The notes under the pieces were generated by a model. The model made no database searches. It worked only from the letters and a program-made list of their open reading frames with translations, and was not told the DNA's origin. Below are positions 1-64,000 of a DNA stretch of 64,000 nucleotides, piece after piece; position 1 is the stretch's first letter; the number at the start of each line of letters is the position of its first letter. The stretch comes from Hymenobacter guriensis. Lineage in GTDB: Bacteria; Bacteroidota; Bacteroidia; Cytophagales; Hymenobacteraceae. The position numbers were made by a program, and so were the translations under genes. The stretch covers positions 372,001-436,000 of the forward strand of contig NZ_JADWYK010000001.1 of NCBI RefSeq assembly GCF_015773195.1. The letters are read 5' to 3'.

Positions 1-288
1 CAGCACCAGGCAGCGCCGGCGCTGCAGCAGCTGCCGGAACGAGGGCTTCTCGGGCAGCGTCTCGGCGCGGGCGTTGATAGGCTTGGGCGCCGCTTTCACG
101 TCCTTCACCCAGGCCGGCAGCAACCCCCACTGAAACAGCTGCACCTTGCCCGGCTCCGTGTTGGTGATGATGGGCAGGCGCTGGGAAGGCGCGGCATTGT
201 AGGTAGGCGCCACATCCGGCGGCACGGAAGCCTCAAAGCGTTTTTCCAGGATGGAAGGGGGAACAGTGAGCGTATAGCGGCCGCACAT
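1..288 (-). CDS. SOS response-associated peptidase (SRAP/YedK/HMCES family), partial
   Basis: The gene runs off the left edge; 96 codons are visible from the ATG at 288. SRAP proteins form a covalent crosslink with abasic sites in single-stranded DNA through Cys2 after removal of Met1. The visible N-terminus reads MCGRYTLTV, which puts Cys at position 2 as in the family. YNAAPSQ (30-36) and NARAETL (72-78) match two more family signatures. The catalytic His and the C-terminal half lie outside the window, so integrity cannot be judged. It lies downstream of two serine tRNA genes on the same strand, with a terminator hairpin in between, so it is probably transcribed separately. Confidence 0.93.
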   Translation of the reverse strand, partial: MCGRYTLTVPPSILEKRFEASVPPDVAPTYNAAPSQRLPIITNTEPGKVQLFQWGLLPAWVKDVKAAPKPINARAETLPEKPSFRQLLQRRRCLVL

Positions 289-423
289 AAAGCAGGAGAA
301 ATAGGAACCCAGCCCCCACGGCTGGCTCCTCTGCTTACGGCTTTCAGGGAAGCACTGTTCGATATCGGCCCAGGTATACGGCCGGTTACGCACCCATTTC
401 ACAGCCCACAGCCAGCAAAAGAA

Positions 424-456
424 AAAGCCCCGCTTCCGGGCCGGAAACGGGGCTTT
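424..456 (-). terminator. Rho-independent terminator after the serine tRNAs
   Basis: Inverted repeat AAAGCCCCG / CGGGGCTTT with an inner CTTCCGG / CCGGAAA extension, followed on the minus strand by a T-rich run. It starts about 4 nt after the 3' end of tRNA-Ser(UGA) and separates the tRNA unit from the SRAP gene. The 289-423 stretch holds no gene that I can see. Confidence 0.8.
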
Positions 457-459
457 CTG

Positions 460-544
460 CAGAGAAGGAGGGATTCGAACCCCCGGAGGTTTAACCCTCA
501 ACGGTTTTCAAGACCGCCGCAATCGACCACTCTGCCACTTCTCT
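460..544 (-). tRNA. tRNA-Ser (anticodon UGA)
   Basis: Read on the minus strand, a 7-bp acceptor stem AGAGAAG / CTTCTCT closes a class II (long variable arm) tRNA. The anticodon loop is CTTGAAA, giving UGA (serine, UCA codons). The T loop carries TTCGAAT. CCA is not encoded. A second serine tRNA lies 80 nt upstream, so the two may be co-transcribed. Confidence 0.95.
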
Positions 545-624
545 ATCTCACTATAACAGAGTTGAAATGAGGTGGGAAACACGTACCAGAAGCACGAGTT
601 CAACACTTCACTCATTCACTGTTG

Positions 625-711
625 CAGAGAGGGGGGGATTCGAACCCCCGATACCCTTGCAGGTATAACGGATTTCGAATCCGTCGCATTCGACCACTCT
701 GCCACCTCTCT
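625..711 (-). tRNA. tRNA-Ser (anticodon CGA)
   Basis: Minus-strand class II tRNA with acceptor stem AGAGAGG / CCTCTCT. The anticodon stem-loop ACGGA-TTCGAAA-TCCGT gives CGA (serine, UCG codons). There is a long variable arm and a T loop with TTCGAAT. CCA is not encoded. It heads a tandem serine tRNA pair with the UGA isoacceptor downstream. Confidence 0.95.
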
Positions 712-795
712 AAAGGTCCCGATTGAGTGATTGGGACGACAAAAGTAGTCGGCGCCGCTGCTTAGCGCAAGCCGGCCGGGCGTTTTTTTTCGGCC

Positions 796-1788
796 CTAGG
801 CTGATTTTTGCACTCCGCCCGGAGCTACCGCCTCACCTTTAACCACATAGCGCTTCAGGCGGCCCGTCACGGCGTCGATGCTCACGTTCACCTCGAAGCC
901 CACGATGAGCGTCATACACACGAAGTCGAGCCAGACCATGAAGCCCACCAGTGCCCCAATGGAACCGTAGAAGTGGTTGTAGGAGTCGAAAATCTTGATG
1001 TAGAGGATGAACAGCGCCGATACCAGAAATATAAGCAGCGTGGCCACCACCGCCCCGGCCGACAGAAACGGCCACCGGTCCTGCACGGCCGGCACGTAGT
1101 AGTAAATCAGGCAGGTGATAAACAAAAACAGCCCCACCACCGAGCCGTAGCGCAGCAAAGCAATGAGCAGCGCCGTAAGCCGCTCGGGCACAATCTCATA
1201 AAACACCAGCGTATCAATAATATACGTCCCAAAGAAGATACCCGCAATGGCTACAATTAGCACTGTGGCCAGCACGATGGTGAGTAGCGTGGCAATGACG
1301 CGCTTGCGCAGGTACGTGCGGCGCTTGAAGGTATGGTACTTCTTGTCGAAGGCATCGAGCAGGGCCATGATGCCATTGGAGCTGAGCACCAGCGCCGTGC
1401 CGAAACCAAAAGAAAGCAGCCCCCCGTGCGGAATGTTCACGATGTCCTCAATGGTATCGGCAATGACCACGTACATGCCCTGCGGAATCAGATCGGAGAG
1501 AAACTGCAGGATGTCTAGGTTCAGGTTGGGAACCGGGATGTAGGGAATGAGCGTGAACAGGAAGATGATGGTGGGAAAGATGGCAATGGTGAAGTTGAAA
1601 GCCATGTAGGAGGCCCGCTTCGTTACGCTATCCAGCTTTAGCTCCAGAATCATGTGGTCCACTACCTCATACACCGAAGCCTGCCCGCCGTTGAAGCGCA
1701 ACCGCTTGAGCCACACCATCAGGCGGCGGTAGGAGCGCCCCCGACGAACATCGGACACGCGGTAGCGGCGGGGCATTCGCATGAGCAT
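796..1788 (-). CDS. YihY/virulence factor BrkB family membrane protein
   Basis: 330-residue inner-membrane protein. A basic N-terminal segment (about 1-45) precedes a series of hydrophobic helices between roughly 60 and 315, including an IAIFPTIIFLFTLIPYIP stretch and SFGFGTALVLSSNGIMAL, typical of the YihY/BrkB fold. The family was once called ribonuclease BN by mistake; its real role is unsettled and some members are suggested transporters. Candidate starts lie at codons 1, 3 and 5; I keep the longest. It is the last gene of a minus-strand series that also contains the thioesterase and mltG, but 131 nt with an inverted repeat separate it from the thioesterase gene. Confidence 0.85.
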   Translation of the reverse strand: MLMRMPRRYRVSDVRRGRSYRRLMVWLKRLRFNGGQASVYEVVDHMILELKLDSVTKRASYMAFNFTIAIFPTIIFLFTLIPYIPVPNLNLDILQFLSDLIPQGMYVVIADTIEDIVNIPHGGLLSFGFGTALVLSSNGIMALLDAFDKKYHTFKRRTYLRKRVIATLLTIVLATVLIVAIAGIFFGTYIIDTLVFYEIVPERLTALLIALLRYGSVVGLFLFITCLIYYYVPAVQDRWPFLSAGAVVATLLIFLVSALFILYIKIFDSYNHFYGSIGALVGFMVWLDFVCMTLIVGFEVNVSIDAVTGRLKRYVVKGEAVAPGGVQKSA

Positions 1789-1826
1789 GGCTCTCGGGTT
1801 AACTGGTTTTCTTGGTTGATGGCTGA

Positions 1827-1903
1827 ATAGCTGACTTGTTGACAGAAAGCTGTATAGACAGAAGTGCTTATTTCACCTTCCCACTATCCAATAAGTCAAT
1901 TAT
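1827..1903. repeat. Imperfect inverted repeat between BrkB and thioesterase genes
   Basis: ATAGCTGACTTGTTG (1827-1841) matches the reverse complement of CAATAAGTCAATTAT (1889-1903) at 12 of 15 positions. It ends 16 nt before the thioesterase stop. Its degenerate words resemble those of the repeat at 2413-2513. Confidence 0.5.
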
Positions 1904-1919
1904 CTAAGCAGACGACCAT

Positions 1920-2408
1920 TTACCCCTTCAGGAAAGCCGCCGGGGCCGGGGCGTCTGAGGGGTTGGCGGGCGGCATGAGCGGGCTATCTAGGTCGTCTTC
2001 GGTGAAGTAGGGCGCCAGCTTGGCCTGGATATCGGCGGGCATGGGCACGGGGCGACCGGTCGTGGTATTCATGAACACCATGAGCGTGTGGCCTTCGGTG
2101 AGCAGCTCCTGGGCTTCGTTGTAGATTTCGTACTCGAACAGCACCCGGGAGCCTTCGGCGGGCTGCTTGAGCAGCAGGCGCACCGTGAGCAGGTCGTCGT
2201 AGCGGGCCGGCCGACGGAAGCGGGTGCGCACCTCCCCTACCGGCATGCCCACGCCATCGGCTTCCATATCCTTATAACGGATGCCCAGCTGGCGGAACGC
2301 CTCCGTGCGGGCCACCTCGAAGTACGCGGCATAGTTGCCGTGGTACACGTAGCCCATCTGGTCGGTTTCGGCGTAGCGCACGCGGATCTGAGTGTCGTGT
2401 TGATACAT
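1920..2408 (-). CDS. Acyl-CoA thioesterase, YbgC/4-hydroxybenzoyl-CoA thioesterase type
   Basis: 162-residue cytoplasmic hotdog-fold protein that should hydrolyse acyl-CoA thioesters. The N-terminal motif RYAETDQMGYVYHGNY carries the family's catalytic Asp at position 16, followed by the long hotdog helix (YFEVARTEAFRQLG). Length is slightly above the usual 130-150 because of a Pro/Ala-rich C-terminal tail (about 140-162). E. coli YbgC works with the Tol-Pal system, but no tol genes are visible here. The natural substrate cannot be read from the sequence. Confidence 0.88.
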   Translation of the reverse strand: MYQHDTQIRVRYAETDQMGYVYHGNYAAYFEVARTEAFRQLGIRYKDMEADGVGMPVGEVRTRFRRPARYDDLLTVRLLLKQPAEGSRVLFEYEIYNEAQELLTEGHTLMVFMNTTTGRPVPMPADIQAKLAPYFTEDDLDSPLMPPANPSDAPAPAAFLKG

Positions 2409-2412
2409 TCTG

Positions 2413-2513
2413 TTAATCTGCTAATGTGAGGGAATGTGCTGATTTGCTAATGTGGGAAGTGTGCTGTCATCATACTATTTAACACATCAGCAAATTCTCC
2501 TCATTAGCACATT
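2413..2513. repeat. Intergenic inverted repeat made of short near-tandem words
   Basis: The left arm (AATGTGCTGAT at 2433-2443, then TTGCTAATGTG) pairs with the right arm (CACATCAGCAAA at 2483-2494 and CATTAGCACATT at 2502-2513). The words GCTAATGTG and GCTGATGTG recur within both arms. The element fills almost the whole gap between the thioesterase start (2408) and the mltG stop (2522). Confidence 0.65.
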
Positions 2514-2521
2514 ATCAAACA

Positions 2522-3601
2522 TTATTTCATAATCCCGTTACGGCTCAGGGCGGCCTGGTAGCGGCGGGCATTTACGAGGTGCTCCTGCTCGTTACGAGCA
2601 AAGGCGTGGTAGCCGCTGAAATCCTCCTTAGCGCAGAAATATAGGTACTGGTGGCTTTCGGGGTTCAGCACGGCGTCGATGCTGGCAATGCTGGGCAGAT
2701 TGATGGGGCCGGGCGGCAGACCCGCGTACTTATACGTGTTGTAAGGCGAGTCTTTCTGCAGATGCACGTTCAGCACGCGCCGGATGCCGAAATCCTGGTT
2801 GGCGTACACTACCGTGGGGTCGGCCTGCAGCTTCATGCCGCGCCGGAGGCGGTTGAGGTACACCCCGGCCACGCGGGGCCGCTCGTCGGCGTGCTGCTGC
2901 TGCTCGGCCTCTACAATGCTGGCCAGCGTGCTTACCTCAGCCCGGCTGAGGCCCAGCTTTTCCCGCTTGGCGTCGCGGGCTGGGGTCCAGAACTTGTCGT
3001 ACTCCTGCTTCATGCGGTGCAAGAGCTTATCGGCCGAAGTGTTCCAGTAGAACTCGTAGGTGTTGGGGATAAACATGGTCAGCACCGAGGTAGTATCGAA
3101 GCCCAGGCTGCGGGTGTAGGCGGGGCTACGCAGCAGCGAGTCGAGAGTGCGAGGCTGCACATCCACCTGCGCGGCCAAGCGTTTTACCAGGTCTTGGCGC
3201 AGGCGCACCGTATTGAAGGTTAGCTGAAGCGGCGACTGTGAACCGCTCTTCAGAATGTTGATGAGCTGACGGTTGGTGAGGCCGTTTTTAAGGGCGTAGT
3301 TGCCTGGCTTCACAGCTCCGGGACGGTCGTACTTCATCATGCGGGCCACAAAGTGTAACGACATTTTATCCACCACGGCGCCAGTGGCTTCGATGCGCTT
3401 CAGGGCCGTTTTCCAGTCGCTCCCCCGCGGAATGAGCACACTCACCCGCGCGGCTTTAGTTTCGATGTTGGGCGTGAAGAAAACCTGGTAGAAGTAGTAA
3501 GAGAAGGTGATGAGCAGGATGCCCAGCACACCCACGGTGTAAGCGAAGCGGTTGCGGCGGCGCAGGGCCTGGGCTTTGTAGTCGATGCGGGGTTTGGCCA
3601 T
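2522..3601 (-). CDS. mltG: Endolytic murein transglycosylase MltG (YceG-like)
   Basis: Inner-membrane lytic transglycosylase that cuts nascent peptidoglycan strands. I chose the ATG at 3601 (MAKPRIDYKAQALRRRN); the frame is open 13 codons further upstream but that part looks non-coding. A basic cytoplasmic segment is followed by one transmembrane helix at about 22-40 and a periplasmic YceG domain. The catalytic Glu lies in LASIVEAEQ, and the conserved LQADPTVVYA and SPYNTYKYAGLPPGPINLPS motifs follow. The 359-residue length is normal. It follows the thioesterase gene in reverse order on the same strand. Confidence 0.95.
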   Translation of the reverse strand: MAKPRIDYKAQALRRRNRFAYTVGVLGILLITFSYYFYQVFFTPNIETKAARVSVLIPRGSDWKTALKRIEATGAVVDKMSLHFVARMMKYDRPGAVKPGNYALKNGLTNRQLINILKSGSQSPLQLTFNTVRLRQDLVKRLAAQVDVQPRTLDSLLRSPAYTRSLGFDTTSVLTMFIPNTYEFYWNTSADKLLHRMKQEYDKFWTPARDAKREKLGLSRAEVSTLASIVEAEQQQHADERPRVAGVYLNRLRRGMKLQADPTVVYANQDFGIRRVLNVHLQKDSPYNTYKYAGLPPGPINLPSIASIDAVLNPESHQYLYFCAKEDFSGYHAFARNEQEHLVNARRYQAALSRNGIMK

Positions 3602-3652
3602 ACGGCGGCAGCACGGAAAAATGAAGTAATCCAAAGACAATGCTATTTCCGG

Positions 3653-3682
3653 TTGCGTAACCGGACGAAGCGGGTAACTTTA
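3653..3682 (+). promoter_or_regulatory. Candidate Bacteroidota-type promoter for the T9SS cargo gene
   Basis: TTG at 3653-3655, a 19-nt spacer and TAACTTTA at 3675-3682, close to the TTG-N17-23-TAnnTTTG consensus (one mismatch at the last base). The predicted start would give a leader of roughly 40 nt. Confidence 0.45.
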
Positions 3683-3726
3683 GGGCTCGAAATTACAGCT
3701 TCTTCTTTCACCTTCTTTCTTTGTTT

Positions 3727-5577
3727 ATGTTGCACCCTTACTCTCTCGGCATGGTCGCACGGCGTTTTGCCCTCGGCATGCTCGGTCTCACATTCGCTAC
3801 AGCGGCACAGGCACAGCTTGGAACCTATTCTTTTGGCACGACCACGCCTTCTACGGGCGACGAGGCTACTTATGCTGTAGATGCTCAGCCCACGAATGCT
3901 ACCTTCTCGCCTATTTCCCGCGGAACCGGTGTAACGCCTTCGGGCGCGGGCGGCACGTTCTCAGCTCTCGGCTGGACACTGGGTGCCACCCCCGATGCCA
4001 CTGACTATTTCTCCTTTTCTGTTACGCCCGCTGCTGATCATAAGCTGGACCTGACCAGCATCACGCTGGACGAGCGTCGTTCCGGAACTGGCATTGGGGA
4101 GTGGGTACTGCGTTCCAGCCTGGATAATTTTACGGCTGACCTCATCAAAGTAACCGTGCCGGATGAGACACTTGTTCGAAACAAGAAAATTGACCTGCCG
4201 GCCGCATTTATGGGCCTAACTTCTGCCGTGGAGTTCCGCTTCTACGGTTACAAAGCTGAAGCAGACGCGGGCACCTGGCGCCTTGACAACATTAAGGTTG
4301 ATGGCACGGTAACCGGCGGCGTGGTAACGCCCACCGCTCCAGTAATTTCCTTCGGCACGGCCGCTGTGACGGTGGAGGAAAACGTGGGCAAGGTGAACAT
4401 TCCGGTGAAGCTGAGCGCCGCCAGCACCCAGGAAATTACCGTGGATGTGGTAATTGCCACGCCCGCTGGCACGGCCACGTCTCCCGACGATTTCACCTTC
4501 ACGAAAACCAAAGTTACGTTCCCGGCCAACTCCACCGCTGAGAAGACCGTGGAAGTAACCATCGTGGACGACAACGTGCAGGAAGCCGCCGAAACCATCA
4601 TCCTCGGCCTGGAAAATGCTATGCCAGCTGATGGTGCTACTATTGCCTCAGGCACCAGCACCATCACCATTGCGGCCAATGATGTCCCAACGGTAATTTC
4701 GGTGACGCCGATTTCCACCCTGACGGTAAATGACGCCGCTGGCGTACCCGTTCAGAACGGCCAGATAGTAAAAGCTACGGGGGTTATCTATGGCCCCAAC
4801 CTGCGCACGGCTGGCGGCTACCAGTTTGCGCTGATTGATGCTACTGGTGGTATTGGTATTTTCTCCTCCGCCAACATTGGGGACCTCACGCTGGCCGAAG
4901 GCGACTCGGTAGATGTAATGGGGACCTTGGGGCAGTTCAACGGCCTAACCCAGATTACCGCTACGGCTATTGAACGGTTCCGCCAGAACGCTGCTCTGGT
5001 AGCCCCACGCGTGGTAACTGCCGTGGGTGAAGGCGAGGAGTCGGAACTGATTAAACTCACTCCACTGATGCTGGCAGATGCTTCCAAATGGCCTACGGCT
5101 GCCACCACGGCTTCCGGCGTCAACGTAGATGCCAAGGATGCCGCCGGCAACACGTTCCAGCTCCGTATTACCAAGGCTAGCGGCCTGTACACCATGCCTG
5201 CTCCCACCGGCGCCTTCACGGTAACTGGCCTAGGCGGTCAGTTCGACAGCGCTACGCCGTTTGATACGGGCTACCAGATTTTCCCCCGCAGCATGGCTGA
5301 CATCGTGTCCATCGAAACGGCCAACCGCGAGCCAGCCTTCGGCCGCACGGTGCAGCTCTACCCCAACCCTGCCGCCAACCAACTGACCCTGAAGTTGGGC
5401 ACGGTTGGTCGCGGTGCTACGGTGGAAGTGCTGAGCCTGCTGGGCCAGCGCATCAGCCGCACCACGGCTACTGGCACTCAGGCTGAGCTGAACGTAGCTG
5501 CCCTGCAGCGCGGCACTTACCTGGTGCGCATCACCACCAACGAAGGCTCGGTAACGCGTCGTTTCGTGAAGCAATAA
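3727..5577 (+). CDS. Secreted protein with Calx-beta domain and T9SS C-terminal sorting domain
   Basis: 616 residues from the ATG at 3727. A signal peptide of about 30 residues ends in ATAAQAQ. Residues 31-195 form a beta-rich domain with PEP-CTERM-like SITLDERRSG and WRLDNIKVDG motifs. A Calx-beta domain (about 205-320; VTVEENVGKVNIPVKLS, EKTVEVTIVDD) follows. Next comes an OB-fold-like segment (about 322-430) like those in Bacteroidota extracellular nuclease-type proteins. The end (about 535-616; QLYPNPAANQLTL ... GTYLVRI ... RRFVKQ) is a type A T9SS sorting domain. It should be exported by Sec, moved through T9SS and attached to or released from the cell surface. No catalytic domain is recognisable. 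Confidence 0.85.
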   Translation: MLHPYSLGMVARRFALGMLGLTFATAAQAQLGTYSFGTTTPSTGDEATYAVDAQPTNATFSPISRGTGVTPSGAGGTFSALGWTLGATPDATDYFSFSVTPAADHKLDLTSITLDERRSGTGIGEWVLRSSLDNFTADLIKVTVPDETLVRNKKIDLPAAFMGLTSAVEFRFYGYKAEADAGTWRLDNIKVDGTVTGGVVTPTAPVISFGTAAVTVEENVGKVNIPVKLSAASTQEITVDVVIATPAGTATSPDDFTFTKTKVTFPANSTAEKTVEVTIVDDNVQEAAETIILGLENAMPADGATIASGTSTITIAANDVPTVISVTPISTLTVNDAAGVPVQNGQIVKATGVIYGPNLRTAGGYQFALIDATGGIGIFSSANIGDLTLAEGDSVDVMGTLGQFNGLTQITATAIERFRQNAALVAPRVVTAVGEGEESELIKLTPLMLADASKWPTAATTASGVNVDAKDAAGNTFQLRITKASGLYTMPAPTGAFTVTGLGGQFDSATPFDTGYQIFPRSMADIVSIETANREPAFGRTVQLYPNPAANQLTLKLGTVGRGATVEVLSLLGQRISRTTATGTQAELNVAALQRGTYLVRITTNEGSVTRRFVKQ

Positions 5578-5602
5578 CCTATCTGGGTTTGTTTCGCGTA
5601 AG

Positions 5603-5632
5603 AAAGGCCCCGGCGCTTGCCGGGGCCTTTTT
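5603..5632 (+). terminator. Rho-independent terminator
   Basis: Perfect 11-bp stem AAAGGCCCCGG / CCGGGGCCTTT with a 6-nt loop and a T run, 25 nt after the stop codon of the T9SS cargo gene. Confidence 0.9.
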
Positions 5633-5773
5633 GCTTTCATCCGGGCCGCCACCATCGAAAAAATTCCGGCCTGGGTAGCAGGTTTATGCGGCCGCTGCTA
5701 CCTTGCTTCACTCCGCCTACCTCCACGGCTGACCGTGTTCCGAATTGGTTTTACCCTCCTACGCTTTCTGCTT

Positions 5774-6403
5774 ATGTCTGCCACGCTGCTCCGCATTCAT
5801 CCCGACAACCCGCCCCAGAACCGCATTCAGCAAGCCATAGAGGTGCTGCGCAACGGGGGCGTCATCATCTACCCCACCGACACTATTTACGGGCTAGGGT
5901 GCGACATTCATAATGCCCGGGCCGTGGAGAAGCTCTGCCGTATCAAAGGCGTGAAGCCCGACAAAGCCAATTTGTCGTTTATATGCTCCGACCTTTCGCA
6001 CATCACCGACTACGCTAACGGCATTACCACGCCGGTGTATAAAGTACTGAAGAAAGCCCTTCCGGGCCCATTCACGTTTATTTTTGAGGCCAGCACCAAG
6101 GCCCCCAAGTACGGCGGGGTGAAGCGCAAAACCGTAGGCATCCGCGTACCCGACCACAACATCTGCCTAGCTTTGGTGCGGGAGTTGGGCAACCCCATCG
6201 TAAGCACCTCCGTGCACGACGACGACGAAATTCTGGAGTACAGCACCGACCCCGACCTCATCTTCGAGAAATACCGCCCACTGGTAGACTTAGTTATCGA
6301 CGGCGGCTTTGGCAACAACATTGCCAGCACCGTCATCGACTGCACCGACGAGGACTTCAGCATCATCCGCCAGGGCGCCGGCGACATTGAGCAGTATCTG
6401 TGA
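5774..6403 (+). CDS. YrdC/Sua5/YciO family protein (threonylcarbamoyl-AMP synthase-like, YciO type)
   Basis: 209 residues from ATG 5774; upstream codons of the same frame look non-coding. The fold binds ATP and carbonate/threonine, and in YrdC/TsaC makes threonylcarbamoyl-AMP for the t6A37 modification of tRNA. Visible motifs are GGVIIYPTDTIYGLGC near the N-terminus, LPGPFTFIF, KRKTVGIRVPDH, and STVIDCT plus IRQGAGDIEQYL at the end. The IHPDNPPQNRIQQA start and the GDIEQYL end resemble E. coli YciO more than YrdC, so assignment to the essential t6A step is not certain. Confidence 0.85.
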   Translation: MSATLLRIHPDNPPQNRIQQAIEVLRNGGVIIYPTDTIYGLGCDIHNARAVEKLCRIKGVKPDKANLSFICSDLSHITDYANGITTPVYKVLKKALPGPFTFIFEASTKAPKYGGVKRKTVGIRVPDHNICLALVRELGNPIVSTSVHDDDEILEYSTDPDLIFEKYRPLVDLVIDGGFGNNIASTVIDCTDEDFSIIRQGAGDIEQYL

Positions 6404-6404
6404 G

Positions 6405-6479
6405 CTAGTGAAACGGGTAGTTGGATGTTCTGGCCGCGCAAGTGGCGCCGGCTGAACATCCAACTACCCGTTTCACTAG
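6405..6479. repeat. 26-bp perfect inverted repeat between convergent genes (likely bidirectional terminator)
   Basis: Arms 6405-6430 and 6454-6479 are exact reverse complements over 26 bp, separated by a 23-nt GC-rich loop that can itself form GCCG/CGGC pairs. The right arm contains the stop codon of the minus-strand acyltransferase gene (6476-6478); the left arm begins 2 nt after the YciO-like stop. There is no T run, so it may end transcription in another way or act as an mRNA 3' stabiliser. Confidence 0.85.
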
Positions 6480-7384
6480 TTCACTATCTCACGCTTGTGT
6501 TTCCAGCGACGGTGCGACCAGAGGTAATCGGCAGGAGCCCGCCGAATGTCGCGCTCCAAGGCACGGGCAAAGGCCTCGGTTATCTGGTGCTGATCCGGGT
6601 CCAGCGCAGACTGACCGTCGAACAACTCTTCCAGCACCACGCGGTAGCGGCCGCGTTTTACCCGCTGAATACTCACGTACACCACGGGCAGCTGAAAATG
6701 CGCTGCCAGTCGGTCGGCACCCGTGTAAAAAGCCGTATCCTGGTGCAGCAGCTGCGTCCAGTAGCGGTTGGTGGGGTTGCTGGGGCTCTGGTCAGAGAGC
6801 ATGCTGAGCACCTTCTGCCGGTTGCGGTTAGCGGCCATAAAGCGGATGGTCTCGCGCATGGTCACCAGCTCGGCCCCGGTGCGGGTGCGTAGCTTGTACA
6901 TGAACTCGTCGAAAAACGCGTTGTTCAGCGGCTGGTATACGCCCACGGCCGGCACATCCAGCTGCAGCTGCCCGGAAGTCAGAATCCATTCCCAGTTGCC
7001 AGCGTGGGAGCCTAGAGCCAGCAGTGACTTGCCTTCCTTCAGGCGGTCCGTAATAATGTGCTTGTTGGGATACTCCACCCGGCGGTTAAGCTGGGCAGGA
7101 GTTGCCTGGCGCAGCCACAGGATTTCCACCATCAGCTGGGCAAAGTGCCGGTAAAACCGGCGGGCCAATTGCCGATGCTCCGCCTCGGTTTTTTCCGGAA
7201 AGGAATTGCGCAGGTTTTCCAGTACCACGCGCTGGCGGTAGCGCAGCACGTAAGCCATCAGGAAATACAGCACTTCGGCCAGGCCATACAGCAACGGCAG
7301 CGGCAAAGCCGCTAGGGCGCGCAACAGCCAGTCGAGAGGCCGGAAATACCACGGGTAGGTTGCCGCAGCAACGGGTGAACTCAT
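6476..7384 (-). CDS. Lysophospholipid/lipid A acyltransferase (LpxL/HtrB-like)
   Basis: 302-residue inner-membrane acyltransferase of the HtrB/LpxL family, expected to add a secondary acyl chain to lipid A or a related lipid. A hydrophobic N-terminal helix (about 18-47) anchors it. The catalytic HxxxxD/E motif is SHAGNWE with His127 and Glu132, and DQSPSNP corresponds to the second conserved block. Length is normal. Its ATG overlaps the stop of the upstream secreted-protein gene by 4 nt, so the two are translationally coupled. Bacteroidota make penta-acylated lipid A, so the exact acceptor is unknown. Confidence 0.88.
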   Translation of the reverse strand: MSSPVAAATYPWYFRPLDWLLRALAALPLPLLYGLAEVLYFLMAYVLRYRQRVVLENLRNSFPEKTEAEHRQLARRFYRHFAQLMVEILWLRQATPAQLNRRVEYPNKHIITDRLKEGKSLLALGSHAGNWEWILTSGQLQLDVPAVGVYQPLNNAFFDEFMYKLRTRTGAELVTMRETIRFMAANRNRQKVLSMLSDQSPSNPTNRYWTQLLHQDTAFYTGADRLAAHFQLPVVYVSIQRVKRGRYRVVLEELFDGQSALDPDQHQITEAFARALERDIRRAPADYLWSHRRWKHKREIVN

Positions 7385-8253
7385 AGGCGAATGGAGGCCG
7401 CAGCCGGGGCGTACGTATCGGGCTGCCGCAGCACCCGGGTGGTTTTGCTGGCCAACAGCTTGTTTTTGGCCCCGCGAACTTCCACAATTAAATCGTATTC
7501 CCCAGCGGGCAACTTCGTAATGTCCATATCCACCAGGATAAGATGCGGAGAACCTGACACGCCTTTTGCCGTGCCGGTGCCCGCTGCCGCGTCCTTGGTA
7601 CCGCCTACCAGGCGCAGTCGGTATTTTGTCGTCAGCGTCTGCTCAGTGGGGGCGTTGTATAGCTCAGCATAGGCAAAAAGCTGGTCGGCGCCGCGCCCGT
7701 AGAGGCCGCCGGGCGTGCGGATAAGCAGGTAGCCGCCCCGGTTGAAGTTGGTATCGGCGGGGGAGCGGCTGGGCGCTTTGGCCAGCACCGCTACGTCGCT
7801 CAGGCGCAGGCCGGGCTGGTCGAACTGCATGAGCAGCGGCACATCCACGATGCGGTTGCCGCCGGCTTTGTACTGGTCGCGCACCTGCCCGCGCACGGTG
7901 TAGGTGCCATCGGGCAGCACCACGCGCTTCTGAAAGCTCATCGGGTTTTTGATGGCCTGCGTGGTATCCTTCAGCACCGGCGGCTTCAGCTTAATAACTT
8001 CGCTGTATACAATCTGCCCATCGGCCTTCAACACTTCCAGCGTAAGCACGGCCGAGGCCTGAAATGCTTTGGGGGCGCGGCGCTGGTACGTGAGCGAGTT
8101 GCCATCCACGGTGGCATACAGCTCCAGCACGCCGCCCTTCCGGCCGATGTCCAGGTTGCGGAACGCGGCCAGATCGAGTTGCAATTTGGGAGGAGCTGCC
8201 TCGGCAACCACTGCCAGAACGAGGGCCAGCAATACAAGTATATAATGCTTCAT
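7381..8253 (-). CDS. Secreted protein of unknown function, GWxTD-protein N-terminal-like
   Basis: 290 residues with a clear signal peptide (ILVLLALVLAVVAEAAPP). The rest is beta-rich and predicted periplasmic. The pattern (GGVLELYATVDGNSLTYQRR, TLEVLKADGQIVYSE, RVVLPDGTYTVRGQVRD) resembles the first half of the larger Bacteroidota GWxTD-domain proteins, but the GWxTD part itself is absent. This similarity is from memory. A 4-nt overlap with the acyltransferase gene suggests a shared envelope role. A second Ig-like strand set at about 215-270 includes LPAGEYDLIVEVRG. Confidence 0.6.
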   Translation of the reverse strand: MKHYILVLLALVLAVVAEAAPPKLQLDLAAFRNLDIGRKGGVLELYATVDGNSLTYQRRAPKAFQASAVLTLEVLKADGQIVYSEVIKLKPPVLKDTTQAIKNPMSFQKRVVLPDGTYTVRGQVRDQYKAGGNRIVDVPLLMQFDQPGLRLSDVAVLAKAPSRSPADTNFNRGGYLLIRTPGGLYGRGADQLFAYAELYNAPTEQTLTTKYRLRLVGGTKDAAAGTGTAKGVSGSPHLILVDMDITKLPAGEYDLIVEVRGAKNKLLASKTTRVLRQPDTYAPAAASIRL

Positions 8254-8371
8254 GTCAGGATGGCGGAAACGAGTCAGGAAATTTTACGCTAGGCAATGCG
8301 GCTAACGCCCGTACTTTGGCCTGGGTTCCCGGTTGCGGGGCCCAATACCTGCCGCTTATCAAGCCAGCATC

Positions 8372-8992
8372 ATGCCCGTTTTATTTGAACTCCAATATAA
8401 TCCGCCCGCAGCATTTTTTGCCGAGCTGCCCGGAAACGATGTGCTGCTGCTGGAGCGCCACGAGCATTACCACAAGCAAACCTACCGCAACCGCTGCCTG
8501 ATTCTCACGGCCCAGGGCGTGCAGCCGCTTACCGTGCCCGTTGTTGATGGCAACCGCAGCGAGAAAGTCCTCATTAGCGCACTAGAAATCGACTATCGGC
8601 AGAACTGGGTGCACCGCCACTGGCGTACTTTGCAAACCGCCTACGGCAGCAGCCCGTATTTTGCCTATTACGCCGACTATCTGCACGATATTTACGTACA
8701 GAAAATCCCGTTACTTTTCGACCTGAACCTGGCGCTGCTGCACCTGCAGCTGCGCTGCCTGCGGCTTCGGATTCCCGTGGAATTCACCGCCGCCTATCAC
8801 CCAACCTACTCCCCCACTGCCGTGCGCGACCGGCGCGACTGGCTGACACCTAAAGCTCCTATTTCCCCGGAACCTGACAGGACGTCGGTACGCCCCTATC
8901 CCCAAACGTTTGGCGCACCGTTTGTATCTGGCCTGAGCATCCTGGACCTGCTGTTTATGCAGGGTCCGGCCGCCGGCAGTTTTCTCGTGTAG
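8372..8992 (+). CDS. WbqC family protein
   Basis: 206 residues from ATG 8372 (MPVLFELQYNPPAAFF). WbqC-like proteins are found in O-antigen and other glycan clusters and in Bacteroidota core genomes; their enzymatic role is not established. Family features seen are the early LLLERHEHYHKQTYRNRC segment, LTVPV, the DYRQNWVHRHWRTLQTAYGSSPYF block at about 75-98, and the SGLSILDLLFMQGP end. Divergently placed from the secreted-protein gene at 8253. No signal peptide, so probably cytoplasmic. Confidence 0.85.
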   Translation: MPVLFELQYNPPAAFFAELPGNDVLLLERHEHYHKQTYRNRCLILTAQGVQPLTVPVVDGNRSEKVLISALEIDYRQNWVHRHWRTLQTAYGSSPYFAYYADYLHDIYVQKIPLLFDLNLALLHLQLRCLRLRIPVEFTAAYHPTYSPTAVRDRRDWLTPKAPISPEPDRTSVRPYPQTFGAPFVSGLSILDLLFMQGPAAGSFLV

Positions 8993-9130
8993 GGTTTTTG
9001 CCGTTCTCTTTTTCCCCTTCCGAACCCTGGCCCGTATTTGCCTGTTTTCAGGTAGCGGCGGCCCGGCCCGCTTTTCGTCCGCCGCGGCGTATCACTTGCG
9101 GGTTTCCCTTTTTCTTCACTACTTATCTGC

Positions 9131-11728
9131 ATGGAAGCTAAATTCTCAAATCGAGTCAAGGAGGTTATATCCTTGAGCCGGGAGGAAGCCATCCGGCTCG
9201 GGCATGACTATATTGGCACCGAACACCTATTGCTGGGCATGATTCGCGAAGGCGAAGGCACTGCCATCGGCTTGCTTAAAAAGCTGGGCATTTCCGTGGA
9301 CGAGCTGAAGTATGCGCTGGAGCAGGCTACCCGCAACACGGCCACTCAGGGCACCAGCATCACCGGCTCTATCCCGCTCACAAAGCAGACCGAGAAGGTT
9401 CTCAAGATTACTTACCTGGAAGCCAAAATCTTCAAGAGCGAAATCATCGGCACGGAGCATCTGCTGCTTTCCATTCTGCGCGATGAGGACAACATCTCTT
9501 CTCAGATTCTGGCCAAGTTCAACGTTAACTACGAAGCAGTGCGCGACTCCCTCGACTACCGCGGCAACGCCGCCGGTCCCTCCGCCGGTCCTTCTGACAC
9601 CGACGACGACGACAACGACAAACTCTTTGGTTCTTCTTCGAAGTCGGGCAGCAGCGCGGCCGCCAAGAAGCCCGGCGAGAAGTCGCGCACTCCGGTGCTC
9701 GACAACTTCGGCCGCGACCTGACCAAGCTGGCCGAAGACGACAAGCTCGACCCCATTGTGGGCCGCGAAAAGGAGATTGAGCGAGTAGCCCAGATTCTGA
9801 GCCGCCGCAAAAAGAATAACCCCATCCTCATTGGTGAGCCCGGCGTAGGTAAAACGGCCATTGCCGAAGGCCTCGCCCTGCGCATCATCCAGAAAAAAGT
9901 GTCGCGCGTGCTTTTCAACAAGCGCGTGGTGACGCTGGACCTGGCCTCACTGGTAGCGGGCACTAAGTACCGCGGCCAGTTTGAGGAGCGCATGAAAGCC
10001 GTGATGAACGAGCTGGAAAAGTCGCCCGACGTGATTCTGTTCATTGACGAGCTGCACACGATTGTAGGCGCGGGTGGTGCTTCCGGTTCGCTCGACGCTT
10101 CCAACATGTTCAAACCGGCCCTGGCCCGCGGCGAAATTCAATGCATCGGGGCTACCACGCTGGACGAGTACCGGCAGTATATCGAGAAAGACGGCGCCCT
10201 GGCTCGTCGGTTCCAGATGGTAATGGTGGACCCCACCACGCCCGAGGAAACCATCGAAATCCTGCACAACATCAAAGACAAGTACCAGGACCACCACCAC
10301 GTCGTGTACACCGACAAGGCCATTGAGGCCTGTGTGAAGCTGTCAGACCGCTACATGTCGGACCGGTTCCTGCCCGACAAGGCCATCGACATTCTTGACG
10401 AGGCCGGGGCCCGCGTGCACATCAACAACATTGTGGTGCCCGAGGATATTCTCAAGCTCGAAGAGCAGATTGAGAACATCAAGGTGGAGAAAAACCGCGT
10501 GGTGAAGTCGCAGAAATACGAGGAAGCCGCTAAGCTGCGCGACACGGAGAAGAAGCTGATTGATCAGCTCGACCAGGCCAAGAAGGACTGGGAAGAGGAG
10601 ACCAAGAAGAAGCGCTACACCGTGAAAGAGGAAAACGTGGCTGAGGTTATTGCCATGATGACCGGTATTCCCGTGAGCCGCGTAGCCCAGAACGAAAGCT
10701 CCAAGCTCCTGAAAATGGGCGAAGAGCTGCAGGGCAAGGTAATAGGGCAGGACAAGGCCATCAAGCAATTGGTGAAAGCCATCCAGCGTACCCGCGTGGG
10801 CTTGAAAGACCCCAAGAAGCCCATCGGCTCGTTCGTATTCCTGGGCCCTACGGGTGTAGGCAAAACCGAACTGGCGAAGGTGCTGGCTACCTACCTCTTC
10901 GACAAGGAAGATTCGCTGGTGCGGATTGATATGTCGGAGTACATGGAGAAATTCAGCGTATCGCGCCTGGTGGGCGCACCTCCCGGCTACGTGGGTTACG
11001 AAGAAGGCGGTCAGCTGACGGAGAAAATCCGCCGCAAGCCCTACTCGGTGATTCTGCTCGACGAAATCGAGAAGGCCCACCCCGACGTGTACAACCTGCT
11101 CCTGCAGGTGCTCGACGATGGTATCCTGACCGACGGCCTGGGCCGCAAAGTGGACTTCCGCAACACCATCATCATCATGACCTCCAACATCGGGGCGCGT
11201 GATCTGGCGGACTTTGGCGCGGGCATCGGCTTTGGCACCAAGGCCCGGCAGGAAAACATGGACGAGCTGACGAAGGGCACCATCACCAACGCCCTGCGCA
11301 AAACCTTCTCGCCCGAGTTCCTGAACCGTTTGGACGACGTTATCGTCTTCAACTCCCTGGAGAAGTCGGATATCCACAAGATCATCGACATCAGCCTCAG
11401 CAAGCTCCTCTCGCGGGTGCAGACGCTGGGCTACCGCGTAGAGCTGACGGAAGCCGCCAAGGACTTCGTGGCCGAAAAAGGCTTCGATCCCAAATACGGC
11501 GCACGTCCGCTCAACCGGGCCATCCAGAAGTACATCGAAGACCCGATTGCCGAGGAAATCCTGAAGGCTCAGGTGGTACAGGGCGACGTCATCACGGCCG
11601 ACTACGAGGCTGGGAAAGACGAGCTGACGTTCTCGGTGAGCAAGAGCGGTGAGGCACCCAACTTGGCCAGCGACGAGCGGCCCGCTGAAAAGCCCGAAAC
11701 GGGTGACGACGCGGACGCCAAGAAGTAG
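9131..11728 (+). CDS. clpC: ATP-dependent Clp protease ATP-binding subunit ClpC
   Basis: 865-residue AAA+ unfoldase that feeds proteins to ClpP. Order of domains: double Clp-N repeat (about 1-145), acidic linker (about 155-185), AAA-1 with Walker A GEPGVGKT at 235-242 and Walker B VILFIDE, a UVR-type middle segment at about 445-480 (KSQKYEEAAKLRDTEKKL) that marks ClpC rather than ClpB or ClpA, and AAA-2 with Walker A GPTGVGKT at 572-579, then the D2-small domain. The C-terminal tail is acidic and lysine-rich. It starts at the only sensible ATG. No clpP lies in the window. It is monocistronic, with a terminator right after. Confidence 0.97.
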   Translation: MEAKFSNRVKEVISLSREEAIRLGHDYIGTEHLLLGMIREGEGTAIGLLKKLGISVDELKYALEQATRNTATQGTSITGSIPLTKQTEKVLKITYLEAKIFKSEIIGTEHLLLSILRDEDNISSQILAKFNVNYEAVRDSLDYRGNAAGPSAGPSDTDDDDNDKLFGSSSKSGSSAAAKKPGEKSRTPVLDNFGRDLTKLAEDDKLDPIVGREKEIERVAQILSRRKKNNPILIGEPGVGKTAIAEGLALRIIQKKVSRVLFNKRVVTLDLASLVAGTKYRGQFEERMKAVMNELEKSPDVILFIDELHTIVGAGGASGSLDASNMFKPALARGEIQCIGATTLDEYRQYIEKDGALARRFQMVMVDPTTPEETIEILHNIKDKYQDHHHVVYTDKAIEACVKLSDRYMSDRFLPDKAIDILDEAGARVHINNIVVPEDILKLEEQIENIKVEKNRVVKSQKYEEAAKLRDTEKKLIDQLDQAKKDWEEETKKKRYTVKEENVAEVIAMMTGIPVSRVAQNESSKLLKMGEELQGKVIGQDKAIKQLVKAIQRTRVGLKDPKKPIGSFVFLGPTGVGKTELAKVLATYLFDKEDSLVRIDMSEYMEKFSVSRLVGAPPGYVGYEEGGQLTEKIRRKPYSVILLDEIEKAHPDVYNLLLQVLDDGILTDGLGRKVDFRNTIIIMTSNIGARDLADFGAGIGFGTKARQENMDELTKGTITNALRKTFSPEFLNRLDDVIVFNSLEKSDIHKIIDISLSKLLSRVQTLGYRVELTEAAKDFVAEKGFDPKYGARPLNRAIQKYIEDPIAEEILKAQVVQGDVITADYEAGKDELTFSVSKSGEAPNLASDERPAEKPETGDDADAKK

Positions 11729-11747
11729 ACTTCTTGGTTTCAAGTAC

Positions 11748-11784
11748 AAACGGCCGGTTTCCGCAAGGGAGCCGGCCGTTTTTG
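11748..11784 (+). terminator. Rho-independent terminator of clpC
   Basis: AAACGGCCGG (11748-11757) pairs with CCGGCCGTTT (11772-11781), followed by Ts; 19 nt after the clpC stop. Confidence 0.85.
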
Positions 11785-11830
11785 TTTACTTGCTGGAGCT
11801 AATCCCGCTGGGCAAATTTTTTACGCTGCT

Positions 11831-12253
11831 ATGATACCGTTTCGTGGATGCCTGTTATTCGTAACCGCAATGCTACTGGCTGGCGCATGTGCTGGCCAGG
11901 CAATTTCCAGCTCTCTGCCTTATACCCCCAGCTTGTTGTGGCAAGAACCCGCAGTAGCAACCGGAGTTGCCCCGGCTTTTGAGCCATCTGCCCGGCTACA
12001 GGGTGTGCAGGGCTTGGATGGCGTAGTGTACTGGGTGTCGGCCGACAAAGAGTCTATTACAGCCTATCACGAGCAACAGGTATTGTGGACTACCAACGTA
12101 GTGAAGGCCTGCAACCGCGTAGTTGGCCCGCCGGTTATTAGGCGTCTTGTTTTCAGCTCCGGTATACTATTCATTTTCGTCGGCCAGCGGACATACGCTG
12201 AGCTAGATCGTAAGACGGGGAAAGTGGTGATTACGGGAACAGATCCTAGCTAA
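11831..12253 (+). CDS. Small secreted protein of unknown function
   Basis: 140 residues with an N-terminal signal peptide (LLFVTAMLLAGACAGQ); the GAC could also be read as a lipobox, which would make it a lipoprotein with Cys20. The mature part has strand-like stretches, including LQGVQGLDGVVYWVSADKES and ILFIFVGQRTYAELDRKTGK, that recall a single beta-propeller-type blade, but it is too short for a propeller. I do not recognise a family. It is flanked by terminators, so it is a single-gene unit. Confidence 0.65.
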   Translation: MIPFRGCLLFVTAMLLAGACAGQAISSSLPYTPSLLWQEPAVATGVAPAFEPSARLQGVQGLDGVVYWVSADKESITAYHEQQVLWTTNVVKACNRVVGPPVIRRLVFSSGILFIFVGQRTYAELDRKTGKVVITGTDPS

Positions 12254-12279
12254 CGGACCGTATTCAACAGCCAGAGAAG

Positions 12280-12314
12280 AAAGCCGCCGTGCCCAAATTT
12301 AGGTGCGGCTTTTC
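12280..12314 (+). terminator. Probable terminator
   Basis: AAAGCCGC (12280-12287) pairs with GCGGCTTT (12305-12312), then a short T run; 27 nt after the stop of the small secreted-protein gene. Confidence 0.6.
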
Positions 12315-12327
12315 TATGGCCGGGCAT

Positions 12328-12335
12328 TACCTTTG
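12328..12335 (+). promoter_or_regulatory. Candidate -7 box (TACCTTTG) for the carboxyltransferase operon
   Basis: Exact match to TAnnTTTG, 45 nt before the ATG at 12381. I find no convincing -33 TTG at the usual spacing. Confidence 0.45.
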
Positions 12336-12380
12336 GCGCCTGACTAACTTGCCCTTTTCAATACATCTGCCCCACCTCGT

Positions 12381-13946
12381 ATGTCCGATCTACACGCTGA
12401 AGCCCAACTAAGCAAAACCGAAATTCTCGCCCGTAAAAACGCTGAAGCCCTGCTTGGTGGCGGCCAGGACCGCATTGATGCTCAGCACAAAAGAGGCAAG
12501 CTCACGGCCCGGGAGCGGATTGATCTACTGCTGGATGAAGGCTCCTTTGAAGAAATCGGCAAATTCGTGATGCATCGCACCAAGGACTTTGGCCTCGACA
12601 AGGAATACTACCTCGGCGATGGGGTCGTGACGGGATACGGCACCGTCAATGGCCGGCTGGTATACGTTTTCTCGCAGGATTTCACAGTATTTGGCGGCTC
12701 GCTAAGCGAAACCTACGCCAACAAGATTGTTAAAATCATGGATCTGGCCCTCCAGAACGGGGCGCCACTCCTTGGCTTCAACGACTCTGGTGGAGCGCGT
12801 ATCCAGGAAGGCGTGCTTAGTTTGGCGGGCTATTCCGATATCTTCTACAAGAATACCCTGGCCTCGGGCGTGATACCGCAACTCTCGGCCATTATGGGGC
12901 CGTGCGCGGGCGGCGCAGCCTACTCCCCTGCCATTACCGACTTTATCCTGATGGTCGAAAACACGAGCTATATGTTCGTGACCGGGCCAAACGTAGTGAA
13001 AACGGTAACCCACGAAAGCGTTACCAGCGAGGAGCTGGGTGGAGCCAACACGCACTCAAGCCGTAGCGGCGTTACGCACTTTGCCTGCGCCAACGAAATT
13101 GCCTGCATTACCCGGCTCAAGCAGCTACTGAGCTATATGCCGCAGAACTGCGAAGAAACGGCCCCGGCCCTCCCCTACGAGCCGGCGGATGAGTTGCGCC
13201 CCCTGCTGGACAGCATCGTGCCCGAAAACCCCAATCAGCCCTACGATATGCGCGAAGTAATTGCGGGCATCATCGACGCTGACTCCTTTTTGGAAGTGCA
13301 CGAAAACTTTGCCGAGAATATTGTCGTTGGATTTGCCCGATTAGGCGGGCGTAGCATTGGTATTGTGGGCAACCAGCCCGCAGTACTGGCCGGGGTGCTC
13401 GATATCAATGCCTCCACCAAAGCCGCGCGTTTCGTGCGCTTTTGCGACTCCTTCAATATTCCGCTGCTGGTGCTGGAAGACGTACCCGGTTTTCTGCCCG
13501 GCACTGAGCAGGAATGGCGCGGCATTATCACCAACGGAGCCAAGCTGCTGTATGCCTTCTGCGAAGCTACCGTACCGCGCATCACCGTCATTACCCGCAA
13601 AGCCTACGGCGGCGCCTATGCCGTAATGAACAGCAAGCACATTGGGGCGGATATGAACTACGCTTGGCCCACGGCTGAAATTGCCGTAATGGGCGCCAAA
13701 GGCGCGGCCGAAATCATCTTCAAACGGGAAATTGCCCAGGCCGAAGCCCCCGAAGCCAAGCTGCAGGAGAAGGTGGATGACTACCAGCAAAAGTTTGCTA
13801 CGCCTTATCGGGCCGCTCACCACGGGTTTATAGATGAAGTGATTCTGCCTTCCGAAACGCGCCAGAAGCTGATCCGCGCGTTTAAGATGCTGGAAAACAA
13901 AGTGGCCACCCTGCCCCGTAAGAAGCACGGCAACATTCCGTTGTAG
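12381..13946 (+). CDS. Acyl-CoA carboxylase carboxyltransferase (beta) subunit
   Basis: 521-residue biotin-dependent carboxyltransferase of the propionyl-CoA carboxylase beta/methylmalonyl-CoA decarboxylase family. It moves CO2 between carboxybiotin and an acyl-CoA. The two crotonase-like halves are visible: the N-half with [35 protein letters not shown] and [12 protein letters not shown], and the C-half with [27 protein letters not shown] and [11 protein letters not shown]. Length is normal. No biotin carboxylase or biotin carrier gene is nearby, so the partner is elsewhere and the substrate (propionyl-CoA most likely) is an inference. It heads an operon with a small membrane protein and an M42 peptidase. 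Confidence 0.92.
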
Positions 13947-13956
13947 GGAGGCCTGT

Positions 13957-14259
13957 ATGCAACTAAACCCAAGCCTGATTTTTGTAGTTGGCGTCGTTCT
14001 TACACTAGCAATAGGACTTGTCTTTAGGTATACCCGGCTTATTCCTGCCATCCTTGGGGTACTAGGGTTTTCCGATGAACGGTCTTATTCAATAGGAAAA
14101 GTCGGCTATGGCTTTGCTTTTTCCGCGGCCTGCATCAATGCACTGGGAGTATTTATCAGCTTCTGGAATTGGCAAGTAGCACTCTGGGTAGTAGTAATAG
14201 CCGTAAATGTTTTGGCGGTGTTCTTTGCTGTTAGGCTTATAAAAAACCTGATTTCCTAA
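13957..14259 (+). CDS. Small membrane protein of unknown function
   Basis: 100 residues with three hydrophobic helices (about 8-28, 50-70 and 73-95) and short loops; no family recognised. It starts 10 nt after the carboxyltransferase stop and ends 15 nt before the M42 peptidase start, so it is co-transcribed with them. Base composition is lower in GC than its neighbours (26 of 60 bases at 13981-14040), which suggests later arrival. Its position between two unrelated enzymes gives no clear hint of function. Confidence 0.7.
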   Translation: MQLNPSLIFVVGVVLTLAIGLVFRYTRLIPAILGVLGFSDERSYSIGKVGYGFAFSAACINALGVFISFWNWQVALWVVVIAVNVLAVFFAVRLIKNLIS

Positions 14260-14274
14260 TTTTTTGCAGGCAAA

Positions 14275-15345
14275 ATGCGTCCAGAAAGCTTCGAGTTTCT
14301 TCAGAAATACCTCAACAACCCCTCGCCTACTGGCTTCGAGAAAGAAGGCCAGAAAATCTGGCTCGACTATATCAAGCCCTACATCGACGAGTATTTCGTG
14401 GATACCTACGGCACGGTAGTGGGCGTGGTAAATCCGGAAGCCGAATATAAAGTGGTGATTGAGGCCCACGCCGACGAAATCAGCTACTTCGTTAACTTCA
14501 TCACGGAATCGGGCTTTCTGTATCTGCGGCGCAACGGCGGCTCCGACCCGCTGGTGGCCCCCAGCAAGCGGGTGAACATCCACACCAGCAAAGGCATTGT
14601 GAAGGCCGTGTTCGGCTGGCCGGCCATTCACGTGCGCAAAGTAGAACAGGATAAAGCGCCCACCATCGAAACCGTATTCCTGGACTGCGGCGCTTCCAGC
14701 AAGGAAGAAGTAGAGCAGATGGGCATTCACGTGGGCTCCGTCGTCACGTTCGAGGACGAGTTTATGGTGCTCAACGACAAGTTCTACGTGGGCCGGGCGC
14801 TGGACAACCGCGTGGGCGGCTTCATGATTGCCGAAGTAGCCCGCATGCTTAAGGAGAACGGCAAAAAGCTGCCCTTCGGCCTTTACATCGTGAATGCGGT
14901 GCAGGAGGAAATTGGCCTGCGTGGGGCCGAAATGATTGCCCACCGCATCAAGCCCGACGTGGCCATCATCACCGACGTAACCCACGACACCCAGTCGCCG
15001 ATGTACGAAAAGAAGACTTCGGGCGACATTTTCTGCGGCAAAGGGCCTGTCATCACCTATGGCCCGGCCGTGCAAAACAACCTGCGCGACCTGATCATTG
15101 AAACCGCCCAGAAAGCGGAAATTCCTTTCCAGCGTGCCGCCGCCACCCGCGCCACCGGCACCGACACCGACGCCTTTGCTTATTCCGGCGCCGGCGTAGC
15201 TTCAGCTCTCATTTCATTGCCGCTGAAGTACATGCACACCACCGTGGAGACGGTGCATAAAGAGGACGTGGAGAGCGTAACCAAGCTCATCTACGAGACG
15301 CTGCTGCGCATTGAAGACAAGCACGACTTTCGCTACTTCAAGTAA
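14275..15345 (+). CDS. M42 family metallopeptidase (aminopeptidase/endoglucanase-type)
   Basis: 356-residue cytoplasmic di-metal aminopeptidase of the M42 (TET-type) family. The metal and catalytic positions are visible in order: EAHADEI (first His), GRALDNRVGG (bridging Asp), QEEIGLRGA (catalytic Glu and ligand), ITDVTHD (Asp) and KYMHTTVE (last His). M42 enzymes form dodecamers that trim short peptides left by proteasomes or Clp proteases. It is the last gene of a three-gene unit closed by a perfect terminator hairpin. Confidence 0.93.
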   Translation: MRPESFEFLQKYLNNPSPTGFEKEGQKIWLDYIKPYIDEYFVDTYGTVVGVVNPEAEYKVVIEAHADEISYFVNFITESGFLYLRRNGGSDPLVAPSKRVNIHTSKGIVKAVFGWPAIHVRKVEQDKAPTIETVFLDCGASSKEEVEQMGIHVGSVVTFEDEFMVLNDKFYVGRALDNRVGGFMIAEVARMLKENGKKLPFGLYIVNAVQEEIGLRGAEMIAHRIKPDVAIITDVTHDTQSPMYEKKTSGDIFCGKGPVITYGPAVQNNLRDLIIETAQKAEIPFQRAAATRATGTDTDAFAYSGAGVASALISLPLKYMHTTVETVHKEDVESVTKLIYETLLRIEDKHDFRYFK

Positions 15346-15360
15346 GCCATTTAACCCGCT

Positions 15361-15396
15361 CAGAAAAGGCTGACCCTGCAGGTCAGCCTTTTCTGT
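15361..15396 (+). terminator. Rho-independent terminator
   Basis: Perfect 15-bp stem (15361-15375 with 15381-15395), loop CTGCA, T-rich distal arm; 15 nt after the M42 peptidase stop. Confidence 0.9.
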
Positions 15397-15408
15397 TGTT
15401 TCGTCGCT

Positions 15409-16212
15409 ATGCAACTGCCCGCTATCCTGCCGCCTCTGACCGTTACCGACCAAATGAACCGGCGCGTAGCCGTGCCTTTTCCTCCGCAGCGGATTGTGTC
15501 ATTGGTACCGTCCCAGACCGAGTTGTTGTTTGACCTGGGTCTCGGCAACCGGGTGGTTGGCGTGACGAAGTTTTGCCTGCACCCCGCCGAGGCCCGCAAA
15601 CAAGCCGAGGTTATTGGCGGCACCAAGAACTTCCACTTTGCAGCCATTGACGCGCTGCAGCCGGATTTGATTCTGGGCAACAAAGAAGAAAATTATCAGG
15701 AAGGTATTGAGCAGCTGGCGGCCCGCCACCCTGTCTGGATGAGCGACATCAGTAACTTGCCCGATGCGCTGGACATGATTCGGCGGGTGGGCCTGCTGAC
15801 GGGCTGCCCAGAAGCCGCTGCAGAGCTGGCTGCCTCTATTGATACGTCCTTTGAAGCCCTGCCCCTCCCGGCAAACACCGAAACGGCCGCTTACTTTATC
15901 TGGCGGGCGCCCTACATGGTGGCCGCAGGCGGAACGTTCATTGATGATATGCTGACGCGCGCCGGCTATGAAAATGTATTTGGTCAAGTCACCCGCTACC
16001 CAGAGGTTTCAGCCGAGCAGCTGCAGGCTGCTGCCCCGCAACACATCCTGCTGTCTTCGGAGCCCTACCCCTTTAGCGAGAAGCATCTGGCCGAGTTTCA
16101 GGCTATCTGCCCTACAGCGAGCATACGCGTCGTCGACGGTGAGTTGTTTAGCTGGTACGGAAGCCGTTTGCAGCACTCGGCCGTCTACCTCCGCCAACTT
16201 CGAGCCCAGTAA
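15409..16212 (+). CDS. Helical-backbone metal receptor, BtuF/FhuD-like, without signal peptide
   Basis: 267 residues related to periplasmic vitamin B12/iron-chelate binding proteins. Family features: PPQRIVSLVPSQTELLFDLG near the start, RVVGVTKFCLHP, LQPDLILGNKEEN, and the second lobe with GGTFIDDMLTRAGYENVF and SAEQLQAAAPQHILLSSEP. A normal substrate-binding protein begins with a signal peptide or lipobox; this one starts MQLPAILPPLTVTDQ and has none, so it should stay in the cytoplasm unless the real start is misplaced, and the terminator just upstream leaves no room for that. No ABC importer genes are adjacent. Function is therefore open. Confidence 0.8.
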   Translation: MQLPAILPPLTVTDQMNRRVAVPFPPQRIVSLVPSQTELLFDLGLGNRVVGVTKFCLHPAEARKQAEVIGGTKNFHFAAIDALQPDLILGNKEENYQEGIEQLAARHPVWMSDISNLPDALDMIRRVGLLTGCPEAAAELAASIDTSFEALPLPANTETAAYFIWRAPYMVAAGGTFIDDMLTRAGYENVFGQVTRYPEVSAEQLQAAAPQHILLSSEPYPFSEKHLAEFQAICPTASIRVVDGELFSWYGSRLQHSAVYLRQLRAQ

Positions 16213-16260
16213 CCCTACAAAGCCGCCTGTCAGATGCTGACGGGCGGCTTTGTAGGGTTA
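16210..16260. terminator. Bidirectional terminator between convergent genes
   Basis: An 18-bp perfect stem (16210-16227 with 16243-16260) plus an inner GTCAG/CTGAC extension. The TAA stop of the metal-receptor gene (16210-16212) is the first three bases of the stem. It ends 14 nt before the aroA stop on the other strand. Confidence 0.88.
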
Positions 16261-16274
16261 TTGCATACCTGGCT

Positions 16275-17549
16275 TTAGAATACCGGCGCCGGGGCAGGGT
16301 CCGTTGTGAACCCGGTTTTTTCGAGCTCGCGCCAGAACTGGGGATATGACTTGCGCACTACCTGAGGCGCCTGAATGGTGAGCGGGCCGCGCAAGGCCAG
16401 GGGAGCAAATGCCATAGCCATGCGGTGGTCATGGTAGGTGGCTACAGTTTGCCCAGCCACGCGGAAGTTTTCCGCCGCTACCCGGAACACGCCTTCGCCC
16501 GCATCGGTCAGCGCCCCGCCAAATTTGGCCAACTCGTTTTGCAAGGCCGCAATTCGGTCGGTTTCCTTGATGCGCAGGCTTTCCAGGCCCGTCATTTCGG
16601 TGGGCACGCCCAGCGCGGCGGCCAACACAGCCACGGTCTGAGCCAGGTCGGGGCAGTCGGTGAAGTCCTGAGCGAGGCTGGCAGCCGGGGCAATCTGCGT
16701 GAGCCGGACGGTTTCATCGGCCAGAAACTCGGTTTGTACCCCCAGCTTTTCCATAATGCCTACTATGGCTTGGTCGCCCTGCCAGGAATGACGGCGCAAA
16801 GTAGGTAGCGTAAGGTGGGAGCCGGCCGGCGCCAAGGCGACCATAGCGTACCAGTAGCTGGCCGCCGACCAGTCGCCTTCCACGGTGTAGTTGGTGGGCT
16901 GGTAGGGCTCCGGCCTTACTTCCAGCACCTCGCCTAAGTCGCGGCAGTGGGCTCCGAAGTGGCGCATCAGCGCTAGCGTCATGCGGATATAGGGCCGGGA
17001 GCCTACTTTGCCTGTGAGCCAAATGCGCAGGCCGTGCGGCAGCATGGGGCCCACCATCAACAGCGCTGAAATGTACTGGCTGCTGATGTCGCCGCGCACC
17101 GTCAGCTCCGTAAAGTCGGCTTCTTCGGTAGCCGGCTGGGGCGTGCGGCCCAGCAGGCGCATGGGCGGATAGCCCTCCTCACCCAGATACTCGATGCGGG
17201 CGCCCAGCTGCCGCAACGCATCAACAAGCACCGCAATAGGACGCTCGTGCATGCGGGCCGTGCCGCGCAGTTCGGTCTGACGCCCCGTCATGGCCAGGTA
17301 GGCCGTCAGAAAGCGCATCACCGTGCCCGCATCCTCCGCATCAAACGTAGCGGCGTCCTTTTCCTGCAGCAGGCGCTGCATCAGCTGGGTGTCGTTGGCA
17401 TCGGAAAGGTTGGCGAGCTGACCACCCTCGGCCAGGGCCTGAATGATAAGGGCGCGGTTGCTTTCACTTTTGGAAGCCGGCACCTGCGCCGTACCACGCA
17501 GCGGGCCCCCAGGCCAGGTAAGAGAAACAGAAGCAGATAAAGCAGTCAT
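16275..17549 (-). CDS. aroA: 3-phosphoshikimate 1-carboxyvinyltransferase (EPSP synthase)
   Basis: 424-residue enzyme of the shikimate pathway; it joins phosphoenolpyruvate and shikimate 3-phosphate. N-terminal PASKSESNRALI carries the substrate Lys and Arg. DAGTVMRFLTAYLA replaces the more common NAGTAMR version of the PEP-site motif, GDISSQYISALLM follows, and the C-half has RIKETDRIAALQNELAKFG and YHDHRMAMAFAPLAL. Length is slightly short of E. coli AroA but within the family range. aroB lies upstream on the same strand, 66 nt away, so the two probably form an aromatic amino acid operon. Confidence 0.95.
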   Translation of the reverse strand: MTALSASVSLTWPGGPLRGTAQVPASKSESNRALIIQALAEGGQLANLSDANDTQLMQRLLQEKDAATFDAEDAGTVMRFLTAYLAMTGRQTELRGTARMHERPIAVLVDALRQLGARIEYLGEEGYPPMRLLGRTPQPATEEADFTELTVRGDISSQYISALLMVGPMLPHGLRIWLTGKVGSRPYIRMTLALMRHFGAHCRDLGEVLEVRPEPYQPTNYTVEGDWSAASYWYAMVALAPAGSHLTLPTLRRHSWQGDQAIVGIMEKLGVQTEFLADETVRLTQIAPAASLAQDFTDCPDLAQTVAVLAAALGVPTEMTGLESLRIKETDRIAALQNELAKFGGALTDAGEGVFRVAAENFRVAGQTVATYHDHRMAMAFAPLALRGPLTIQAPQVVRKSYPQFWRELEKTGFTTDPAPAPVF

Positions 17550-17615
17550 GCGAAAGAAAAATCGCCGCCCGGCAGCCGGCGTAGGTAAACAGTCAAGACG
17601 AAAGTCAAAGTAGAG

Positions 17616-18659
17616 TTAGAGCCGGTGATAGTAGCGGAGCGAATCGGCAATGTCGGTTAATGTCACGGGCTGGTCGAACACGCCGTGGCCGAGGCCTTTG
17701 AGCAGGGTGCAGTTGATGGTGGTGCCCGCGTTTTTCTTGTCCTGGAGCGCAAATTCGGCAATGGCTTCGGTTTCCAGGGTGATGAACTGCACTTTCTCGA
17801 ACACTGTAAACAGGAAGGTTTCCACCTGATCCAGTTCCTCAGCGGAGAGCAGGCCCCGGTGGTAGCTCAGCCAGGTTTCGCAGATCATGCCGGCTGCTAC
17901 GGCCTCGCCGTGCAGGATTTCGCGGCCCGGCTGCGTGAGCAAGTAGCTTTCCAGGGCGTGACCCACTGTATGCCCGAAGTTGAGCAGCTTGCGCAGCCCG
18001 CTTTCCAGCGGATCCTGGGCGACAATGCGCTGTTTGAGGTCCACCGACTCGCGAATAATAGGCGTCCAATCATCGGTGAAAATGCCCAGGCGGCGGTTGC
18101 GGGCAAACGCCTTGGCATCGGCAATAAGCCAGTGTTTTACCACCTCGGCGTAGCCGGCCTTGAGCTGGCGTGGCTCCAGGGTTAGCAGAAAGCGCGGCTC
18201 GATGCAAACGGCCGTCGGCTCCTGAAACACGCCAATCTGATTTTTGAAGCCCTGAAAATCGACGCCGGTTTTGCCGCCCACGCTGGCATCTACCTGCGCT
18301 AGCAGCGTGGTGGGCACCTGCACAAACCGGATACCGCGCTTGTACAACGCGGCGCAAAAGCCGCCCAGGTCCGTTACCACGCCCCCGCCCAGGTTCACCA
18401 GCACCGCGTGCCGGTCGGTGCGCTCCTCGGTCAGCTGGCTCCACACGGCCTCGCAGGAAGCCAGGGTTTTGTACTCCTCACCCGCCGCAATTTCAATGAT
18501 GTGGTGATTTTCGGGCAGGTAAGGCCGCAGCACGTCGTAGCACCAGCGCCGCGTGTTGGCATCCACCAGCACAAACACGCGGCTCACAGTGGGCCGCACC
18601 AACAGCGTCTGCAGGGCGGGCAGGGCCTCGGGGCCAATGAAAATGGTTTCTTCGTTCAT
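17616..18659 (-). CDS. aroB: 3-dehydroquinate synthase
   Basis: Converts DAHP to 3-dehydroquinate, the second shikimate step, with NAD and a divalent metal. I chose ATG 18659 (MNEETIFIGPEAL) because Bacteroidota homologues begin with a similar short strand; the frame is open to an ATG at 18719, 20 codons upstream. Motifs: GGGVVTDLGGF (NAD site), PTTLLAQVDASVGGKTGVD, a metal ligand in the GYAEVVKHWLI helix, and NFGHTVGHALE and HGEAVAAGM with the metal His residues. 347 residues, normal length. Placed just before aroA. Confidence 0.94.
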   Translation of the reverse strand: MNEETIFIGPEALPALQTLLVRPTVSRVFVLVDANTRRWCYDVLRPYLPENHHIIEIAAGEEYKTLASCEAVWSQLTEERTDRHAVLVNLGGGVVTDLGGFCAALYKRGIRFVQVPTTLLAQVDASVGGKTGVDFQGFKNQIGVFQEPTAVCIEPRFLLTLEPRQLKAGYAEVVKHWLIADAKAFARNRRLGIFTDDWTPIIRESVDLKQRIVAQDPLESGLRKLLNFGHTVGHALESYLLTQPGREILHGEAVAAGMICETWLSYHRGLLSAEELDQVETFLFTVFEKVQFITLETEAIAEFALQDKKNAGTTINCTLLKGLGHGVFDQPVTLTDIADSLRYYHRL

Positions 18660-18719
18660 CAGGATAGCCACCCCGTAGCGGGTGCGCGGTAAAGGTACAT
18701 GCTCCCGCTTCACACCCAA

Positions 18720-19023
18720 GTAGCCGGGAAGGCACTTGCTACAATGGCTACCGGGCTCTTATCCGATGAAAGTTCTCTGAAGAGCAACTGCACATAGTAT
18801 GTTTTTCCAAAGTTGCTCCTAACCTGGTCAGCCCAGCAAGATGCTGGCCCCGCATACTATATGCAGTATGCTTCCACTAAATGCCGGCAAGCGCTGCTCC
18901 GAACCAACTTCATCAATGAATAGCCTCCTGGAGCCGAGACGGCAAAGCGTGGAAGAGGTTTACCGGTTATCTTTGCTGCACCTTTGCATGGTCCACCCGA
19001 CTTCGCTTAAAACGCCTGCCTGC
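18720..19023. other. Intergenic region between aroB and proline dehydrogenase with two small inverted repeats
   Basis: About 300 nt between divergent genes. GAGCAACT (18782-18789) pairs with AGTTGCTC (18811-18818), and GCATACT (18852-18858) pairs with AGTATGC (18865-18871). A -7 box lies at 18968. The plus-strand frame of the proline dehydrogenase gene stays open back to 18841, but the translation there has no family similarity, so I treat it as non-coding. Confidence 0.5.
18968..18975 (+). promoter_or_regulatory. Candidate -7 box (TATCTTTG) for proline dehydrogenase
   Basis: Exact TAnnTTTG match, giving a leader of about 45 nt before ATG 19024. No clear -33 element. Confidence 0.5.
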
Positions 19024-20220
19024 ATGCCCCCCACCCAAGCTCCCCCCATTTCGTTCGAAGATACGGCCGTGGCCTTTGCCTCCAAATCGGATGGCGACCT
19101 GCGCAAGATGTATGCGCTGTTTGCGGCCATGAACAATAATGTGCTGGTGAAAACGGGCGGCGGCCTGATGAAAACGGCGCTGAAATGGAGTTTGCCGGGC
19201 TCCAAATTTCTGATCAAGCACTCCATCTTTGAGCAGTTCTGCGGGGGCGAAACTATTCACGAGTGTATGCCCGTCATTCAGGAGTTGGGCCGCTATCATA
19301 TTGGAACTATCCTCGACTACTCGGTGGAAGGGGAAGGCGACGAAAAAAGCTTTGACCGTACCCGCGACGAAATTCTGGCCACTATCGAGCTGGCCCACCG
19401 CTCCTCGCACATTCCCTTTTCGGTCTTCAAAGTCACGGGCGTAGCCGACAGCAGCATTCTGGAAAAGGTGCAGGCCGGTCAGGCCCTATCGGCCGACGAG
19501 CAGGCCCGCTACAGCCGCGCTCAGGCCCGCGTAGACGCTATCTGCGCCCAGGCCCACCGCTATGGGGTGCGGGTATTCGTGGATGCGGAGGAAAGCTGGT
19601 TTCAGGAAACCATCGACCAGCTTACCTACGGCATGATGGCCCGCTACAATAAAGAGTCGGCCATTGTCTGGAACACCTATCAGCTTTACCGCCACGACCG
19701 GCTCGACGCCATCAAGCGAGCCTACGCTACGGCTCTGCGGGAAGGCTATTTCCTGGGGGGCAAGCTGGTGCGCGGGGCTTACATGGAGAAGGAAGCGCGC
19801 GTAGCTGCCCAGCGCGGCTATACTAACCCCATCAACCCCACCAAAAACGCCACCGACGACCTGTATGATGAGGCCCTGCGTTACTGTGTGGAGCACGCCG
19901 ACCGCATCAGCATCTGCGCCGGCACTCATAACGAGGCCAGCTCCCTGCTGCTCACCCAGCTTATGCAGCAAAACAACCTACAGTCCGATGACCAGCGCGT
20001 GTGGTTTGCGCAGCTCTATGGTATGAGCGACAACCTCACTTACAACCTGGCCAACGCCGGCTACAACACGGCCAAGTATGTTCCTTACGGTCCAGTAGAA
20101 GCCGTGATGCCCTACCTCCTGCGCCGCGCCGATGAGAATACCGCCATTTCCGGCCAGAGCAGCCGTGAGTTTCTGCTGATTCAGAAAGAAATGGCGCGCC
20201 GAAAGCGGCCGCAGGCGTAG
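19024..20220 (+). CDS. Proline dehydrogenase (monofunctional)
   Basis: 398 residues from ATG 19024. FAD-dependent enzyme that oxidises proline to P5C, feeding electrons to quinone. Motifs include LVRGAYMEKEAR with the substrate-binding Arg and Tyr/Glu, TNPINPTKNATDDLYDEAL, the CAGTHNEAS strand, and the C-terminal YGPVEAVMPYLLRRADEN, where the two adjacent Arg residues bind the proline carboxylate. There is no P5C dehydrogenase domain, so this is not a PutA fusion; that step must be encoded elsewhere. Confidence 0.95.
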   Translation: MPPTQAPPISFEDTAVAFASKSDGDLRKMYALFAAMNNNVLVKTGGGLMKTALKWSLPGSKFLIKHSIFEQFCGGETIHECMPVIQELGRYHIGTILDYSVEGEGDEKSFDRTRDEILATIELAHRSSHIPFSVFKVTGVADSSILEKVQAGQALSADEQARYSRAQARVDAICAQAHRYGVRVFVDAEESWFQETIDQLTYGMMARYNKESAIVWNTYQLYRHDRLDAIKRAYATALREGYFLGGKLVRGAYMEKEARVAAQRGYTNPINPTKNATDDLYDEALRYCVEHADRISICAGTHNEASSLLLTQLMQQNNLQSDDQRVWFAQLYGMSDNLTYNLANAGYNTAKYVPYGPVEAVMPYLLRRADENTAISGQSSREFLLIQKEMARRKRPQA

Positions 20221-20347
20221 CGTGCTGAAGCTGCCTGCATTCCAGCACTGAATTTGCCGCTGCGGCAGCTAATAGCTGCTACAGTGGCTTTTTTTTGTAC
20301 TTTCCGCATCCCATTCCCCTTACATTGTTTCTTTTCCCCCTTTTTGT

Positions 20348-20716
20348 ATGAACGGCCGAGTACGCAGACACTTAATCAAGTTTGCCCGCACCCAGGTAGG
20401 TACCACCAGCTATTTGAACTTAGTGCAGGAGGCCGAGCTAGGATTCAATCTGGAGATTTCCCACGAAAAGTCGCGCCTGAACGAGATTCTGGCCGAAATT
20501 TCCGAAACCGAATTTGCGGCGGACCGGCCCCTGCTTAGCTGCCTGGTAAAGGTAAAAGGCTCGAAAGGCCAGGGCGACCAGTTCTTTAAGCTCTGTGAGC
20601 GGCTGGGCCTGGGCGAATGGCGCACCCTGAAACAGGATGAGGCTTTCCTAACCAACCTGCGCCGGCAATGCCGCGAATTCTGGCAGGATGAGGCTAATTA
20701 TCAGCAATTCGCCTAA
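20348..20716 (+). CDS. Small protein of unknown function with a winged-helix-like pattern
   Basis: 122 residues, soluble, rich in charged amino acids. The segment from about 17 to 85 follows a pattern I have seen in small restriction/phage-associated domains: a short TTSYLNLVQEAELGF helix pair, ILAEISETEFAADRPLLSCLV, then a glycine-containing turn and FFKLCERLGLG. The DRPLLS core is the most recognisable part. The C-terminal helix is W/R-rich (RRQCREFWQDEANYQQF). I do not assign a function. No toxin, nuclease or methylase is adjacent. Confidence 0.6.
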   Translation: MNGRVRRHLIKFARTQVGTTSYLNLVQEAELGFNLEISHEKSRLNEILAEISETEFAADRPLLSCLVKVKGSKGQGDQFFKLCERLGLGEWRTLKQDEAFLTNLRRQCREFWQDEANYQQFA

Positions 20717-20889
20717 AAATATTTGCAATATCTAATATAACCATTCTAATAGAATTTAGGCATTTACTCACTTCATTTGTAACCTCCCGTTGAGGTAGGC
20801 CGTTAAGCTACTCGAATCCCACGTTGAGATTCGCCGGTGTTCAGGCACTGGTTCTCATCCCATTCAAGTACTCTTAACTCCCACTTCCC

Positions 20890-21702
20890 ATGAATACCAA
20901 CGAATCGAACAACCCCCAAAATACTGGTACTGGTTCAGGCTCTAACTACGGCACCGGCTCGGCTGGTACGGGCTATGGTACCGGTGCTAATACAACTTCG
21001 AGCGGCAACCTGGGCAACTCCAGCACGGGCTCAGGTTCTATTGGCGGCGACGACTACAGCGCAACGGCTAAAGGTGCCGCAGTTGCTGGCACTGCCGGTG
21101 CAGTGGTAGGCCGTGGCATTGATGCCGTACAGAATGCTACCGATGAAGCAGCTCACGCTGTAACTGGCCAGCCTTACCAGAACACTTCGGGCCCTCGTGT
21201 GCTGACGTCTACTTTCCGCGACCGTGAAAGCGCAGAACGTGCCTATAGCTCCCTCTCTTCGCGTGGCTATTCCAAGGACGATGTGAACCTGCTCATGTCG
21301 GACGATACCCGCAAGACGCACTTCGGCGACCATACGCCTGATACCGACCTTGGTGATAAAGCCATGGAAGGCGCTGGTGTAGGCTCCGCCATTGGTGGTA
21401 CTGCTGGCGCCGTAATTGGTGCTATTGCTGCCATCGGTACGTCGGTTGCTCTCCCAGGCCTGGGCCTGATCATTGCTGGTCCTATTGCTGCTGCGCTGGC
21501 TGGTGCCGGTGCTGGTGGCCTGACGGGTGGCCTCGTAGGCGCTTTGGTAGGCTCGGGCATTCCTGAGGACCGTGCCGCTGAGTATGAAAGCGACATCAAG
21601 AATGGCGGTATCGTAATGGGTGTTAAACCTCGTAACGAGGAAGATGCCCGCTACTTCGAAAGCGAGTTCCGCCGCCACAACGGTGACCGTATCTATAGCT
21701 AA
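20890..21702 (+). CDS. General stress protein-like, glycine-rich
   Basis: 270 residues. About 55 residues of Gly/Ser/Thr/Asn low complexity open the protein. A YflT/GSP17M-like module follows at about 99-140 (VLTSTFRDRESAERAYSSLSSRGYSKDDVNLLMSDDT split over two strands and a helix). A long Gly/Ala-rich hydrophobic region (about 160-220) of the glycine-zipper type looks membrane-associated. The end repeats the small-domain logic (IVMGVKPRNEEDARYFESEF). Such proteins are abundant in stressed Bacteroidota, but a molecular role is unproven. Monocistronic, with a strong terminator. Confidence 0.7.
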   Translation: MNTNESNNPQNTGTGSGSNYGTGSAGTGYGTGANTTSSGNLGNSSTGSGSIGGDDYSATAKGAAVAGTAGAVVGRGIDAVQNATDEAAHAVTGQPYQNTSGPRVLTSTFRDRESAERAYSSLSSRGYSKDDVNLLMSDDTRKTHFGDHTPDTDLGDKAMEGAGVGSAIGGTAGAVIGAIAAIGTSVALPGLGLIIAGPIAAALAGAGAGGLTGGLVGALVGSGIPEDRAAEYESDIKNGGIVMGVKPRNEEDARYFESEFRRHNGDRIYS

Positions 21703-21722
21703 GCTATAGATTGGTATCTTAC

Positions 21723-21763
21723 AGAACCGCCCCTCTCCTCTCTGGAGAGGGGCGGTTCTTTTT
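21723..21763 (+). terminator. Rho-independent terminator
   Basis: Perfect 16-bp stem (21723-21738 with 21744-21759), 5-nt loop, followed by TTTTT; 20 nt after the stress-protein stop. Confidence 0.93.
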
Positions 21764-21917
21764 GTTGGTCAAATGAAGGGTGCCTGCAGCCTGATTCTTT
21801 AACGTGCCCTACAGCAAGCAGCCGGGCACTTAAAGAAGCAAAAAGCACGTTCTCCTGTTAACCAAATCAGATAGCACTAACCTTTCGTTTGGGCAGCCTT
21901 TTGCATACGCTTTTGCG

Positions 21918-21925
21918 TATATTTG
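21918..21925 (+). promoter_or_regulatory. Candidate -7 box (TATATTTG) for the Prc-type protease
   Basis: Exact TAnnTTTG match, 26 nt before ATG 21952. TTG triplets exist upstream but at spacings (14 and 26 nt) outside the usual 17-23. Confidence 0.45.
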
Positions 21926-21951
21926 TTTAGGACTCTTTACCCCTCGGATTC

Positions 21952-24069
21952 ATGTCATCATTCCGATTAAAAATAGGTTTGTACGCCTTTTTGGTTTCAG
22001 CTGTGTTCGTGCTGGCTTCCTATAAATTGTACAATAGAAGGAACAATACGCCAGTTCCCCAGAAGGATGAGCTATTGATCAAGGCTATGCTGCAGGGCCT
22101 TACCCAGGCTCACTACCAGCCCGAGAAAATAGACGATAATTTCTCGAAGCGGGTATTTGACTTGGCGCTGAAGCGGGTAGACTACAATAAAATGTTTCTG
22201 CTGCAAACCGATGTGGCCCGTCTGCGCAAGTACCAGACTTCTATCGACGATCAGGTGCGGGCGGGAACCCACGAGTTTCTGGATGTAACCAGCCAGCTCA
22301 TCGAGCAGCGCACCAGGGAAGCGCAGACGCTTTACCGCGACATTCTATCGAAGCCGTTTGACTTTACGGTGGAGGAATCGGTGGAAACGGACTCCGATAA
22401 GCTCACCTTCCCCGTCGATAAAGCGGCGCAGCGTGAGCAATGGCGCAAGTACCTCAAGTACGAAACGATGCTGCGCATGTCGGAGATGATGGATGCGCAA
22501 ACCAAAAAGGACCCTAAAGCCACTACCCCGGAACCCGTACGCACACCGGCCGAAATGGAGGCTGAAGCCCGCAAGCGGGTACTGAAAAACTACGACGATA
22601 AGTTCAGTGACATTCTGCAGACGGATGCCAACGACCGGTTTGCGCTGTACGCCAATGCCATTGCCAACACCTACGACCCGCATACGGAATATTTTGCCCC
22701 GCGCGATAAGGCCGATTTTGACCTGAGCATGACGGGCCGCTTCGAAGGCATCGGGGCTACCTTGAAAGAACAGGAAGGCCAGATCAGAGTTGATGACATC
22801 CTGCCGGGCTCGGCGTCTTACCGCCAGGGCGAGCTGAAGAAGGGCGACGTAATTATGCGCGTGGCCCAGGGCGCTGCCGAGCCGGTTTCGGTGGAAGGCT
22901 GGCGCTTGGATAAAGCTATTTCCCTGATTCGAGGCAAGAAAGGCTCGGAAGTACGCCTGACGGTGAAAAAGCCGGACGCCAGCATCAAAGTCATTCCGAT
23001 TATCCGCGACGTGGTAATATTGGAAGAAACCTACGCACAGTCGGCCGTTATCAACGATAATGGCAAGAAGATCGGCTACCTGCGCCTGCCTATCTTCTAC
23101 GCTGACTTCAACGACGACGGGGGCCGCAGCAGCGCCGCCGATGTGCGCAAGGAGCTGGAAAAGCTGAAGAAGGAAAATGTGGACGGAGTAATCTTTGACC
23201 TTCGCTACAATGGCGGCGGTTCCTTGCCGGATGCCGTGGATATGACCGGCCTGTTCATCGACAGCGGCCCGGTGGTGCAGGTAAAAGGTAGCCAGGGCTC
23301 CGCCACCGTGCTCAACGACCGTGACCCACGCGTGCAATACAGCGGTCCGTTGGTGGTGCTGGTAAACAAGCATAGCGCTTCGGCCTCGGAAATCCTGGCT
23401 GCTGCTATTCAGGATTACAAGCGCGGTGTGATTATGGGCTCGGCCAGCACCTATGGCAAAGGTACCGTGCAGCGGATAGTAGATCTGGATGACGTGCTAA
23501 GCGAATTCGGCAGCCTCAAGCCTTTCGGCTCCCTGAAGCTCACAATGCAGAAGTTCTACCGCATCAACGGCGGTTCCACGCAGTTTAAAGGCGTAGTACC
23601 CGACATTATTCTACCCGATGCGCTTAGCTACCTCGACCAGGGCGAGAAAGAGCAGGAGTACGCACTGAAGTGGGACGAAATCGGCCCGGCGCGCTACAAG
23701 ACATGGGCAGCATCCTCAGTACCACTCGATAAGCTGAAAGCTCAAAGCCAGGCCCGTATTGCGGCCAGCCCATCATACAAGCTGGTTTCTGAAATGGTAC
23801 AGCGCATGCGGAAGCGGAAAGACGACACCAACCTGTCGCTGAAGCTCTCCACCTTCCGCCTGGAGCAGGAAAAAGCCAAGGCCGAGTCGGACCGTTACGA
23901 GGCCATGAAAAAGGCCGCACCGGTGCTGGCCATTGCCCCGCTGGCTACCGACGTACAGGCCCTGGGCTCCGACTCCGTGAAGGTAAACCGCGCTGCCCGC
24001 TTCACGAAAGTCTTGAAAACGGATATTGACCTGCGGGAGGCGGTAGCCGTGATGAAAGACCAGTTGTAA
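21952..24069 (+). CDS. C-terminal processing peptidase (Prc/Tsp, S41 family), copy 1
   Basis: 705 residues. An N-terminal membrane anchor (about 8-24) puts the rest in the periplasm. A Tsp-type N-terminal helical domain (about 35-230) precedes a PDZ domain (about 245-340; GIGATLKEQEGQIRVDDILPG is split across it) and the S41 protease core. The Ser-Lys dyad is intact: Ser477 in the SASASEI motif and Lys503 in STYGKGTVQ, with Asp488 at the position of E. coli Prc Asp441. The C-terminal DUF3340-like domain follows. A full-length paralogue lies at 47346-49484. The gene stands alone with its own promoter box and terminator. Confidence 0.95.
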   Translation: MSSFRLKIGLYAFLVSAVFVLASYKLYNRRNNTPVPQKDELLIKAMLQGLTQAHYQPEKIDDNFSKRVFDLALKRVDYNKMFLLQTDVARLRKYQTSIDDQVRAGTHEFLDVTSQLIEQRTREAQTLYRDILSKPFDFTVEESVETDSDKLTFPVDKAAQREQWRKYLKYETMLRMSEMMDAQTKKDPKATTPEPVRTPAEMEAEARKRVLKNYDDKFSDILQTDANDRFALYANAIANTYDPHTEYFAPRDKADFDLSMTGRFEGIGATLKEQEGQIRVDDILPGSASYRQGELKKGDVIMRVAQGAAEPVSVEGWRLDKAISLIRGKKGSEVRLTVKKPDASIKVIPIIRDVVILEETYAQSAVINDNGKKIGYLRLPIFYADFNDDGGRSSAADVRKELEKLKKENVDGVIFDLRYNGGGSLPDAVDMTGLFIDSGPVVQVKGSQGSATVLNDRDPRVQYSGPLVVLVNKHSASASEILAAAIQDYKRGVIMGSASTYGKGTVQRIVDLDDVLSEFGSLKPFGSLKLTMQKFYRINGGSTQFKGVVPDIILPDALSYLDQGEKEQEYALKWDEIGPARYKTWAASSVPLDKLKAQSQARIAASPSYKLVSEMVQRMRKRKDDTNLSLKLSTFRLEQEKAKAESDRYEAMKKAAPVLAIAPLATDVQALGSDSVKVNRAARFTKVLKTDIDLREAVAVMKDQL

Positions 24070-24091
24070 GCTTCTTTCGCCCTATAAGTTT

Positions 24092-24123
24092 AAGCCCTCG
24101 GCCCACTCAGGCTGAGGGCTTTT
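24092..24123 (+). terminator. Rho-independent terminator
   Basis: AAGCCCTC / GAGGGCTT stem with an inner GGCC/GGCT extension and a TTTT tail, about 20 nt after the Prc stop. Confidence 0.85.
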
Positions 24124-24296
24124 CGTTGAAATACGGCCCTGCTTTTTCGTTAGTAAACAACCCAACCAATAGAAAGACATCCGCCACCCACACCTTTGAT
24201 ATAACAACCTGAAATACAGGCATATATTTTTAGTATTTCTTGCGAATATTTTTAGCAAACAAGCAACTGTTTTTTATCTTGCGCTGTTTACTTAGC

Positions 24297-25340
24297 ATGA
24301 CAGAGAACATGGAAAACAACATCATTCCGCTGGTTCTGACGGATGAGCAGAAACAAGCCGAGGAAACCTGGCGCAAATCCATTCCGGCCCAGGTTTTCCT
24401 TAATTACTTCTTCGCAATCAACTACCACATCCAAGAGGGCGACGACGCGCTGGGTGGGTTGCAGCACCTCCCCTTCTTCCGGGCCCACCAGGCTGAGCTG
24501 ACGGAACCTGATCTGCAGGCGGTAACCCGCTTGCTGCACGCTTCGTGGAGCACGGAATACGCCTTGAGGGCTACGGCTGAGCTGGGCGACGAGGATTACC
24601 TGCGCAATGCCCTGCACTGGACGTTTCCGCAGGCTTACCACGCCATCATGGCTGGATTGCAGGCCTTCCTGTACACGGCTGGGGTGCGTAGCAACAACCC
24701 TTCGCTGATCCGGCGAGAAGTGGGCCGCCTGGTGGTGCGTAATGCCTACCCACGCCCAATTTCGTTTTACGCGGCCGGTGCCTACGGTGACTTCAGCATT
24801 CATCGGCTACCGCTGGCGGGCTACAAGCCAGGCCTGCACATTGCCGGCAAGGAAATCGAAGCCCAGGCTCAGATTGGCCAGTTCCTGCGCACCACGCGCA
24901 AGCTGAAAGCCCAGCAAACGCGCCAGCAGGTGCAAGCCAACGCCAACACCGCCATTCGCAGCCAGAAAACCGGCAAGCCCCTGGATAAGTGGACGGCCAC
25001 ACACTGGCAGCAGATTACCTGGCGCCTGGGTTACACCACCATCTTCGATCTGCTGGGCCGCCTGCGCATTTCGCAGACCAGCCGCGAGATTGAACGCTAC
25101 GTGGAAGCAGAAATTGACTTCAAGCTTTTCCACCAGTCGCTGCTCAACATCGTGAGCTACCTCAATGGGCTGCACGAAAGCTACGTGGCCAAGGCTATGG
25201 GCCTGGAACGGTATGAGCAGCTGGTGGCCGAACTACCTAAGCACCTGCAGCATACATTCGTGGAAAACCGCCTGCGCAACCAGGTGCGGCCGCTGCTCAC
25301 CGATACATTGCCCGAAGCGCAAATGGGTATTGCAGCTTAA
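24297..25340 (+). CDS. Conserved-looking protein of unknown function
   Basis: 347 residues from ATG 24297 (MTENMENNIIPLVLTDEQ); codon 5 is a second possible start. Cytoplasmic, helix-rich, no signal peptide or membrane helix. Visible features are an aromatic block FPQAYHAIMAGLQAFLYTAG (about 107-126), a short Tyr/Phe-rich stretch around 150-165, and a Gln/Arg-rich helix at about 205-225 (KLKAQQTRQQVQANAN). No family recognised. It lies between the Prc and lysS genes with terminators on both sides, so context gives no functional link. Confidence 0.7.
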   Translation: MTENMENNIIPLVLTDEQKQAEETWRKSIPAQVFLNYFFAINYHIQEGDDALGGLQHLPFFRAHQAELTEPDLQAVTRLLHASWSTEYALRATAELGDEDYLRNALHWTFPQAYHAIMAGLQAFLYTAGVRSNNPSLIRREVGRLVVRNAYPRPISFYAAGAYGDFSIHRLPLAGYKPGLHIAGKEIEAQAQIGQFLRTTRKLKAQQTRQQVQANANTAIRSQKTGKPLDKWTATHWQQITWRLGYTTIFDLLGRLRISQTSREIERYVEAEIDFKLFHQSLLNIVSYLNGLHESYVAKAMGLERYEQLVAELPKHLQHTFVENRLRNQVRPLLTDTLPEAQMGIAA

Positions 25341-25373
25341 CGACTGCTATGGTTCCCTTACTTCATATAGACC

Positions 25374-25404
25374 AAAACGCTGCTCCGCTGGGGCAGCGTT
25401 TTTT
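25374..25404 (+). terminator. Rho-independent terminator
   Basis: AAAACGCTGC (25374-25383) pairs with GCAGCGTTTT (25393-25402), with further Ts, 33 nt after the upstream stop. Confidence 0.88.
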
Positions 25405-25488
25405 GCTTGTGCGTTATTTACCAATCCCACTTGGAACTACTGTTTAGGGTGCTTGCTGAAATACATATGGCGCGTGGCTGCCAGTGTG

Positions 25489-25496
25489 TACCTTTG
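25489..25496 (+). promoter_or_regulatory. Candidate -7 box (TACCTTTG) for lysS
   Basis: Exact TAnnTTTG match, 27 nt before ATG 25524. It also argues against the open-frame extension upstream of that ATG. Confidence 0.55.
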
Positions 25497-25523
25497 CAGG
25501 CTTATTCAACGACCTACCTTCTC

Positions 25524-27086
25524 ATGCACCACCTCAGCGAACAGGAAATTATTCGCCGCAACAAGCTCGACGAGTTGCAGAAGCTCGGCATCGAGCCCTA
25601 CCCGTCGGAGCTGTTCGACGTGAACTTCTACGCCCAGGAAATCCAGGATAACTACCACCCGGAGCTCAACAACTTCCAGGAAGTAAGCCTGGCCGGCCGT
25701 CTGATGTCGGTGCGGGTGATGGGTAAGGCTTCGTTTGCGGAGCTAATGGACGCCTCGGGCCGCATTCAGCTTTACATCAACCGCGACGAAATCTGCCCCG
25801 GCGAAGACAAGACGCTCTATAACGTGGTCTTCAAGAAGCTCGTGGATCTGGGTGACTTCGTGGGCGTGAAAGGCCACGTGTTCAAGACGCAGGTGGGCGA
25901 GACGTCCATTCACGTTACCGAGTTCAAGCTATTGAGCAAGAGCCTGCGGCCGCTGCCCGTGGTGAAAACGCGGCGGGACGAGGAAACGGGCGAAGAAGTG
26001 GTGTACGACGGCCTAACTGACCCGGAAATGCGCTACCGCCAGCGGTACGTGGACCTGGTGGTGAACCCGCACGTGCGCGACGCCTTTGTGAAGCGTACCC
26101 AGTTGGTGCAGGCTATGCGCAACTACCTCAACGACAAGGGTTATCTGGAGGTGGAAACACCCATTTTGCAGCCCTTGTATGGGGGCGCCGCCGCCCGCCC
26201 CTTCAAAACGCACCACAATACGCTGGACATGACGCTGTACCTGCGCATTGCCAACGAGCTGTACCTGAAGCGCCTTATCGTAGGCGGCTTCGACGGGGTG
26301 TACGAGTTCAGCAAGGACTTCCGCAACGAGGGCATGAGCCGGTTTCACAACCCCGAGTTCACCCAGATGGAGCTGTACGTAGCCTACAAGGACTACTACT
26401 GGATGATGGATCTGGTGGAGGAAATGGTGGAGCGCGTGGCCCTGGCTCTGCACGGCAAAACCGAGGTGCAGGTCGGCCAGAACCTCATCAACTTCCAGCG
26501 CCCCTGGAAGCGCTTCACAATGGCCGAGGCCATTGAGCACTTCACTGGCCTGAACATCGACGGCAAAAGCGAGGAAGAACTACGCGTGGCGGCAAAAGAC
26601 CTGAAAGTCGGGCTCGACCCCAGCATGGGCAAGGCCAAGATTATCGACGAAATCTTTGGGGAGCATGTGGAGCCCAAGCTGATTCAGCCCACGTTCATCA
26701 CCGACTACCCGGTGGAAATGTCGCCGCTGGCCAAGAAGCACCGCTCAAAGCCGGGCCTGGTGGAGCGGTTCGAGGCCATCTGCAACGGCAAGGAAATCTG
26801 CAACGCCTTTTCCGAGCTGAATGACCCCATCGACCAGCGTCAGCGCTTCGAAGACCAACTGGAGCTGGGCAAGCGCGGCGACACCGAAGCCATGGTGCTC
26901 GACGAGGACTTCCTGCGGGCCCTGGAGTACGGCATGCCGCCCACGGCAGGCCTGGGCATCGGCATCGACCGGCTGAGCATGATCATGACCAACTCCAACT
27001 CCATCCAGGACGTGCTGTTTTTCCCGCAGATGAAACCGGAATTTACCAAGTCGGAAAACGCGCCTAAATCGGAAGAGCCTGCATAG
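25524..27086 (+). CDS. lysS: Lysine-tRNA ligase (class II)
   Basis: 520 residues from ATG 25524 ([19 protein letters not shown]), which is the normal class II LysRS beginning. An OB-fold anticodon-binding domain (about 50-170) precedes the catalytic core. Class II motif 1 lies around [19 protein letters not shown], motif 2 in [19 protein letters not shown], and motif 3 in [14 protein letters not shown]. Between motifs 2 and 3 there is an insert of modest length (about 340-390; ...[17 protein letters not shown]...), as in other Bacteroidota. Single-gene unit. Confidence 0.97.
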
Positions 27087-27104
27087 GTTATCAAGCCGAA
27101 AATC

Positions 27105-27141
27105 AAAAAGCCTCCTGCGTTAATCGCAGGAGGCTTTTTTT
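27105..27141 (+). terminator. Rho-independent terminator of lysS
   Basis: 15-bp perfect stem AAAAAGCCTCCTGCG / CGCAGGAGGCTTTTT with a 5-nt loop and extra Ts. The following 27142-27351 stretch holds nothing that I can identify. Confidence 0.93.
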
Positions 27142-27351
27142 TATCAAGCTACTTACCCTTCCAATTGCTTATCCAACCAAAGAAATGTGCGATGGACAAG
27201 TCTGATTTTGCTAGGGGGCTATTAAACCAATCCCGCTAGAAACTCCTACTGTCGGCAATTTTGCTTTAGCCTTTCAGCAATTTTCTTTCAAGCTCTTGAT
27301 GATGATTTTAACGGGGCAGTTCGAAAGAGGTTACCAGAAGCCCGAATTTTA

Positions 27352-27675
27352 TTAAACTGATTCCGGCCGGCCGTCGGTGCCCGCCTCAGTGGTCGTGGCA
27401 GGCGAAGTTGAAGAACCCAGATCATTGAGCAGAGAATCGGCGGCGGAACGGTCGGGGTTGGTATCGGCCGATACCCCGCCGGTTTTCAGGTCGTTGAGGC
27501 GGCTAAGGCCTTCTTTGAACAGCTTGTTCAGGTCGTCGGAAAAGCGGCTGGCCGAGTCGCGCAGGCCGGCGCGGGTTTCTTCACCGGTTTCGGGCGCCAG
27601 CAGCAGGCCAGCTACAACACCAGCCGTAGCGCCGGCCAGCAGGGAGAGAATGATTTTACCGTTGTCGTTTTTCAT
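27352..27675 (-). CDS. YtxH domain-containing protein, short copy
   Basis: 107 residues. The N-terminus (KIILSLLAGATAGVVAGLLLAPETGEETR) is the YtxH signature: a glycine-zipper transmembrane helix followed by APxxGxxTR. A charged helical stretch and a disordered Ser/Thr/Asp-rich tail follow. YtxH proteins are small membrane proteins linked to general stress; the biochemical role is unknown. A second YtxH gene lies 131 nt upstream on the same strand, with a terminator hairpin between them, so they may be separate units. Confidence 0.88.
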   Translation of the reverse strand: MKNDNGKIILSLLAGATAGVVAGLLLAPETGEETRAGLRDSASRFSDDLNKLFKEGLSRLNDLKTGGVSADTNPDRSAADSLLNDLGSSTSPATTTEAGTDGRPESV

Positions 27676-27744
27676 GGTAGGGAAAGTAAAAGGTGAGTTG
27701 TCCGTGTGGAAGACAAATAACGCGGAACAGGCAAAAGAGTTGAA

Positions 27745-27779
27745 AAAAAGCCCTTCCTCGGAAAGAGAAAGGGCTTTTT
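27745..27779 (-). terminator. Rho-independent terminator after the longer YtxH gene
   Basis: AAAAAGCCC / GGGCTTTTT outer stem with an interrupted inner stem (TTCCTC and GAGAAA sides). On the minus strand the distal arm ends in a long T run, 28 nt after the stop at 27807. Confidence 0.8.
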
Positions 27780-27806
27780 CTATGACTAAGCTGACTTTGC
27801 AGTGGC

Positions 27807-28241
27807 TTACAGCTCGTTCAGGAGCTTAGTGATTTCGCGCTTGCCTTTGCCCAGCTTCTGCTGCAGGCGGCCTACGAGGTCTTCTTCCTGACCTTCGGCG
27901 TATTCCAGATCTTCGTCCGTGAGCTGGGCGTACTGCTGACGCAGCTTGCCTTTTGCTTCGTTCCAGTCGCCTTTCAGCTTCAGGCTGCTACCGGGGATGG
28001 TAACGCCCAACTCTTCCAGCTTTTCTACGTAGCCTTTGAATTTGGTGTCCAGCTCTTCGCCGTACTTGGAAAGCTGCTCGCCCAGCTGGCCGCTGTACTT
28101 GGTAGCAGCCGAGCCCAGCTTTTCGCGGGTGGCTTTGCCGTTATCGGGTGCCATCAGCATACCAGCAATGATACCGGCGCCGGCACCAGCCAGAGCAGCG
28201 AGGAGAATTTTACCGGAGTTGTCTTCTTCGTGATACGACAT
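27807..28241 (-). CDS. YtxH domain-containing protein, longer copy
   Basis: 144 residues from ATG 28241 (MSYHEEDNSGKILLAAL); the frame is open further upstream but without similarity. The YtxH helix with glycine zipper (AGAGAGIIAGMLMAP, about 18-32) is followed by DNGKATREKLGSAATKYSGQ and then a CsbD-like segment (about 85-130; LKGDWNEAKGKLRQQYAQLTDEDLEY split here) that resembles the small CsbD stress proteins. A YtxH-CsbD arrangement fits a membrane-anchored stress protein. Paired with the shorter YtxH gene downstream. Confidence 0.82.
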   Translation of the reverse strand: MSYHEEDNSGKILLAALAGAGAGIIAGMLMAPDNGKATREKLGSAATKYSGQLGEQLSKYGEELDTKFKGYVEKLEELGVTIPGSSLKLKGDWNEAKGKLRQQYAQLTDEDLEYAEGQEEDLVGRLQQKLGKGKREITKLLNEL

Positions 28242-28444
28242 GAGTAGGGAGAGAATGAATGTGAATGGTTGAGGTACTTGGAAAGGCAACGCCTCCCACA
28301 GATCAGCCGCGCCAGTACAAGGGAGCGAGGCCTGACCTGATGTTATGCCTATACGCAGGCTCTGGCAAGGGGTTTTAAGAGAAGACAAAAAAATAGCTTC
28401 TGCCGAATACTTCCATGTGGGCGACTCTTGTGGATGGGCTTCCG

Positions 28445-28452
28445 TATGTTTG
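28445..28452 (+). promoter_or_regulatory. Candidate -7 box (TATGTTTG) for the Kazal lipoprotein gene
   Basis: Exact TAnnTTTG match, 27 nt before ATG 28480; no well-placed -33 TTG. Confidence 0.4.
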
Positions 28453-28479
28453 GCATATCCTTCACCTTACCCCAGGGTC

Positions 28480-28731
28480 ATGAAATTTCTGCTTGCCTTC
28501 CCCCTGCTGCTAACGGCTCTGGCTGGTGGCTGCCAATCCACTGAGCAGCCTGCTACCGCAGTCAAAGAGTGCATCGACGCGTCGAAAATCAAAAAAGACG
28601 GCATGTGCACCATGCAGTACGACCCGGTATGCGGCTGCGACGGCAAAACGTACGGCAATGCGTGCCAGGCTTCCAATGCCGGCGTAACGAGCTTTACCAA
28701 AGGCGAATGCCCGCCCGCTACCACCAACTAA
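28480..28731 (+). CDS. Kazal-type protease inhibitor lipoprotein
   Basis: 83 residues from ATG 28480. The N-terminal signal ends in a lipobox LTALAGGC (Cys20 region), so it is probably lipid-anchored in the envelope. The mature part holds one Kazal domain with the conserved core [16 protein letters not shown] and the downstream [11 protein letters not shown]. Kazal domains block serine proteases by inserting a reactive loop; the loop residue here sits in the [10 protein letters not shown] segment. The target is unknown. The cupin gene follows 13 nt later, suggesting co-transcription. Confidence 0.88.
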
Positions 28732-28744
28732 CTTTTGCTGCCTG

Positions 28745-29113
28745 ATGTCTGAGAAACGCTATTTCCGCCAACAACAGCCCTTCGTGGTGCCCACTACCGA
28801 TGGCAAGCTCATTGAAGAGCACATTGGGCTGGCCAGCACCGGCACCGGTCAGTACAGCGTAGCGCACATGGTGGCCCCGCCCCAGTGGAGCGAGCCGCAC
28901 CAGCGCCCCGAGTTTGACGAGGTAACCATTGTGGTGCGCGGCCGCAAGCGGTTTGAAATCGACGGCGACGTGGTGGAGCTGGGTGCTGGAGAGTCGCTGC
29001 TGATTAAGGCCGGGGCCCGGGTACGTTACTCCAACCCCTTCGATGCCGAGTGCGAATATTGGTCGGTGTGCGTTCCGGCGTTCAGTCCGGCTACCGTGAA
29101 CCGGGAAGAATAG
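28745..29113 (+). CDS. Cupin domain protein
   Basis: 122-residue single-domain cupin. The two cupin motifs are visible: EPHQRPEFDEVTIVVRGRKRFEI (metal-binding His and Glu with the conserved Gly) and a second part, VELGAGESLLIKAGARVRYSNP, in which the usual second His is not obvious. Metal binding may therefore be incomplete. Small cupins range from isomerases to binding proteins, so no substrate is given. It starts 13 nt after the Kazal gene stop. Confidence 0.8.
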   Translation: MSEKRYFRQQQPFVVPTTDGKLIEEHIGLASTGTGQYSVAHMVAPPQWSEPHQRPEFDEVTIVVRGRKRFEIDGDVVELGAGESLLIKAGARVRYSNPFDAECEYWSVCVPAFSPATVNREE

Positions 29114-29136
29114 GCTAGGCAGCACTGGCACCTTGC

Positions 29137-29178
29137 GAAGCCTGTTATTTCCTTTCTTCAAGGGAAGTGACAGGCTTC
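29137..29178. terminator. Probable bidirectional terminator
   Basis: GAAGCCTGT (29137-29145) pairs with ACAGGCTTC (29170-29178), with some further pairing inside. It lies between the convergent cupin and response-regulator genes. Confidence 0.6.
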
Positions 29179-29197
29179 ACTGCTTTCTCAACAGTCA

Positions 29198-29962
29198 TTA
29201 TTTCATGCCCAGCCAACGGCGTAGCTCGGGCGTGCGGTGGGTGCTGGCGGTGAGGCTCACGGGCTGCCCACGCAGGTGCACCACCAACGTATCGTTGAAG
29301 TAAGACTCCAGCCGCTCGATGGCACTCAACTGAACGATTTCGGTACGGTTGAGGCGGAAAAAGCGGGCCGGGTCGAGCTGGGCTTCGAGCTGGCTCAGGG
29401 TTTCATTGAGCACAAAGGCCCGGCCCTGCCCATCAATAGCGTGCGCGACGCCGTTTCGCAGCTGAAAGTAAGGCAGATCGTCCACATCGAGCAGGTAGAG
29501 GCCCTGGCGGGTTTTGCTCACCAGCCGCTGCTTGTAGGTTGGTGCGGGCACGGTGCTACTTAGCGAGGCAGCCAGCTGTTGCAGGGCCGCCCCCTGAAAC
29601 GACTGCCGCAGCCGCTCAAACTTCTGCATAGCCGCCGCAAACTGGGCGTACTGCACCGGTTTGAGCACGTAGGCAATGCCATTCTGCTCGAAGGCCTGCA
29701 CCAGAAACGAGTCGTAGGCCGTGACGAAAATGATGGGGCTGCTGACGGCCACCTGCCCGAACAGCTGAAACACGTTGCCGTCCAGCAGCTCAATATCCGA
29801 CAAAATCAGGTCGGGGGCCGGGTGCTGACGTAAGAATGCTGCGGCTTCACTTACCTGCTGACACTCGCTCACAATGGTAGCTGTAGGGGCATACTGCAAG
29901 GCAAAGCGGCGGAGCTGGTCGAGAGCTGGCTCCTCATCTTCAATCAACAGCAAACGGAGCAT
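29198..29962 (-). CDS. LytTR-family response regulator
   Basis: 254 residues. Receiver domain (about 1-120) with the acidic pair at Glu8/Asp9, the phospho-acceptor Asp56 in LILSDIELLDGN, and the conserved Lys in YVLKPV. A LytTR DNA-binding domain follows (about 150-250; FRLNRTEIVQLSAIERLESYFNDTLVV is split across it). It is the partner of the LytS-type kinase encoded just upstream on the same strand; 93 nt with a heptamer repeat array separates the two genes. Confidence 0.93.
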   Translation of the reverse strand: MLRLLLIEDEEPALDQLRRFALQYAPTATIVSECQQVSEAAAFLRQHPAPDLILSDIELLDGNVFQLFGQVAVSSPIIFVTAYDSFLVQAFEQNGIAYVLKPVQYAQFAAAMQKFERLRQSFQGAALQQLAASLSSTVPAPTYKQRLVSKTRQGLYLLDVDDLPYFQLRNGVAHAIDGQGRAFVLNETLSQLEAQLDPARFFRLNRTEIVQLSAIERLESYFNDTLVVHLRGQPVSLTASTHRTPELRRWLGMK

Positions 29963-29963
29963 A

Positions 29964-29991
29964 AGTAGTGAGTAGTGAGTAGTGAGTAGTG
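29964..29991. repeat. Tandem heptamer repeat, AGTAGTG x4
   Basis: Four exact, contiguous copies of AGTAGTG beginning 2 nt upstream of the response-regulator start codon. It lies in the gap between the kinase and regulator genes. Confidence 0.9.
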
Positions 29992-30055
29992 AGATGCTAC
30001 GCGGATTGAGTAGCGGAACTGTATAAAAAGCGCAGAAAACGAGGTTAAATCTATT

Positions 30056-31096
30056 TTACGCTGGGACTGGGGCCCGGCGCACCAGGGGCAGCGTTACGCT
30101 GAACTGCTCGGGCGTGTCGTCGATGCGCACGGGCGTATCGTGGAGCAGGGCCAAACGGGCGCGCAGACCCGCTAGCCCGCTGCCCTCGCCCGGGGACGGC
30201 ACCGGGCGGGGCTGGCGGGCATGGCTGACTTGCAAACTGGTAACGGTGAGAGTGAGCCGCACCCGCAAAGGCCGGGCGCGGCTGCCCAGGTTATGCTTAA
30301 GCGCATTGGTGAGTAGCTCCTGCCCTACGCCAGGCGGAATCAGCAGCAGCTGCAGCTCATCATCAGGTACCTGTACATCCTCCTCGAACACGTAGGCGGC
30401 CCCAAAGCGCCGCTGCAACAGAAACTGGTAGTCGCGCAGGAAAGCCAGCTCCTCGGCTACCGGCACGGCATCGTGCTGGCGGGTGCGCACCAGGTAGCGG
30501 TAGAGGCTGGCCAGATGGGTCACATAGTCGTGGGCGGTAGTGTTAGCTGGCTCGATGAGGGCAGCCAGAATGTTGAGGTTGTTGAACAGAAAGTGCGGGT
30601 CGACGTGCTGCTGCAGGGCCCGCAGGCGCGCCTGGGTGGCTTCCTTTTCCAGGCGCTCCACCTCTATCCGCACCTGGGCGGCGTGCTGCTGGTACAGAAA
30701 CGGCAGGTACACGCTGCCCACCAGCAGGTACAAAAACACCTCCGACGCAAGAATGCGCACCATCGGGTACCAGCCGGCGTAATTGTCGTGCCCGATGTGG
30801 GTTAGCTCCAGCACCGCCGTAAGCAGCTGCATACCGCCCACGAACAGCAGCGCCCCGCGCCAAAGCAATTCGAAGAAGTAGCGGGCCTGCCCCGAAGCCT
30901 GCCCGCGGCGCACACCCCGGGCATGCAGTTTATCCAGCAGCCAGACAATCAGCAAAGCCTGCAGAAACGTCCAGAACGGCGCATCCGGGAACAGGTAGAA
31001 CTCCTCCACGGTCACAGCCATGATCAGGCGCGTGTACAGGGCCAGCAGCAAGGCCAGCGCGAACATGAACAAGTAAAACCAGGGCTTTTTGCGCAT
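30056..31096 (-). CDS. LytS/YehU-type sensor histidine kinase
   Basis: 346 residues. Four hydrophobic helices (about 8-28, 40-56, 78-100, 115-140) form the membrane sensor. A short coiled coil leads to the His_kinase domain with the phospho-acceptor in VDPHFLFNNLN (His at about 172). An HATPase-like domain follows with the N-box GQELLTNALKHN. The later G boxes are abbreviated (GEGSGLAGLRARL). It is the first gene of a kinase-regulator operon with the LytTR protein. The signal is unknown. Confidence 0.92.
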   Translation of the reverse strand: MRKKPWFYLFMFALALLLALYTRLIMAVTVEEFYLFPDAPFWTFLQALLIVWLLDKLHARGVRRGQASGQARYFFELLWRGALLFVGGMQLLTAVLELTHIGHDNYAGWYPMVRILASEVFLYLLVGSVYLPFLYQQHAAQVRIEVERLEKEATQARLRALQQHVDPHFLFNNLNILAALIEPANTTAHDYVTHLASLYRYLVRTRQHDAVPVAEELAFLRDYQFLLQRRFGAAYVFEEDVQVPDDELQLLLIPPGVGQELLTNALKHNLGSRARPLRVRLTLTVTSLQVSHARQPRPVPSPGEGSGLAGLRARLALLHDTPVRIDDTPEQFSVTLPLVRRAPVPA

Positions 31097-31125
31097 GAAA
31101 GCAGGGTTTGGATTGCAAGCTATAG

Positions 31126-31170
31126 AAGTAGTTGGTCATCTAGCGCAGCGCCCGGAATGACCAACTACTT
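31126..31170. repeat. 14-bp perfect inverted repeat upstream of the kinase gene
   Basis: Arms 31126-31139 and 31157-31170 are exact reverse complements around a 17-nt loop. It lies 30 nt upstream of the kinase start and 43 nt after the stop of the preceding minus-strand gene. There is no T run, so it may be an operator or a palindromic repeat rather than a terminator. Confidence 0.8.
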
Positions 31171-31213
31171 TGCGACGGGCATTTTATATGGCTTAACGTT
31201 TGCGGCGCGCAGC

Positions 31214-31990
31214 TCAGAATTGACCGGCCGGTTTCACTTCCTTGCCGGTTTCGTCGAGGAAGCGTAGCACGGGCTGGTTGTTTTTATCAACGCCAATGGT
31301 AAGGCGGGTACGGCCCTGGTTATCCTTGAAATCGAGCGTAGACTGGTCGGTGTTGGCCACCATCATCATGCGGGTGGCCCCGCGCTGGTCGGCCATAATC
31401 ACGGCCGAGGAGCGGCCGGCCGTGGTGCCCACGTACATGCGCGTCATTAGGCCCAGCTTGCCTTCCTTCTGGGCCTTCTGCTTTTCCTCGGGCGTAGCAT
31501 TCTTGTACTTCTCGTTCAGCACGGCCACCGACTCCTCGGGGGCGTCGTTGAAGGTGAGGCCGGCCTTGTAGCCTCCCCCTTGCTCCTGGTAGTTGAGGGC
31601 AATAACCTGATCCTGACCGAACCGGTCGAGGGAAAAGTGCCCGCCGGCGGAAGGCTTGCCATCCGGCCCCTTTTCGCCCCCGAAAATCAGGCCACCGCAC
31701 TCTTCGCCTTTGTCGTTATAGAACAGCATGCCGGGGTGAGGCCGCTTATAGTCGATGTGCTTGCCGTCGATGGTGACGCCCTGCGGAAACCGCTCCTTGT
31801 TGCTCATGATCATCTTCACGGTCCCGTCGCGCTCTACCAGGTTCAGGCGCTCCACCGATATTTCGCCGAAGCGCACGGGCTTATCGGGCTTACCGAAAGC
31901 GCATAGCAGGGCCACGGCCGGCACCAACGTAGCGCCCAAGGCATAAGCTTTGAGGAATTTTACGTCACGGGCGAGTTTCTGCGTATCCAT
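31214..31990 (-). CDS. Membrane-anchored protein of unknown function
   Basis: 258 residues. An N-terminal helix (about 14-32; YALGATLVPAVALLCAF) anchors a predicted periplasmic, beta-rich domain. Internal segments have a similar shape (VERDGTVKMIMSNKERFPQG at about 53-72, later MADQRGATRMMMVAN and FKDNQGRTRLTIGVDKN), suggesting repeated strand-turn units. A charged helix with KNATPEEKQKAQKEGK interrupts it at about 165-180. I believe similar proteins occur in other Bacteroidota but no function is known. Divergent from the dienelactone hydrolase gene. Confidence 0.65.
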   Translation of the reverse strand: MDTQKLARDVKFLKAYALGATLVPAVALLCAFGKPDKPVRFGEISVERLNLVERDGTVKMIMSNKERFPQGVTIDGKHIDYKRPHPGMLFYNDKGEECGGLIFGGEKGPDGKPSAGGHFSLDRFGQDQVIALNYQEQGGGYKAGLTFNDAPEESVAVLNEKYKNATPEEKQKAQKEGKLGLMTRMYVGTTAGRSSAVIMADQRGATRMMMVANTDQSTLDFKDNQGRTRLTIGVDKNNQPVLRFLDETGKEVKPAGQF

Positions 31991-32063
31991 GAGGAAGAAG
32001 GTTTAGGGTGAATGATGTCCCAAAGCTTGTCCTTCGCGGCTCTGAAAGCAGGTACTTTCGCGG

Positions 32064-32111
32064 GAGTGCCGGAAAAATCGTGCGAGTGCCGGAAACCGGG
32101 GCGTGAGTGCC
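32064..32111. promoter_or_regulatory. Three phased direct repeats in a divergent promoter region
   Basis: GAGTGCCGGAAA occurs at 32064-32075 and 32084-32095, and its first seven bases, GAGTGCC, again at 32105-32111. The copies start 20 and 21 nt apart, about two helical turns, so a protein could bind all on one face of the DNA. They sit between the genes at 31990 (minus) and 32177 (plus). Confidence 0.6.
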
Positions 32112-32176
32112 TAATGCGCCGGTGCAGCTTCGGGCGGGTTTCTCTATCTTTCTCCACCACTTCCCCTTCCCGCCGC

Positions 32177-33043
32177 ATGGATCAGCGCATCATCAACCTT
32201 TTCGACGAATACACTCACGCCCCGCTTAGTCGCAAGGATTTTCTGGACCGCCTGGTGAAACTGACTGGCGGCACGGCGCTGGCTGCCGCGGCCCTGGCAG
32301 CCCTGGAGCCCGGCTACGCCCAGGCCGCTACTCCCGGCGGTACCGAGAAAAGTAAGCTGGTTGCGGAAGAGGTAACCTGGCCCGGCGAGGCCGGCGTGAC
32401 GATGAAAGGCCTGCTGGTACACCCCAAGGACAAGAAAAAGCGCGGGGCCGTGGTGGTCATTCACGAAAACCGGGGCCTCACGCCCCACATCAAAGACGTC
32501 ACTCAGCGCGTAGCCCAGGCCGGTTACCTGGCCCTTGGCGTGGATGCGCTGTCGGTATTCGGGGGTACACCTGCCAACGAAGACGAAGGCCGCACGCTCA
32601 TCGGCAAACTGGATAAGCCCCAGAACCTGAACAACTACCTCGCCGCCCTGCGCTACCTGCGCGCCCGCCCGGAAAGCAACGGCCGCACCGGTTGCGTGGG
32701 CTTCTGCTGGGGCGGGGCCATGGCCAACCAGCTAGCCCTCCACGATCCGCAGCTAAACGCCGCCGTGGCGTACTACGGTACTCAGCCCGAAGCCACAGCC
32801 GACCTCACCCACATCAAGGCCCACCTCATGCTGCACTACGCCGCCCTCGATGAGCGGGTGAATGCCGGCAAGGACGCCTACGAAGCTGCCCTAAAGGCAG
32901 CCGGCGTACCATTCGAGCAGTTCGTGTATGAGGGCGTAAACCACGCGTTCAACAACGACTCCTCCCCCGCCCGCTACAATGCCGAAGCCGCCAAGCTGGC
33001 CTGGGAACGGACGCTGCGGCTGTTCAAGAAACAGTTGGGGTAA
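32177..33043 (+). CDS. Dienelactone hydrolase family protein, exported
   Basis: 288 residues from ATG 32177. The start SRKDFLDRLVKLTGG followed by a hydrophobic Ala/Leu stretch looks like a Tat-type signal with Arg-Lys instead of Arg-Arg. The alpha/beta hydrolase domain has the DLH nucleophile in CVGFCWGG (Cys), an Asp in YAALDERV and a His in GVNHAFNND, so the Cys-Asp-His triad is complete. The family hydrolyses dienelactones in aromatic breakdown and other small esters; no such pathway is nearby, so the substrate is unknown. Confidence 0.9.
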   Translation: MDQRIINLFDEYTHAPLSRKDFLDRLVKLTGGTALAAAALAALEPGYAQAATPGGTEKSKLVAEEVTWPGEAGVTMKGLLVHPKDKKKRGAVVVIHENRGLTPHIKDVTQRVAQAGYLALGVDALSVFGGTPANEDEGRTLIGKLDKPQNLNNYLAALRYLRARPESNGRTGCVGFCWGGAMANQLALHDPQLNAAVAYYGTQPEATADLTHIKAHLMLHYAALDERVNAGKDAYEAALKAAGVPFEQFVYEGVNHAFNNDSSPARYNAEAAKLAWERTLRLFKKQLG

Positions 33044-33054
33044 ACTACTGTACA

Positions 33055-33612
33055 ATGAAACCACTAATCGGTATTGGCTTCTGGCGCAGCCTGCTGGAGC
33101 CAGAGTTGCCTGACCCAGCTTGTTTTATCGATGCAGATTGGTCACAATCCGAACGGCAACGGGTACTCCATTATCTGCAACAAGGGCAGCCTTTGAATTA
33201 CTGGATGGGCTACAGCTGGTGCCGTTTCCGCTGTGGCATTTCCAACCCCGAAATGGGTGCTGCGGACTATACAGATGGCACCTATTGCTGGCCGGAAGGA
33301 TTGGCGCACTACGTAAGCTGTCATCAGGTTCGTTTACCGAATACCTTCACTCAGCACGTTCTTAGTCAGCTCTCCTTCCCAGCGGCAGCAGCAAAAGTGT
33401 CCGATTTCAGCCCGGTTGATATGCAATGGTGTCAGCAGCAAACAGGCTGGCACCCATCGTTCCTCTCTTTCCCGGCTGAAACAGATGAAGAAGCTGAGAA
33501 GACCATTCGGAGATTTGAACAAGGAAAATGTTTAGAGCCGTCTATGCTCACCCCCGCAGCCTGTGAAGCCCGAACGCACTTAATAAAGCAGTGGCGGGCT
33601 AAAACCAGCTGA
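33055..33612 (+). CDS. Protein of unknown function, Trp/Cys-rich
   Basis: 185 residues, no signal peptide. The central block WMGYSWCRFRCG ... MGAADYTDGTYCWPEGLAHYV (about 50-85) is rich in Trp, Tyr and Cys and looks like a conserved core. A charged C-terminal helix pair follows. I do not recognise the family. It starts 11 nt after the dienelactone hydrolase stop and is lower in GC, so it could be co-transcribed by position only. Proteins with this look are often single-gene accessory or immunity-type proteins, which is only a guess here. Confidence 0.65.
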   Translation: MKPLIGIGFWRSLLEPELPDPACFIDADWSQSERQRVLHYLQQGQPLNYWMGYSWCRFRCGISNPEMGAADYTDGTYCWPEGLAHYVSCHQVRLPNTFTQHVLSQLSFPAAAAKVSDFSPVDMQWCQQQTGWHPSFLSFPAETDEEAEKTIRRFEQGKCLEPSMLTPAACEARTHLIKQWRAKTS

Positions 33613-33655
33613 TTGCCTGAATCGGCCCACGTACCGCTCAACTCCTAGCCAACAA

Positions 33656-33698
33656 CAATGCCCCACTGGGCGCTGTAATAGCACCCAATGGGGCATTG
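33656..33698. terminator. Bidirectional terminator between convergent genes
   Basis: CAATGCCCCA pairs with TGGGGCATTG, with two mismatched but continuing inner segments (TGGG/CCCA and GCT/AGC). It separates the 33612 and 33723 gene ends. Confidence 0.75.
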
Positions 33699-33722
33699 CA
33701 CCTGTTTTGCTTTTTGGTTGGA

Positions 33723-35300
33723 CTACATCCGTCCTTCCGGCTTAGCGGCGGGTAGGGGCTTGCGGGGCAGCTTGGCGTCGCGCATGGCAGCCTGGTACAC
33801 GAAGGAGGCCACCACTACCGAAGCCTGTTTGAGGTCGTCGGCGGGGAGCCGCTCGTAGGTGTCCATGTTGGTGTGGTGGGTGCGGGTGCCGTAGTCCAGC
33901 GGGTCCTGGATGAACTGGAAACCGGGCAGGCCCACGGCATCAAAAGAGAGGTGGTCGGTGCCGCCGGTGTTGCGCAGCGTGACGGTGGTAGCGCCCATGT
34001 CGGCGAAGGGCTTGAGCCAGTCCTGGAAAATGGGAGCCACTGCTTCGTTGCCCTGGGCGTAGATGCCGCGGATTTTGCCGGCACCGTTGTCGAGGTTGAA
34101 GTAGGCAGCCAGCTTCTCATGCTCGGGCAGCAGCTGCATGGTAGCTGGGTCGGCGAAGTGGTTTTTCACGTAGCCCCGGGACCCGTGCAGGCCCTGCTCC
34201 TCCTCACCCCACAAGGCAATGCGGATGGTACGGCGGGGCTGCACGCCGGTAGCCTTCAAAATACGTACGGCCTCCATCATAATGGCGCAGCCGGCGGCGT
34301 TATCGGTGGCGCCGGTGGCGGCGTGCCAGGAGTCGAGGTGGCCGCCCAGCATCACCACTTCGCTTTTCAGCTTTTTGTCGGTGCCGGGGATTTCGGCTAC
34401 TACGTTGTAGCCCTTCAAATCCTGGGTTTGAAAGCGGGTGCGGGTTTCCAGCTCCAGCTGCACCGGAATACCGGCTTCGGCCAGCCGAATCAGGCGCAGC
34501 TGGTCTTCGGGGGCCATTTCCAGCTCGGGCAGCACAGGCTTGGCATCGGCGGCGTAGGGCGCGCCATTGCTGGTGAAGAACGTACCATCGGAGCCGCCGC
34601 GGGAGCTCAGCACGGCAGCCGCGCCTTCGCTCACCAGCATATCAGCCAGCTTGGTGCGCACCGCCATCAGGGCTTTGCGGTCGGCCATTCGTTTTTCCGC
34701 CTCGGCATCCACCGGGCGCGGCGTGGTGGGGGCTTCGGGCTTGAAGTCGGCCATCTTCTTCAGCTCTTCGTCGGAGTGGCGGCGGGCATCGGGCTCGAAG
34801 GAGGGCTTGGGCGCGTTGGCTACGCTCAGCAGCACGATTTTGTCGCGCAGCTGGCCTTTGTACTGGTCAAGCTCGGCTTCCGTCGTGGCCTTCACCACCA
34901 CCACCGACTTTTTCAGCAGGCCATTGGTGCCGGGCGTCCAGGCTTTGGGCGCGCCAATAAGGGTGTGGTAGTAGGGCACCGTCATGGCTACGTACGACTT
35001 ATCGATGTCCCAGCCGCGGCCAAACGTGCCCCAGGGCTCGATGTTGGCTTTGGTGAGGCCCCAGTCGGTGAGCTGCTTTTTGGTCCACTCGTTGGCGCGG
35101 GCCAGGCCCTCGGAGCCGGCCAGGCGCGGGCCGCACACATCGGTCAGATAAAAGGCCGTTTCCATCACCTTGGAGCGGTTCAGGCCTTCGTCTTTGATTT
35201 TGGCGAGTGTAGCGGCGTCGGCTTTGGTGCCTTGCTGGGCGAGGGCGGGCGCCGTGAGGGCAAGTGAGCCGGCCAGCGTGCAGAGTCGGAGTAGAGTCAT
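33723..35300 (-). CDS. M28 family zinc aminopeptidase, secreted
   Basis: 525 residues. A signal peptide ends ALTAPALAQQ. A PA-type insert (about 125-270) sits inside the fold, as in many Bacteroidota M28 enzymes. The di-zinc site is complete: LGGHLDSW (His, Asp), TDNAAG (bridging Asp), WGEEEQGLHGS (catalytic Glu and ligand), FNLDNGAG (Asp) and GGTDHLSFD (His). It should cut N-terminal residues from peptides in the periplasm or outside. Monocistronic. Confidence 0.95.
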   Translation of the reverse strand: MTLLRLCTLAGSLALTAPALAQQGTKADAATLAKIKDEGLNRSKVMETAFYLTDVCGPRLAGSEGLARANEWTKKQLTDWGLTKANIEPWGTFGRGWDIDKSYVAMTVPYYHTLIGAPKAWTPGTNGLLKKSVVVVKATTEAELDQYKGQLRDKIVLLSVANAPKPSFEPDARRHSDEELKKMADFKPEAPTTPRPVDAEAEKRMADRKALMAVRTKLADMLVSEGAAAVLSSRGGSDGTFFTSNGAPYAADAKPVLPELEMAPEDQLRLIRLAEAGIPVQLELETRTRFQTQDLKGYNVVAEIPGTDKKLKSEVVMLGGHLDSWHAATGATDNAAGCAIMMEAVRILKATGVQPRRTIRIALWGEEEQGLHGSRGYVKNHFADPATMQLLPEHEKLAAYFNLDNGAGKIRGIYAQGNEAVAPIFQDWLKPFADMGATTVTLRNTGGTDHLSFDAVGLPGFQFIQDPLDYGTRTHHTNMDTYERLPADDLKQASVVVASFVYQAAMRDAKLPRKPLPAAKPEGRM

Positions 35301-35436
35301 AAGAGAAGCTGGTTAAGAGGTGCTGCAAGAACCCGAAAGTAACGCCTGAGTTGCAGCCTTGCGCATTTTACCGCCGCAGGGCAGAGCTAAAACCAGCGCA
35401 AAAGCCTACCTTCCCTCTACCCTATTCGCTACCGCC

Positions 35437-35727
35437 ATGGCCATCGAATACATCCGCTACCGCATCAGCACTGAGCAGCAGCCTGCTTTCGTGGAAGCCA
35501 TCCGCCAGGCCAACCAGCTCCTGGCCGCCGCACCCGACTGCCTGATCTACCAGCTCGCCCATTGCGAGGAAGACCCAGAATTGTTCATCTGGCGCATCGA
35601 GTGGACTTCGGTAGAGCGCCACCTCCAGGGTTTCCGCAAAAGCGCGGAGTTTGGGGCGTTTTTTCAATTGGTGAAGCCGTTTTACCAGAGTATCCAGGAA
35701 ATGAACCACTATGCGGTGGTGGAGTAG
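35437..35727 (+). CDS. ABM-domain protein (antibiotic biosynthesis monooxygenase-like)
   Basis: 96 residues from ATG 35437 (MAIEYIRYRIS). One ferredoxin-like ABM fold: the first strand IEYIRYRI, a helix with FVEAIRQANQLL, the CLIYQLAHCEEDPELFIWRIEW hairpin and a terminal FFQLVKPFYQSIQEM helix. Such proteins act as cofactor-free monooxygenases on quinols, or simply as small dimeric stress proteins. The substrate cannot be told. The frame is open upstream of this ATG but without similarity. Confidence 0.82.
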   Translation: MAIEYIRYRISTEQQPAFVEAIRQANQLLAAAPDCLIYQLAHCEEDPELFIWRIEWTSVERHLQGFRKSAEFGAFFQLVKPFYQSIQEMNHYAVVE

Positions 35728-35755
35728 CGCCTGCTGATACTCATTTGTAATATCT

Positions 35756-36412
35756 ATGGCCGAAATCAATTTTCAACTGCAGAATCTCTTTGTCCAGCAC
35801 GACATACGGGTTATTCCCTTGGAAAACAAAGCGTTGCTGATGACTAAGCAACCCGCACTTATCCAGAGCCGAGTCACCCAGCAACAGCATCCGAATGGTG
35901 CTACTTCCCGGCTTGACGTCCAGATTACCCTCGGAAACCGCACCATCATAGAATGCTTCGGCGACATTGGAGAGACTCTCGAAGCTGCAACACAAAATAA
36001 CCTGCGGAATTTTGCTCACAACAGCCTACACGTACTCATTAATGCTCTTCAGGATAAGGATGAGGATGAACAAATCAGTATAGAGCGGTGGCAAATCGGT
36101 ACGCAAAGGTGGAAAGTGTACAGTGGAAATTATGGCATCAAATCAACTGTCGGCAAGAGTGTACCAATTCCTGAAAATCTGTATGTTCGAATAGAGAGTA
36201 TTATTCAGTCACTGTCTCTCAAGGAAGATTATCACTGGTTCCGTTTTTTCATCTCCTGCTCAAATAAACAGATTTCAAATATCGAATTTCTGGTTGATAA
36301 TGAAGTGTATCCCGAAGCCCAGCAGGAATTAGCTACTCTTGATTGGTACATAACGCCCGATTTTTACAGCATCAGACTTTTTATGATTCTACAGAGAGAA
36401 GCGCATATTTGA
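35756..36412 (+). CDS. DUF6348-like protein of unknown function
   Basis: 218 residues, cytoplasmic. The pattern (early QNLFVQHDI, SRLDVQITLGNRTIIECFGDIG, then NNLRNFAHNSLHVLINAL) is what I remember of the DUF6348 family; this needs a profile search. Those proteins are found beside polymorphic toxins and in stand-alone form, and immunity has been suggested but not shown. GC is much lower than in the flanking genes. It starts 28 nt after the ABM gene and is followed 5 nt later by an AT-rich lipoprotein gene. Confidence 0.6.
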   Translation: MAEINFQLQNLFVQHDIRVIPLENKALLMTKQPALIQSRVTQQQHPNGATSRLDVQITLGNRTIIECFGDIGETLEAATQNNLRNFAHNSLHVLINALQDKDEDEQISIERWQIGTQRWKVYSGNYGIKSTVGKSVPIPENLYVRIESIIQSLSLKEDYHWFRFFISCSNKQISNIEFLVDNEVYPEAQQELATLDWYITPDFYSIRLFMILQREAHI

Positions 36413-36417
36413 AACAT

Positions 36418-36963
36418 ATGAAAACCCAAACTATTATTACACTCGCTATTTCTTGCTTATTGCTGACTGACTGCGTGGCCATCAGCAAGCGAAAATCTTG
36501 GATGTGGCGCAAGTCGAATCCAGATACTACTTCTACACCTTACGTGAGTTTTATTGAAATAAACCTACTCAAAGAAGTTATCTGGGTTCCAACACCAATT
36601 ATTGCGACAGAAGTCAACTCCTCTCCTGATTATTTGCTTGACATCGACTTTCACACGGAGACAAAAAATGAGTATCATAAACTCGACTCAATACGCTATA
36701 AAATTATTGCATCGGATAATCGAACAATTAACGAAGGAGTATTACCTATCAAAAATGGTGAGCTTAGTATCCGTTCATATTCGCCTGGTATTTATCGGGC
36801 TCAATGCACAACGAAACCCAGCATACGCCTAGGCAAACAGAAACAGGCACTCAATGGCACTTTTACTATCTACGCCACTGGCAGCAACGGCCAGCCAAAA
36901 TCCATTTATATCAATAACATTATCCTAAACTATTACAAGCCTAAAATTATAAGCTTCTTTTAG
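36418..36963 (+). CDS. AT-rich lipoprotein of unknown function
   Basis: 181 residues from ATG 36418. The N-terminal signal with SCLLLTDC (Cys at about 17) looks like a lipobox. The mature part has a single beta-sandwich look (LLDIDFHTETKNEYHKLDS, then SIRSYSPGIYRAQCT, and a terminal TFTIYATGSNG). No family recognised. Its GC content is very low for this genome: 17 of 60 bases at 36661-36720. It follows the DUF6348-like gene by 5 nt, so the two were probably acquired together. Confidence 0.65.
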   Translation: MKTQTIITLAISCLLLTDCVAISKRKSWMWRKSNPDTTSTPYVSFIEINLLKEVIWVPTPIIATEVNSSPDYLLDIDFHTETKNEYHKLDSIRYKIIASDNRTINEGVLPIKNGELSIRSYSPGIYRAQCTTKPSIRLGKQKQALNGTFTIYATGSNGQPKSIYINNIILNYYKPKIISFF

Positions 36964-37035
36964 CTTCCCCGCACTGCATAACCCCGCCCCCGCCCCGCTC
37001 GTCTAACCGCCTAGTTCTTACTTAGCCGCTGCTGC

Positions 37036-38847
37036 ATGAGTCTCTGGGAAATTATCAAGCGCCTGTACCCGTACGTGCTGCCGTACCGAGCCCTTGTGCT
37101 GGCCACGCTGCTGCTCACGCTGGTGGGCTCGTTGGCGGCGCAGGTGAATCCGTTTGTGCTGCGCTACACTGTGGATACGGTGCAGGGCCTGCTCAACCAG
37201 AACAAGGGGCTGGCTCAGGGTGCCGATTTACTCCTAATTGTAACCGCCCTGCTGCTGGGCAAGGAAATCATCAACACCGGTATCCAGTTCGGGCAGAAGT
37301 TCTACGGGGAGAAAATCCGCATCAACGTGTCCAGCACCCTGGTGCGCGACGCGGTGCACAAGGTGCTCAGCTACGAGCTGGGCTTCTACTCCGACAGCGG
37401 CAACCAAACCGGCAAGCTCCAGACCCGCATCGACCGGGGCGTGGAAAGTTTGATGAAGCTGGTGCAGAACTTCTTTATCGACATTCTGCCGCTGTTCGCC
37501 AATTCCATCGTGGCCCTGGTGATTATGTTCATGGCCAACGTGTATGTGGGGCTGGTTGCCGTAGCCGTGCTGCCGGTGTACTTCTGGCTTAGCTACCGGC
37601 AGGCCGACAAGCTCAACGGTACCCGCCGGGCCCTGCGCGGCCTACGCGAAGCCCGCAGCCAGGGCCTCGTAAACCTGATCGACTCGGCCGTGGTCATCAA
37701 GAGCTTTGTGCGCGAAGACTACGAGGAGCAGAAGCAGGCCCAGGTGCAGCAGAACCTGCAGGAAGCCCAGCTTCAGACCCGCAAAACCAACTTCCTCTAC
37801 GACGGCCTCAAAACCTTCACCGAGCAGATTGGGGTGGTGCTCATCATCATCCTCACGGCCTACCTCGTGCTCGACCGGCAGATCAGCATAGGGGCCATCA
37901 TGTTCCACATCCTGCTGTTCAACAACGTGTCGGCGCCCATCCGGCAGCTGCACCGCATCTACGATGAGATGAACGACGCCCTCACCTACTCCGAGGGCTT
38001 CTTCGACATCCTCGACGCCCACGACGCGGTAGAGCCCACTGGCACGCTCCTGCCCGACCACCTGCGCGGCACCTTCGATATCTGCAACGTAGATTTCACC
38101 TACCCCAGCGGTACCCAGGCCCTGCACGACGTGTGCCTGACCATTGAGGCCGGCAAAACCACCGCGCTGGTGGGCCTGAGTGGGGCCGGCAAGAGCACCA
38201 TCATCAACCTGCTCTGCAAGTTCTACGCCCCCGACTCCGGCAAGATGCTCCTCGACGGCCGGCCTCTAGCCGACTACAACACCCACGCCCTGCGCCAGCA
38301 GATTGGGCTGGTGCTTCAGAAAAACCACATCTTCAAGGGCACCATCGAGGAAAACATCCGCTACGGGGTGATGGACGCGACGCTCGACCAGATCAAAGCC
38401 GCCGCCCGGCAGGCGTATCTGCACGAGCAAATTATGGAGCTGCCCAAAGGCTACCAGAGCGACGCCCAGCAGCTCTCGGGCGGGCAGCAGCAGCGCATTG
38501 CCATTGCCCGCCTGTTCCTAAAAAATCCGCCCATCATCTTCCTCGACGAGCCCACGGCCTCCCTCGATGCCATTGCCACCGAGCAAATAAAGAATTCCCT
38601 GGAGGCCATCAAGCAGGGCCGCACGGTGGTCATCATCTCCCACTCCCTGGCCCAGATTGTGGATTCCGACTGCATCTACGTGATGAAACAGGGCCGCATG
38701 GTGGAAAGCGGCACCCACGAGCAACTCTACGACCTACGCGGCACCTACCGTGAAATCTTCGACGCCTCCGCTCGCAGCCTCAACATCGAGAAACTGGCCC
38801 GGGTGATGGTAGACGATGGGGATGAGGTAGAGGATACGGCGGGGTGA
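37036..38847 (+). CDS. ABC exporter, fused permease and ATPase
   Basis: 603-residue half-transporter that should work as a homodimer. The transmembrane domain (about 10-315) has six helices, and the nucleotide-binding domain follows with Walker A GLSGAGKST at 380-388, signature LSGGQQQR, Walker B IIFLDEPTASLD and the H-loop IISHSLAQ. The MsbA/multidrug type is most likely, but the transported compound cannot be told. No accessory (HlyD or TolC) genes adjoin. The start follows a non-coding stretch after the AT-rich lipoprotein. Confidence 0.93.
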   Translation: MSLWEIIKRLYPYVLPYRALVLATLLLTLVGSLAAQVNPFVLRYTVDTVQGLLNQNKGLAQGADLLLIVTALLLGKEIINTGIQFGQKFYGEKIRINVSSTLVRDAVHKVLSYELGFYSDSGNQTGKLQTRIDRGVESLMKLVQNFFIDILPLFANSIVALVIMFMANVYVGLVAVAVLPVYFWLSYRQADKLNGTRRALRGLREARSQGLVNLIDSAVVIKSFVREDYEEQKQAQVQQNLQEAQLQTRKTNFLYDGLKTFTEQIGVVLIIILTAYLVLDRQISIGAIMFHILLFNNVSAPIRQLHRIYDEMNDALTYSEGFFDILDAHDAVEPTGTLLPDHLRGTFDICNVDFTYPSGTQALHDVCLTIEAGKTTALVGLSGAGKSTIINLLCKFYAPDSGKMLLDGRPLADYNTHALRQQIGLVLQKNHIFKGTIEENIRYGVMDATLDQIKAAARQAYLHEQIMELPKGYQSDAQQLSGGQQQRIAIARLFLKNPPIIFLDEPTASLDAIATEQIKNSLEAIKQGRTVVIISHSLAQIVDSDCIYVMKQGRMVESGTHEQLYDLRGTYREIFDASARSLNIEKLARVMVDDGDEVEDTAG

Positions 38848-38907
38848 GTACTTGCATTTCTTATCATTGCACAACACCTTCACTCCACACTAATAGGTCG
38901 AAGTATC

Positions 38908-39282
38908 ATGGGCATGTTCGGTTACTACTTTTATTTCAGAACTAATCCTTCTCAATCAGAAGTTATCCACAGACTACAACTACAGTTTCCAGAACCACTA
39001 CTTATAAATCAGGAAACCGCCGAAAGCGTTGAAGTCAGGGACCCATCCAATAAAAACCACCCCGTTTGGTTGTCTTGGGACGCCGAACGTTTCCCGCCGT
39101 TGACACCGGAATTTCTTGGCGATGCACCAGAAATGGACATACTTGATGTATTGCCTTTCCCTGATTTACTTCAGGAAATTAGTATCCGCTCTCCTATATT
39201 CTTCCATTCTGGACCAGACAAACTGATAAACGCTATCAGGCAAATACTACAAGATCTTGGAGGTAAAACCGAGCAAATCTGA
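38908..39282 (+). CDS. Small AT-rich protein of unknown function
   Basis: 124 residues, soluble. Starts MGMFGYYFYFRTNPSQSEVIHRLQ. A Pro/Asp-rich middle (WDAERFPPLTPEFLGDAPEMDILDVLPFPDLL is split here over two turns) is followed by a terminal helix. No family recognised. Base composition is visibly lower in GC than the ABC exporter gene before it (23 of 60 bases at 38941-39000), so it may be a later arrival. It starts 60 nt after the exporter stop. Confidence 0.55.
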   Translation: MGMFGYYFYFRTNPSQSEVIHRLQLQFPEPLLINQETAESVEVRDPSNKNHPVWLSWDAERFPPLTPEFLGDAPEMDILDVLPFPDLLQEISIRSPIFFHSGPDKLINAIRQILQDLGGKTEQI

Positions 39283-39502
39283 TAGTTTATTAATTTCACC
39301 CTTGCTGGCTCTCAACTGGCGCGAGTTTAGGCGCAGCCGTACCTCGTGCCCGCCTAACGTGGAGCTTGCAGCCCCACTGTCGCAAGTGCCCCGCTTATTG
39401 TCGGAGTAGCACCGCATAGCGGGGCGGTTTTAGTGGCATTTTTGTAGCAGTTCGGAAGGCCAGACGGCCCCGGTTTACACCCAGTCAAAAACCGCTGCTA
39501 CC

Positions 39503-39940
39503 ATGAAAAAGACCCGCTTTTCCACCACCATTGAGGCCCCTAAAGAAAAAGTCTGGCGCGTACTCTGGGACGACAGCACCTACGGCGCCTGGACCGAGCC
39601 GTCTAGCCCCGGTTCCCGCGCCATTACCGACTGGCAGGAAGGCAGCAAGGTGGTCTTCACCGCCAGCGAAGAAGGCGGGATGTACAGCGTGATTGAGAAA
39701 AAAATACCCAACGAGTTCATGTCCTTCAGGCACCTGGGCGAAATAAAAGATGGCCGAGAGCAGCTCTGGGATGCTCAACACCAGGACTGGTCGGAGACAT
39801 TGGAAAACTACACCCTCACCGAATCCGACGGCGCTACTACCCTGCTCGTGGAGATGGATATTCCGGAAGAGCATCAACCCTACTTTGCCGAGGCCTTTCC
39901 CCAGGCCCTGGCCAAAGTAAAGGAACTGGCCGAGCAATAA
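39503..39940 (+). CDS. SRPBCC/AHSA1-like domain protein
   Basis: 145-residue START/Bet v1-like (SRPBCC) protein. The first strand KTRFSTTIEAPKEKVWRVLW is the AHSA1-type signature, the cavity-lining central strands include YSVIEKKIPNEFMSFRH, and the terminal helix FAEAFPQALAKVKELAEQ closes the cavity. Such proteins bind small hydrophobic ligands or act as regulators of detoxification; nothing in the context says which. The 39283-39502 gap holds a GCCCCGCT/AGCGGGGC inverted repeat (39388-39425) and no gene. Confidence 0.88.
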   Translation: MKKTRFSTTIEAPKEKVWRVLWDDSTYGAWTEPSSPGSRAITDWQEGSKVVFTASEEGGMYSVIEKKIPNEFMSFRHLGEIKDGREQLWDAQHQDWSETLENYTLTESDGATTLLVEMDIPEEHQPYFAEAFPQALAKVKELAEQ

Positions 39941-40232
39941 GGGCAACTCCAATAGACGAGGGCGTGTGTTACTGCCGCAAACCAAACCCGCGAAACTATT
40001 TTCTATCCTATCCACTTACCTAACCTCTCAAATATACAAGCCGCGAAAAAGCGAAGCCCACGAACCTCTAGCCAACCTATATGCCAACGGCTTGCGCAGT
40101 CACAGCCCCTGGTTGCCCGGCGGCTGTTGCATGTCTGGCAGTCGGTACTTCGTTGCTGAGTGTTCAGCAGGTATTTAAAGGCCGAACAACCTCTACACGC
40201 ATTGCCTGTTGTAGCTGAAACCGCCTTAGCCT

Positions 40233-40505
40233 ATGACCCTCGACCTGACCGGTATCCGCACCAAAGCTGCTTTGCACCAGCTTTTCAAAGAAGCGCTGGG
40301 CTTCCCGGAGTGGTACGGGGTAAGCTGGGACGCTTTCTGGGATTCGGCTACGGCCATTGTGGAGATGCCGCCGGTGCTGGAGCTCAGCAACTGGCAGGAA
40401 TTTGCCGCGCACTGCCCCCACGATATGCAGATTTTGCGGCGGGTGATACAGGATTACGCCCTGGAAATGGCCCCAAAGCGTATTGTGCTGGCAGGCGAAA
40501 GCTAA
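40233..40505 (+). CDS. Barstar-family protein (ribonuclease inhibitor-like)
   Basis: 90 residues. The sequence follows the barstar pattern closely: LTGIRTKAALHQLFKEALG, FPEWYGVSWDAFWDSATA, PPVLELSNW and the last strand KRIVLAG. Barstar inhibits the secreted ribonuclease barnase by blocking its active site with an acidic patch; the equivalent Asp/Glu-rich helix region (DAFWDSATAIVE) is present. No barnase-like ribonuclease is encoded in the window, so the partner, if any, is elsewhere. Upstream 39941-40232 is non-coding as far as I can see. Confidence 0.85.
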   Translation: MTLDLTGIRTKAALHQLFKEALGFPEWYGVSWDAFWDSATAIVEMPPVLELSNWQEFAAHCPHDMQILRRVIQDYALEMAPKRIVLAGES

Positions 40506-40654
40506 AAAAAGGGCTGGTGCAGCCACTAAGTAAATCCTGCCGCTCACTTGGTCTGCCAGATGGGGCGTAGCCTGACAGCTTAAGAAAGTTCGTTTTCTCT
40601 GCCTGTCGGCAGCAAGGCCGACACGACGGCGCAGCTGAACCCGCTTGCAGCCCG

Positions 40655-40662
40655 TACCTTTG
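40655..40662 (+). promoter_or_regulatory. -7 box (TACCTTTG) directly before the GAF gene start
   Basis: Exact TAnnTTTG match with only 5 nt between its last base and ATG 40668. Transcription would then start at or within a few bases of the start codon, giving a leaderless mRNA. Confidence 0.55.
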
Positions 40663-40667
40663 GCCCT

Positions 40668-41393
40668 ATGGCAGTACCAACCTCGCTGATTCCGGCCAAC
40701 GACCCGCAACGCCTGCAGGCGCTGGCTCCCTACCAACTGTTGGGCACTGCTCCCGATGCCGTCTTCGACGAAGTAGTGCGCCTCACGGCCAAGCTGTTTG
40801 GAGTGCCCATTGCGCTGGTGTCGTTGGTAGAAGAGAACAGCGTGTGGTTTAAGGCCAACTTTGGGCTGGCCGACGCCGAGCGGGTAGCCCGCAACCAGAG
40901 CATCTGCTCCGTAGCCATTCTGCAGGACGAAACCACCATCTACGAGGACCTGCGCGCCCGGCCTTGTCATCTCACCGACCCCGCCGTAGCCGAGTCGCTG
41001 GATCTGCGCTTCTACGCCGGCCACCCGCTGCACACTGCCTCCGGCGACGCCATTGGGGCCTTGTGCATTATCGACCGCCAACCGCGCACCCTTTCCCTGG
41101 GCGAGCAGGCCCGCTTGCAGGCGCTGGCCGCCGTGGTGATGAAGATGCTGGATCTGCGCCTGGCCCTCCGCCAGCAGCCCGCCCACGCCAGCGCCACCTG
41201 GCTGCAGCTCTACCACCACCTTGATCAGTCGCTGACACGGTTGGATACGCTGAGTGAGCTGATTCGCTGGGAAGCTTCCCCTACCTCACTCACGGCCCTG
41301 GACTACCAGCGCTCCATCGAGGAAGAAGCCGGGCTGGTTACTCGCCTGCTGGACCGGCAAACCACGACCGCCCTGCATGCTCTGGAGCACTAA
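40668..41393 (+). CDS. GAF domain protein
   Basis: 241 residues. A GAF domain covers about 18-168 (RLTAKLFGVPIALVSLVEENSVWFKANFGL is split across the first strands; later FYAGHPLHTASGDAIGALCIID). It is followed by a helical C-terminal part (about 170-241) that may dimerise. The cysteine at the NQSICSVAI position could bind a tetrapyrrole as in bilin-type GAFs, but this is common in all GAF proteins. There is no output domain, so it may be a stand-alone sensor that works with a partner protein. Confidence 0.88.
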   Translation: MAVPTSLIPANDPQRLQALAPYQLLGTAPDAVFDEVVRLTAKLFGVPIALVSLVEENSVWFKANFGLADAERVARNQSICSVAILQDETTIYEDLRARPCHLTDPAVAESLDLRFYAGHPLHTASGDAIGALCIIDRQPRTLSLGEQARLQALAAVVMKMLDLRLALRQQPAHASATWLQLYHHLDQSLTRLDTLSELIRWEASPTSLTALDYQRSIEEEAGLVTRLLDRQTTTALHALEH

Positions 41394-41432
41394 AAAGCTG
41401 CGCATGCTACGCGTAAGGTGGTTTAACCCTGC

Positions 41433-42233
41433 TCAGAGCAGGTGATAGAAGATGAAGTAGTTCATGGTGAGGTTGAACAGGGAGTGTGCCACAATGGCGC
41501 CTACTACCGAGCCGCTGCGGCGCCGGGCCACCGAGAACAGCAGGCAGGTACCAAATAAAGCTACTACCCACACCAGCGCCGGCCCGGGCAAAAAGCGCCA
41601 ACCCGCGCCCGGCCCGGCGTATACAAGCCCGAAATGCGCCAGGTGCACCAGCGCAAACGCCGCGCTGTCGACCAGGGCTGCACCTCGGTGGCCCAGGCGG
41701 CCCGCAAAGCATTCGTGCACCAGCCCCCGGTAGAACAGCTCTTCCCCGATGGGGCTGAACACCATGCTGGGGACCGAGAAAATCAGGAAGAAGGCCAGGC
41801 GGTTGTGCTCGTTCAGCTGCTGGGCTATGTTGCCGTAGGAGCGGGCAACGTAAGCCAGGCTGTTGCCCTCACCTTCGCCAAAGAGGAAAGAAGTGAGGTA
41901 AAACAGCGCCGCACAGCTTCCCACGCCCAAGGCCGCACCCAGGAGCACCCCGCCCCAGCGCGTGGGCATCACCCAGCCTATGTTTTGGCGGCCGGCCCGG
42001 GTCAGAACCACGAATGGCAGCAGCACCATAGCCACGAAAGTAAACGCCACCAGCTGGTAGCTCCGGGTGACGTTGGCGTGCAGCACCAAGGCAAACCGCG
42101 CCAGGGTAAATATGGTTACCAGAACGGCGCCCGTTTTCCAGTTGAAGCGAAACCAGCTTGCAGCAAATGATTTGACGAAGGGAGTTGGGCGCGGGGCTAC
42201 CAGGGTTTGCATAAGCTGTCGGGCGTCAGGCAC
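41433..42233 (-). CDS. CPBP family intramembrane glutamic endopeptidase
   Basis: 266 residues with about six to eight hydrophobic helices. The CPBP/Abi active-site motif EELFYRGLVHE is present at about 164-174, with the later HLAHFGLV and the C-terminal AHSLFNLTMN carrying the other conserved His and Asn. The family contains CAAX-processing and bacteriocin-immunity proteases; which role applies here is not visible. Convergent with the GAF gene (40-nt gap). Codon 8 (42212) is another possible start. Confidence 0.9.
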   Translation of the reverse strand: MPDARQLMQTLVAPRPTPFVKSFAASWFRFNWKTGAVLVTIFTLARFALVLHANVTRSYQLVAFTFVAMVLLPFVVLTRAGRQNIGWVMPTRWGGVLLGAALGVGSCAALFYLTSFLFGEGEGNSLAYVARSYGNIAQQLNEHNRLAFFLIFSVPSMVFSPIGEELFYRGLVHECFAGRLGHRGAALVDSAAFALVHLAHFGLVYAGPGAGWRFLPGPALVWVVALFGTCLLFSVARRRSGSVVGAIVAHSLFNLTMNYFIFYHLL

Positions 42234-42758
42234 TCAGCGGCGCCGGGCTGATAAGAAGGTGGCATTGGGTGCGAGAAAAGCTACGCCTGCCCGGGCCGGC
42301 CCTGACTTGTTGGCTGAGCGGTACTGCCGAGGTTGGCTAAATAATATTGTCGAGGTTGGCAGTCCAAGTCGTTTCGTGTTCCGTAGTTGATTGACTCCTG
42401 CTAAGAAGTAAAACCCAGAATGACTCGACTGAAACAAGGCCCAATATTAGAAATATTGCATGAAACAATACAGAAAGCCTCGGGAAATATTATTGACATA
42501 ATTCAATAATTTGTTCTAATTATCTAGAAACATATGCCTCTGTTCTTAATTAAGCCACTTCTCAACTAACTACAATGCTAATACCCGATCTGGGAACTTT
42601 TTTTATTTATCGATCAACAGCTGGCATTCACAGGCAGTTATGCTACTTCTATCGAATTGGTAAAAACTTAAGCCCTGCCTGTCCGTAGGTTTGAGCCAAG
42701 GTACAGATTACCCTTGTACTGCCTGCCACTTCTTTCTTCTACACCAACATTCTGCAAC
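42234..42758. other. 525-nt divergent intergenic region with 10-bp direct repeat and AT-rich core
   Basis: CGAGGTTGGC occurs at 42328-42337 and 42351-42360, 23 nt apart. The stretch 42440-42600 is AT-rich. A -7 box lies at 42686. I see no open frame with coding character in either direction, and no RNA gene that I can recognise. Confidence 0.55.
42686..42693 (+). promoter_or_regulatory. Candidate -7 box (TAGGTTTG)
   Basis: Exact TAnnTTTG match, 65 nt before ATG 42759; no -33 element at normal spacing. Confidence 0.4.
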
Positions 42759-43478
42759 ATGGCATTAACCACTAACCCATTTCATCCGGTATCCGGGGAG
42801 CTTCTGCCCGGATATCGTGATGCCTATTTACGGGGAGACTTATCGGGTAGCAACGCTGACTTGGTCGACGCTTACCTGAAAGCCAACCCCTCGCAAAACG
42901 ACGCCGCGCTGCGGCGTTTCCAGACCCTGCGCGCAAATGGCCACGATGTACGGCCGGTAGGCTGGATTCAGCACCAGTTTCATCTGATGCGTACCGAGCC
43001 AAAACGCTTCCGGCAGCGAGCCGCCTCTATCCTCGTGGTAGGCGCCCTCATTAGCGGTGCGGTGCTGGCCGGCAACAAACTGCCCGCCGATGCCAACACT
43101 CCGGCTGCTTTGTCGGCTACCACGCTGGCCTCTACGGATGCGAATCTTTCGTTGCCCGCCGAGGCTACGGAAGCTGCTGCCGCGGCCAAAATGGTATCCA
43201 TCGTCAAAGGCCGCATTCTTGACGAGAACGGCCGGCCTCTGATTGGGGCTACGGTGCTGGATAAAGTAAGCGGCCGAGCCGTGACCACCAACGCTCAGGG
43301 TACCTATACCCTGGCACTGCCAGCCAACCAGACCTCGCGCCTGCAGTTTGGCTACGGGGGCTACGGCGAAGAGGAAATGCAGGTAAAAGGCCACAGTGTA
43401 CAAAACGTGACCCTGCTGCCCCGCACCGATGAAGTAGCCCAGGTGAAAGTAAAAAAGCGCCATTGGTGGCGCTTCTAA
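42759..43478 (+). CDS. Single-pass membrane protein with a carboxypeptidase-regulatory-like domain
   Basis: 239 residues from ATG 42759. The first ~85 residues are soluble and helical, resembling the cytoplasmic head of an anti-sigma factor (DLVDAYLKANPSQNDAALRRF). A transmembrane helix follows (about 88-107; ILVVGALISGAVLAGNK). After a Thr/Ala-rich linker, a CarboxypepD_reg-like domain (about 145-222; VKGRILDENGRPLIGATVLD, RAVTTNAQGTYTLALP) lies in the periplasm. That domain is usually found at the N-terminus of TonB-dependent receptors, so this looks like a signalling or regulatory membrane protein that reads a periplasmic partner. Not fully recognised. Confidence 0.7.
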   Translation: MALTTNPFHPVSGELLPGYRDAYLRGDLSGSNADLVDAYLKANPSQNDAALRRFQTLRANGHDVRPVGWIQHQFHLMRTEPKRFRQRAASILVVGALISGAVLAGNKLPADANTPAALSATTLASTDANLSLPAEATEAAAAAKMVSIVKGRILDENGRPLIGATVLDKVSGRAVTTNAQGTYTLALPANQTSRLQFGYGGYGEEEMQVKGHSVQNVTLLPRTDEVAQVKVKKRHWWRF

Positions 43479-43755
43479 GCTAGCGAATACATCTGGAAGG
43501 TCTGAGTAGTGGGGTATACCCCTGGTATAGACAGCGCACTGGTAGCCGCTTAGGGGCGCCGGCCGCGCAGTGTACCGATTTACGTGGCGTGGCGGTGAGG
43601 CAACACCCCAACTACAGGCTTTTCCGGATATCCTGCTTCCTCTTGCCGCCTTACCGGTTGGGAGGAAGCAGTTCAGCTGGCTTTTGATACTTACTCCTGC
43701 GGAATCTGCTGGCCTTGCTTTCTGGAGCAAGCCAGCCATTCCCGCTTCTGAAGAA

Positions 43756-44178
43756 ATGAACATTCCCTTTTTCAATCGGCTGCAGCTAAAAAAGATAACC
43801 GTAGGCACCGAGGATGAGGCCGGAAAACGGGCCCAGACAGCGCTGGAAGGCCTGCTGGCCGATTTGCCGGATCTGCTGATGGCCTGCGTAGTCGATATTC
43901 AGTCGGGCCGGGTGCTGGCCTCTTATACCACCACTACTACTTACAACCCCAACCAGCTCAACCTCCGCAATGCCAAGCTGCTGCGCGTCATTACCGATGC
44001 GCTGAAGGCTAAGGCTTGGGTAGGCGGCCCGCTTACGGATGTTTCCGTGATGCTGGAAGACCAGTTTCATCATCTGCGCCCTATGAACGAAGGCAAATGG
44101 TACTGCTTTCTGGCCGTGCGTATGGCCGATGTGAACCTGGGCATTGCCAAAGAAATCATGCGTCGGCACACCGTCTGA
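43756..44178 (+). CDS. Roadblock/LC7-like small protein, copy 1
   Basis: 140 residues from ATG 43756 (MNIPFFNRLQLKK). The core at about 30-135 has the longin/roadblock-like layout: an opening helix LEGLLADLPDLLMACVVD, the hairpin GRVLASYTTTTTYN, a long helix LRNAKLLRVITDALKAKAW, and the sheet VSVMLEDQFHHLRPMNEG / WYCFLAVRMADVNLGIAKEI. The next gene encodes a close structural relative. Roadblock proteins such as MglB partner small GTPases; no GTPase gene is adjacent. The family assignment is by pattern, not by profile. Confidence 0.65.
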   Translation: MNIPFFNRLQLKKITVGTEDEAGKRAQTALEGLLADLPDLLMACVVDIQSGRVLASYTTTTTYNPNQLNLRNAKLLRVITDALKAKAWVGGPLTDVSVMLEDQFHHLRPMNEGKWYCFLAVRMADVNLGIAKEIMRRHTV

Positions 44179-44237
44179 TGCCTGCTGTTAATTCAACATT
44201 TTTTCCTTTTCACACCTTTTCAACGTTTACCCATTTT

Positions 44238-44600
44238 ATGTCATCCCCCAAACAAACGGTTCAGGAAATCCTTAATGAACTGCCCACCCTGCTGGCCGTA
44301 GCCGTGGTAGAAACTGAAACCGGCATGCCGCTGGCTTCGCACGCCAACATCGCAGAATTCGATATCGAAACCGCCGCCGCTTACAACACGGAAGTAGTAA
44401 AGGCCAAGCTGAAAGCCATCAAGGCCCTGAAGCTGAACCAGACGATACAGGACATCCTGCTCACGCTCACCGACCAGCTGCACCTGCTGAAGCTCTCGCC
44501 CACCGGCGACAAGTTTATTTATCTGGCCGTGAACTCGCGTGACACCAACCTGGCCCAGGCTCGTCAGATCCTGAAAGCGCACTCCGGCCTGCTCAACTAA
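44238..44600 (+). CDS. Roadblock/LC7-like small protein, copy 2
   Basis: 120 residues from ATG 44238 (MSSPKQTVQEILNELP). It repeats the plan of the previous gene: LPTLLAVAVVETETGMPLASH, the long helix VVKAKLKAIKALKL, and DILLTLTDQLHLLKL with the closing FIYLAVNSRDTNLAQARQIL. The shared positions (ELP.LL.A.VV at the start, DQ.H at the second strand, LAV...D.NL at the end) show that the two are paralogues. 59 nt lies between them; a terminator follows, so they form a two-gene unit. Confidence 0.65.
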   Translation: MSSPKQTVQEILNELPTLLAVAVVETETGMPLASHANIAEFDIETAAAYNTEVVKAKLKAIKALKLNQTIQDILLTLTDQLHLLKLSPTGDKFIYLAVNSRDTNLAQARQILKAHSGLLN

Positions 44601-44619
44601 AGGCCTGCAAGATCCTGTG

Positions 44620-44654
44620 AAAGCCTGCTGGCCTTGTTGCCGGCGGGCTTTTTG
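44620..44654 (+). terminator. Rho-independent terminator
   Basis: AAAGCC-GC-GGC pairs with GCC-GC-GGCTTT around a short loop, with a T run after it; 20 nt after the stop of the second roadblock-like gene. Confidence 0.8.
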
Positions 44655-44688
44655 CATTCTGACGGCTACGGCTACGGAAAGAATTTGC

Positions 44689-44696
44689 TAGGTTTG
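44689..44696 (+). promoter_or_regulatory. Candidate -7 box (TAGGTTTG)
   Basis: Exact TAnnTTTG match, 47 nt before the lipoprotein ATG at 44744; no clear -33 TTG. Confidence 0.4.
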
Positions 44697-44743
44697 GTTT
44701 CAACTCCGGGTACCACACTGCCTGGGCTCCTCTCCTACTCCCG

Positions 44744-45466
44744 ATGAAAGTATCTACGCTGGCCTTCGCAACAGCATTATTGGCCCTTGGCGCCTGTCAG
44801 GAAGACAAAGACAGCGGGCCGCAGCTGGCTGGCCTGTACCAGACAGAAAGCACCATCAAAGCCGGCCCCCTGCAGGTGTATACCTCTTCCGGCGTGGTCA
44901 GCTCGCCCGCGGTTGCGGCCAGCCTGCTGCGGCGGCATTGGTCCATGCGCAGCTCCTTTCTGAAGAAGGACAGCGTTATCAGCCCGGACAATTCCCTGAC
45001 GCTGCTGTTTGAGGCCGACAACCGGGTTACGCTTACCGCCAATTATTCCGGCGGAAGCCGCGTACTGGCCCTGGAGGCCACCAGCCGCAACGCGCAGCGC
45101 TACCTGTTGTCGGCTATGGACTCGGCCACGGTTATTGCTGCATCAGGCGCTCAGAGTCGGTGTGAGCTGCTGGCAGACCAGGTACGGGAACATGAGCCGG
45201 CCAGACGCTGCTTTCTGGTAGCCCTGATGCCAGGCGCTTTCCAGTCGGCGTGCCGGTTCCGGCCATTGCAGGTGCTCACCATTCGCAACAATCAGCCGGT
45301 TATTCCGCTGTATAGCTGGTTTGTGCTTGTTTCGCGTTCGGGCACGGTATGCGGGCAAGGCCAAGGGTTCGAGTGGAATCTGCCCAGTTCCAACCTCGTT
45401 CAACGGTTAGCTTCCGGCGACACGGTGCTGGTGCAGGTGAATGAGCTGGCCCTACGCAAAAAGTAG
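44744..45466 (+). CDS. Lipoprotein of unknown function
   Basis: 240 residues. The signal ends in the lipobox ALLALGAC (Cys18). The mature part is Ser/Arg-rich and probably beta-sheet; four later Cys residues (CELLADQ, RRCFLVAL, SACRFRP, GTVCGQG) could form two disulfides in the periplasm. No family recognised. It stands alone between a terminator and the next gene. Confidence 0.65.
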   Translation: MKVSTLAFATALLALGACQEDKDSGPQLAGLYQTESTIKAGPLQVYTSSGVVSSPAVAASLLRRHWSMRSSFLKKDSVISPDNSLTLLFEADNRVTLTANYSGGSRVLALEATSRNAQRYLLSAMDSATVIAASGAQSRCELLADQVREHEPARRCFLVALMPGAFQSACRFRPLQVLTIRNNQPVIPLYSWFVLVSRSGTVCGQGQGFEWNLPSSNLVQRLASGDTVLVQVNELALRKK

Positions 45467-45620
45467 CCCGGTCCGCGTCTTATGCGCCGGTTGCGCGGCT
45501 CCTGCTGTTTTATTCCGGCGGTTTCGTGGGTGTTTGATGAGGCGCTGCGTAAGCTGAACAGGCCGGCACGCTGCCGCGCTGTGCGGGTCAATATCGGCCC
45601 TTCTTAGCTTACTTTCCTTC

Positions 45621-46319
45621 ATGCTGCACTTCACCGTAGAACGCCTCACCTTCGATACGCTTACAGAGCTGCCCAACTCCTGGCAGGCCGCCGATTACCT
45701 TGCCCTGCTCACCAAAACCGGCTACGACAACCCCACCGAAATTGCCGCCGATGAGCTGCAAGCCATGACGCACATGGCCCTCACCGAGCTGGAACCCACG
45801 GAAGCCGCCCGGCTGGTGCTGGACTACCTGTTTGAAGATCAGCTCTCCAGCGGACAGGTGGAGAACCTGGCCCACCAGATGCTTACGGAGAAGCTGTGGG
45901 AAGAAAACCCGGAGCTGGCGCAGCACGAAGGCTTTTTTAAAGCCACCCAGCTGCTTTATACTGCCTACAACGGGAAATTCCCCCGGGCCGAAGCGGTGCA
46001 GTTTCAGGTACAGCTCACCGCTGAGGAGCCCGAGGCGCTAACGGTTTTTGATGCGCAGCCGGAAGCACCCCTGCTGCGCCTGCTGGCCCAGGGTATGCCC
46101 GACAATACCCTGCTCAAACGCCTGTTTCAGGAGCAGCTTGCGGGTACCAGCTTTCCGGAGGCGCCCAGTATTCTCTGGCAGCTAACCCCGTCGAATAAGC
46201 AGGCTTCCTCGGTCGTTTTCACGGTCGTCAGCTCGGCGTATTGGCTGGACGATTTCAAGTACGCCGACTCGTACCAGGCCACCACTCACGCCGACGCCCC
46301 CGAACCCGACGAAAGCTGA
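45621..46319 (+). CDS. Cytoplasmic protein of unknown function
   Basis: 232 residues, acidic and helix-rich, no signal peptide. Features: LPNSWQAADYLALLTKTGY near the start, a long helical block (about 50-105) with repeated LxxEP and EENPELAQHEGFF, and an aromatic C-terminal strand pair SVVFTVVSSAYWLDDFKY. Ends in an acidic DAPEPDES tail. Not recognised. An independent gene 154 nt after the lipoprotein; the SDR gene starts 110 nt later. Confidence 0.65.
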   Translation: MLHFTVERLTFDTLTELPNSWQAADYLALLTKTGYDNPTEIAADELQAMTHMALTELEPTEAARLVLDYLFEDQLSSGQVENLAHQMLTEKLWEENPELAQHEGFFKATQLLYTAYNGKFPRAEAVQFQVQLTAEEPEALTVFDAQPEAPLLRLLAQGMPDNTLLKRLFQEQLAGTSFPEAPSILWQLTPSNKQASSVVFTVVSSAYWLDDFKYADSYQATTHADAPEPDES

Positions 46320-46429
46320 ACGGGCCGCCCAGCAGATGCGGGTACCACACAGCCAATCCACCAATCTCAACCGTAACCGCCCGAGCGTGCCCAGCGTTAG
46401 AAATTCACAACTCTAACGTTTTCACAACC

Positions 46430-47239
46430 ATGGCACATAACACCCAAACGGCTCTGATTACGGGCAGCACCAGCGGTATTGGCCGCGAGCTGGCCAACTG
46501 CTTTGCGCAGGATAAGTACAACCTCATTCTTGTAGGCCGCGACCAGCACACGCTGAATGCTACGGCTCAGGAAGTTCGGCAAGCGTACGGCGTAGAAGTC
46601 ACCACCATTGTGAAAGACCTGTTTCAGCGGCAGGCGCCCTTCGAGGTATACGACCAGGTGAAAGCCTCCGGCAAGCAGATTGACGTGCTGGTAAACGACG
46701 CCGGCCAGGGCCAGTATGGCACCTTCGATACCACCGATATCAACCGCGAGCTGGATATTGTGCAGCTCAACATTGGGGCTTATCTGGTGCTCACGAAGCT
46801 GTATCTGCAGGAAATGAAAGCCCGCAACGAAGGCAGGATTCTACTGGTAGGCAGCATTGCGGGCGAGTTGCCCGGCCCGCTCCAGGCCGTGTACCACGGC
46901 ACCAAGGCCTTTATTAACTCCTGGGTTGAATCGATTCAGGAAGAAAACAAGGACAGCAACGTCACCATCACCAACTTGCTGCCGGGCCTCACGGATACCG
47001 ACTTTTTCAACAAGGCCGATATGACGCGAGCCAAAAACGTTGCCGAAGGCAGCAAGGCGGATCCGGCCGAGGTGGCCAAGGACGGCTACAAAGCCCTGAT
47101 GGCCGGGGAGCGGAAAGTTGTTTCCGGCTTCCTGAACAAAGTGCAGGTGACGACTAGCAACGTGCTGCCCGACGCACTGGTAGCTGCCAACGTCCACAAG
47201 CAAAGCGCCCCCATCGACGGCGACGAAAGCGCCAGGTAG
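46430..47239 (+). CDS. Short-chain dehydrogenase/reductase (SDR), classical
   Basis: 269 residues from ATG 46430 (MAHNTQTALITGSTSGIGRELA). NAD(P)-binding TGSTSGIG at about 11-18, VNDAG in place of NNAG, and the catalytic Ser-Tyr-Lys set in GSIAGELPGPLQAVYHGTKAF. Substrate specificity cannot be read; it resembles the DltE/YqjQ-type SDRs found in many bacteria. The open frame extends upstream but without similarity. Confidence 0.92.
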   Translation: MAHNTQTALITGSTSGIGRELANCFAQDKYNLILVGRDQHTLNATAQEVRQAYGVEVTTIVKDLFQRQAPFEVYDQVKASGKQIDVLVNDAGQGQYGTFDTTDINRELDIVQLNIGAYLVLTKLYLQEMKARNEGRILLVGSIAGELPGPLQAVYHGTKAFINSWVESIQEENKDSNVTITNLLPGLTDTDFFNKADMTRAKNVAEGSKADPAEVAKDGYKALMAGERKVVSGFLNKVQVTTSNVLPDALVAANVHKQSAPIDGDESAR

Positions 47240-47290
47240 CAACCGGCTTCTTCCCGACTGTAAACCGGCAAAAGCTTTTTAGACTGCTTC

Positions 47291-47330
47291 ACAAAAAAGC
47301 CTCTACACATCAGTGGAGAGGCTTTTTTGT
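47291..47330. terminator. Bidirectional terminator
   Basis: ACAAAAAAGCCTCT pairs with AGAGGCTTTTTTGT, with further inner pairing. It lies between the convergent SDR and second Prc genes and has T runs on both strands. Confidence 0.88.
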
Positions 47331-47345
47331 GTTGGTTGGTGTCGG

Positions 47346-49484
47346 CTACATTTCGTCGTGCAACACGGCTACGGCTTCCTGCAGCGTCAGGTCCTTGCGC
47401 AGGGGCTTAAGGAAGCGGTTGATGCGGCTGCTATCAGCCGCCACCGGAGCTTGGATTGAGGAGGTGACGGCAAGAGTGGGTGCCTGCTGCTGCAGCTGCT
47501 TAAGCTTCTCGTTGGTAGCCTGGGCTTTCTGCTGCTCGGCGCGGTAGTCAGCCAGACTCAGCGAAACCTGGGTGTTTTTCCGGCGCTGAGCCATGGTCTG
47601 CACAGTTTCCGTGAGCAGCTTGAAGGAAGGATTGGCGCCTACGCGCTGCTGGCTGGCTCCGGCCAGCCGGGCCATAGGTGGTGCGGCAGCCCAGGGCTGA
47701 TAGGGCGCGGGGGCAATTTCGTCCCAGGGCAGCGGGAAATCGGTATCCTGCTCGCCGTCGGCCAGGGTGCTATAGGCATCCGGCACCATGATGTCGGGCG
47801 TCACGCCCTTGAACTGCGTGGACGAGCCATTTACGCGGTAGTATTTCTGCACCGTGAGCTTGAGCGAGCCTAAGGGCTTGAGCTTGTTGAAGTCCGCGTT
47901 CAGCATGTCGTCCAACTCCACTACGCGCTGCACGGTGCCTTTGCCGTAAGTGGTATTGCCCATAATCACGCCGCGCTTGTAATCCTGAATGGCACCGGCC
48001 AGAATCTCGGAGGCCGAGGCGCTGTAGCGGTTTACCAGCACCACCAGCGGGCCGTCATACTGTACTTTAGGATCGGGGTCCTTGAGGAGACTGGCTTCGC
48101 CCTGACGGCTTTTCACCTGCACCATGGGGCCGCTGGCCATGAACAGGCCGGCCATGCGGGTGGCATCGGGCAGGGAGCCGCCCCCGTTGAAGCGCAAATC
48201 CAGCACCACGCCCTGCACCCCGGCCTGCTTGAGCTTTTCCAGCTCGTTGCTCACGTCCTGGGCCGAGTTGCGGCCGCCGTTGTTGTTGAAGTCGGCGTAG
48301 AAGCTGGGCAGCATGATGTAGCCGAGCTTCTTGCCCTTGTCGTTGATAACGGCCGACTGCGCGTACGTTTCCTCGATAACAACGACGTCACGGATAATGG
48401 AAATGACCTTGATGCTGGCGTCCGGCTTTTTCACCGTCAGGCGCACTTCCGAGCCTTTAGGGCCGCGAATCAGCTGCACCACTTTATCCATGCGCAGGCC
48501 TTCCACGGCTACCGGCTCGCCGGCCCCCTGAGCCACGCGCTGGATAATATCGCCCACTTTCAGCTCGCCCTGGCGGTAGGAGGCTGAGCCCGCTACAATG
48601 GCCGCTACCACTATCTGGCCGTCCTTCTCGCTAAGCTGAGCCCCGGTTCCTTCCAGGCGGCCGGTCAAAGCCAGATCGAAGTTGGTTTTGTCCTTGGGCG
48701 CAAAGTACTCGGAGTGCGGGTCGAAGGTGTTGGCAATGGCGTTGGTATACCCGCTGAGCCGGTCAGCCTCGTCCTCCTGGCGCAGGTCGCTGAACCATTC
48801 GTCGTAGTACTTGAGCACCTGCTTGCGGGCATCGGCTTCCAGCTGAGCCGGGGTGCGCGGCGCCGTAGAAAGCGTGGCATCCGACGGCTTGGCCTTAGCC
48901 GACGCCAGCGACTTGGTTTGCTGGCGGTTCTGCGTGTCCATCAGCTCGGAAAGGCGCTGCATGGTCTGGTACTTGAGCAGGCGGCGCCACCGGTCCCGCC
49001 GGGCGGCGGCATCGGCCGCGTAAGGCAGTTTATCGGGTTCGGTTTCAAAGGTTTCCGCGGCTGTAAACTCGAATGGCTGCGCCAGCAGTTCGCGGTACAG
49101 CACCTGCACTTCCTGCTGACGCTGGTTGATGAGCTGGGTGCTTAAATCGAGGAAGCCGTGCTTGCCCTGCTTTACTTCGTCGTCGATGGTGGTTTCGAAT
49201 CGCTTGAGCTGGGCAATATCAGGCTGGAGCAAAAAGCGTTTGCCGCCGTCCAGCCGCTTGAGATAGAGAGTAAACACGCGCCGCGAAAACTCATCGTTTA
49301 TCTGTTCGGGCTGCACGTGGGCCATCGTCAGTCCCTGCGTGACGATACCCACCAGCACCTCTTTTTTCTGGGGCGGCAGGTCATCGGGCGTGCCGGAAGA
49401 CGAAGCGAAGCTGCCGGGCAAAAACAGCAGAAAGCCCGGCAGCACGGCCGAGAACAAGCCCAACGAGGAACGAAATAACGCCAT
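47346..49484 (-). CDS. C-terminal processing peptidase (Prc/Tsp, S41 family), copy 2
   Basis: 712 residues with a cleavable-looking signal (LFSAVLPGFLLFLPGSFASS) instead of the anchor of copy 1, so it may be a soluble periplasmic or outer-leaflet enzyme. Same layout: N-terminal helical domain, PDZ, S41 core with SASASEI and TTYGKGTVQ (Ser-Lys dyad intact) and a C-terminal DUF3340-like part. Most of the PDZ and catalytic domains are identical to copy 1 (e.g. LTVKKPDASIKV, ETYAQSAVIND, LDLRFNGGGSLPDA). The middle (about 165-200) carries a Lys/Ala/Ser-rich stretch of its own. Monocistronic. Confidence 0.95.
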   Translation of the reverse strand: MALFRSSLGLFSAVLPGFLLFLPGSFASSSGTPDDLPPQKKEVLVGIVTQGLTMAHVQPEQINDEFSRRVFTLYLKRLDGGKRFLLQPDIAQLKRFETTIDDEVKQGKHGFLDLSTQLINQRQQEVQVLYRELLAQPFEFTAAETFETEPDKLPYAADAAARRDRWRRLLKYQTMQRLSELMDTQNRQQTKSLASAKAKPSDATLSTAPRTPAQLEADARKQVLKYYDEWFSDLRQEDEADRLSGYTNAIANTFDPHSEYFAPKDKTNFDLALTGRLEGTGAQLSEKDGQIVVAAIVAGSASYRQGELKVGDIIQRVAQGAGEPVAVEGLRMDKVVQLIRGPKGSEVRLTVKKPDASIKVISIIRDVVVIEETYAQSAVINDKGKKLGYIMLPSFYADFNNNGGRNSAQDVSNELEKLKQAGVQGVVLDLRFNGGGSLPDATRMAGLFMASGPMVQVKSRQGEASLLKDPDPKVQYDGPLVVLVNRYSASASEILAGAIQDYKRGVIMGNTTYGKGTVQRVVELDDMLNADFNKLKPLGSLKLTVQKYYRVNGSSTQFKGVTPDIMVPDAYSTLADGEQDTDFPLPWDEIAPAPYQPWAAAPPMARLAGASQQRVGANPSFKLLTETVQTMAQRRKNTQVSLSLADYRAEQQKAQATNEKLKQLQQQAPTLAVTSSIQAPVAADSSRINRFLKPLRKDLTLQEAVAVLHDEM

Positions 49485-49708
49485 GAGATGCGCAGCTAAA
49501 GAAGGATGTCAGTAATCGAAAAAGCGGGGCCGGCAGGTTGCCCGAAAAACCGGCCTCTTACCTGCAAGAACAACAATCTGACCGGAAAACGTGCCAGCCG
49601 GTTGGAAAGTGCTTACGAGACTGCCGGGCATTTGGTAAGACACGCCTAAACCCCACAAGTTGCATCAGCGGCAGGCCAACTGATCCGGTTCAAAAACGTA
49701 GTTGTCCC

Positions 49709-49716
49709 TATCTTTG
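49709..49716 (+). promoter_or_regulatory. -7 box (TATCTTTG) directly before the STAS-like gene start
   Basis: Exact TAnnTTTG match with only 3 nt before ATG 49720. Either the mRNA is leaderless or the match is chance; no other Met start would keep the conserved strand. Confidence 0.45.
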
Positions 49717-49719
49717 TGC

Positions 49720-50136
49720 ATGCTTACTTCCTTGCGCCGCGGCGACGGCAGTGTGTACCTGACAGTGGAGCGCAACCAGCGCGACAACTGGATTCATGCC
49801 CGCTGGTATGGCCACCAAACTATCGGAACGATTATGGATGGCGGCCTCACGTACGTAGAGATGCTACGCGCGGATCCATGCCCCAAGCTCCTAAACGACC
49901 ACCGGAATCTTATCGGCGCCTTTACGGAGGCCAACACCTGGATTCAACAGGTCTGGACGCCGCTTATCATCAATGCGGGTTTGCGCTACTTCGCGCAGGT
50001 CGTTTCCCCGGATATCTTCAGCCAGCTCTCTATCGAAAATCTGCAACAGCGCATCGGCGACACGCTGCAGATGCACCTATTTGAGGATGTAGAAACGGCG
50101 CAGGCCTGGCTGCGGGCTCAGGAGCGGGGAGTTTAG
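49720..50136 (+). CDS. STAS/SpoIIAA-like protein of unknown function
   Basis: 138 residues from ATG 49720. The layout (an opening strand SVYLTVERNQRDNWIHARWYG, a central helix KLLNDHRNLIGAFTEANTWIQQVW, the strand GLRYFAQVVS and a closing helix FEDVETAQAWLRAQ) resembles single-domain SpoIIAA-like proteins common in Bacteroidota. There is no conserved phosphorylatable Ser that I can point to. Its stop codon overlaps the stop of the convergent histidine kinase gene. Function unknown. Confidence 0.65.
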   Translation: MLTSLRRGDGSVYLTVERNQRDNWIHARWYGHQTIGTIMDGGLTYVEMLRADPCPKLLNDHRNLIGAFTEANTWIQQVWTPLIINAGLRYFAQVVSPDIFSQLSIENLQQRIGDTLQMHLFEDVETAQAWLRAQERGV

Positions 50137-52208
50137 TTTTCCTCTGCGGGAATCACTGGCAGCCGGACCACTACCTCCGTGTACACGCCCGGCTCGCTTT
50201 CCACCATGAGGGTGCCGCCGTGCCCTGCTTCAATGATTTCCTTGCTCAGGGCCAGGCCCAGGCCCGCAGCTTCCTCGGGAGCTTTGGTGGAAAAAAACCG
50301 CTCAAATACCCGGCCTTGCGCGGCTTCCGGTATACCTAGGCCATTGTCGCGCACCCGCAGCTCTACTCCGTCGGCGGTGCGGTGGGTGAGCAGGGTCACC
50401 TGCGGCACGTATCCGTCCTCTGCCTGCCGGTTGCGCTCCTGCACGGCCTGAAAGGCATTGAGGAAAATATTGATCAGTGCGCGCCCGATGTCGTGGCGCA
50501 CCATGTCTACCTGGCCTAAGTCCCCGCTCAGCTCTACCTGCAGTTGCACTTCCAAATTAGGGGCTTTGGCCTGAGTATCGTGGTAAGTCAAGCGTAGGTA
50601 GTTTTCGGCCAGCTCGTTCAGGTCAGAGGGCTGGCGCGCACTGGACTGCCGGCCGGCGTGGGCCAGCATTCCGCGCACGATAATGCTGGCCCGTTGCCCG
50701 TGGCGGCGCAACGTGACTTGATACTGGCGCAGAATATCCAGTTTATCGGCCAATGAGTTGGTAGGCTCCTCGGCCAGCTGGGTTGCTTGTAGCACCGCCC
50801 ACATTTCGTCGGTCAGCTGCTCGCTCTCGCCCACCAGCTCCTCAATGGCCTGGACCGGCTGCTGCAACTCATGAGCTACGCCAGCCATCAGCTCACCCAG
50901 GGAAGCCATCCGGTCGCGCATCACCAGCTGGTCCTGGGTTGTCTTCAGCTCCCGCAGCATAGCCGACAGCTCGTCGCGCTGGGTGGTGAGGGTTTCCTTC
51001 TGCTCGGTCACCTGGGTATTCAACTCCTGCAGCTGCGCATTGGTGCGGCGCTGCTGGCGGTTGTGGCGGGCCTGCAGCAGGGTTATCAGCAGCAACCCTC
51101 CGAGCCCGGCCAGCAGCGCGTAGATGTAGAGGCGCACTTTGTAGGCATCCTGCTCCTGCTCCACCTTTTGCTGCCGCTGCACCTCCGACAGGGCAATAGC
51201 ATCAAGCTGCTTGATACGCAACGGATTATAGAGGCTGTCTTCGGCCCGCTGGCGGAGGCGCAGGTAGCGCAGCGCACTGTCGGCCTGCTGCCGGCTGGCA
51301 AAGGCATCGGCCAGCAGGCCGCTGGTGTGCGCAATGCCCACCATATACGGCAGCTTCTGCCCCATGCTGAGGGCTTTGCGGCCGTAATACACGCTGGAAT
51401 CCGTTTGCTGCTGGCCCTGGTAAAGCTCCGCCAGGTACTGATAGGCGCGGCAGGCGCTGCGTAGGTCGTTTTCGGGCACGGCAGCCTGCGCACTGCGCCG
51501 GTAAAACTGCAGGGCCTGGCTGTCCTGGTTGCGGGCCGCCGCCAGCAGCCCCAGCTCCCGTAGCACATAAGGTTCGGGGTTGCCCCAGCTGCTCCAGCGG
51601 CCGGGTGTTTCCCGCATCACCTCTGCCTCGGCCTTTTCCAGAAAGTAAGCGGCCGAATCCAGCTTGCCAGCTCCGGTGTAGGTGGCCCCAATGTTGGCCA
51701 GCACACTCACCAGCTGGGAGGTATCGTGCGTGCGCACCTGCCGGTAGATGCGCCAGGCCCGAAAATAATGTTGGAGCGCCAGCCTGTGGTCGTCGAGGGC
51801 CTGATGGAGCAGGCCAATCTGGTTGAGCGTACGGGCCGTGCCTTCCAGGTCGTGGCTGGCTTCGTTGAGTTGCAGGGCCTGCAGGTTGAGGCGCAGGGCC
51901 TGGGGCAGATTGCCTCGCTCGCCCTGTAGCATACCCAGGCGGGCCAGGCAACGGCCTTCTCCTTTGGTGTACTTGATGCGGCGGGCCATTGCCAGGCCCT
52001 GCTGGGCATACAGCAGCACCGAATCGAGGCGGGAGTAGCGGAAAGAAGCACTCAGATCGGCCAGCAGCAGCACCCGGCTGGTATCGGCCGCAACCCGCGA
52101 CAGCGCGTAGCGGAGGGCCGGCGTCTGGGGGCTTTGCGCTTTGCTGGGCGGGGATGCTAGGATTGCTGCCAGTAGGAAACCTATCAGGACGGCATAGGAG
52201 AGCTTCAT
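50133..52208 (-). CDS. TPR-containing sensor histidine kinase
   Basis: 691 residues. A signal peptide is followed by a periplasmic run of about seven TPR-like helix pairs (about 40-320; e.g. LNQIGLLHQALDDHRLALQHYFRAW, AYQYLAELYQGQQQTDSSVYYGRKAL). A transmembrane helix at about 345-365 (IYALLAGLGGLLLITLL) and a coiled coil lead to HisKA with the phospho-acceptor in VAHELQQPV. HATPase_c follows with N-box INIFLNAFQA, G1 RDNGLGIPE and G2 GLGLALSKEI. No response regulator is adjacent, so it is an orphan kinase. Convergent with the STAS-like gene. Confidence 0.92.
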   Translation of the reverse strand: MKLSYAVLIGFLLAAILASPPSKAQSPQTPALRYALSRVAADTSRVLLLADLSASFRYSRLDSVLLYAQQGLAMARRIKYTKGEGRCLARLGMLQGERGNLPQALRLNLQALQLNEASHDLEGTARTLNQIGLLHQALDDHRLALQHYFRAWRIYRQVRTHDTSQLVSVLANIGATYTGAGKLDSAAYFLEKAEAEVMRETPGRWSSWGNPEPYVLRELGLLAAARNQDSQALQFYRRSAQAAVPENDLRSACRAYQYLAELYQGQQQTDSSVYYGRKALSMGQKLPYMVGIAHTSGLLADAFASRQQADSALRYLRLRQRAEDSLYNPLRIKQLDAIALSEVQRQQKVEQEQDAYKVRLYIYALLAGLGGLLLITLLQARHNRQQRRTNAQLQELNTQVTEQKETLTTQRDELSAMLRELKTTQDQLVMRDRMASLGELMAGVAHELQQPVQAIEELVGESEQLTDEMWAVLQATQLAEEPTNSLADKLDILRQYQVTLRRHGQRASIIVRGMLAHAGRQSSARQPSDLNELAENYLRLTYHDTQAKAPNLEVQLQVELSGDLGQVDMVRHDIGRALINIFLNAFQAVQERNRQAEDGYVPQVTLLTHRTADGVELRVRDNGLGIPEAAQGRVFERFFSTKAPEEAAGLGLALSKEIIEAGHGGTLMVESEPGVYTEVVVRLPVIPAEEN

Positions 52209-52365
52209 GGCTGAAAATTAGCCAATATTCGCTAGTACTTATGTTATAGATGCAATTCCGCCGGCTGGACTGTACCTACGGTGCGCAGCCGGGCTTTAGC
52301 CTAACAATGAGATACCGCCTACTTTATTTGAGTTTTTTCGCAACGGGAATCCTTTCCTCGGGCCA

Positions 52366-52401
52366 TAAAAAAGGAGCCCGGCCAGCAGGCCGGGCTCCTT
52401 T
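52366..52401 (-). terminator. Rho-independent terminator of fabI
   Basis: Perfect 14-bp stem (52370-52383 with 52388-52401) and a 4-nt loop, followed on the minus strand by a T run; 20 nt after the fabI stop. Confidence 0.92.
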
Positions 52402-52421
52402 ACCATCAAATCAACGCGGTG

Positions 52422-53240
52422 CTAAGCCTTGCTGTTGGTGAGGAGTTCTACCATTTCCTCTGAAATACCGGTGGTGCTGAAGCCGCCGTCGTGCATGAGG
52501 TTCTGCATGGTTACGTAGCGCGTCAGGTCCGAGAACAAACTCACGCAATAGTCGGCGCAGGCTTCGGCGGGCGCGTTGCCGAGCGGCGACATGCGCTCGG
52601 CGTACTCGTAGAACGCATCGAAGCCGCTGATGCCGGTGCCGGCCGACGTTTTGGTGGGCGACTGCGAAATGGTATTCACGCGCACTTTCTTGAGCTTGCC
52701 GAGGCGCTGGCCATAGCTGCGAGCAATGCTTTCGAGCACGGCTTTGGCCTGCGACATGTCGGTGTAGTCGAGGAAGGCGCGCTGGGCGGCAATATAGCTC
52801 AGGGCTACCACTGAGCCCCATTCGTTGAAGGCGTCCTGCTTCTCGGCCACGGCCAGCATGCGGTGCAGCGACAGCGCCGACACGTCCAGCGTTTTCTGGA
52901 ACCACTCGTAGTTCAGCTCGCCGTAGTGCTTGCCCTTGCGGATGTTGGTGCTCATGCCGATGCTGTGCAGCACGAAATCGATTTTGCCGCCAAAGTGCTC
53001 CTGCGTACCGCTGAACAGCTTTTCCAGGTCGTCCATCGACGTCGCGTCGGCCGGGATAATCGGCGCCTCGCACTCTTCCGACAGCTTGTTGATTTCGCCC
53101 ATGCGCATGGCGAGCGGGGCATTGGTGAGCACGAAGCGCGCCCCTTCGGCGTAGGCTTTCTGCGCTACTTTCCAGGCAATGGAACGTTCATCAAGGGCGC
53201 CGGAAATGATACCGACTTTGCCAGCGAGTAGATTAGGCAT
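52422..53240 (-). CDS. fabI: Enoyl-[acyl-carrier-protein] reductase (NADH)
   Basis: 272-residue SDR-type enzyme for the last step of each fatty acid elongation round. FabI-specific features: the GIISGALDERSIAW N-terminal variant of the glycine motif, YAEGARFVLTNAP, HSIGMSTNIRKGKHY, and the catalytic Tyr-x6-Lys in LDYTDMSQAKAV. The C-terminal MQNLMHDGGFSTTGIS segment is the substrate-loop region. Normal length. It follows recN on the same strand; the gap holds an 8-mer repeat palindrome. Confidence 0.96.
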   Translation of the reverse strand: MPNLLAGKVGIISGALDERSIAWKVAQKAYAEGARFVLTNAPLAMRMGEINKLSEECEAPIIPADATSMDDLEKLFSGTQEHFGGKIDFVLHSIGMSTNIRKGKHYGELNYEWFQKTLDVSALSLHRMLAVAEKQDAFNEWGSVVALSYIAAQRAFLDYTDMSQAKAVLESIARSYGQRLGKLKKVRVNTISQSPTKTSAGTGISGFDAFYEYAERMSPLGNAPAEACADYCVSLFSDLTRYVTMQNLMHDGGFSTTGISEEMVELLTNSKA

Positions 53241-53243
53241 GAG

Positions 53244-53397
53244 GTGAAGTGGTGAAGTGGTGAGGTGGTGAGTTGCAGCCGTTGGCTATAGCCTGGACTA
53301 CGCTGCTGCCGCTGCTTTACGCCTCAGATGAGTGGTTAGCGGCCGCCAAGTTAGCTATTCACTTCTTCACAATCTCACCACTTCACAATTTCACCGC
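53244..53397. repeat. Inverted repeat built from 8-nt units between recN and fabI
   Basis: On the plus strand, four contiguous 8-mers (GTGAAGTG, GTGAAGTG, GTGAGGTG, GTGAGTTG) fill 53244-53275. At 53358-53397 five reverse-complement-type units (TTCACTTC, TTCACAAT, CTCACCAC, TTCACAAT, TTCACCGC) run in phase. The last one ends on the first base of the recN stop codon on the minus strand. The middle (53276-53357) has no coding character. Confidence 0.85.
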
Positions 53398-55070
53398 TAG
53401 CCCACTAATTCCTCTCCGCGCATGGCCAGCAGCTCGCGTGCACTTTGATAAGCATGCTGGCTGGGGTTGGCGCCAGAAATCATCTGGGCAATTTCCCGGA
53501 TACGCTCATCCAGGCTCAGCAGACGGATGCGGCTTACGGTGCGGTCGGCGCGGTCTTCCTTGTACACGAAGTAGTGCGCGTCGCCGGCGGCGGCCATCTG
53601 CGGCAGGTGCGAAATGGCAATCAACTGGTGCTTCTGCGCCATTTGCTGCATCATCCGGCCTACTTTCACCGCAATTTCCCCGCTGATGCCAGTGTCGATT
53701 TCATCGAATACTATCGTGGGCAGGGCCGTTTTATCTGCCAGCATGTACTTGATGCACAGCATCAGGCGGGAGAACTCCCCGCCGGAGGCGGCCTTGCTCA
53801 GCGTCTGGGGCTGGGCGCCTTTATTGGCCGTAAACAGGATGCTCACTACGTCGATGCCGCTGGCAGCGGGCTGGCCGGTGCTGTGCTGCACCACGATGCG
53901 CGAGTGCGGCATGCCCAGCTCTACTAGCAGCAGGGCCAGCTCCCGCTCAAACTTGGGGAAGGACTTTTGCCGAGCTTCCGACAGCTTAGCGGCCTGGCGC
54001 GTTACGGTGGCCAGGGCGCCATCAGCGTCTTTGCGCAGGCGGGAAATTTCCTTGTCCAGGTTCAGCACCGAACTGACTTTGCGGCGCAGCTCGTCGCGCA
54101 CCAGCAGCAGGCCGTCCACGTCGCGCACCTGGTGCTTGCGCTGCAGGTTGTAGAGCACGTTCAGGCGGCTCTGCAGCTCATCAATGCGCACTGGGTCGCC
54201 CTCGGTGCGCCGCTCGGTGTCTTCCACCTCACCGGCAATGTCGCGCAGCTCAATCAGGCAGGAGTCGAGCCGCTCTTTCAGCTCGCGCAGGCCGCTGGCA
54301 AACCCCGCCACTTGACCCAGCAGGTGGCTAGCTTCCTTGAGGCTGCCCGTGGCGCAGTACTCGCCATCCGACAAGGCCTGCAGGGCGTGCGTGAGCTTGA
54401 ACTTGATTTCCTCGGCGTGCTCCAGCTGCTTGATTTCCTGTTCCAGCGCTTCCTGGTCCTCGCCATCAAGGCGGGCGTCTTCCAGCTCACTGAGCAGGAA
54501 GCTGTGGTAATCCAGCTCCTTGTTGGCCTGCGCTACCTGTCCTTCCAGCGTTTTCAGGTCGGCTTCCAGCTTTCGGTACTGCCGGTAGCTGCTGCCGTAC
54601 TGGGCGCGGGTGGGCACCAGGTTGGCATAGAGGTCGAGCAGGTTGAGCTGGAATACCGCGTCGCCGAGCAGCAGCGTGTCGTGCTGGGAATGGATGTCCA
54701 TCAGGTTGGCCCCGATGGTGCGCAGCGTTTCCAGCGTTACGGGCGTATCGTTGATGAACGCGCGCGACTTGCCGGCCGGACTGATTTCGCGGCGCAGGAT
54801 GCACTGCGCGTCGTAGTCCAGGTCTTCTGACTCGAAAATGTCCTGGAGCTGATAGCCGGAAATATCAAACTGGCCCTCAATCACGCATTTGTGCGCGGTG
54901 TTGAACAGCAGCTTGGAATCGGCCCGGTTGCCGAGCAGCAATCCAATGGCACCCAGCATGATGGACTTACCAGCGCCGGTTTCGCCGGTAATAATATTGA
55001 GCAGGGCCGAGGGCCGGAGCTCAAGCTGCTCGATAAGAGCGTAGTTCTGAATTCGGAGGTCAACGAGCAT
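53397..55070 (-). CDS. recN: DNA repair protein RecN
   Basis: 557 residues from ATG 55070 (MLVDLRIQNYALIEQLEL), the normal RecN beginning; the frame stays open 28 codons upstream without similarity. An SMC-like ATPase for double-strand break repair: N-terminal Walker A GETGAGKS at about 32-39, a long coiled coil (about 150-370), and the C-terminal signature KAASGGEFSRLMLCIKYMLA with Walker B TIVFDEIDTGISG. Followed by fabI through the 8-mer palindrome; preceded by the porD-like gene. Confidence 0.96.
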   Translation of the reverse strand: MLVDLRIQNYALIEQLELRPSALLNIITGETGAGKSIMLGAIGLLLGNRADSKLLFNTAHKCVIEGQFDISGYQLQDIFESEDLDYDAQCILRREISPAGKSRAFINDTPVTLETLRTIGANLMDIHSQHDTLLLGDAVFQLNLLDLYANLVPTRAQYGSSYRQYRKLEADLKTLEGQVAQANKELDYHSFLLSELEDARLDGEDQEALEQEIKQLEHAEEIKFKLTHALQALSDGEYCATGSLKEASHLLGQVAGFASGLRELKERLDSCLIELRDIAGEVEDTERRTEGDPVRIDELQSRLNVLYNLQRKHQVRDVDGLLLVRDELRRKVSSVLNLDKEISRLRKDADGALATVTRQAAKLSEARQKSFPKFERELALLLVELGMPHSRIVVQHSTGQPAASGIDVVSILFTANKGAQPQTLSKAASGGEFSRLMLCIKYMLADKTALPTIVFDEIDTGISGEIAVKVGRMMQQMAQKHQLIAISHLPQMAAAGDAHYFVYKEDRADRTVSRIRLLSLDERIREIAQMISGANPSQHAYQSARELLAMRGEELVG

Positions 55071-55212
55071 AATCCGCGCACAAACGGGCTCCTGACCCGT
55101 GATTAGCACCCAACAAATGGCCGACAACTCGCCCGAGTGCGGCCCGCTAATCACAAAGCTACTAACTCAATTAGTGAGTTGCTAAATTTTTTATTTTGGG
55201 TGCGGATTTTGG

Positions 55213-55244
55213 ACGTCATTCCTCGGCTACGCTCGGAATGACGT
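55213..55244. repeat. Dispersed palindromic repeat (GTCATTCC ... GGAATGAC)
   Basis: ACGTCATTCC (55213-55222) pairs with GGAATGACGT (55235-55244) around TCGGCTACGCTC. It lies in the gap between the porD-like stop and recN start and is of a kind I recall as dispersed in many copies in Hymenobacter-type genomes; only one full copy is in this window. Confidence 0.65.
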
Positions 55245-55265
55245 TCTGTTGTCTCTGCCTCTGCC

Positions 55266-56180
55266 CTACCGCTTCAGAATGGTCTGGTACTTGGCCGCGT
55301 TGGTAGGGTCTACCTCGTTGAGCATGGTCACCACGGCTTCTTTCTGGCTTTGCTCGGGACTGGTCCGGAACACGTTGGCAATTTCATCGGCTTTCGACTC
55401 GAAGAAGGCCCGCACGATAAGCGTACCGGGCCGCCGCACTGCTGCCTGCTGAATGCCCGCCAGCCCCGTCTGGATGCTGGCGCGGGCGTCGTTGGGCTTT
55501 TCCACGAAGATGTCCAGGCCCTGGCGGTAGTAGGCATACAGCGCCGAGCGGCAGTCTTTCAGCTGTGGGTCCTGCAGGTTGTTGAGCAGCCAGTAGCGGT
55601 TGCGCGACTCCCCATCCTTCCAGCCCTTGTCGTTTTCCAGGGTCTGGCTGGCCGCGTTGTTCACGATACGCTGGGCCAGGTCGTAGTAGGGCGAGCCGCC
55701 CATGGGCGCAAACGTGTCGTGGTCCAGCCCGATCATCAGGTAAGCATAAAAGCTCAGCAGGGACGACAGGTTGGAAGTAAACGACGTTTCGGAGTAGTCG
55801 AGCGGGTTTTGGGGCGAGTAGTTGAACACCCACCCTTTATCGGAAAACGAGAAAACGTTGGTTTCGTAGCTGGTGCCGTACACCGGGCGCGTGCTCACCA
55901 GCACGGCCGTGGCCTGGTAGGTGCCCGCCTGTGGCACGCTGTTGATGCCAATGTAGAGCTTGCAGCGGATGCGCTCCTCAGGCCGGTAGGTTTCGTTCGT
56001 CCAGCGGCGCGTGTTTAGGAACTGGGTAATGTCTTTCTGCATCTGCGTGACCAACTGCCGGTCGGCAATGTTCACGTTTTCGGTGTTGACAGTGACCTCG
56101 CAGTTCAGCTCCTGGGCCGCGGCCAGCTGGGGCAGCGCACTCAGGAAACTCAGCAAACAAATCAGCAAATATTTACGCAT
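55266..56180 (-). CDS. porD: DUF4835 family protein, PorD-like (type IX secretion-associated)
   Basis: 304 residues with a signal peptide (LLICLLSFLSALPQLAAAQ). The mature part opens with ELNCEVTVNTENVN and contains TRRWTNETYRPEERIRC and the conserved FYAYLMIGLDHDTFAPMGGSPYYDLAQRIV block (about 145-175). This is DUF4835, which I recall is named PorD in F. johnsoniae; a profile search should confirm. The place between coaB and recN is the normal one in Bacteroidota. It overlaps the coaB stop by 8 nt, so the two are coupled. Confidence 0.85.
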   Translation of the reverse strand: MRKYLLICLLSFLSALPQLAAAQELNCEVTVNTENVNIADRQLVTQMQKDITQFLNTRRWTNETYRPEERIRCKLYIGINSVPQAGTYQATAVLVSTRPVYGTSYETNVFSFSDKGWVFNYSPQNPLDYSETSFTSNLSSLLSFYAYLMIGLDHDTFAPMGGSPYYDLAQRIVNNAASQTLENDKGWKDGESRNRYWLLNNLQDPQLKDCRSALYAYYRQGLDIFVEKPNDARASIQTGLAGIQQAAVRRPGTLIVRAFFESKADEIANVFRTSPEQSQKEAVVTMLNEVDPTNAAKYQTILKR

Positions 56181-56823
56181 GGGGCGAAATTCGGGTCAGC
56201 ACGGCCTGCACGATGTCGTGGGCCACGGCGGCTTTGGGTTTCAGCCCGAAGATAGTCTTTTGCCCGTCGGCGGCCAGCAAGGTCACTTTGTTGGTGTCGT
56301 GCTGGAAACCAGCGCCGGCGTCGCGCAGGGAGTTCAGCACCACCAAGTCGAAGTTCTTGCGGCGCAGCTTGCCCAAGGCGTGTTCTTCTTCGTGCTCGGT
56401 TTCCAACGCAAAACCCACGGAAAATTGTTCGGGCCGCTTGGTTTTTCCCAGCGTGGCGGCAATGTCCACGTTCTTCACCAGCTCCAGCGTGAGCGTGTCG
56501 CCGGACTTCTTGATTTTCTCCGGAGCCACAGTAGCCGGCCGGTAGTCGGCCACGGCGGCGGCAAAAACCCACACATCGGCGGTGGGTGCCTCGGCCGAGG
56601 CGGCGGCATACATTTCGGCAGCCGTTTGCACGCGCATTGTGCGTATGCGCGGGTCCGTGGGGTCAGGCAGGTTAGTGGGGCCGCTGATGAGCGTCACGTC
56701 GGCGCCAGCGGCCGCAAAGGCTTCGGCCAGTGCGTAGCCCATTTTGCCGGTGCTGTGGTTGCCGATGAAGCGTACCGGGTCCAGCGGTTCGTAGGTAGGG
56801 CCGGCGGTGAGAAGAACGCGCAT
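56173..56823 (-). CDS. coaB: Phosphopantothenate-cysteine ligase domain (CoaB), as a separate gene
   Basis: 216 residues from ATG 56823 (MRVLLTAGPTYEPLDPVRFIGN). It joins 4'-phosphopantothenate and cysteine in CoA synthesis. Complete CoaB motifs: GNHSTGKMG, AAAVADYRP, KIKKS, LVKNVDI and GFALETE. CoaB is normally the second half of a fused CoaBC. An in-frame ATG at 56850 would add MFFTAILKN from AT-rich sequence; I prefer 56823, where GC-rich coding sequence begins. An AT-rich foreign gene separates it from coaC. Confidence 0.93.
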   Translation of the reverse strand: MRVLLTAGPTYEPLDPVRFIGNHSTGKMGYALAEAFAAAGADVTLISGPTNLPDPTDPRIRTMRVQTAAEMYAAASAEAPTADVWVFAAAVADYRPATVAPEKIKKSGDTLTLELVKNVDIAATLGKTKRPEQFSVGFALETEHEEEHALGKLRRKNFDLVVLNSLRDAGAGFQHDTNKVTLLAADGQKTIFGLKPKAAVAHDIVQAVLTRISPHA

Positions 56824-56854
56824 GTTTTTTAATATAGCTGTAAAGAACAAGCAG

Positions 56855-57343
56855 TTATACGTACTTTAAACCAAGCTCATTTATATCAATATTAAATTTT
56901 TTCCACTGCTTTAAATCTATAGAATCGCCATTAATTTCAGTTATCCAATTAATACCAGGAACTATGATTGTTTTCTCTACTGTGCGCCTTCTATAACTAC
57001 CAGCACCAGGATTCATCATCTGAAATTCAATGATTCTATTTTTCAAATATATATTCTGATAGAGAATAGTTTGAGTTTGCCATGCGAATACCGCCATGAT
57101 ACCTTTAACAAAAGACATAGCACATATCCATAAGACAAAAAGAAAAAAAGAAAGCTTGAGTTTATATACAAGCTGATTATCTAGCATGTATAAAAAAAGG
57201 AAAGCACTTAGGAGAGTGACACTTAATACCCAAGTAGCAAATCGTATTTCAAGCCCAGTAAATACATTCAAAAGCAGAATTATAAATAAAATAAAAGCAC
57301 ATGCCCAAATAATTTTTTCAAATGCCGTTTCTGATAAATTCAT
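56855..57343 (-). CDS. AT-rich orphan membrane protein inserted between coaC and coaB
   Basis: 162 residues with three predicted transmembrane helices (about 11-31, 36-55, 63-88). A C-terminal soluble domain of about 75 residues contains YRRRTVEKTIIVPGINWITEI. No family recognised. GC is far below the neighbours (16 of 60 bases at 57121-57180, against 41 of 60 at 57541-57600). Same strand as the flanking coa genes, 32 nt after the coaC stop and 31 nt before the coaB ATG. It looks like a foreign gene placed exactly at the domain border. No transposase or clear target duplication is visible. Confidence 0.8.
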   Translation of the reverse strand: MNLSETAFEKIIWACAFILFIILLLNVFTGLEIRFATWVLSVTLLSAFLFLYMLDNQLVYKLKLSFFLFVLWICAMSFVKGIMAVFAWQTQTILYQNIYLKNRIIEFQMMNPGAGSYRRRTVEKTIIVPGINWITEINGDSIDLKQWKKFNIDINELGLKYV

Positions 57344-57375
57344 TTGAGTAGCAGTATAAACTAACGATAATATAC

Positions 57376-57933
57376 CTACTTACGCAATAAAAATGCTTCC
57401 AACTCCACCACAATCTGCTCCGGCTCCTGCATGCGGCCGGGTCCTTCGAGGCCGCTGGCTAGTTCCCCAGCGGGTGAGTCGAAGATGTAGTTACCATAGG
57501 AGCGCAGCCGGCGCAGGTTTTCCTGGGTGGCCGGGTGCTGGTACATATCCAGGTCCATGGCCGGGGCCAGCAGCACGGGGCAGCGGGCCGAGAGGTACAC
57601 GGCCGCCAGCAGTGAAGGGCAGTGGCCTTGCGCCAGCTGGGCCAGCGTGTTGGCCGAGGCGGGCGCAATCAGCAGGGCATCGGCCCAGAGGCCCAGGGCC
57701 ACGTGGTTGTGCCACTCCCCGGTGGCTTCGCTTTTCAGAAAGCCCGTGAGAACCGGCTTTTTGGAAAGCGTACTGAGTGTAAGGGGCGTAATAAAGGCCG
57801 CAGCCGAGGTAGTCAGGATTACCTGTACCTCGGCTCCGGCCTTCACGAGCAGCCGCACCAGGGCGGCACTCTTATACGCGGCGATGCTCCCGCACACGCC
57901 CAGCAAAATCTTCCGACCGTGCAGCGACGACAT
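57376..57933 (-). CDS. coaC: Phosphopantothenoylcysteine decarboxylase domain (CoaC), as a separate gene
   Basis: 185 residues, flavin-dependent, converting 4'-phosphopantothenoylcysteine to phosphopantetheine. Motifs: GSIAAYKSAALVRLL, the active-site His in EWHNHVALG, IAPASANTLAQLAQG (FMN), and the PAMDLDMYQHPA loop. It ends after VVELEAFLLRK with its own stop, at the point where fused CoaBC proteins continue into CoaB. The last codons are unusually AT-rich, suggesting that the border of the AT-rich insert lies at about 57390. Starts 26 nt after the rpoZ stop. Confidence 0.94.
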   Translation of the reverse strand: MSSLHGRKILLGVCGSIAAYKSAALVRLLVKAGAEVQVILTTSAAAFITPLTLSTLSKKPVLTGFLKSEATGEWHNHVALGLWADALLIAPASANTLAQLAQGHCPSLLAAVYLSARCPVLLAPAMDLDMYQHPATQENLRRLRSYGNYIFDSPAGELASGLEGPGRMQEPEQIVVELEAFLLRK

Positions 57934-57959
57934 CTGGCGCGGGGCTTAGCTAGCTGAAA

Positions 57960-58292
57960 TTATTCGGCGGCGGGCTCTTCAGCGGCCGGCGTGCGGAAGT
58001 GAATTTTTCCTTCCAGAAACTCTTCTACGGCCAGGTTGGTGGGCTTGGGCAGCCGCTCGTAGTGCTTGCTGATTTCGATCTGCTCGCGGTTTTCGAACAC
58101 TTCCTCCAGGTTGTCGACCGTAGTAGCAAACTCGGCCAGTTTGCCGTTCAGCTCCTCTTTCAGCTTCACCGAAATCTGGTTGGCGCGCTTGGAGATGATG
58201 GCAATGCTTTCGTACACGTTGCCGGTTTCGTGGGTGAAATCCGACATGTTGCGCGTCACGATGGAAGCAGGTACGTTGTTCGGGCTTTTCAT
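57960..58292 (-). CDS. rpoZ: RNA polymerase omega subunit (RpoZ/RpoK-like)
   Basis: 110 residues from ATG 58292 (MKSPNNVPASIVTRNMSDFT). Helix pattern GNVYESIAIISKRANQISVKLKEEL matches the omega/Rpb6 core; the C-terminal tail LAVEEFLEGKIHF is the Bacteroidota form. Omega helps assembly and stability of RNA polymerase. Between bamD and coaC on the same strand, as in other Bacteroidota. The frame is open upstream of this ATG without similarity. Confidence 0.9.
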   Translation of the reverse strand: MKSPNNVPASIVTRNMSDFTHETGNVYESIAIISKRANQISVKLKEELNGKLAEFATTVDNLEEVFENREQIEISKHYERLPKPTNLAVEEFLEGKIHFRTPAAEEPAAE

Positions 58293-58429
58293 CTTATCTA
58301 ATGTGTTGGAGGTGCAAAATGTGAAAAGAATGTGACGAACAGGCTGCGGAATATAAGGAAAAAGGAAAGCCACCCGAGTGGTGACTACTCATTTCTCACC
58401 TTATACACATTGCAACCACATTCCGCCCA

Positions 58430-59263
58430 TTATTTAGCCGTTGCCGCAGTGGCGTCGACCGGTTTGAGTTTGGCAATTTCGGCGCGGGCCGCGTTATACA
58501 TGGTTTCGGCAGTCTTCAGGTTTGCGCTCTGCGGAAAGCTGTCGATGAAGTTCTGGTAGAAGGCTACCACTTCCAGGTACCGCTCCCGCTGCTTTTCCTC
58601 CACGCTTTCTTTGGCGTACTCGTACTGGGCCGTGAGCTTCATATACGCCGCCTGCTCGCTGTAGGCCGAAGCCGGAAACTGCTGCTGAAACGTATTGAAA
58701 GCCACTACAGCCGCCTGGTTGTAACGCAACTGAAAGTACAGCCGGGCGCTTTCGAAGGCCTTATTTTCAAGCTTGGTTTGCAGCTCCGTCGACATATTCT
58801 CGGCTTCGGGCCGGAACTTGCTTTCGGGGTATTGGTTCAGGAAGTCCTGAATGGACTCGATGGCCGTGTAGGTATTGGTCTGGTCCAGCTCAAACTCCGG
58901 TGAGTCCCGAAACAACGACTTGGCGTGCATGAAGCGGGCTTCCTCCACCAGCGCCGAGGAGCTGTAGGTTTCGGCAAACTGCTGGAAGTAGTAGGCGCTC
59001 AGCGTATAGTTGCCGCCTTGGAAGTTGGTGTTGGCAAAGTAGAAATCGGCCTTCTCCGCCTCAGGACGGCCTTTCAGCAGCGGAATCAGCTCTTCCAGCA
59101 GGGTACCGGCCCGGGCATAGTCGCCTTTCTCGTAGTACTCAATAGCGGCGGTGTACTTTTTGTTCACATCGTCGCTCTTGAGCAGCTTTTGGTAGCCGCT
59201 GCAAGCCCCCAGCAGCAGCGTGCTGAGCAACAGAACAAATACGAGAGGTCGTTGGAAAAGCAT
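58430..59263 (-). CDS. bamD: Outer membrane assembly lipoprotein BamD
   Basis: 277 residues. Lipobox LLLGACSGYQK (Cys21 region) anchors it in the outer membrane, where it works with BamA in beta-barrel insertion. Five TPR-like repeats follow (e.g. AIEYYEKGDYARAGTLLEEL, SAYYFQQFAETYSSS, AIESIQDFLNQYPES). The C-terminal tail is Ala/Lys-rich. It has its own promoter in the gap after the OstA-like gene, and rpoZ follows 137 nt downstream. Confidence 0.95.
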   Translation of the reverse strand: MLFQRPLVFVLLLSTLLLGACSGYQKLLKSDDVNKKYTAAIEYYEKGDYARAGTLLEELIPLLKGRPEAEKADFYFANTNFQGGNYTLSAYYFQQFAETYSSSALVEEARFMHAKSLFRDSPEFELDQTNTYTAIESIQDFLNQYPESKFRPEAENMSTELQTKLENKAFESARLYFQLRYNQAAVVAFNTFQQQFPASAYSEQAAYMKLTAQYEYAKESVEEKQRERYLEVVAFYQNFIDSFPQSANLKTAETMYNAARAEIAKLKPVDATAATAK

Positions 59264-59271
59264 AAGGGGCG

Positions 59272-59303
59272 CAAAGGTAACGGATTACAGGGGCCGAATC
59301 AAA
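59272..59303 (-). promoter_or_regulatory. Promoter of bamD (TTTG-N20-TACCTTTG)
   Basis: Minus strand: TTTG (59303-59300), a 20-nt spacer, and TACCTTTG (59279-59272), a full match to the Bacteroidota consensus. Only 8 nt separate the box from the bamD ATG (59263), so the leader is at most a few bases. Confidence 0.65.
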
Positions 59304-59317
59304 TCGGCCGGATTGGG

Positions 59318-61030
59318 CTAGCGCCGGGCTGCCGGAGCCAGCTTGGCTGCCGGAGCAGCGGGCTTTTTAGGCGGCGTCGCCGGTTTGGCCTTGGGCTTGG
59401 CTTTGGTCGTGCGGGACTTGGTGGTTTTGGGCTTGGCTTTCGATTTGGCCTTAGGCTTGGCCGGCGGGGCGAAGTGCTTGCCCATGGTAGTGGCTCGGGT
59501 AGGGCGTTCTGCGGCCCGCCAGACAAATCCTTTTAGCTGCCGGTCTTCTTCCTTGAGCTCGTGCGGGGGAATAAAGCTAGCGTCGGGATTAGTCAGGAAG
59601 CTGATGGTCTGGAGTTTACTGTCGGGCGAAAAGCGCAGCGTCATGGTGGCACTCACGGCTTTGTTCAGGCCCGTGAGCGTGGTGTCGCCTTCAAGAGCAT
59701 AATAGAGGCTCTCGGCGTTGCCAAGCACGTCCACTTTTTTCAGCTTGCCCGCCTGAAAGTAGCCCACCATGTTGCGCCCCCGCACCTGATTGAAGTTCAG
59801 CAAGGTGTCCTGACCCACGATAAAGGAGTTGGCGTACAGGCGCATCTGGTCAATTTTCTGCCGGCGCATCCGCAGCTCCATGCTGTCGGCCGTGAGCTGG
59901 TTTTGCTCGCTCCACAGCACGGGCTGGGTGTTGAGGTAAATGACGGAGTCGGCGCGGTTGTAGGTAAGCGAGTCGCAGCGGCCCTGCAGATCAGCGCGGA
60001 AGATGCGCACCTTGGGATAGGCGTAGATGATGCCGCCGGGCTTGTTGGGCACTTTGCTTTCCACACTCACCAACGTATCGGCGGCCAGGAACAGCGTGTC
60101 GCGGTCAGCAATGTTGCGCATCACGGCGTTGCCGTAGAGCTTGGCCCGCCCCTGTCCGCGCCAGTAGCGTCCCACATCACCCCGGATGGTGAGGTTATCT
60201 TTCTTTGATACCATCGACACACGGCCGGTAGCCAAGCCGTACTCGCGAGCCTCATCATAGAACAGCTTGTCGCCGCCCAGCAGGTACTCCGGGGTTTCAA
60301 TCTTAGCGTTGCGCTCGAAGTTCGACACCCGGGTGCGGGAGTTGTAGTTGCCGTTTTCGGCGTAGAGCGTGCCGCGGGCCCCTTTGATGCGCGTGGGCCC
60401 AAAGAAGTACACCACCTTCGATACCGTATTATACTGCAGCGTGTCGCCGGTGATGAGGTAGTCTTTGGTTTGCACCCGCACGTCGCGCCGGAAGCTGAAC
60501 ACCTTCGTGTCGGTGTTGTAGTAGCCCAGGCGGCTGTCGAGGGTATTTTCGGGGTCGGTGAGGTGGCCGCCGCCGCTGTACACGGCCAGCTTGCGGTTCA
60601 GGTCGTAGTCGAGCACCGGCGTGGTGAGCGTCATGCGTGGGTCGCGCATCACCACGTTGCCGGTCATGCGGGCCGTGCGGGCGTCGCCGTCGTAAGTGGC
60701 CCGGTCGCCGGTGATGGTGAGCGTGTCGTTCTGCACGATGCGCACGTTGCTGAACGCCTCAATGGAGTTGCGGTCGGTGTACTGGTAAGCCGAGTCGCAG
60801 TACATAAAGGTGTCACCCTGCTTGAAGCTTACATTGCCAATCAGCTTGCGGATTTCAACCCCGTTGAAGGTGCCGCCAATCAGCTCCTGGGTGCCGGGCA
60901 GCAGCTCCACGCGCTGGCCTTTGGGCGGCGTAGGCTGGATTGCGGGCTTGGCGGCAGGGCCCTGCTGAGCCCAGCCCAGAGCCGGTAGCAGCAACAGAAG
61001 CAGAAGAAAAATCGACTTGGGAAACGACAT
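59318..61030 (-). CDS. OstA-like (LptA/LptD N-terminal-like) protein with a Lys/Ala/Pro-rich tail
   Basis: 570 residues. A signal peptide (SIFLLLLLLLPALGWAQQ) is followed by a long beta-jellyroll of OstA/LptA type (about 40-500; repeated strands such as GDRATYDGDARTARMTGNVVMRDP and ADTLVSVESKVPN). LptA-type proteins carry LPS across the periplasm. The last ~50 residues are almost only Lys, Ala, Pro, Thr and Ser (AKPKAKSKAKPKTTKS and on), strongly basic and probably disordered. The gene sits upstream of bamD, so two outer-membrane assembly pathways are side by side. Confidence 0.88.
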   Translation of the reverse strand: MSFPKSIFLLLLLLLPALGWAQQGPAAKPAIQPTPPKGQRVELLPGTQELIGGTFNGVEIRKLIGNVSFKQGDTFMYCDSAYQYTDRNSIEAFSNVRIVQNDTLTITGDRATYDGDARTARMTGNVVMRDPRMTLTTPVLDYDLNRKLAVYSGGGHLTDPENTLDSRLGYYNTDTKVFSFRRDVRVQTKDYLITGDTLQYNTVSKVVYFFGPTRIKGARGTLYAENGNYNSRTRVSNFERNAKIETPEYLLGGDKLFYDEAREYGLATGRVSMVSKKDNLTIRGDVGRYWRGQGRAKLYGNAVMRNIADRDTLFLAADTLVSVESKVPNKPGGIIYAYPKVRIFRADLQGRCDSLTYNRADSVIYLNTQPVLWSEQNQLTADSMELRMRRQKIDQMRLYANSFIVGQDTLLNFNQVRGRNMVGYFQAGKLKKVDVLGNAESLYYALEGDTTLTGLNKAVSATMTLRFSPDSKLQTISFLTNPDASFIPPHELKEEDRQLKGFVWRAAERPTRATTMGKHFAPPAKPKAKSKAKPKTTKSRTTKAKPKAKPATPPKKPAAPAAKLAPAARR

Positions 61031-61037
61031 TTAAGCG

Positions 61038-61045
61038 CAAAGGTA
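61038..61045 (-). promoter_or_regulatory. -7 box (TACCTTTG) directly before the OstA-like gene start
   Basis: Exact minus-strand TAnnTTTG match, 7 nt before the ATG at 61030, again pointing to a very short or absent leader. Confidence 0.55.
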
Positions 61046-61253
61046 CGGAAGGGCCGTTGCTAAGCACGAAAGCTGGTAGCTCTCGGCGGTTAGCTACCAG
61101 CTTTCCTTTTAGTATTGAATAAGTTAGACGACGTGGCTCTTCACTTGATTTTTACCAGCGGCATAACGGCTTTCTTTGTGAATTATTAGGCAGGAGCCAT
61201 CAACACTCTGCTCCAACAACCAAGCCATTAGCTACCAGCGCACAGCTCTGCAC

Positions 61254-62582
61254 ATGCTCGACCGGATTCAACAGTTCATAGAACAAAACACCCTCTTCTC
61301 CCCTACCGACCAGCTGCTGGTAGCCGTCAGCGGTGGCCTCGACTCCGTGGTGATGGCCAACGTACTGCACCGGCTGGGCGTGAAGTTCGGGGTAGCGCAC
61401 TGCCACTTTGGGCTGCGCGCCGAGGAGGCCGACGCCGACGAGCAGTTTGTGCGCAAGCTGGCCAAGCAGTACGAAGCGCCCTATTTCGTGGAGTTTTTCC
61501 AGACTAAGAAGTTTGCCGAGCAGGAAGGCATTTCCACCCAGATGGCCGCCCGCGCCCTGCGCTACGAGTGGTTTGAGCGGGTTCGGGCCAGCCAGGGCTA
61601 CGCGGCCATTGCCACCGCCCACCACCAGCGCGACACGGCCGAAACCATGCTGCTCAACCTCACGCACGGCACCGGCCTGGCAGGTTTGCACGGCATCCGG
61701 CCCAAAAGCGGCCACTTGGTGCGCCCCCTGCTGGCCGTGAGCAAGCCCGACCTCTACGACTACGTGGTGGAAAACCAGTTGATCTGGCGCGAAGATGCCA
61801 GCAACGACTCGCCCGTGTACCAGCGCAACCGCCTGCGCCTGGAGGTGCTGCCCGTGCTGCGCGACATCAACCCCAACTTAGACCACACCATGAGCGTGAC
61901 GGCTGAGCGGGTGGGCGCGGCTGAAGAAATTGTGCGCCGCTACGTGGAGGAAACCGCCGCCCAAGCCCAGCGCACCGAGCCCGAAGCTACTTACCTCGAC
62001 ATCCGCCTGCTGCAGAAAACCGCCGCCACCGCCGTGGTGCTGCACGAGCTGCTGCGTTCTTTCGGCTTCTCGTATCTGGTGACCAAGGACATTGTGCAGA
62101 GCTTCGGGGCCGAGCCGGGCCGCCGGTTCGACTCACCGACGCACCAGCTGGTGAAGGACCGTGACCAGTTGGTCATTACCCCGCGCAAGCTCCAGAAATT
62201 TGGTACGCATCAGTTGCAAGCCGGGCAGGAGGCGCTTAAAATCGATGGACTGCACCTGCGCACTGAGCTGCACGAGGTTACCGAAGGATACGAAGTGCCC
62301 AAAGGCAAGGCTGTAGCGGCCCTGGATGCCGACGTGCTCCGGTTTCCGCTCACGGTGCGCGCCTGGCAGGAAGGCGACTGGTTTATGCCCATTGGGATGA
62401 AAGGCAAGAAGAAGCTTTCGGACTTCCTTATCGACCAGAAAGTGCCACTCAACCTCAAAGACAATGTGCAGGTGCTGTGCTCCGCCGACGGCAAAATTGC
62501 CTGGGTTATCGGTTTCCGCCCCGATGAGCGGTTTAAGGTAACGGAGGAAACCAAGCGGGTGCTGGTGGTGAAGCGGATGTAG
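61254..62582 (+). CDS. tilS: tRNA(Ile)-lysidine synthetase
   Basis: 442-residue enzyme that attaches lysine to C34 of tRNA-Ile(CAU). N-terminal PP-loop ATPase motif AVSGGLDSVVMAN (SGGLDS at about 25-30), ATAHHQRDTAETMLLNL (the HxxxD block), and LLAVSKPDLYDYV. The C-terminal substrate-recognition domain (about 365-440) includes FMPIGMKGKKKLSDFLIDQKVPL. Length is normal. Divergent from the OstA-like gene; mdh is downstream on the same strand. Confidence 0.95.
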   Translation: MLDRIQQFIEQNTLFSPTDQLLVAVSGGLDSVVMANVLHRLGVKFGVAHCHFGLRAEEADADEQFVRKLAKQYEAPYFVEFFQTKKFAEQEGISTQMAARALRYEWFERVRASQGYAAIATAHHQRDTAETMLLNLTHGTGLAGLHGIRPKSGHLVRPLLAVSKPDLYDYVVENQLIWREDASNDSPVYQRNRLRLEVLPVLRDINPNLDHTMSVTAERVGAAEEIVRRYVEETAAQAQRTEPEATYLDIRLLQKTAATAVVLHELLRSFGFSYLVTKDIVQSFGAEPGRRFDSPTHQLVKDRDQLVITPRKLQKFGTHQLQAGQEALKIDGLHLRTELHEVTEGYEVPKGKAVAALDADVLRFPLTVRAWQEGDWFMPIGMKGKKKLSDFLIDQKVPLNLKDNVQVLCSADGKIAWVIGFRPDERFKVTEETKRVLVVKRM

Positions 62583-62710
62583 CCTCGCTGTCCTTGCTTA
62601 GGCTTTGCCTCGCCAGGAGAAGGAAAAGTCTGGCGGCGCATGTCTCACCTCTCGCGTCTATGGCTTAGCTTTACGCCCAACCCACACGTTCACCCCAATT
62701 CCATCCACTG

Positions 62711-63652
62711 ATGAAAGTTACCGTAGTTGGAGCCGGCAACGTAGGCGCAACCTGCGCCGATGTACTGGCCACCCGCGAAATTGCCAACGAAATCATCCTC
62801 GTTGACATCAAGGAAGGCATTGCCGAAGGCAAAGCGCTTGACATCTGGCAGAAAGCCCCCATCATTGGCTACGACTCCCGCACCGTAGGCGTCACCAACG
62901 ACTACGCCCGCACCGCCGGTTCCGACGTGGTAGTTATTACCTCGGGCCTGCCCCGCAAGCCCGGCATGAGCCGCGACGACCTGATTTCGGTGAATGCCGG
63001 CATCGTGAAGTCAGTGACTGAGCAGGTGGTGAAGTACTCGCCCAACGCCATCATCATCGTGGTGTCGAACCCGCTGGACGTGATGACCTACCAGGCCCAC
63101 CTCACCTCGGGCCTGCCCCGCGAGAAGGTGTTTGGCATGGCCGGCATCTTGGATACGGCCCGCTACCGCGCCTTCCTGGCTGAGGCCCTGAACGTGAGCC
63201 CCAAAGACATTCAGGCCGTACTCATGGGTGGCCACGGTGACACCATGGTGCCCCTGCCCCGCTACACCACCGTGGGCGGCATCCCCGTAACCGAGCTGAT
63301 CGGCAAAGCTGAGCTGGACGCCATTGTGCAGCGCACGGCCGTAGGTGGCGGTGAGCTGGTGAAGCTGATGGGCACCTCGGCTTGGTACGCTCCCGGCGCC
63401 GCCGCCGCTCAGATGGTAGAAGCCATTGTGCGCGACCAGCGCCGCGTATTCCCCGTGTGCATCGAGCTGAAAGGCGAGTATGGCATCGACGGTGTGTACC
63501 TGGGCGCTCCGGTTATTCTGGGTAAAAACGGCATCGAGAAAGTTATTGAGCTGCAGCTCAACGACGAGGAAAAAGCCTTGCTGGAAACCTCGCGCGGCCA
63601 CGTGAAAGAGGTAATGGAAGCCCTGGACAATATGGGCAAAGCCTCCGCATAG
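62711..63652 (+). CDS. mdh: Malate dehydrogenase (LDH-like type)
   Basis: 313 residues. NAD-binding GAGNVGATCADVLA at the start, EIILVDIKEG (Asp that selects NAD), the specificity region PRKPGMSRDDL, and the catalytic GGHGDTMVPL with the active-site His. This is the MDH type of Bacteroidota, Chloroflexi and others, closer to LDH than to E. coli Mdh. It catalyses malate-oxaloacetate exchange in the TCA cycle. Terminator follows. Confidence 0.96.
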   Translation: MKVTVVGAGNVGATCADVLATREIANEIILVDIKEGIAEGKALDIWQKAPIIGYDSRTVGVTNDYARTAGSDVVVITSGLPRKPGMSRDDLISVNAGIVKSVTEQVVKYSPNAIIIVVSNPLDVMTYQAHLTSGLPREKVFGMAGILDTARYRAFLAEALNVSPKDIQAVLMGGHGDTMVPLPRYTTVGGIPVTELIGKAELDAIVQRTAVGGGELVKLMGTSAWYAPGAAAAQMVEAIVRDQRRVFPVCIELKGEYGIDGVYLGAPVILGKNGIEKVIELQLNDEEKALLETSRGHVKEVMEALDNMGKASA

Positions 63653-63673
63653 CCGACAACTAGCTAATTTTTA

Positions 63674-63708
63674 CAAAAAAGCTTCCTCAGCAGAGGAAGC
63701 TTTTTTTG
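63674..63708 (+). terminator. Rho-independent terminator of mdh
   Basis: AAAAAAGCTTCCTC pairs with GAGGAAGCTTTTTT around a 4-nt AGCA loop, followed by Ts. Confidence 0.93.
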
Positions 63709-63757
63709 TGACGTTTCGGCAAGGAAGCAGGGCAGAACCGCCCCAGGCTTCGGTACC

Positions 63758-63853
63758 CTTTGCTTCCGTTATTTACAAAGTCTTTTTAAACGGAAGCAAA
63801 TGCGCTATATCCTTTGCTTCCGTTTTTTGCGCAACTTCTGGGAGCGGAAGCAA
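63758..63853. repeat. Repeated GCTTCCGTT words in both orientations
   Basis: CTTTGCTTCCGTT at 63758-63770 and 63812-63824; the inverse AACGGAAGCAAA at 63789-63800; and CGGAAGCAA at 63845-63853. The first two and last two form hairpin-like pairs in the gap between mdh and the partial gene at the right edge. Confidence 0.75.
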
Positions 63854-63917
63854 CTTGCCAGGAGGCGTAGCGGAAACGTCTCGTTGCTGTGTTAGATTCT
63901 CGCATTTTCTCCTCACT

Positions 63918-64000
63918 ATGGCTACTACTCTCACTGCCTCCGACCTCCTGACCCGGATTCACGCCTTGGCTGACCCAGCGCGGGCCGCTGCTGTTGCGCG
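63918..64000 (+). CDS. Possible DNA alkylation repair protein (AlkD-like), partial
   Basis: Only about 27 codons before the right edge. The sequence MATTLTASDLLTRIHALADP, continuing with an Ala/Arg-rich helix, resembles the first helix of AlkD-type HEAT-repeat glycosylases, which often begin with a similar LLxRLxALADPERAA pattern. This is weak evidence and any helical protein is possible. The start was chosen as the first ATG after the non-coding repeat region. Confidence 0.35.
   Translation, partial: MATTLTASDLLTRIHALADPARAAAVA

Follow-up and report, generated by a model that had tools for sequence, protein, structure and literature searches.

The gene for a 162-aa membrane protein between coaC and coaB of Hymenobacter guriensis is very probably a lone, horizontally acquired gene lying in an intercistronic gap that already existed. 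Within the window (the whole 64,000-nucleotide stretch that was analysed) the operon runs bamD, rpoZ, coaC, the 162-aa gene, coaB, porD and recN, all on the minus strand, with an lptA-like gene first and fabI last in the wider arrangement. Except for coaB and coaC, these names are ones we assume from the conserved operon order. The features of the locus are as follows.

57960..58328, minus strand: rpoZ-like gene, upstream; start uncertain, ORF open to 58373
57376..57933, minus strand: coaC (phosphopantothenoylcysteine decarboxylase), 185 aa; Flavoprotein PF02441, E 1.1e-32
56824..57388, minus strand: probably foreign segment in place of the ordinary gap (128 bp in G037); borders by comparison with G037, G092, G076 and G075; GC 0.30
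56855..57343, minus strand: gene for the 162-aa protein, with three membrane helices and a five-stranded domain (residues 88-162) that is probably periplasmic
56173..56823, minus strand: coaB (phosphopantothenate-cysteine ligase), 216 aa from the ATG at 56823; DFP PF04127, E 2.7e-70
55266..56180, minus strand: gene we take to be porD/DUF4835-like; 8-bp overlap with the coaB end

The Pfam matches of coaC and coaB spanned nearly the whole domains and lengths, in agreement with the earlier note on this DNA, which had described two complete enzyme halves with coaB starting at its own ATG. The last four codons and the stop of coaC were unlike those of the aligned relatives. The rpoZ-like gene was observed directly upstream of coaC in 117 of 119 Hymenobacter loci (those where it could be placed), and the porD/DUF4835-like gene directly downstream of coaB in all 119. 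An AT-rich gene for a three-helix membrane protein, on the same strand between the two enzyme genes, had also been described and proved real in the ORF calls, the predicted helices and the GC content, which was 0.30 for the coaC-coaB gap compared with 0.58 for the window. GC3 was 0.26 for the 162-aa gene, compared with 0.72-0.83 for the seven operon genes measured. Spacers of 32 bp and 31 bp separate the gene from the coaC stop and the coaB ATG, respectively. The gene is the only ORF of at least 60 aa lying wholly within the segment 56824-57388, and it is more than a chance ORF, judging from its relatives, which make up a conserved family.

The earlier note had further proposed that insertion of this gene split a fused CoaBC, and had suggested looking at coaBC in related Hymenobacter genomes. 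No fusions were found there; instead we observed the separate coaB and coaC that the note itself had named as contradicting its proposal. coaC was present in all 120 Hymenobacter genomes searched, with an open frame of 184-274 aa in 119 (in the other, G097, coaC is broken over two contigs, and this genome was left out of the gap counts). coaB was a separate gene in each of the 119 loci read, a frame of fusion length was observed in none, and 114 had a coaC-coaB gap of 301 bp or less. Across the family, every genome that could be assessed, 203 in all, had coaC as a short frame of its own, G097 being the one that could not. In the five further genera none of the 84 genomes had a coaC long enough for a fusion; coaB was also placed in 40 of these and was separate in all 40, and for the remaining 44 the split is read from the length of the coaC frame. 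Matches were observed in 86 of the 98 genomes of the order sample, seven of them in Hymenobacter and the other 79 outside the family. Fused genes were found in 77 of these 79: 75 had one frame of at least 398 aa, and two (G251 and G289) were counted as fused from a frame that reads on into coaB before the contig ends. The only split loci outside the family, with gaps of 6 and 14 bp, were those of G218 and G234, the sole sampled members of family f16.

These comparisons indicate that the coaC/coaB split predates the insertion. That in this strain the insertion itself broke a fused coaBC, the domain border tolerating it, would fit the way homology to relatives breaks off no more than a few codons from the end of coaC and picks up again at the ATG of coaB. 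Set against the separate genes of Hymenobacter and the other genera, and against relatives that are split and free of cargo (G037 and G102), it has almost no probability in our estimation. A base error splitting a fused frame was also considered and was ruled out, the split being family-wide.

The sister genera suggest how the split arose. In genera g2, g3, g4 and g6 (37 sampled loci: L194-L223, L227-L233) the coaC stop falls within or close to the linker codons and coaB follows in a different frame; the spacing to the coaB reference start is 4 bp in 36 loci and 20 in L209. Within the coaB frame, all 37 loci had an ATG, GTG or TTG (mostly GTG or TTG) 4-8 codons upstream of the coaB reference start, compared with 0/37 and 0/37 for the other two frames. 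If this upstream codon is the start, coaC and coaB of these genera would overlap out of frame, an arrangement that looks like coupled genes after a frame change in the linker. Three loci of one further genus, g5, had gaps of 68, 68 and 156 bp.

The coaC of the overlapping loci ended in GTT and a stop in 32 of the 37 (GTT TAA in 27, GTT TAG in 4, GTT TGA in 1), a pattern that could be taken to mean that the sister genera still make one CoaBC via +1 ribosomal frameshifting at the coaC stop, which Hymenobacter has lost. However, the stop coincides with the L/F-K-G linker codons of coaB and arises when these conserved codons are translated in the other frame. The start codon is also kept in the coaB frame in every locus despite its shifting position, as expected of ordinary overlapping genes, and because of this we rate a programmed frameshift as very unlikely.

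In Hymenobacter the coaC-coaB gap had a median of 114 bp (119 loci). It was not uniform; among the 114 cargo-free loci it ranged from 3 to 301 bp, with 101 loci at 20-160 bp and four at only 3-8 bp. Hairpin-repeat words were counted in seven operon gaps (n=109 to 119, loci with a contig end or without a located neighbour being dropped) with hand-picked words that undercount other hairpin types. Their share was highest in the coaC-coaB gap (36/119), followed by rpoZ-coaC (29/117), porD-recN (14/114), recN-fabI (14/109) and lptA-bamD (2/113); the other two gaps had none (0/117, 0/119). Strong hairpin repeats of several unlike types were observed in the coaC-coaB and rpoZ-coaC gaps of many Hymenobacter loci (e.g. 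L042, L044, L062, L103), and these are possibly MITE- or REP-like and possibly transcript-stabilising. Twenty-three operon gaps were at least 350 bp long, 18 of which held an ORF of at least 70 aa. The longest ORF was on the operon strand in 17 of the 18, suggesting that cargo is favoured or tolerated in the operon direction; the exception was L126, where the ORF runs in from the porD end.

A coaC-coaB gap of at least 500 bp containing a gene was observed in 5 of the 119 Hymenobacter loci, with four unrelated kinds of cargo, all on the operon strand:

Window: 162 aa
G092: 227 aa; SH3_3 match below its cut-off
G076 and G075: the same 147-aa membrane protein in both
G111: DUF4844 (PF16133), E 6.6e-23

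The 147-aa cargo is under constraint, since dN between G076 and G075 was 0.031 and dS was 0.192, a ratio of about one sixth. The closest relative seen was G092 (coaC 98% and coaB 98% identical), and its cargo is unrelated to that of the window.

The borders of the segment were placed by comparison with relatives. DNA homology to G037 extends through the window as far as 56824 and is found again from 57389 on. Homology on the coaC side restarts at 57389 for G037, at 57398 for G092 and at 57397 for G076 and G075, and on the coaB side it ends at 56823-56824 in the same four. The segment that replaces the gap is thus 565 bp (about 56824-57388) with one gene; alignment to the empty site, which the earlier note had called for, agrees closely with the 56824-57390 it had given. 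In close relatives the empty site is a gap of 128 bp in G037, the next closest after G092, and 106 bp in G102, and in both it contains an inverted repeat like TCATGCTGAGC. The two borders were not joined by any repeat, direct or inverted, and no integrase or transposase was found within the segment; the signs of a transposon (terminal inverted repeats, target duplication, recombinase) were likewise absent. The eight flanking operon genes keep an identity of 0.93-0.97 to G092, so nothing points to a long, divergent tract from a donor. Together with GC and GC3, the comparison with relatives upholds the reading of an acquired AT-rich gene with sharp borders and in operon direction.

One might instead see the middle gene as a coa operon gene of long standing, passed down vertically and lost in most relatives, and its direction and short spacers would suit such a history. 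Its GC3 departs strongly from that of the operon genes, matches to it occur in 8 of the 119 other genus genomes (single-sequence search, E 0.01 or better), each far from coaC or on another contig, and the nearest relative carries an unrelated gene at the same place; on these grounds vertical inheritance is highly improbable.

The site itself is probably one of several and not special. Over about 63 kb, starting near position 824, small genes set the window apart from G092 at five places:

2400-2513: 106-aa ORF in G092
35308-35429: 274-aa ORF in G092
35727-36977: different genes in each
Opposite 39372-39383: two-gene insert in G092 (L246; 78 and 122 aa)
coaC-coaB gap: unrelated cargo in each

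A diverged block inside a gene (4757-5238) and an unlike stretch (39948-40231, 284 versus 267 bp) were left out of this count. The two-gene insert of G092 presumably resembles a DUF433/PIN-like toxin-antitoxin pair. Further lone genes of low GC (0.43) were observed in the window at 35756-36412 and 38908-39282, and opposite the former G092 has other genes, among them one we take to be an IS630-like transposase. Four unrelated kinds of cargo at one place, and the top share of hairpin words among the seven gaps, would be expected if the coaC-coaB gap were a special insertion hotspot with its own targeting. This is unlikely, however, as a gene occurs about as often in porD-recN (5/114 loci) and recN-fabI (6/109), the repeat words are also frequent in rpoZ-coaC, and G092 differs at the other places listed.

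The AlphaFold2 model of the 162-aa protein (mean pLDDT 86) predicts helices at residues 3-28, 36-56 and 62-85 and strands at 89-97, 103-113, 116-128, 131-136 and 147-153; the C-terminal domain modelled alone reached a pLDDT of 91.6. Among 22 aligned members of the family, W88, Q108 and R120 are invariant and T90 and W147 nearly so. This alignment (A2) leaves out L037/L176 (partial frame), L171 (long extension), L173-L175, L177-L184 and L193, and alignment A3 further omits L191 and L172. The mean net charge of the 22 members was +1.2 for the N-terminus and +2.9 for the second loop, compared with -0.6 for the loop before it, and by the positive-inside rule these charges place the five-stranded domain probably in the periplasm. 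This placement is weakened by the N-terminus of the window protein, which carries -1, and by the family C-terminal domain, which averages +2.7.

A profile search of the protein, which the earlier note had recommended, gave no Pfam or NCBIfam identity and led instead to an uncharacterised family whose members are scattered over Bacteroidota. The search brought up no close orthologue; the best near-full-length relative within the genus was 46% identical. Members were observed in 25 of 204 Hymenobacteraceae genomes (profile search, own genome included) and in 10 of 395 phylum genomes, also with its own included, five strong ones being in a single genus. This genus is probably Flavobacterium, because L187 and the F. 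frigidimaris locus L263 share the same protein over the part compared. Fourteen loci came up in a scan of named sequences, from Hymenobacter, Flavobacterium, Foetidibacter, other Cytophagales, Sphingobacteriales and metagenome bins. The sampled genus is Hymenobacter, a G062 stretch being 100% identical over 2130 bp to H. rigui.

The distribution of the family is patchy and its contexts are unrelated, with neighbours elsewhere that we take to be glycoside hydrolase-like, dprA-like, UspA-like and other genes. The Flavobacterium-type loci (L185-L189, L261, L263) share a fixed place between what are presumably BON-domain-like and UspA-like genes, a neighbourhood suggestive of a role in the envelope or in stress. 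The Hymenobacter loci L165-L168 carry a diverged family branch, beside genes that we assume to be dprA-like, merR-like and alaS-like. This branch is probably older in the genus, given its conserved place and milder GC bias.

Searches of Pfam, NCBIfam, PADLOC (phage defence) and PDB sequences gave no match to the window protein at E 1, and Pfam on all 22 members of A2 gave weak hits alone, each in one member. PHROGs gave one weak match (E 0.0052, residues 105-158, head maturation protease family). No relative was found in phages by tblastn at E 0.01 or in viral contigs with the single protein as query, and plasmids gave no match at E 0.01. No significant match to solved folds was found: the best Foldseek E was 0.36 for the whole model, and the C-terminal domain alone gave a best E of 0.48 and a best Z of 4.2. 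The three-helix part reached Z 8.7 to complex I chain 7qso_K, within the tool's range for common helical-bundle arrangements.

Taken in sequence, we propose that early in the family a frame change at the domain linker broke coaBC into overlapping coaC and coaB, a step read from present-day genomes rather than from a reconstructed tree. Comparison of the same genomes shows a gap in place of the overlap in Hymenobacter, where hairpin repeats are often present in it, and in the three loci of one sister genus. In this strain the gap is taken up by the 565-bp AT-rich segment with its one gene; in relatives it holds other genes or none. The 162-aa gene is probably read from the operon transcript, because the spacers before and behind it are so short. 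Its product would sit in the inner membrane and carry a small beta domain on the periplasmic side, and its topology and patchy distribution may point to an accessory envelope role apart from CoA synthesis. A more far-reaching account, possible but as a whole somewhat doubtful, is that early fission of coaBC in Hymenobacteraceae opened an intercistronic slot which Hymenobacter filled at least four times with foreign small genes, retained by riding on operon transcription, the 162-aa family being one of these and a periplasm-facing inner-membrane protein with an undescribed domain.

Separate coaB and coaC are also found in streptococci and enterococci, and lone AT-rich acquired genes in intergenic gaps are a general kind. 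The window's gene resembles these in being a single gene of low GC with sharp borders, patchy distribution and no adjoining mobile element, but differs in sitting inside an operon with essential-pathway genes. The DUF4844 cargo of G111 is likewise small and alone, and it occupies the same gap in the same orientation, although it belongs to another protein family. According to one study, most prokaryotes have one fused coaBC gene, and CoaB of E. coli is active without CoaC, whereas mycobacterial CoaB is not (PMC7794376); the E. coli case makes function of a solo CoaB plausible. As in the bifunctional CoaBC (Dfp), both domains here are complete and coaC precedes coaB, in the operon order of the fused relatives of the order, but there are two genes throughout Hymenobacteraceae. 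Separate coaB and coaC are described for Mycoplasma iowae and M. fermentans NCTC10117 in another paper (PMC8721197). Those are two monofunctional genes as well; here, in contrast, the split is family-wide, the genes are neighbours and the stages run from overlap to gap to gap with cargo. We found no open-licence paper treating Hymenobacter with coaBC, phosphopantothenoylcysteine with gene fission, or Hymenobacter together with horizontal gene transfer, intergenic and operon, and nothing on split coaBC in Bacteroidota among the titles listed.

The event itself, a lone acquired gene, looks ordinary for these genomes, and its place, a gap left by an old family-wide fission, looks informative. The series from fused to overlapping, to gapped, to gapped with cargo may illustrate how a bifunctional essential enzyme separates and how the gap then opens to foreign genes, and the locus draws attention to an uncharacterised membrane-protein family thinly spread in Bacteroidota.
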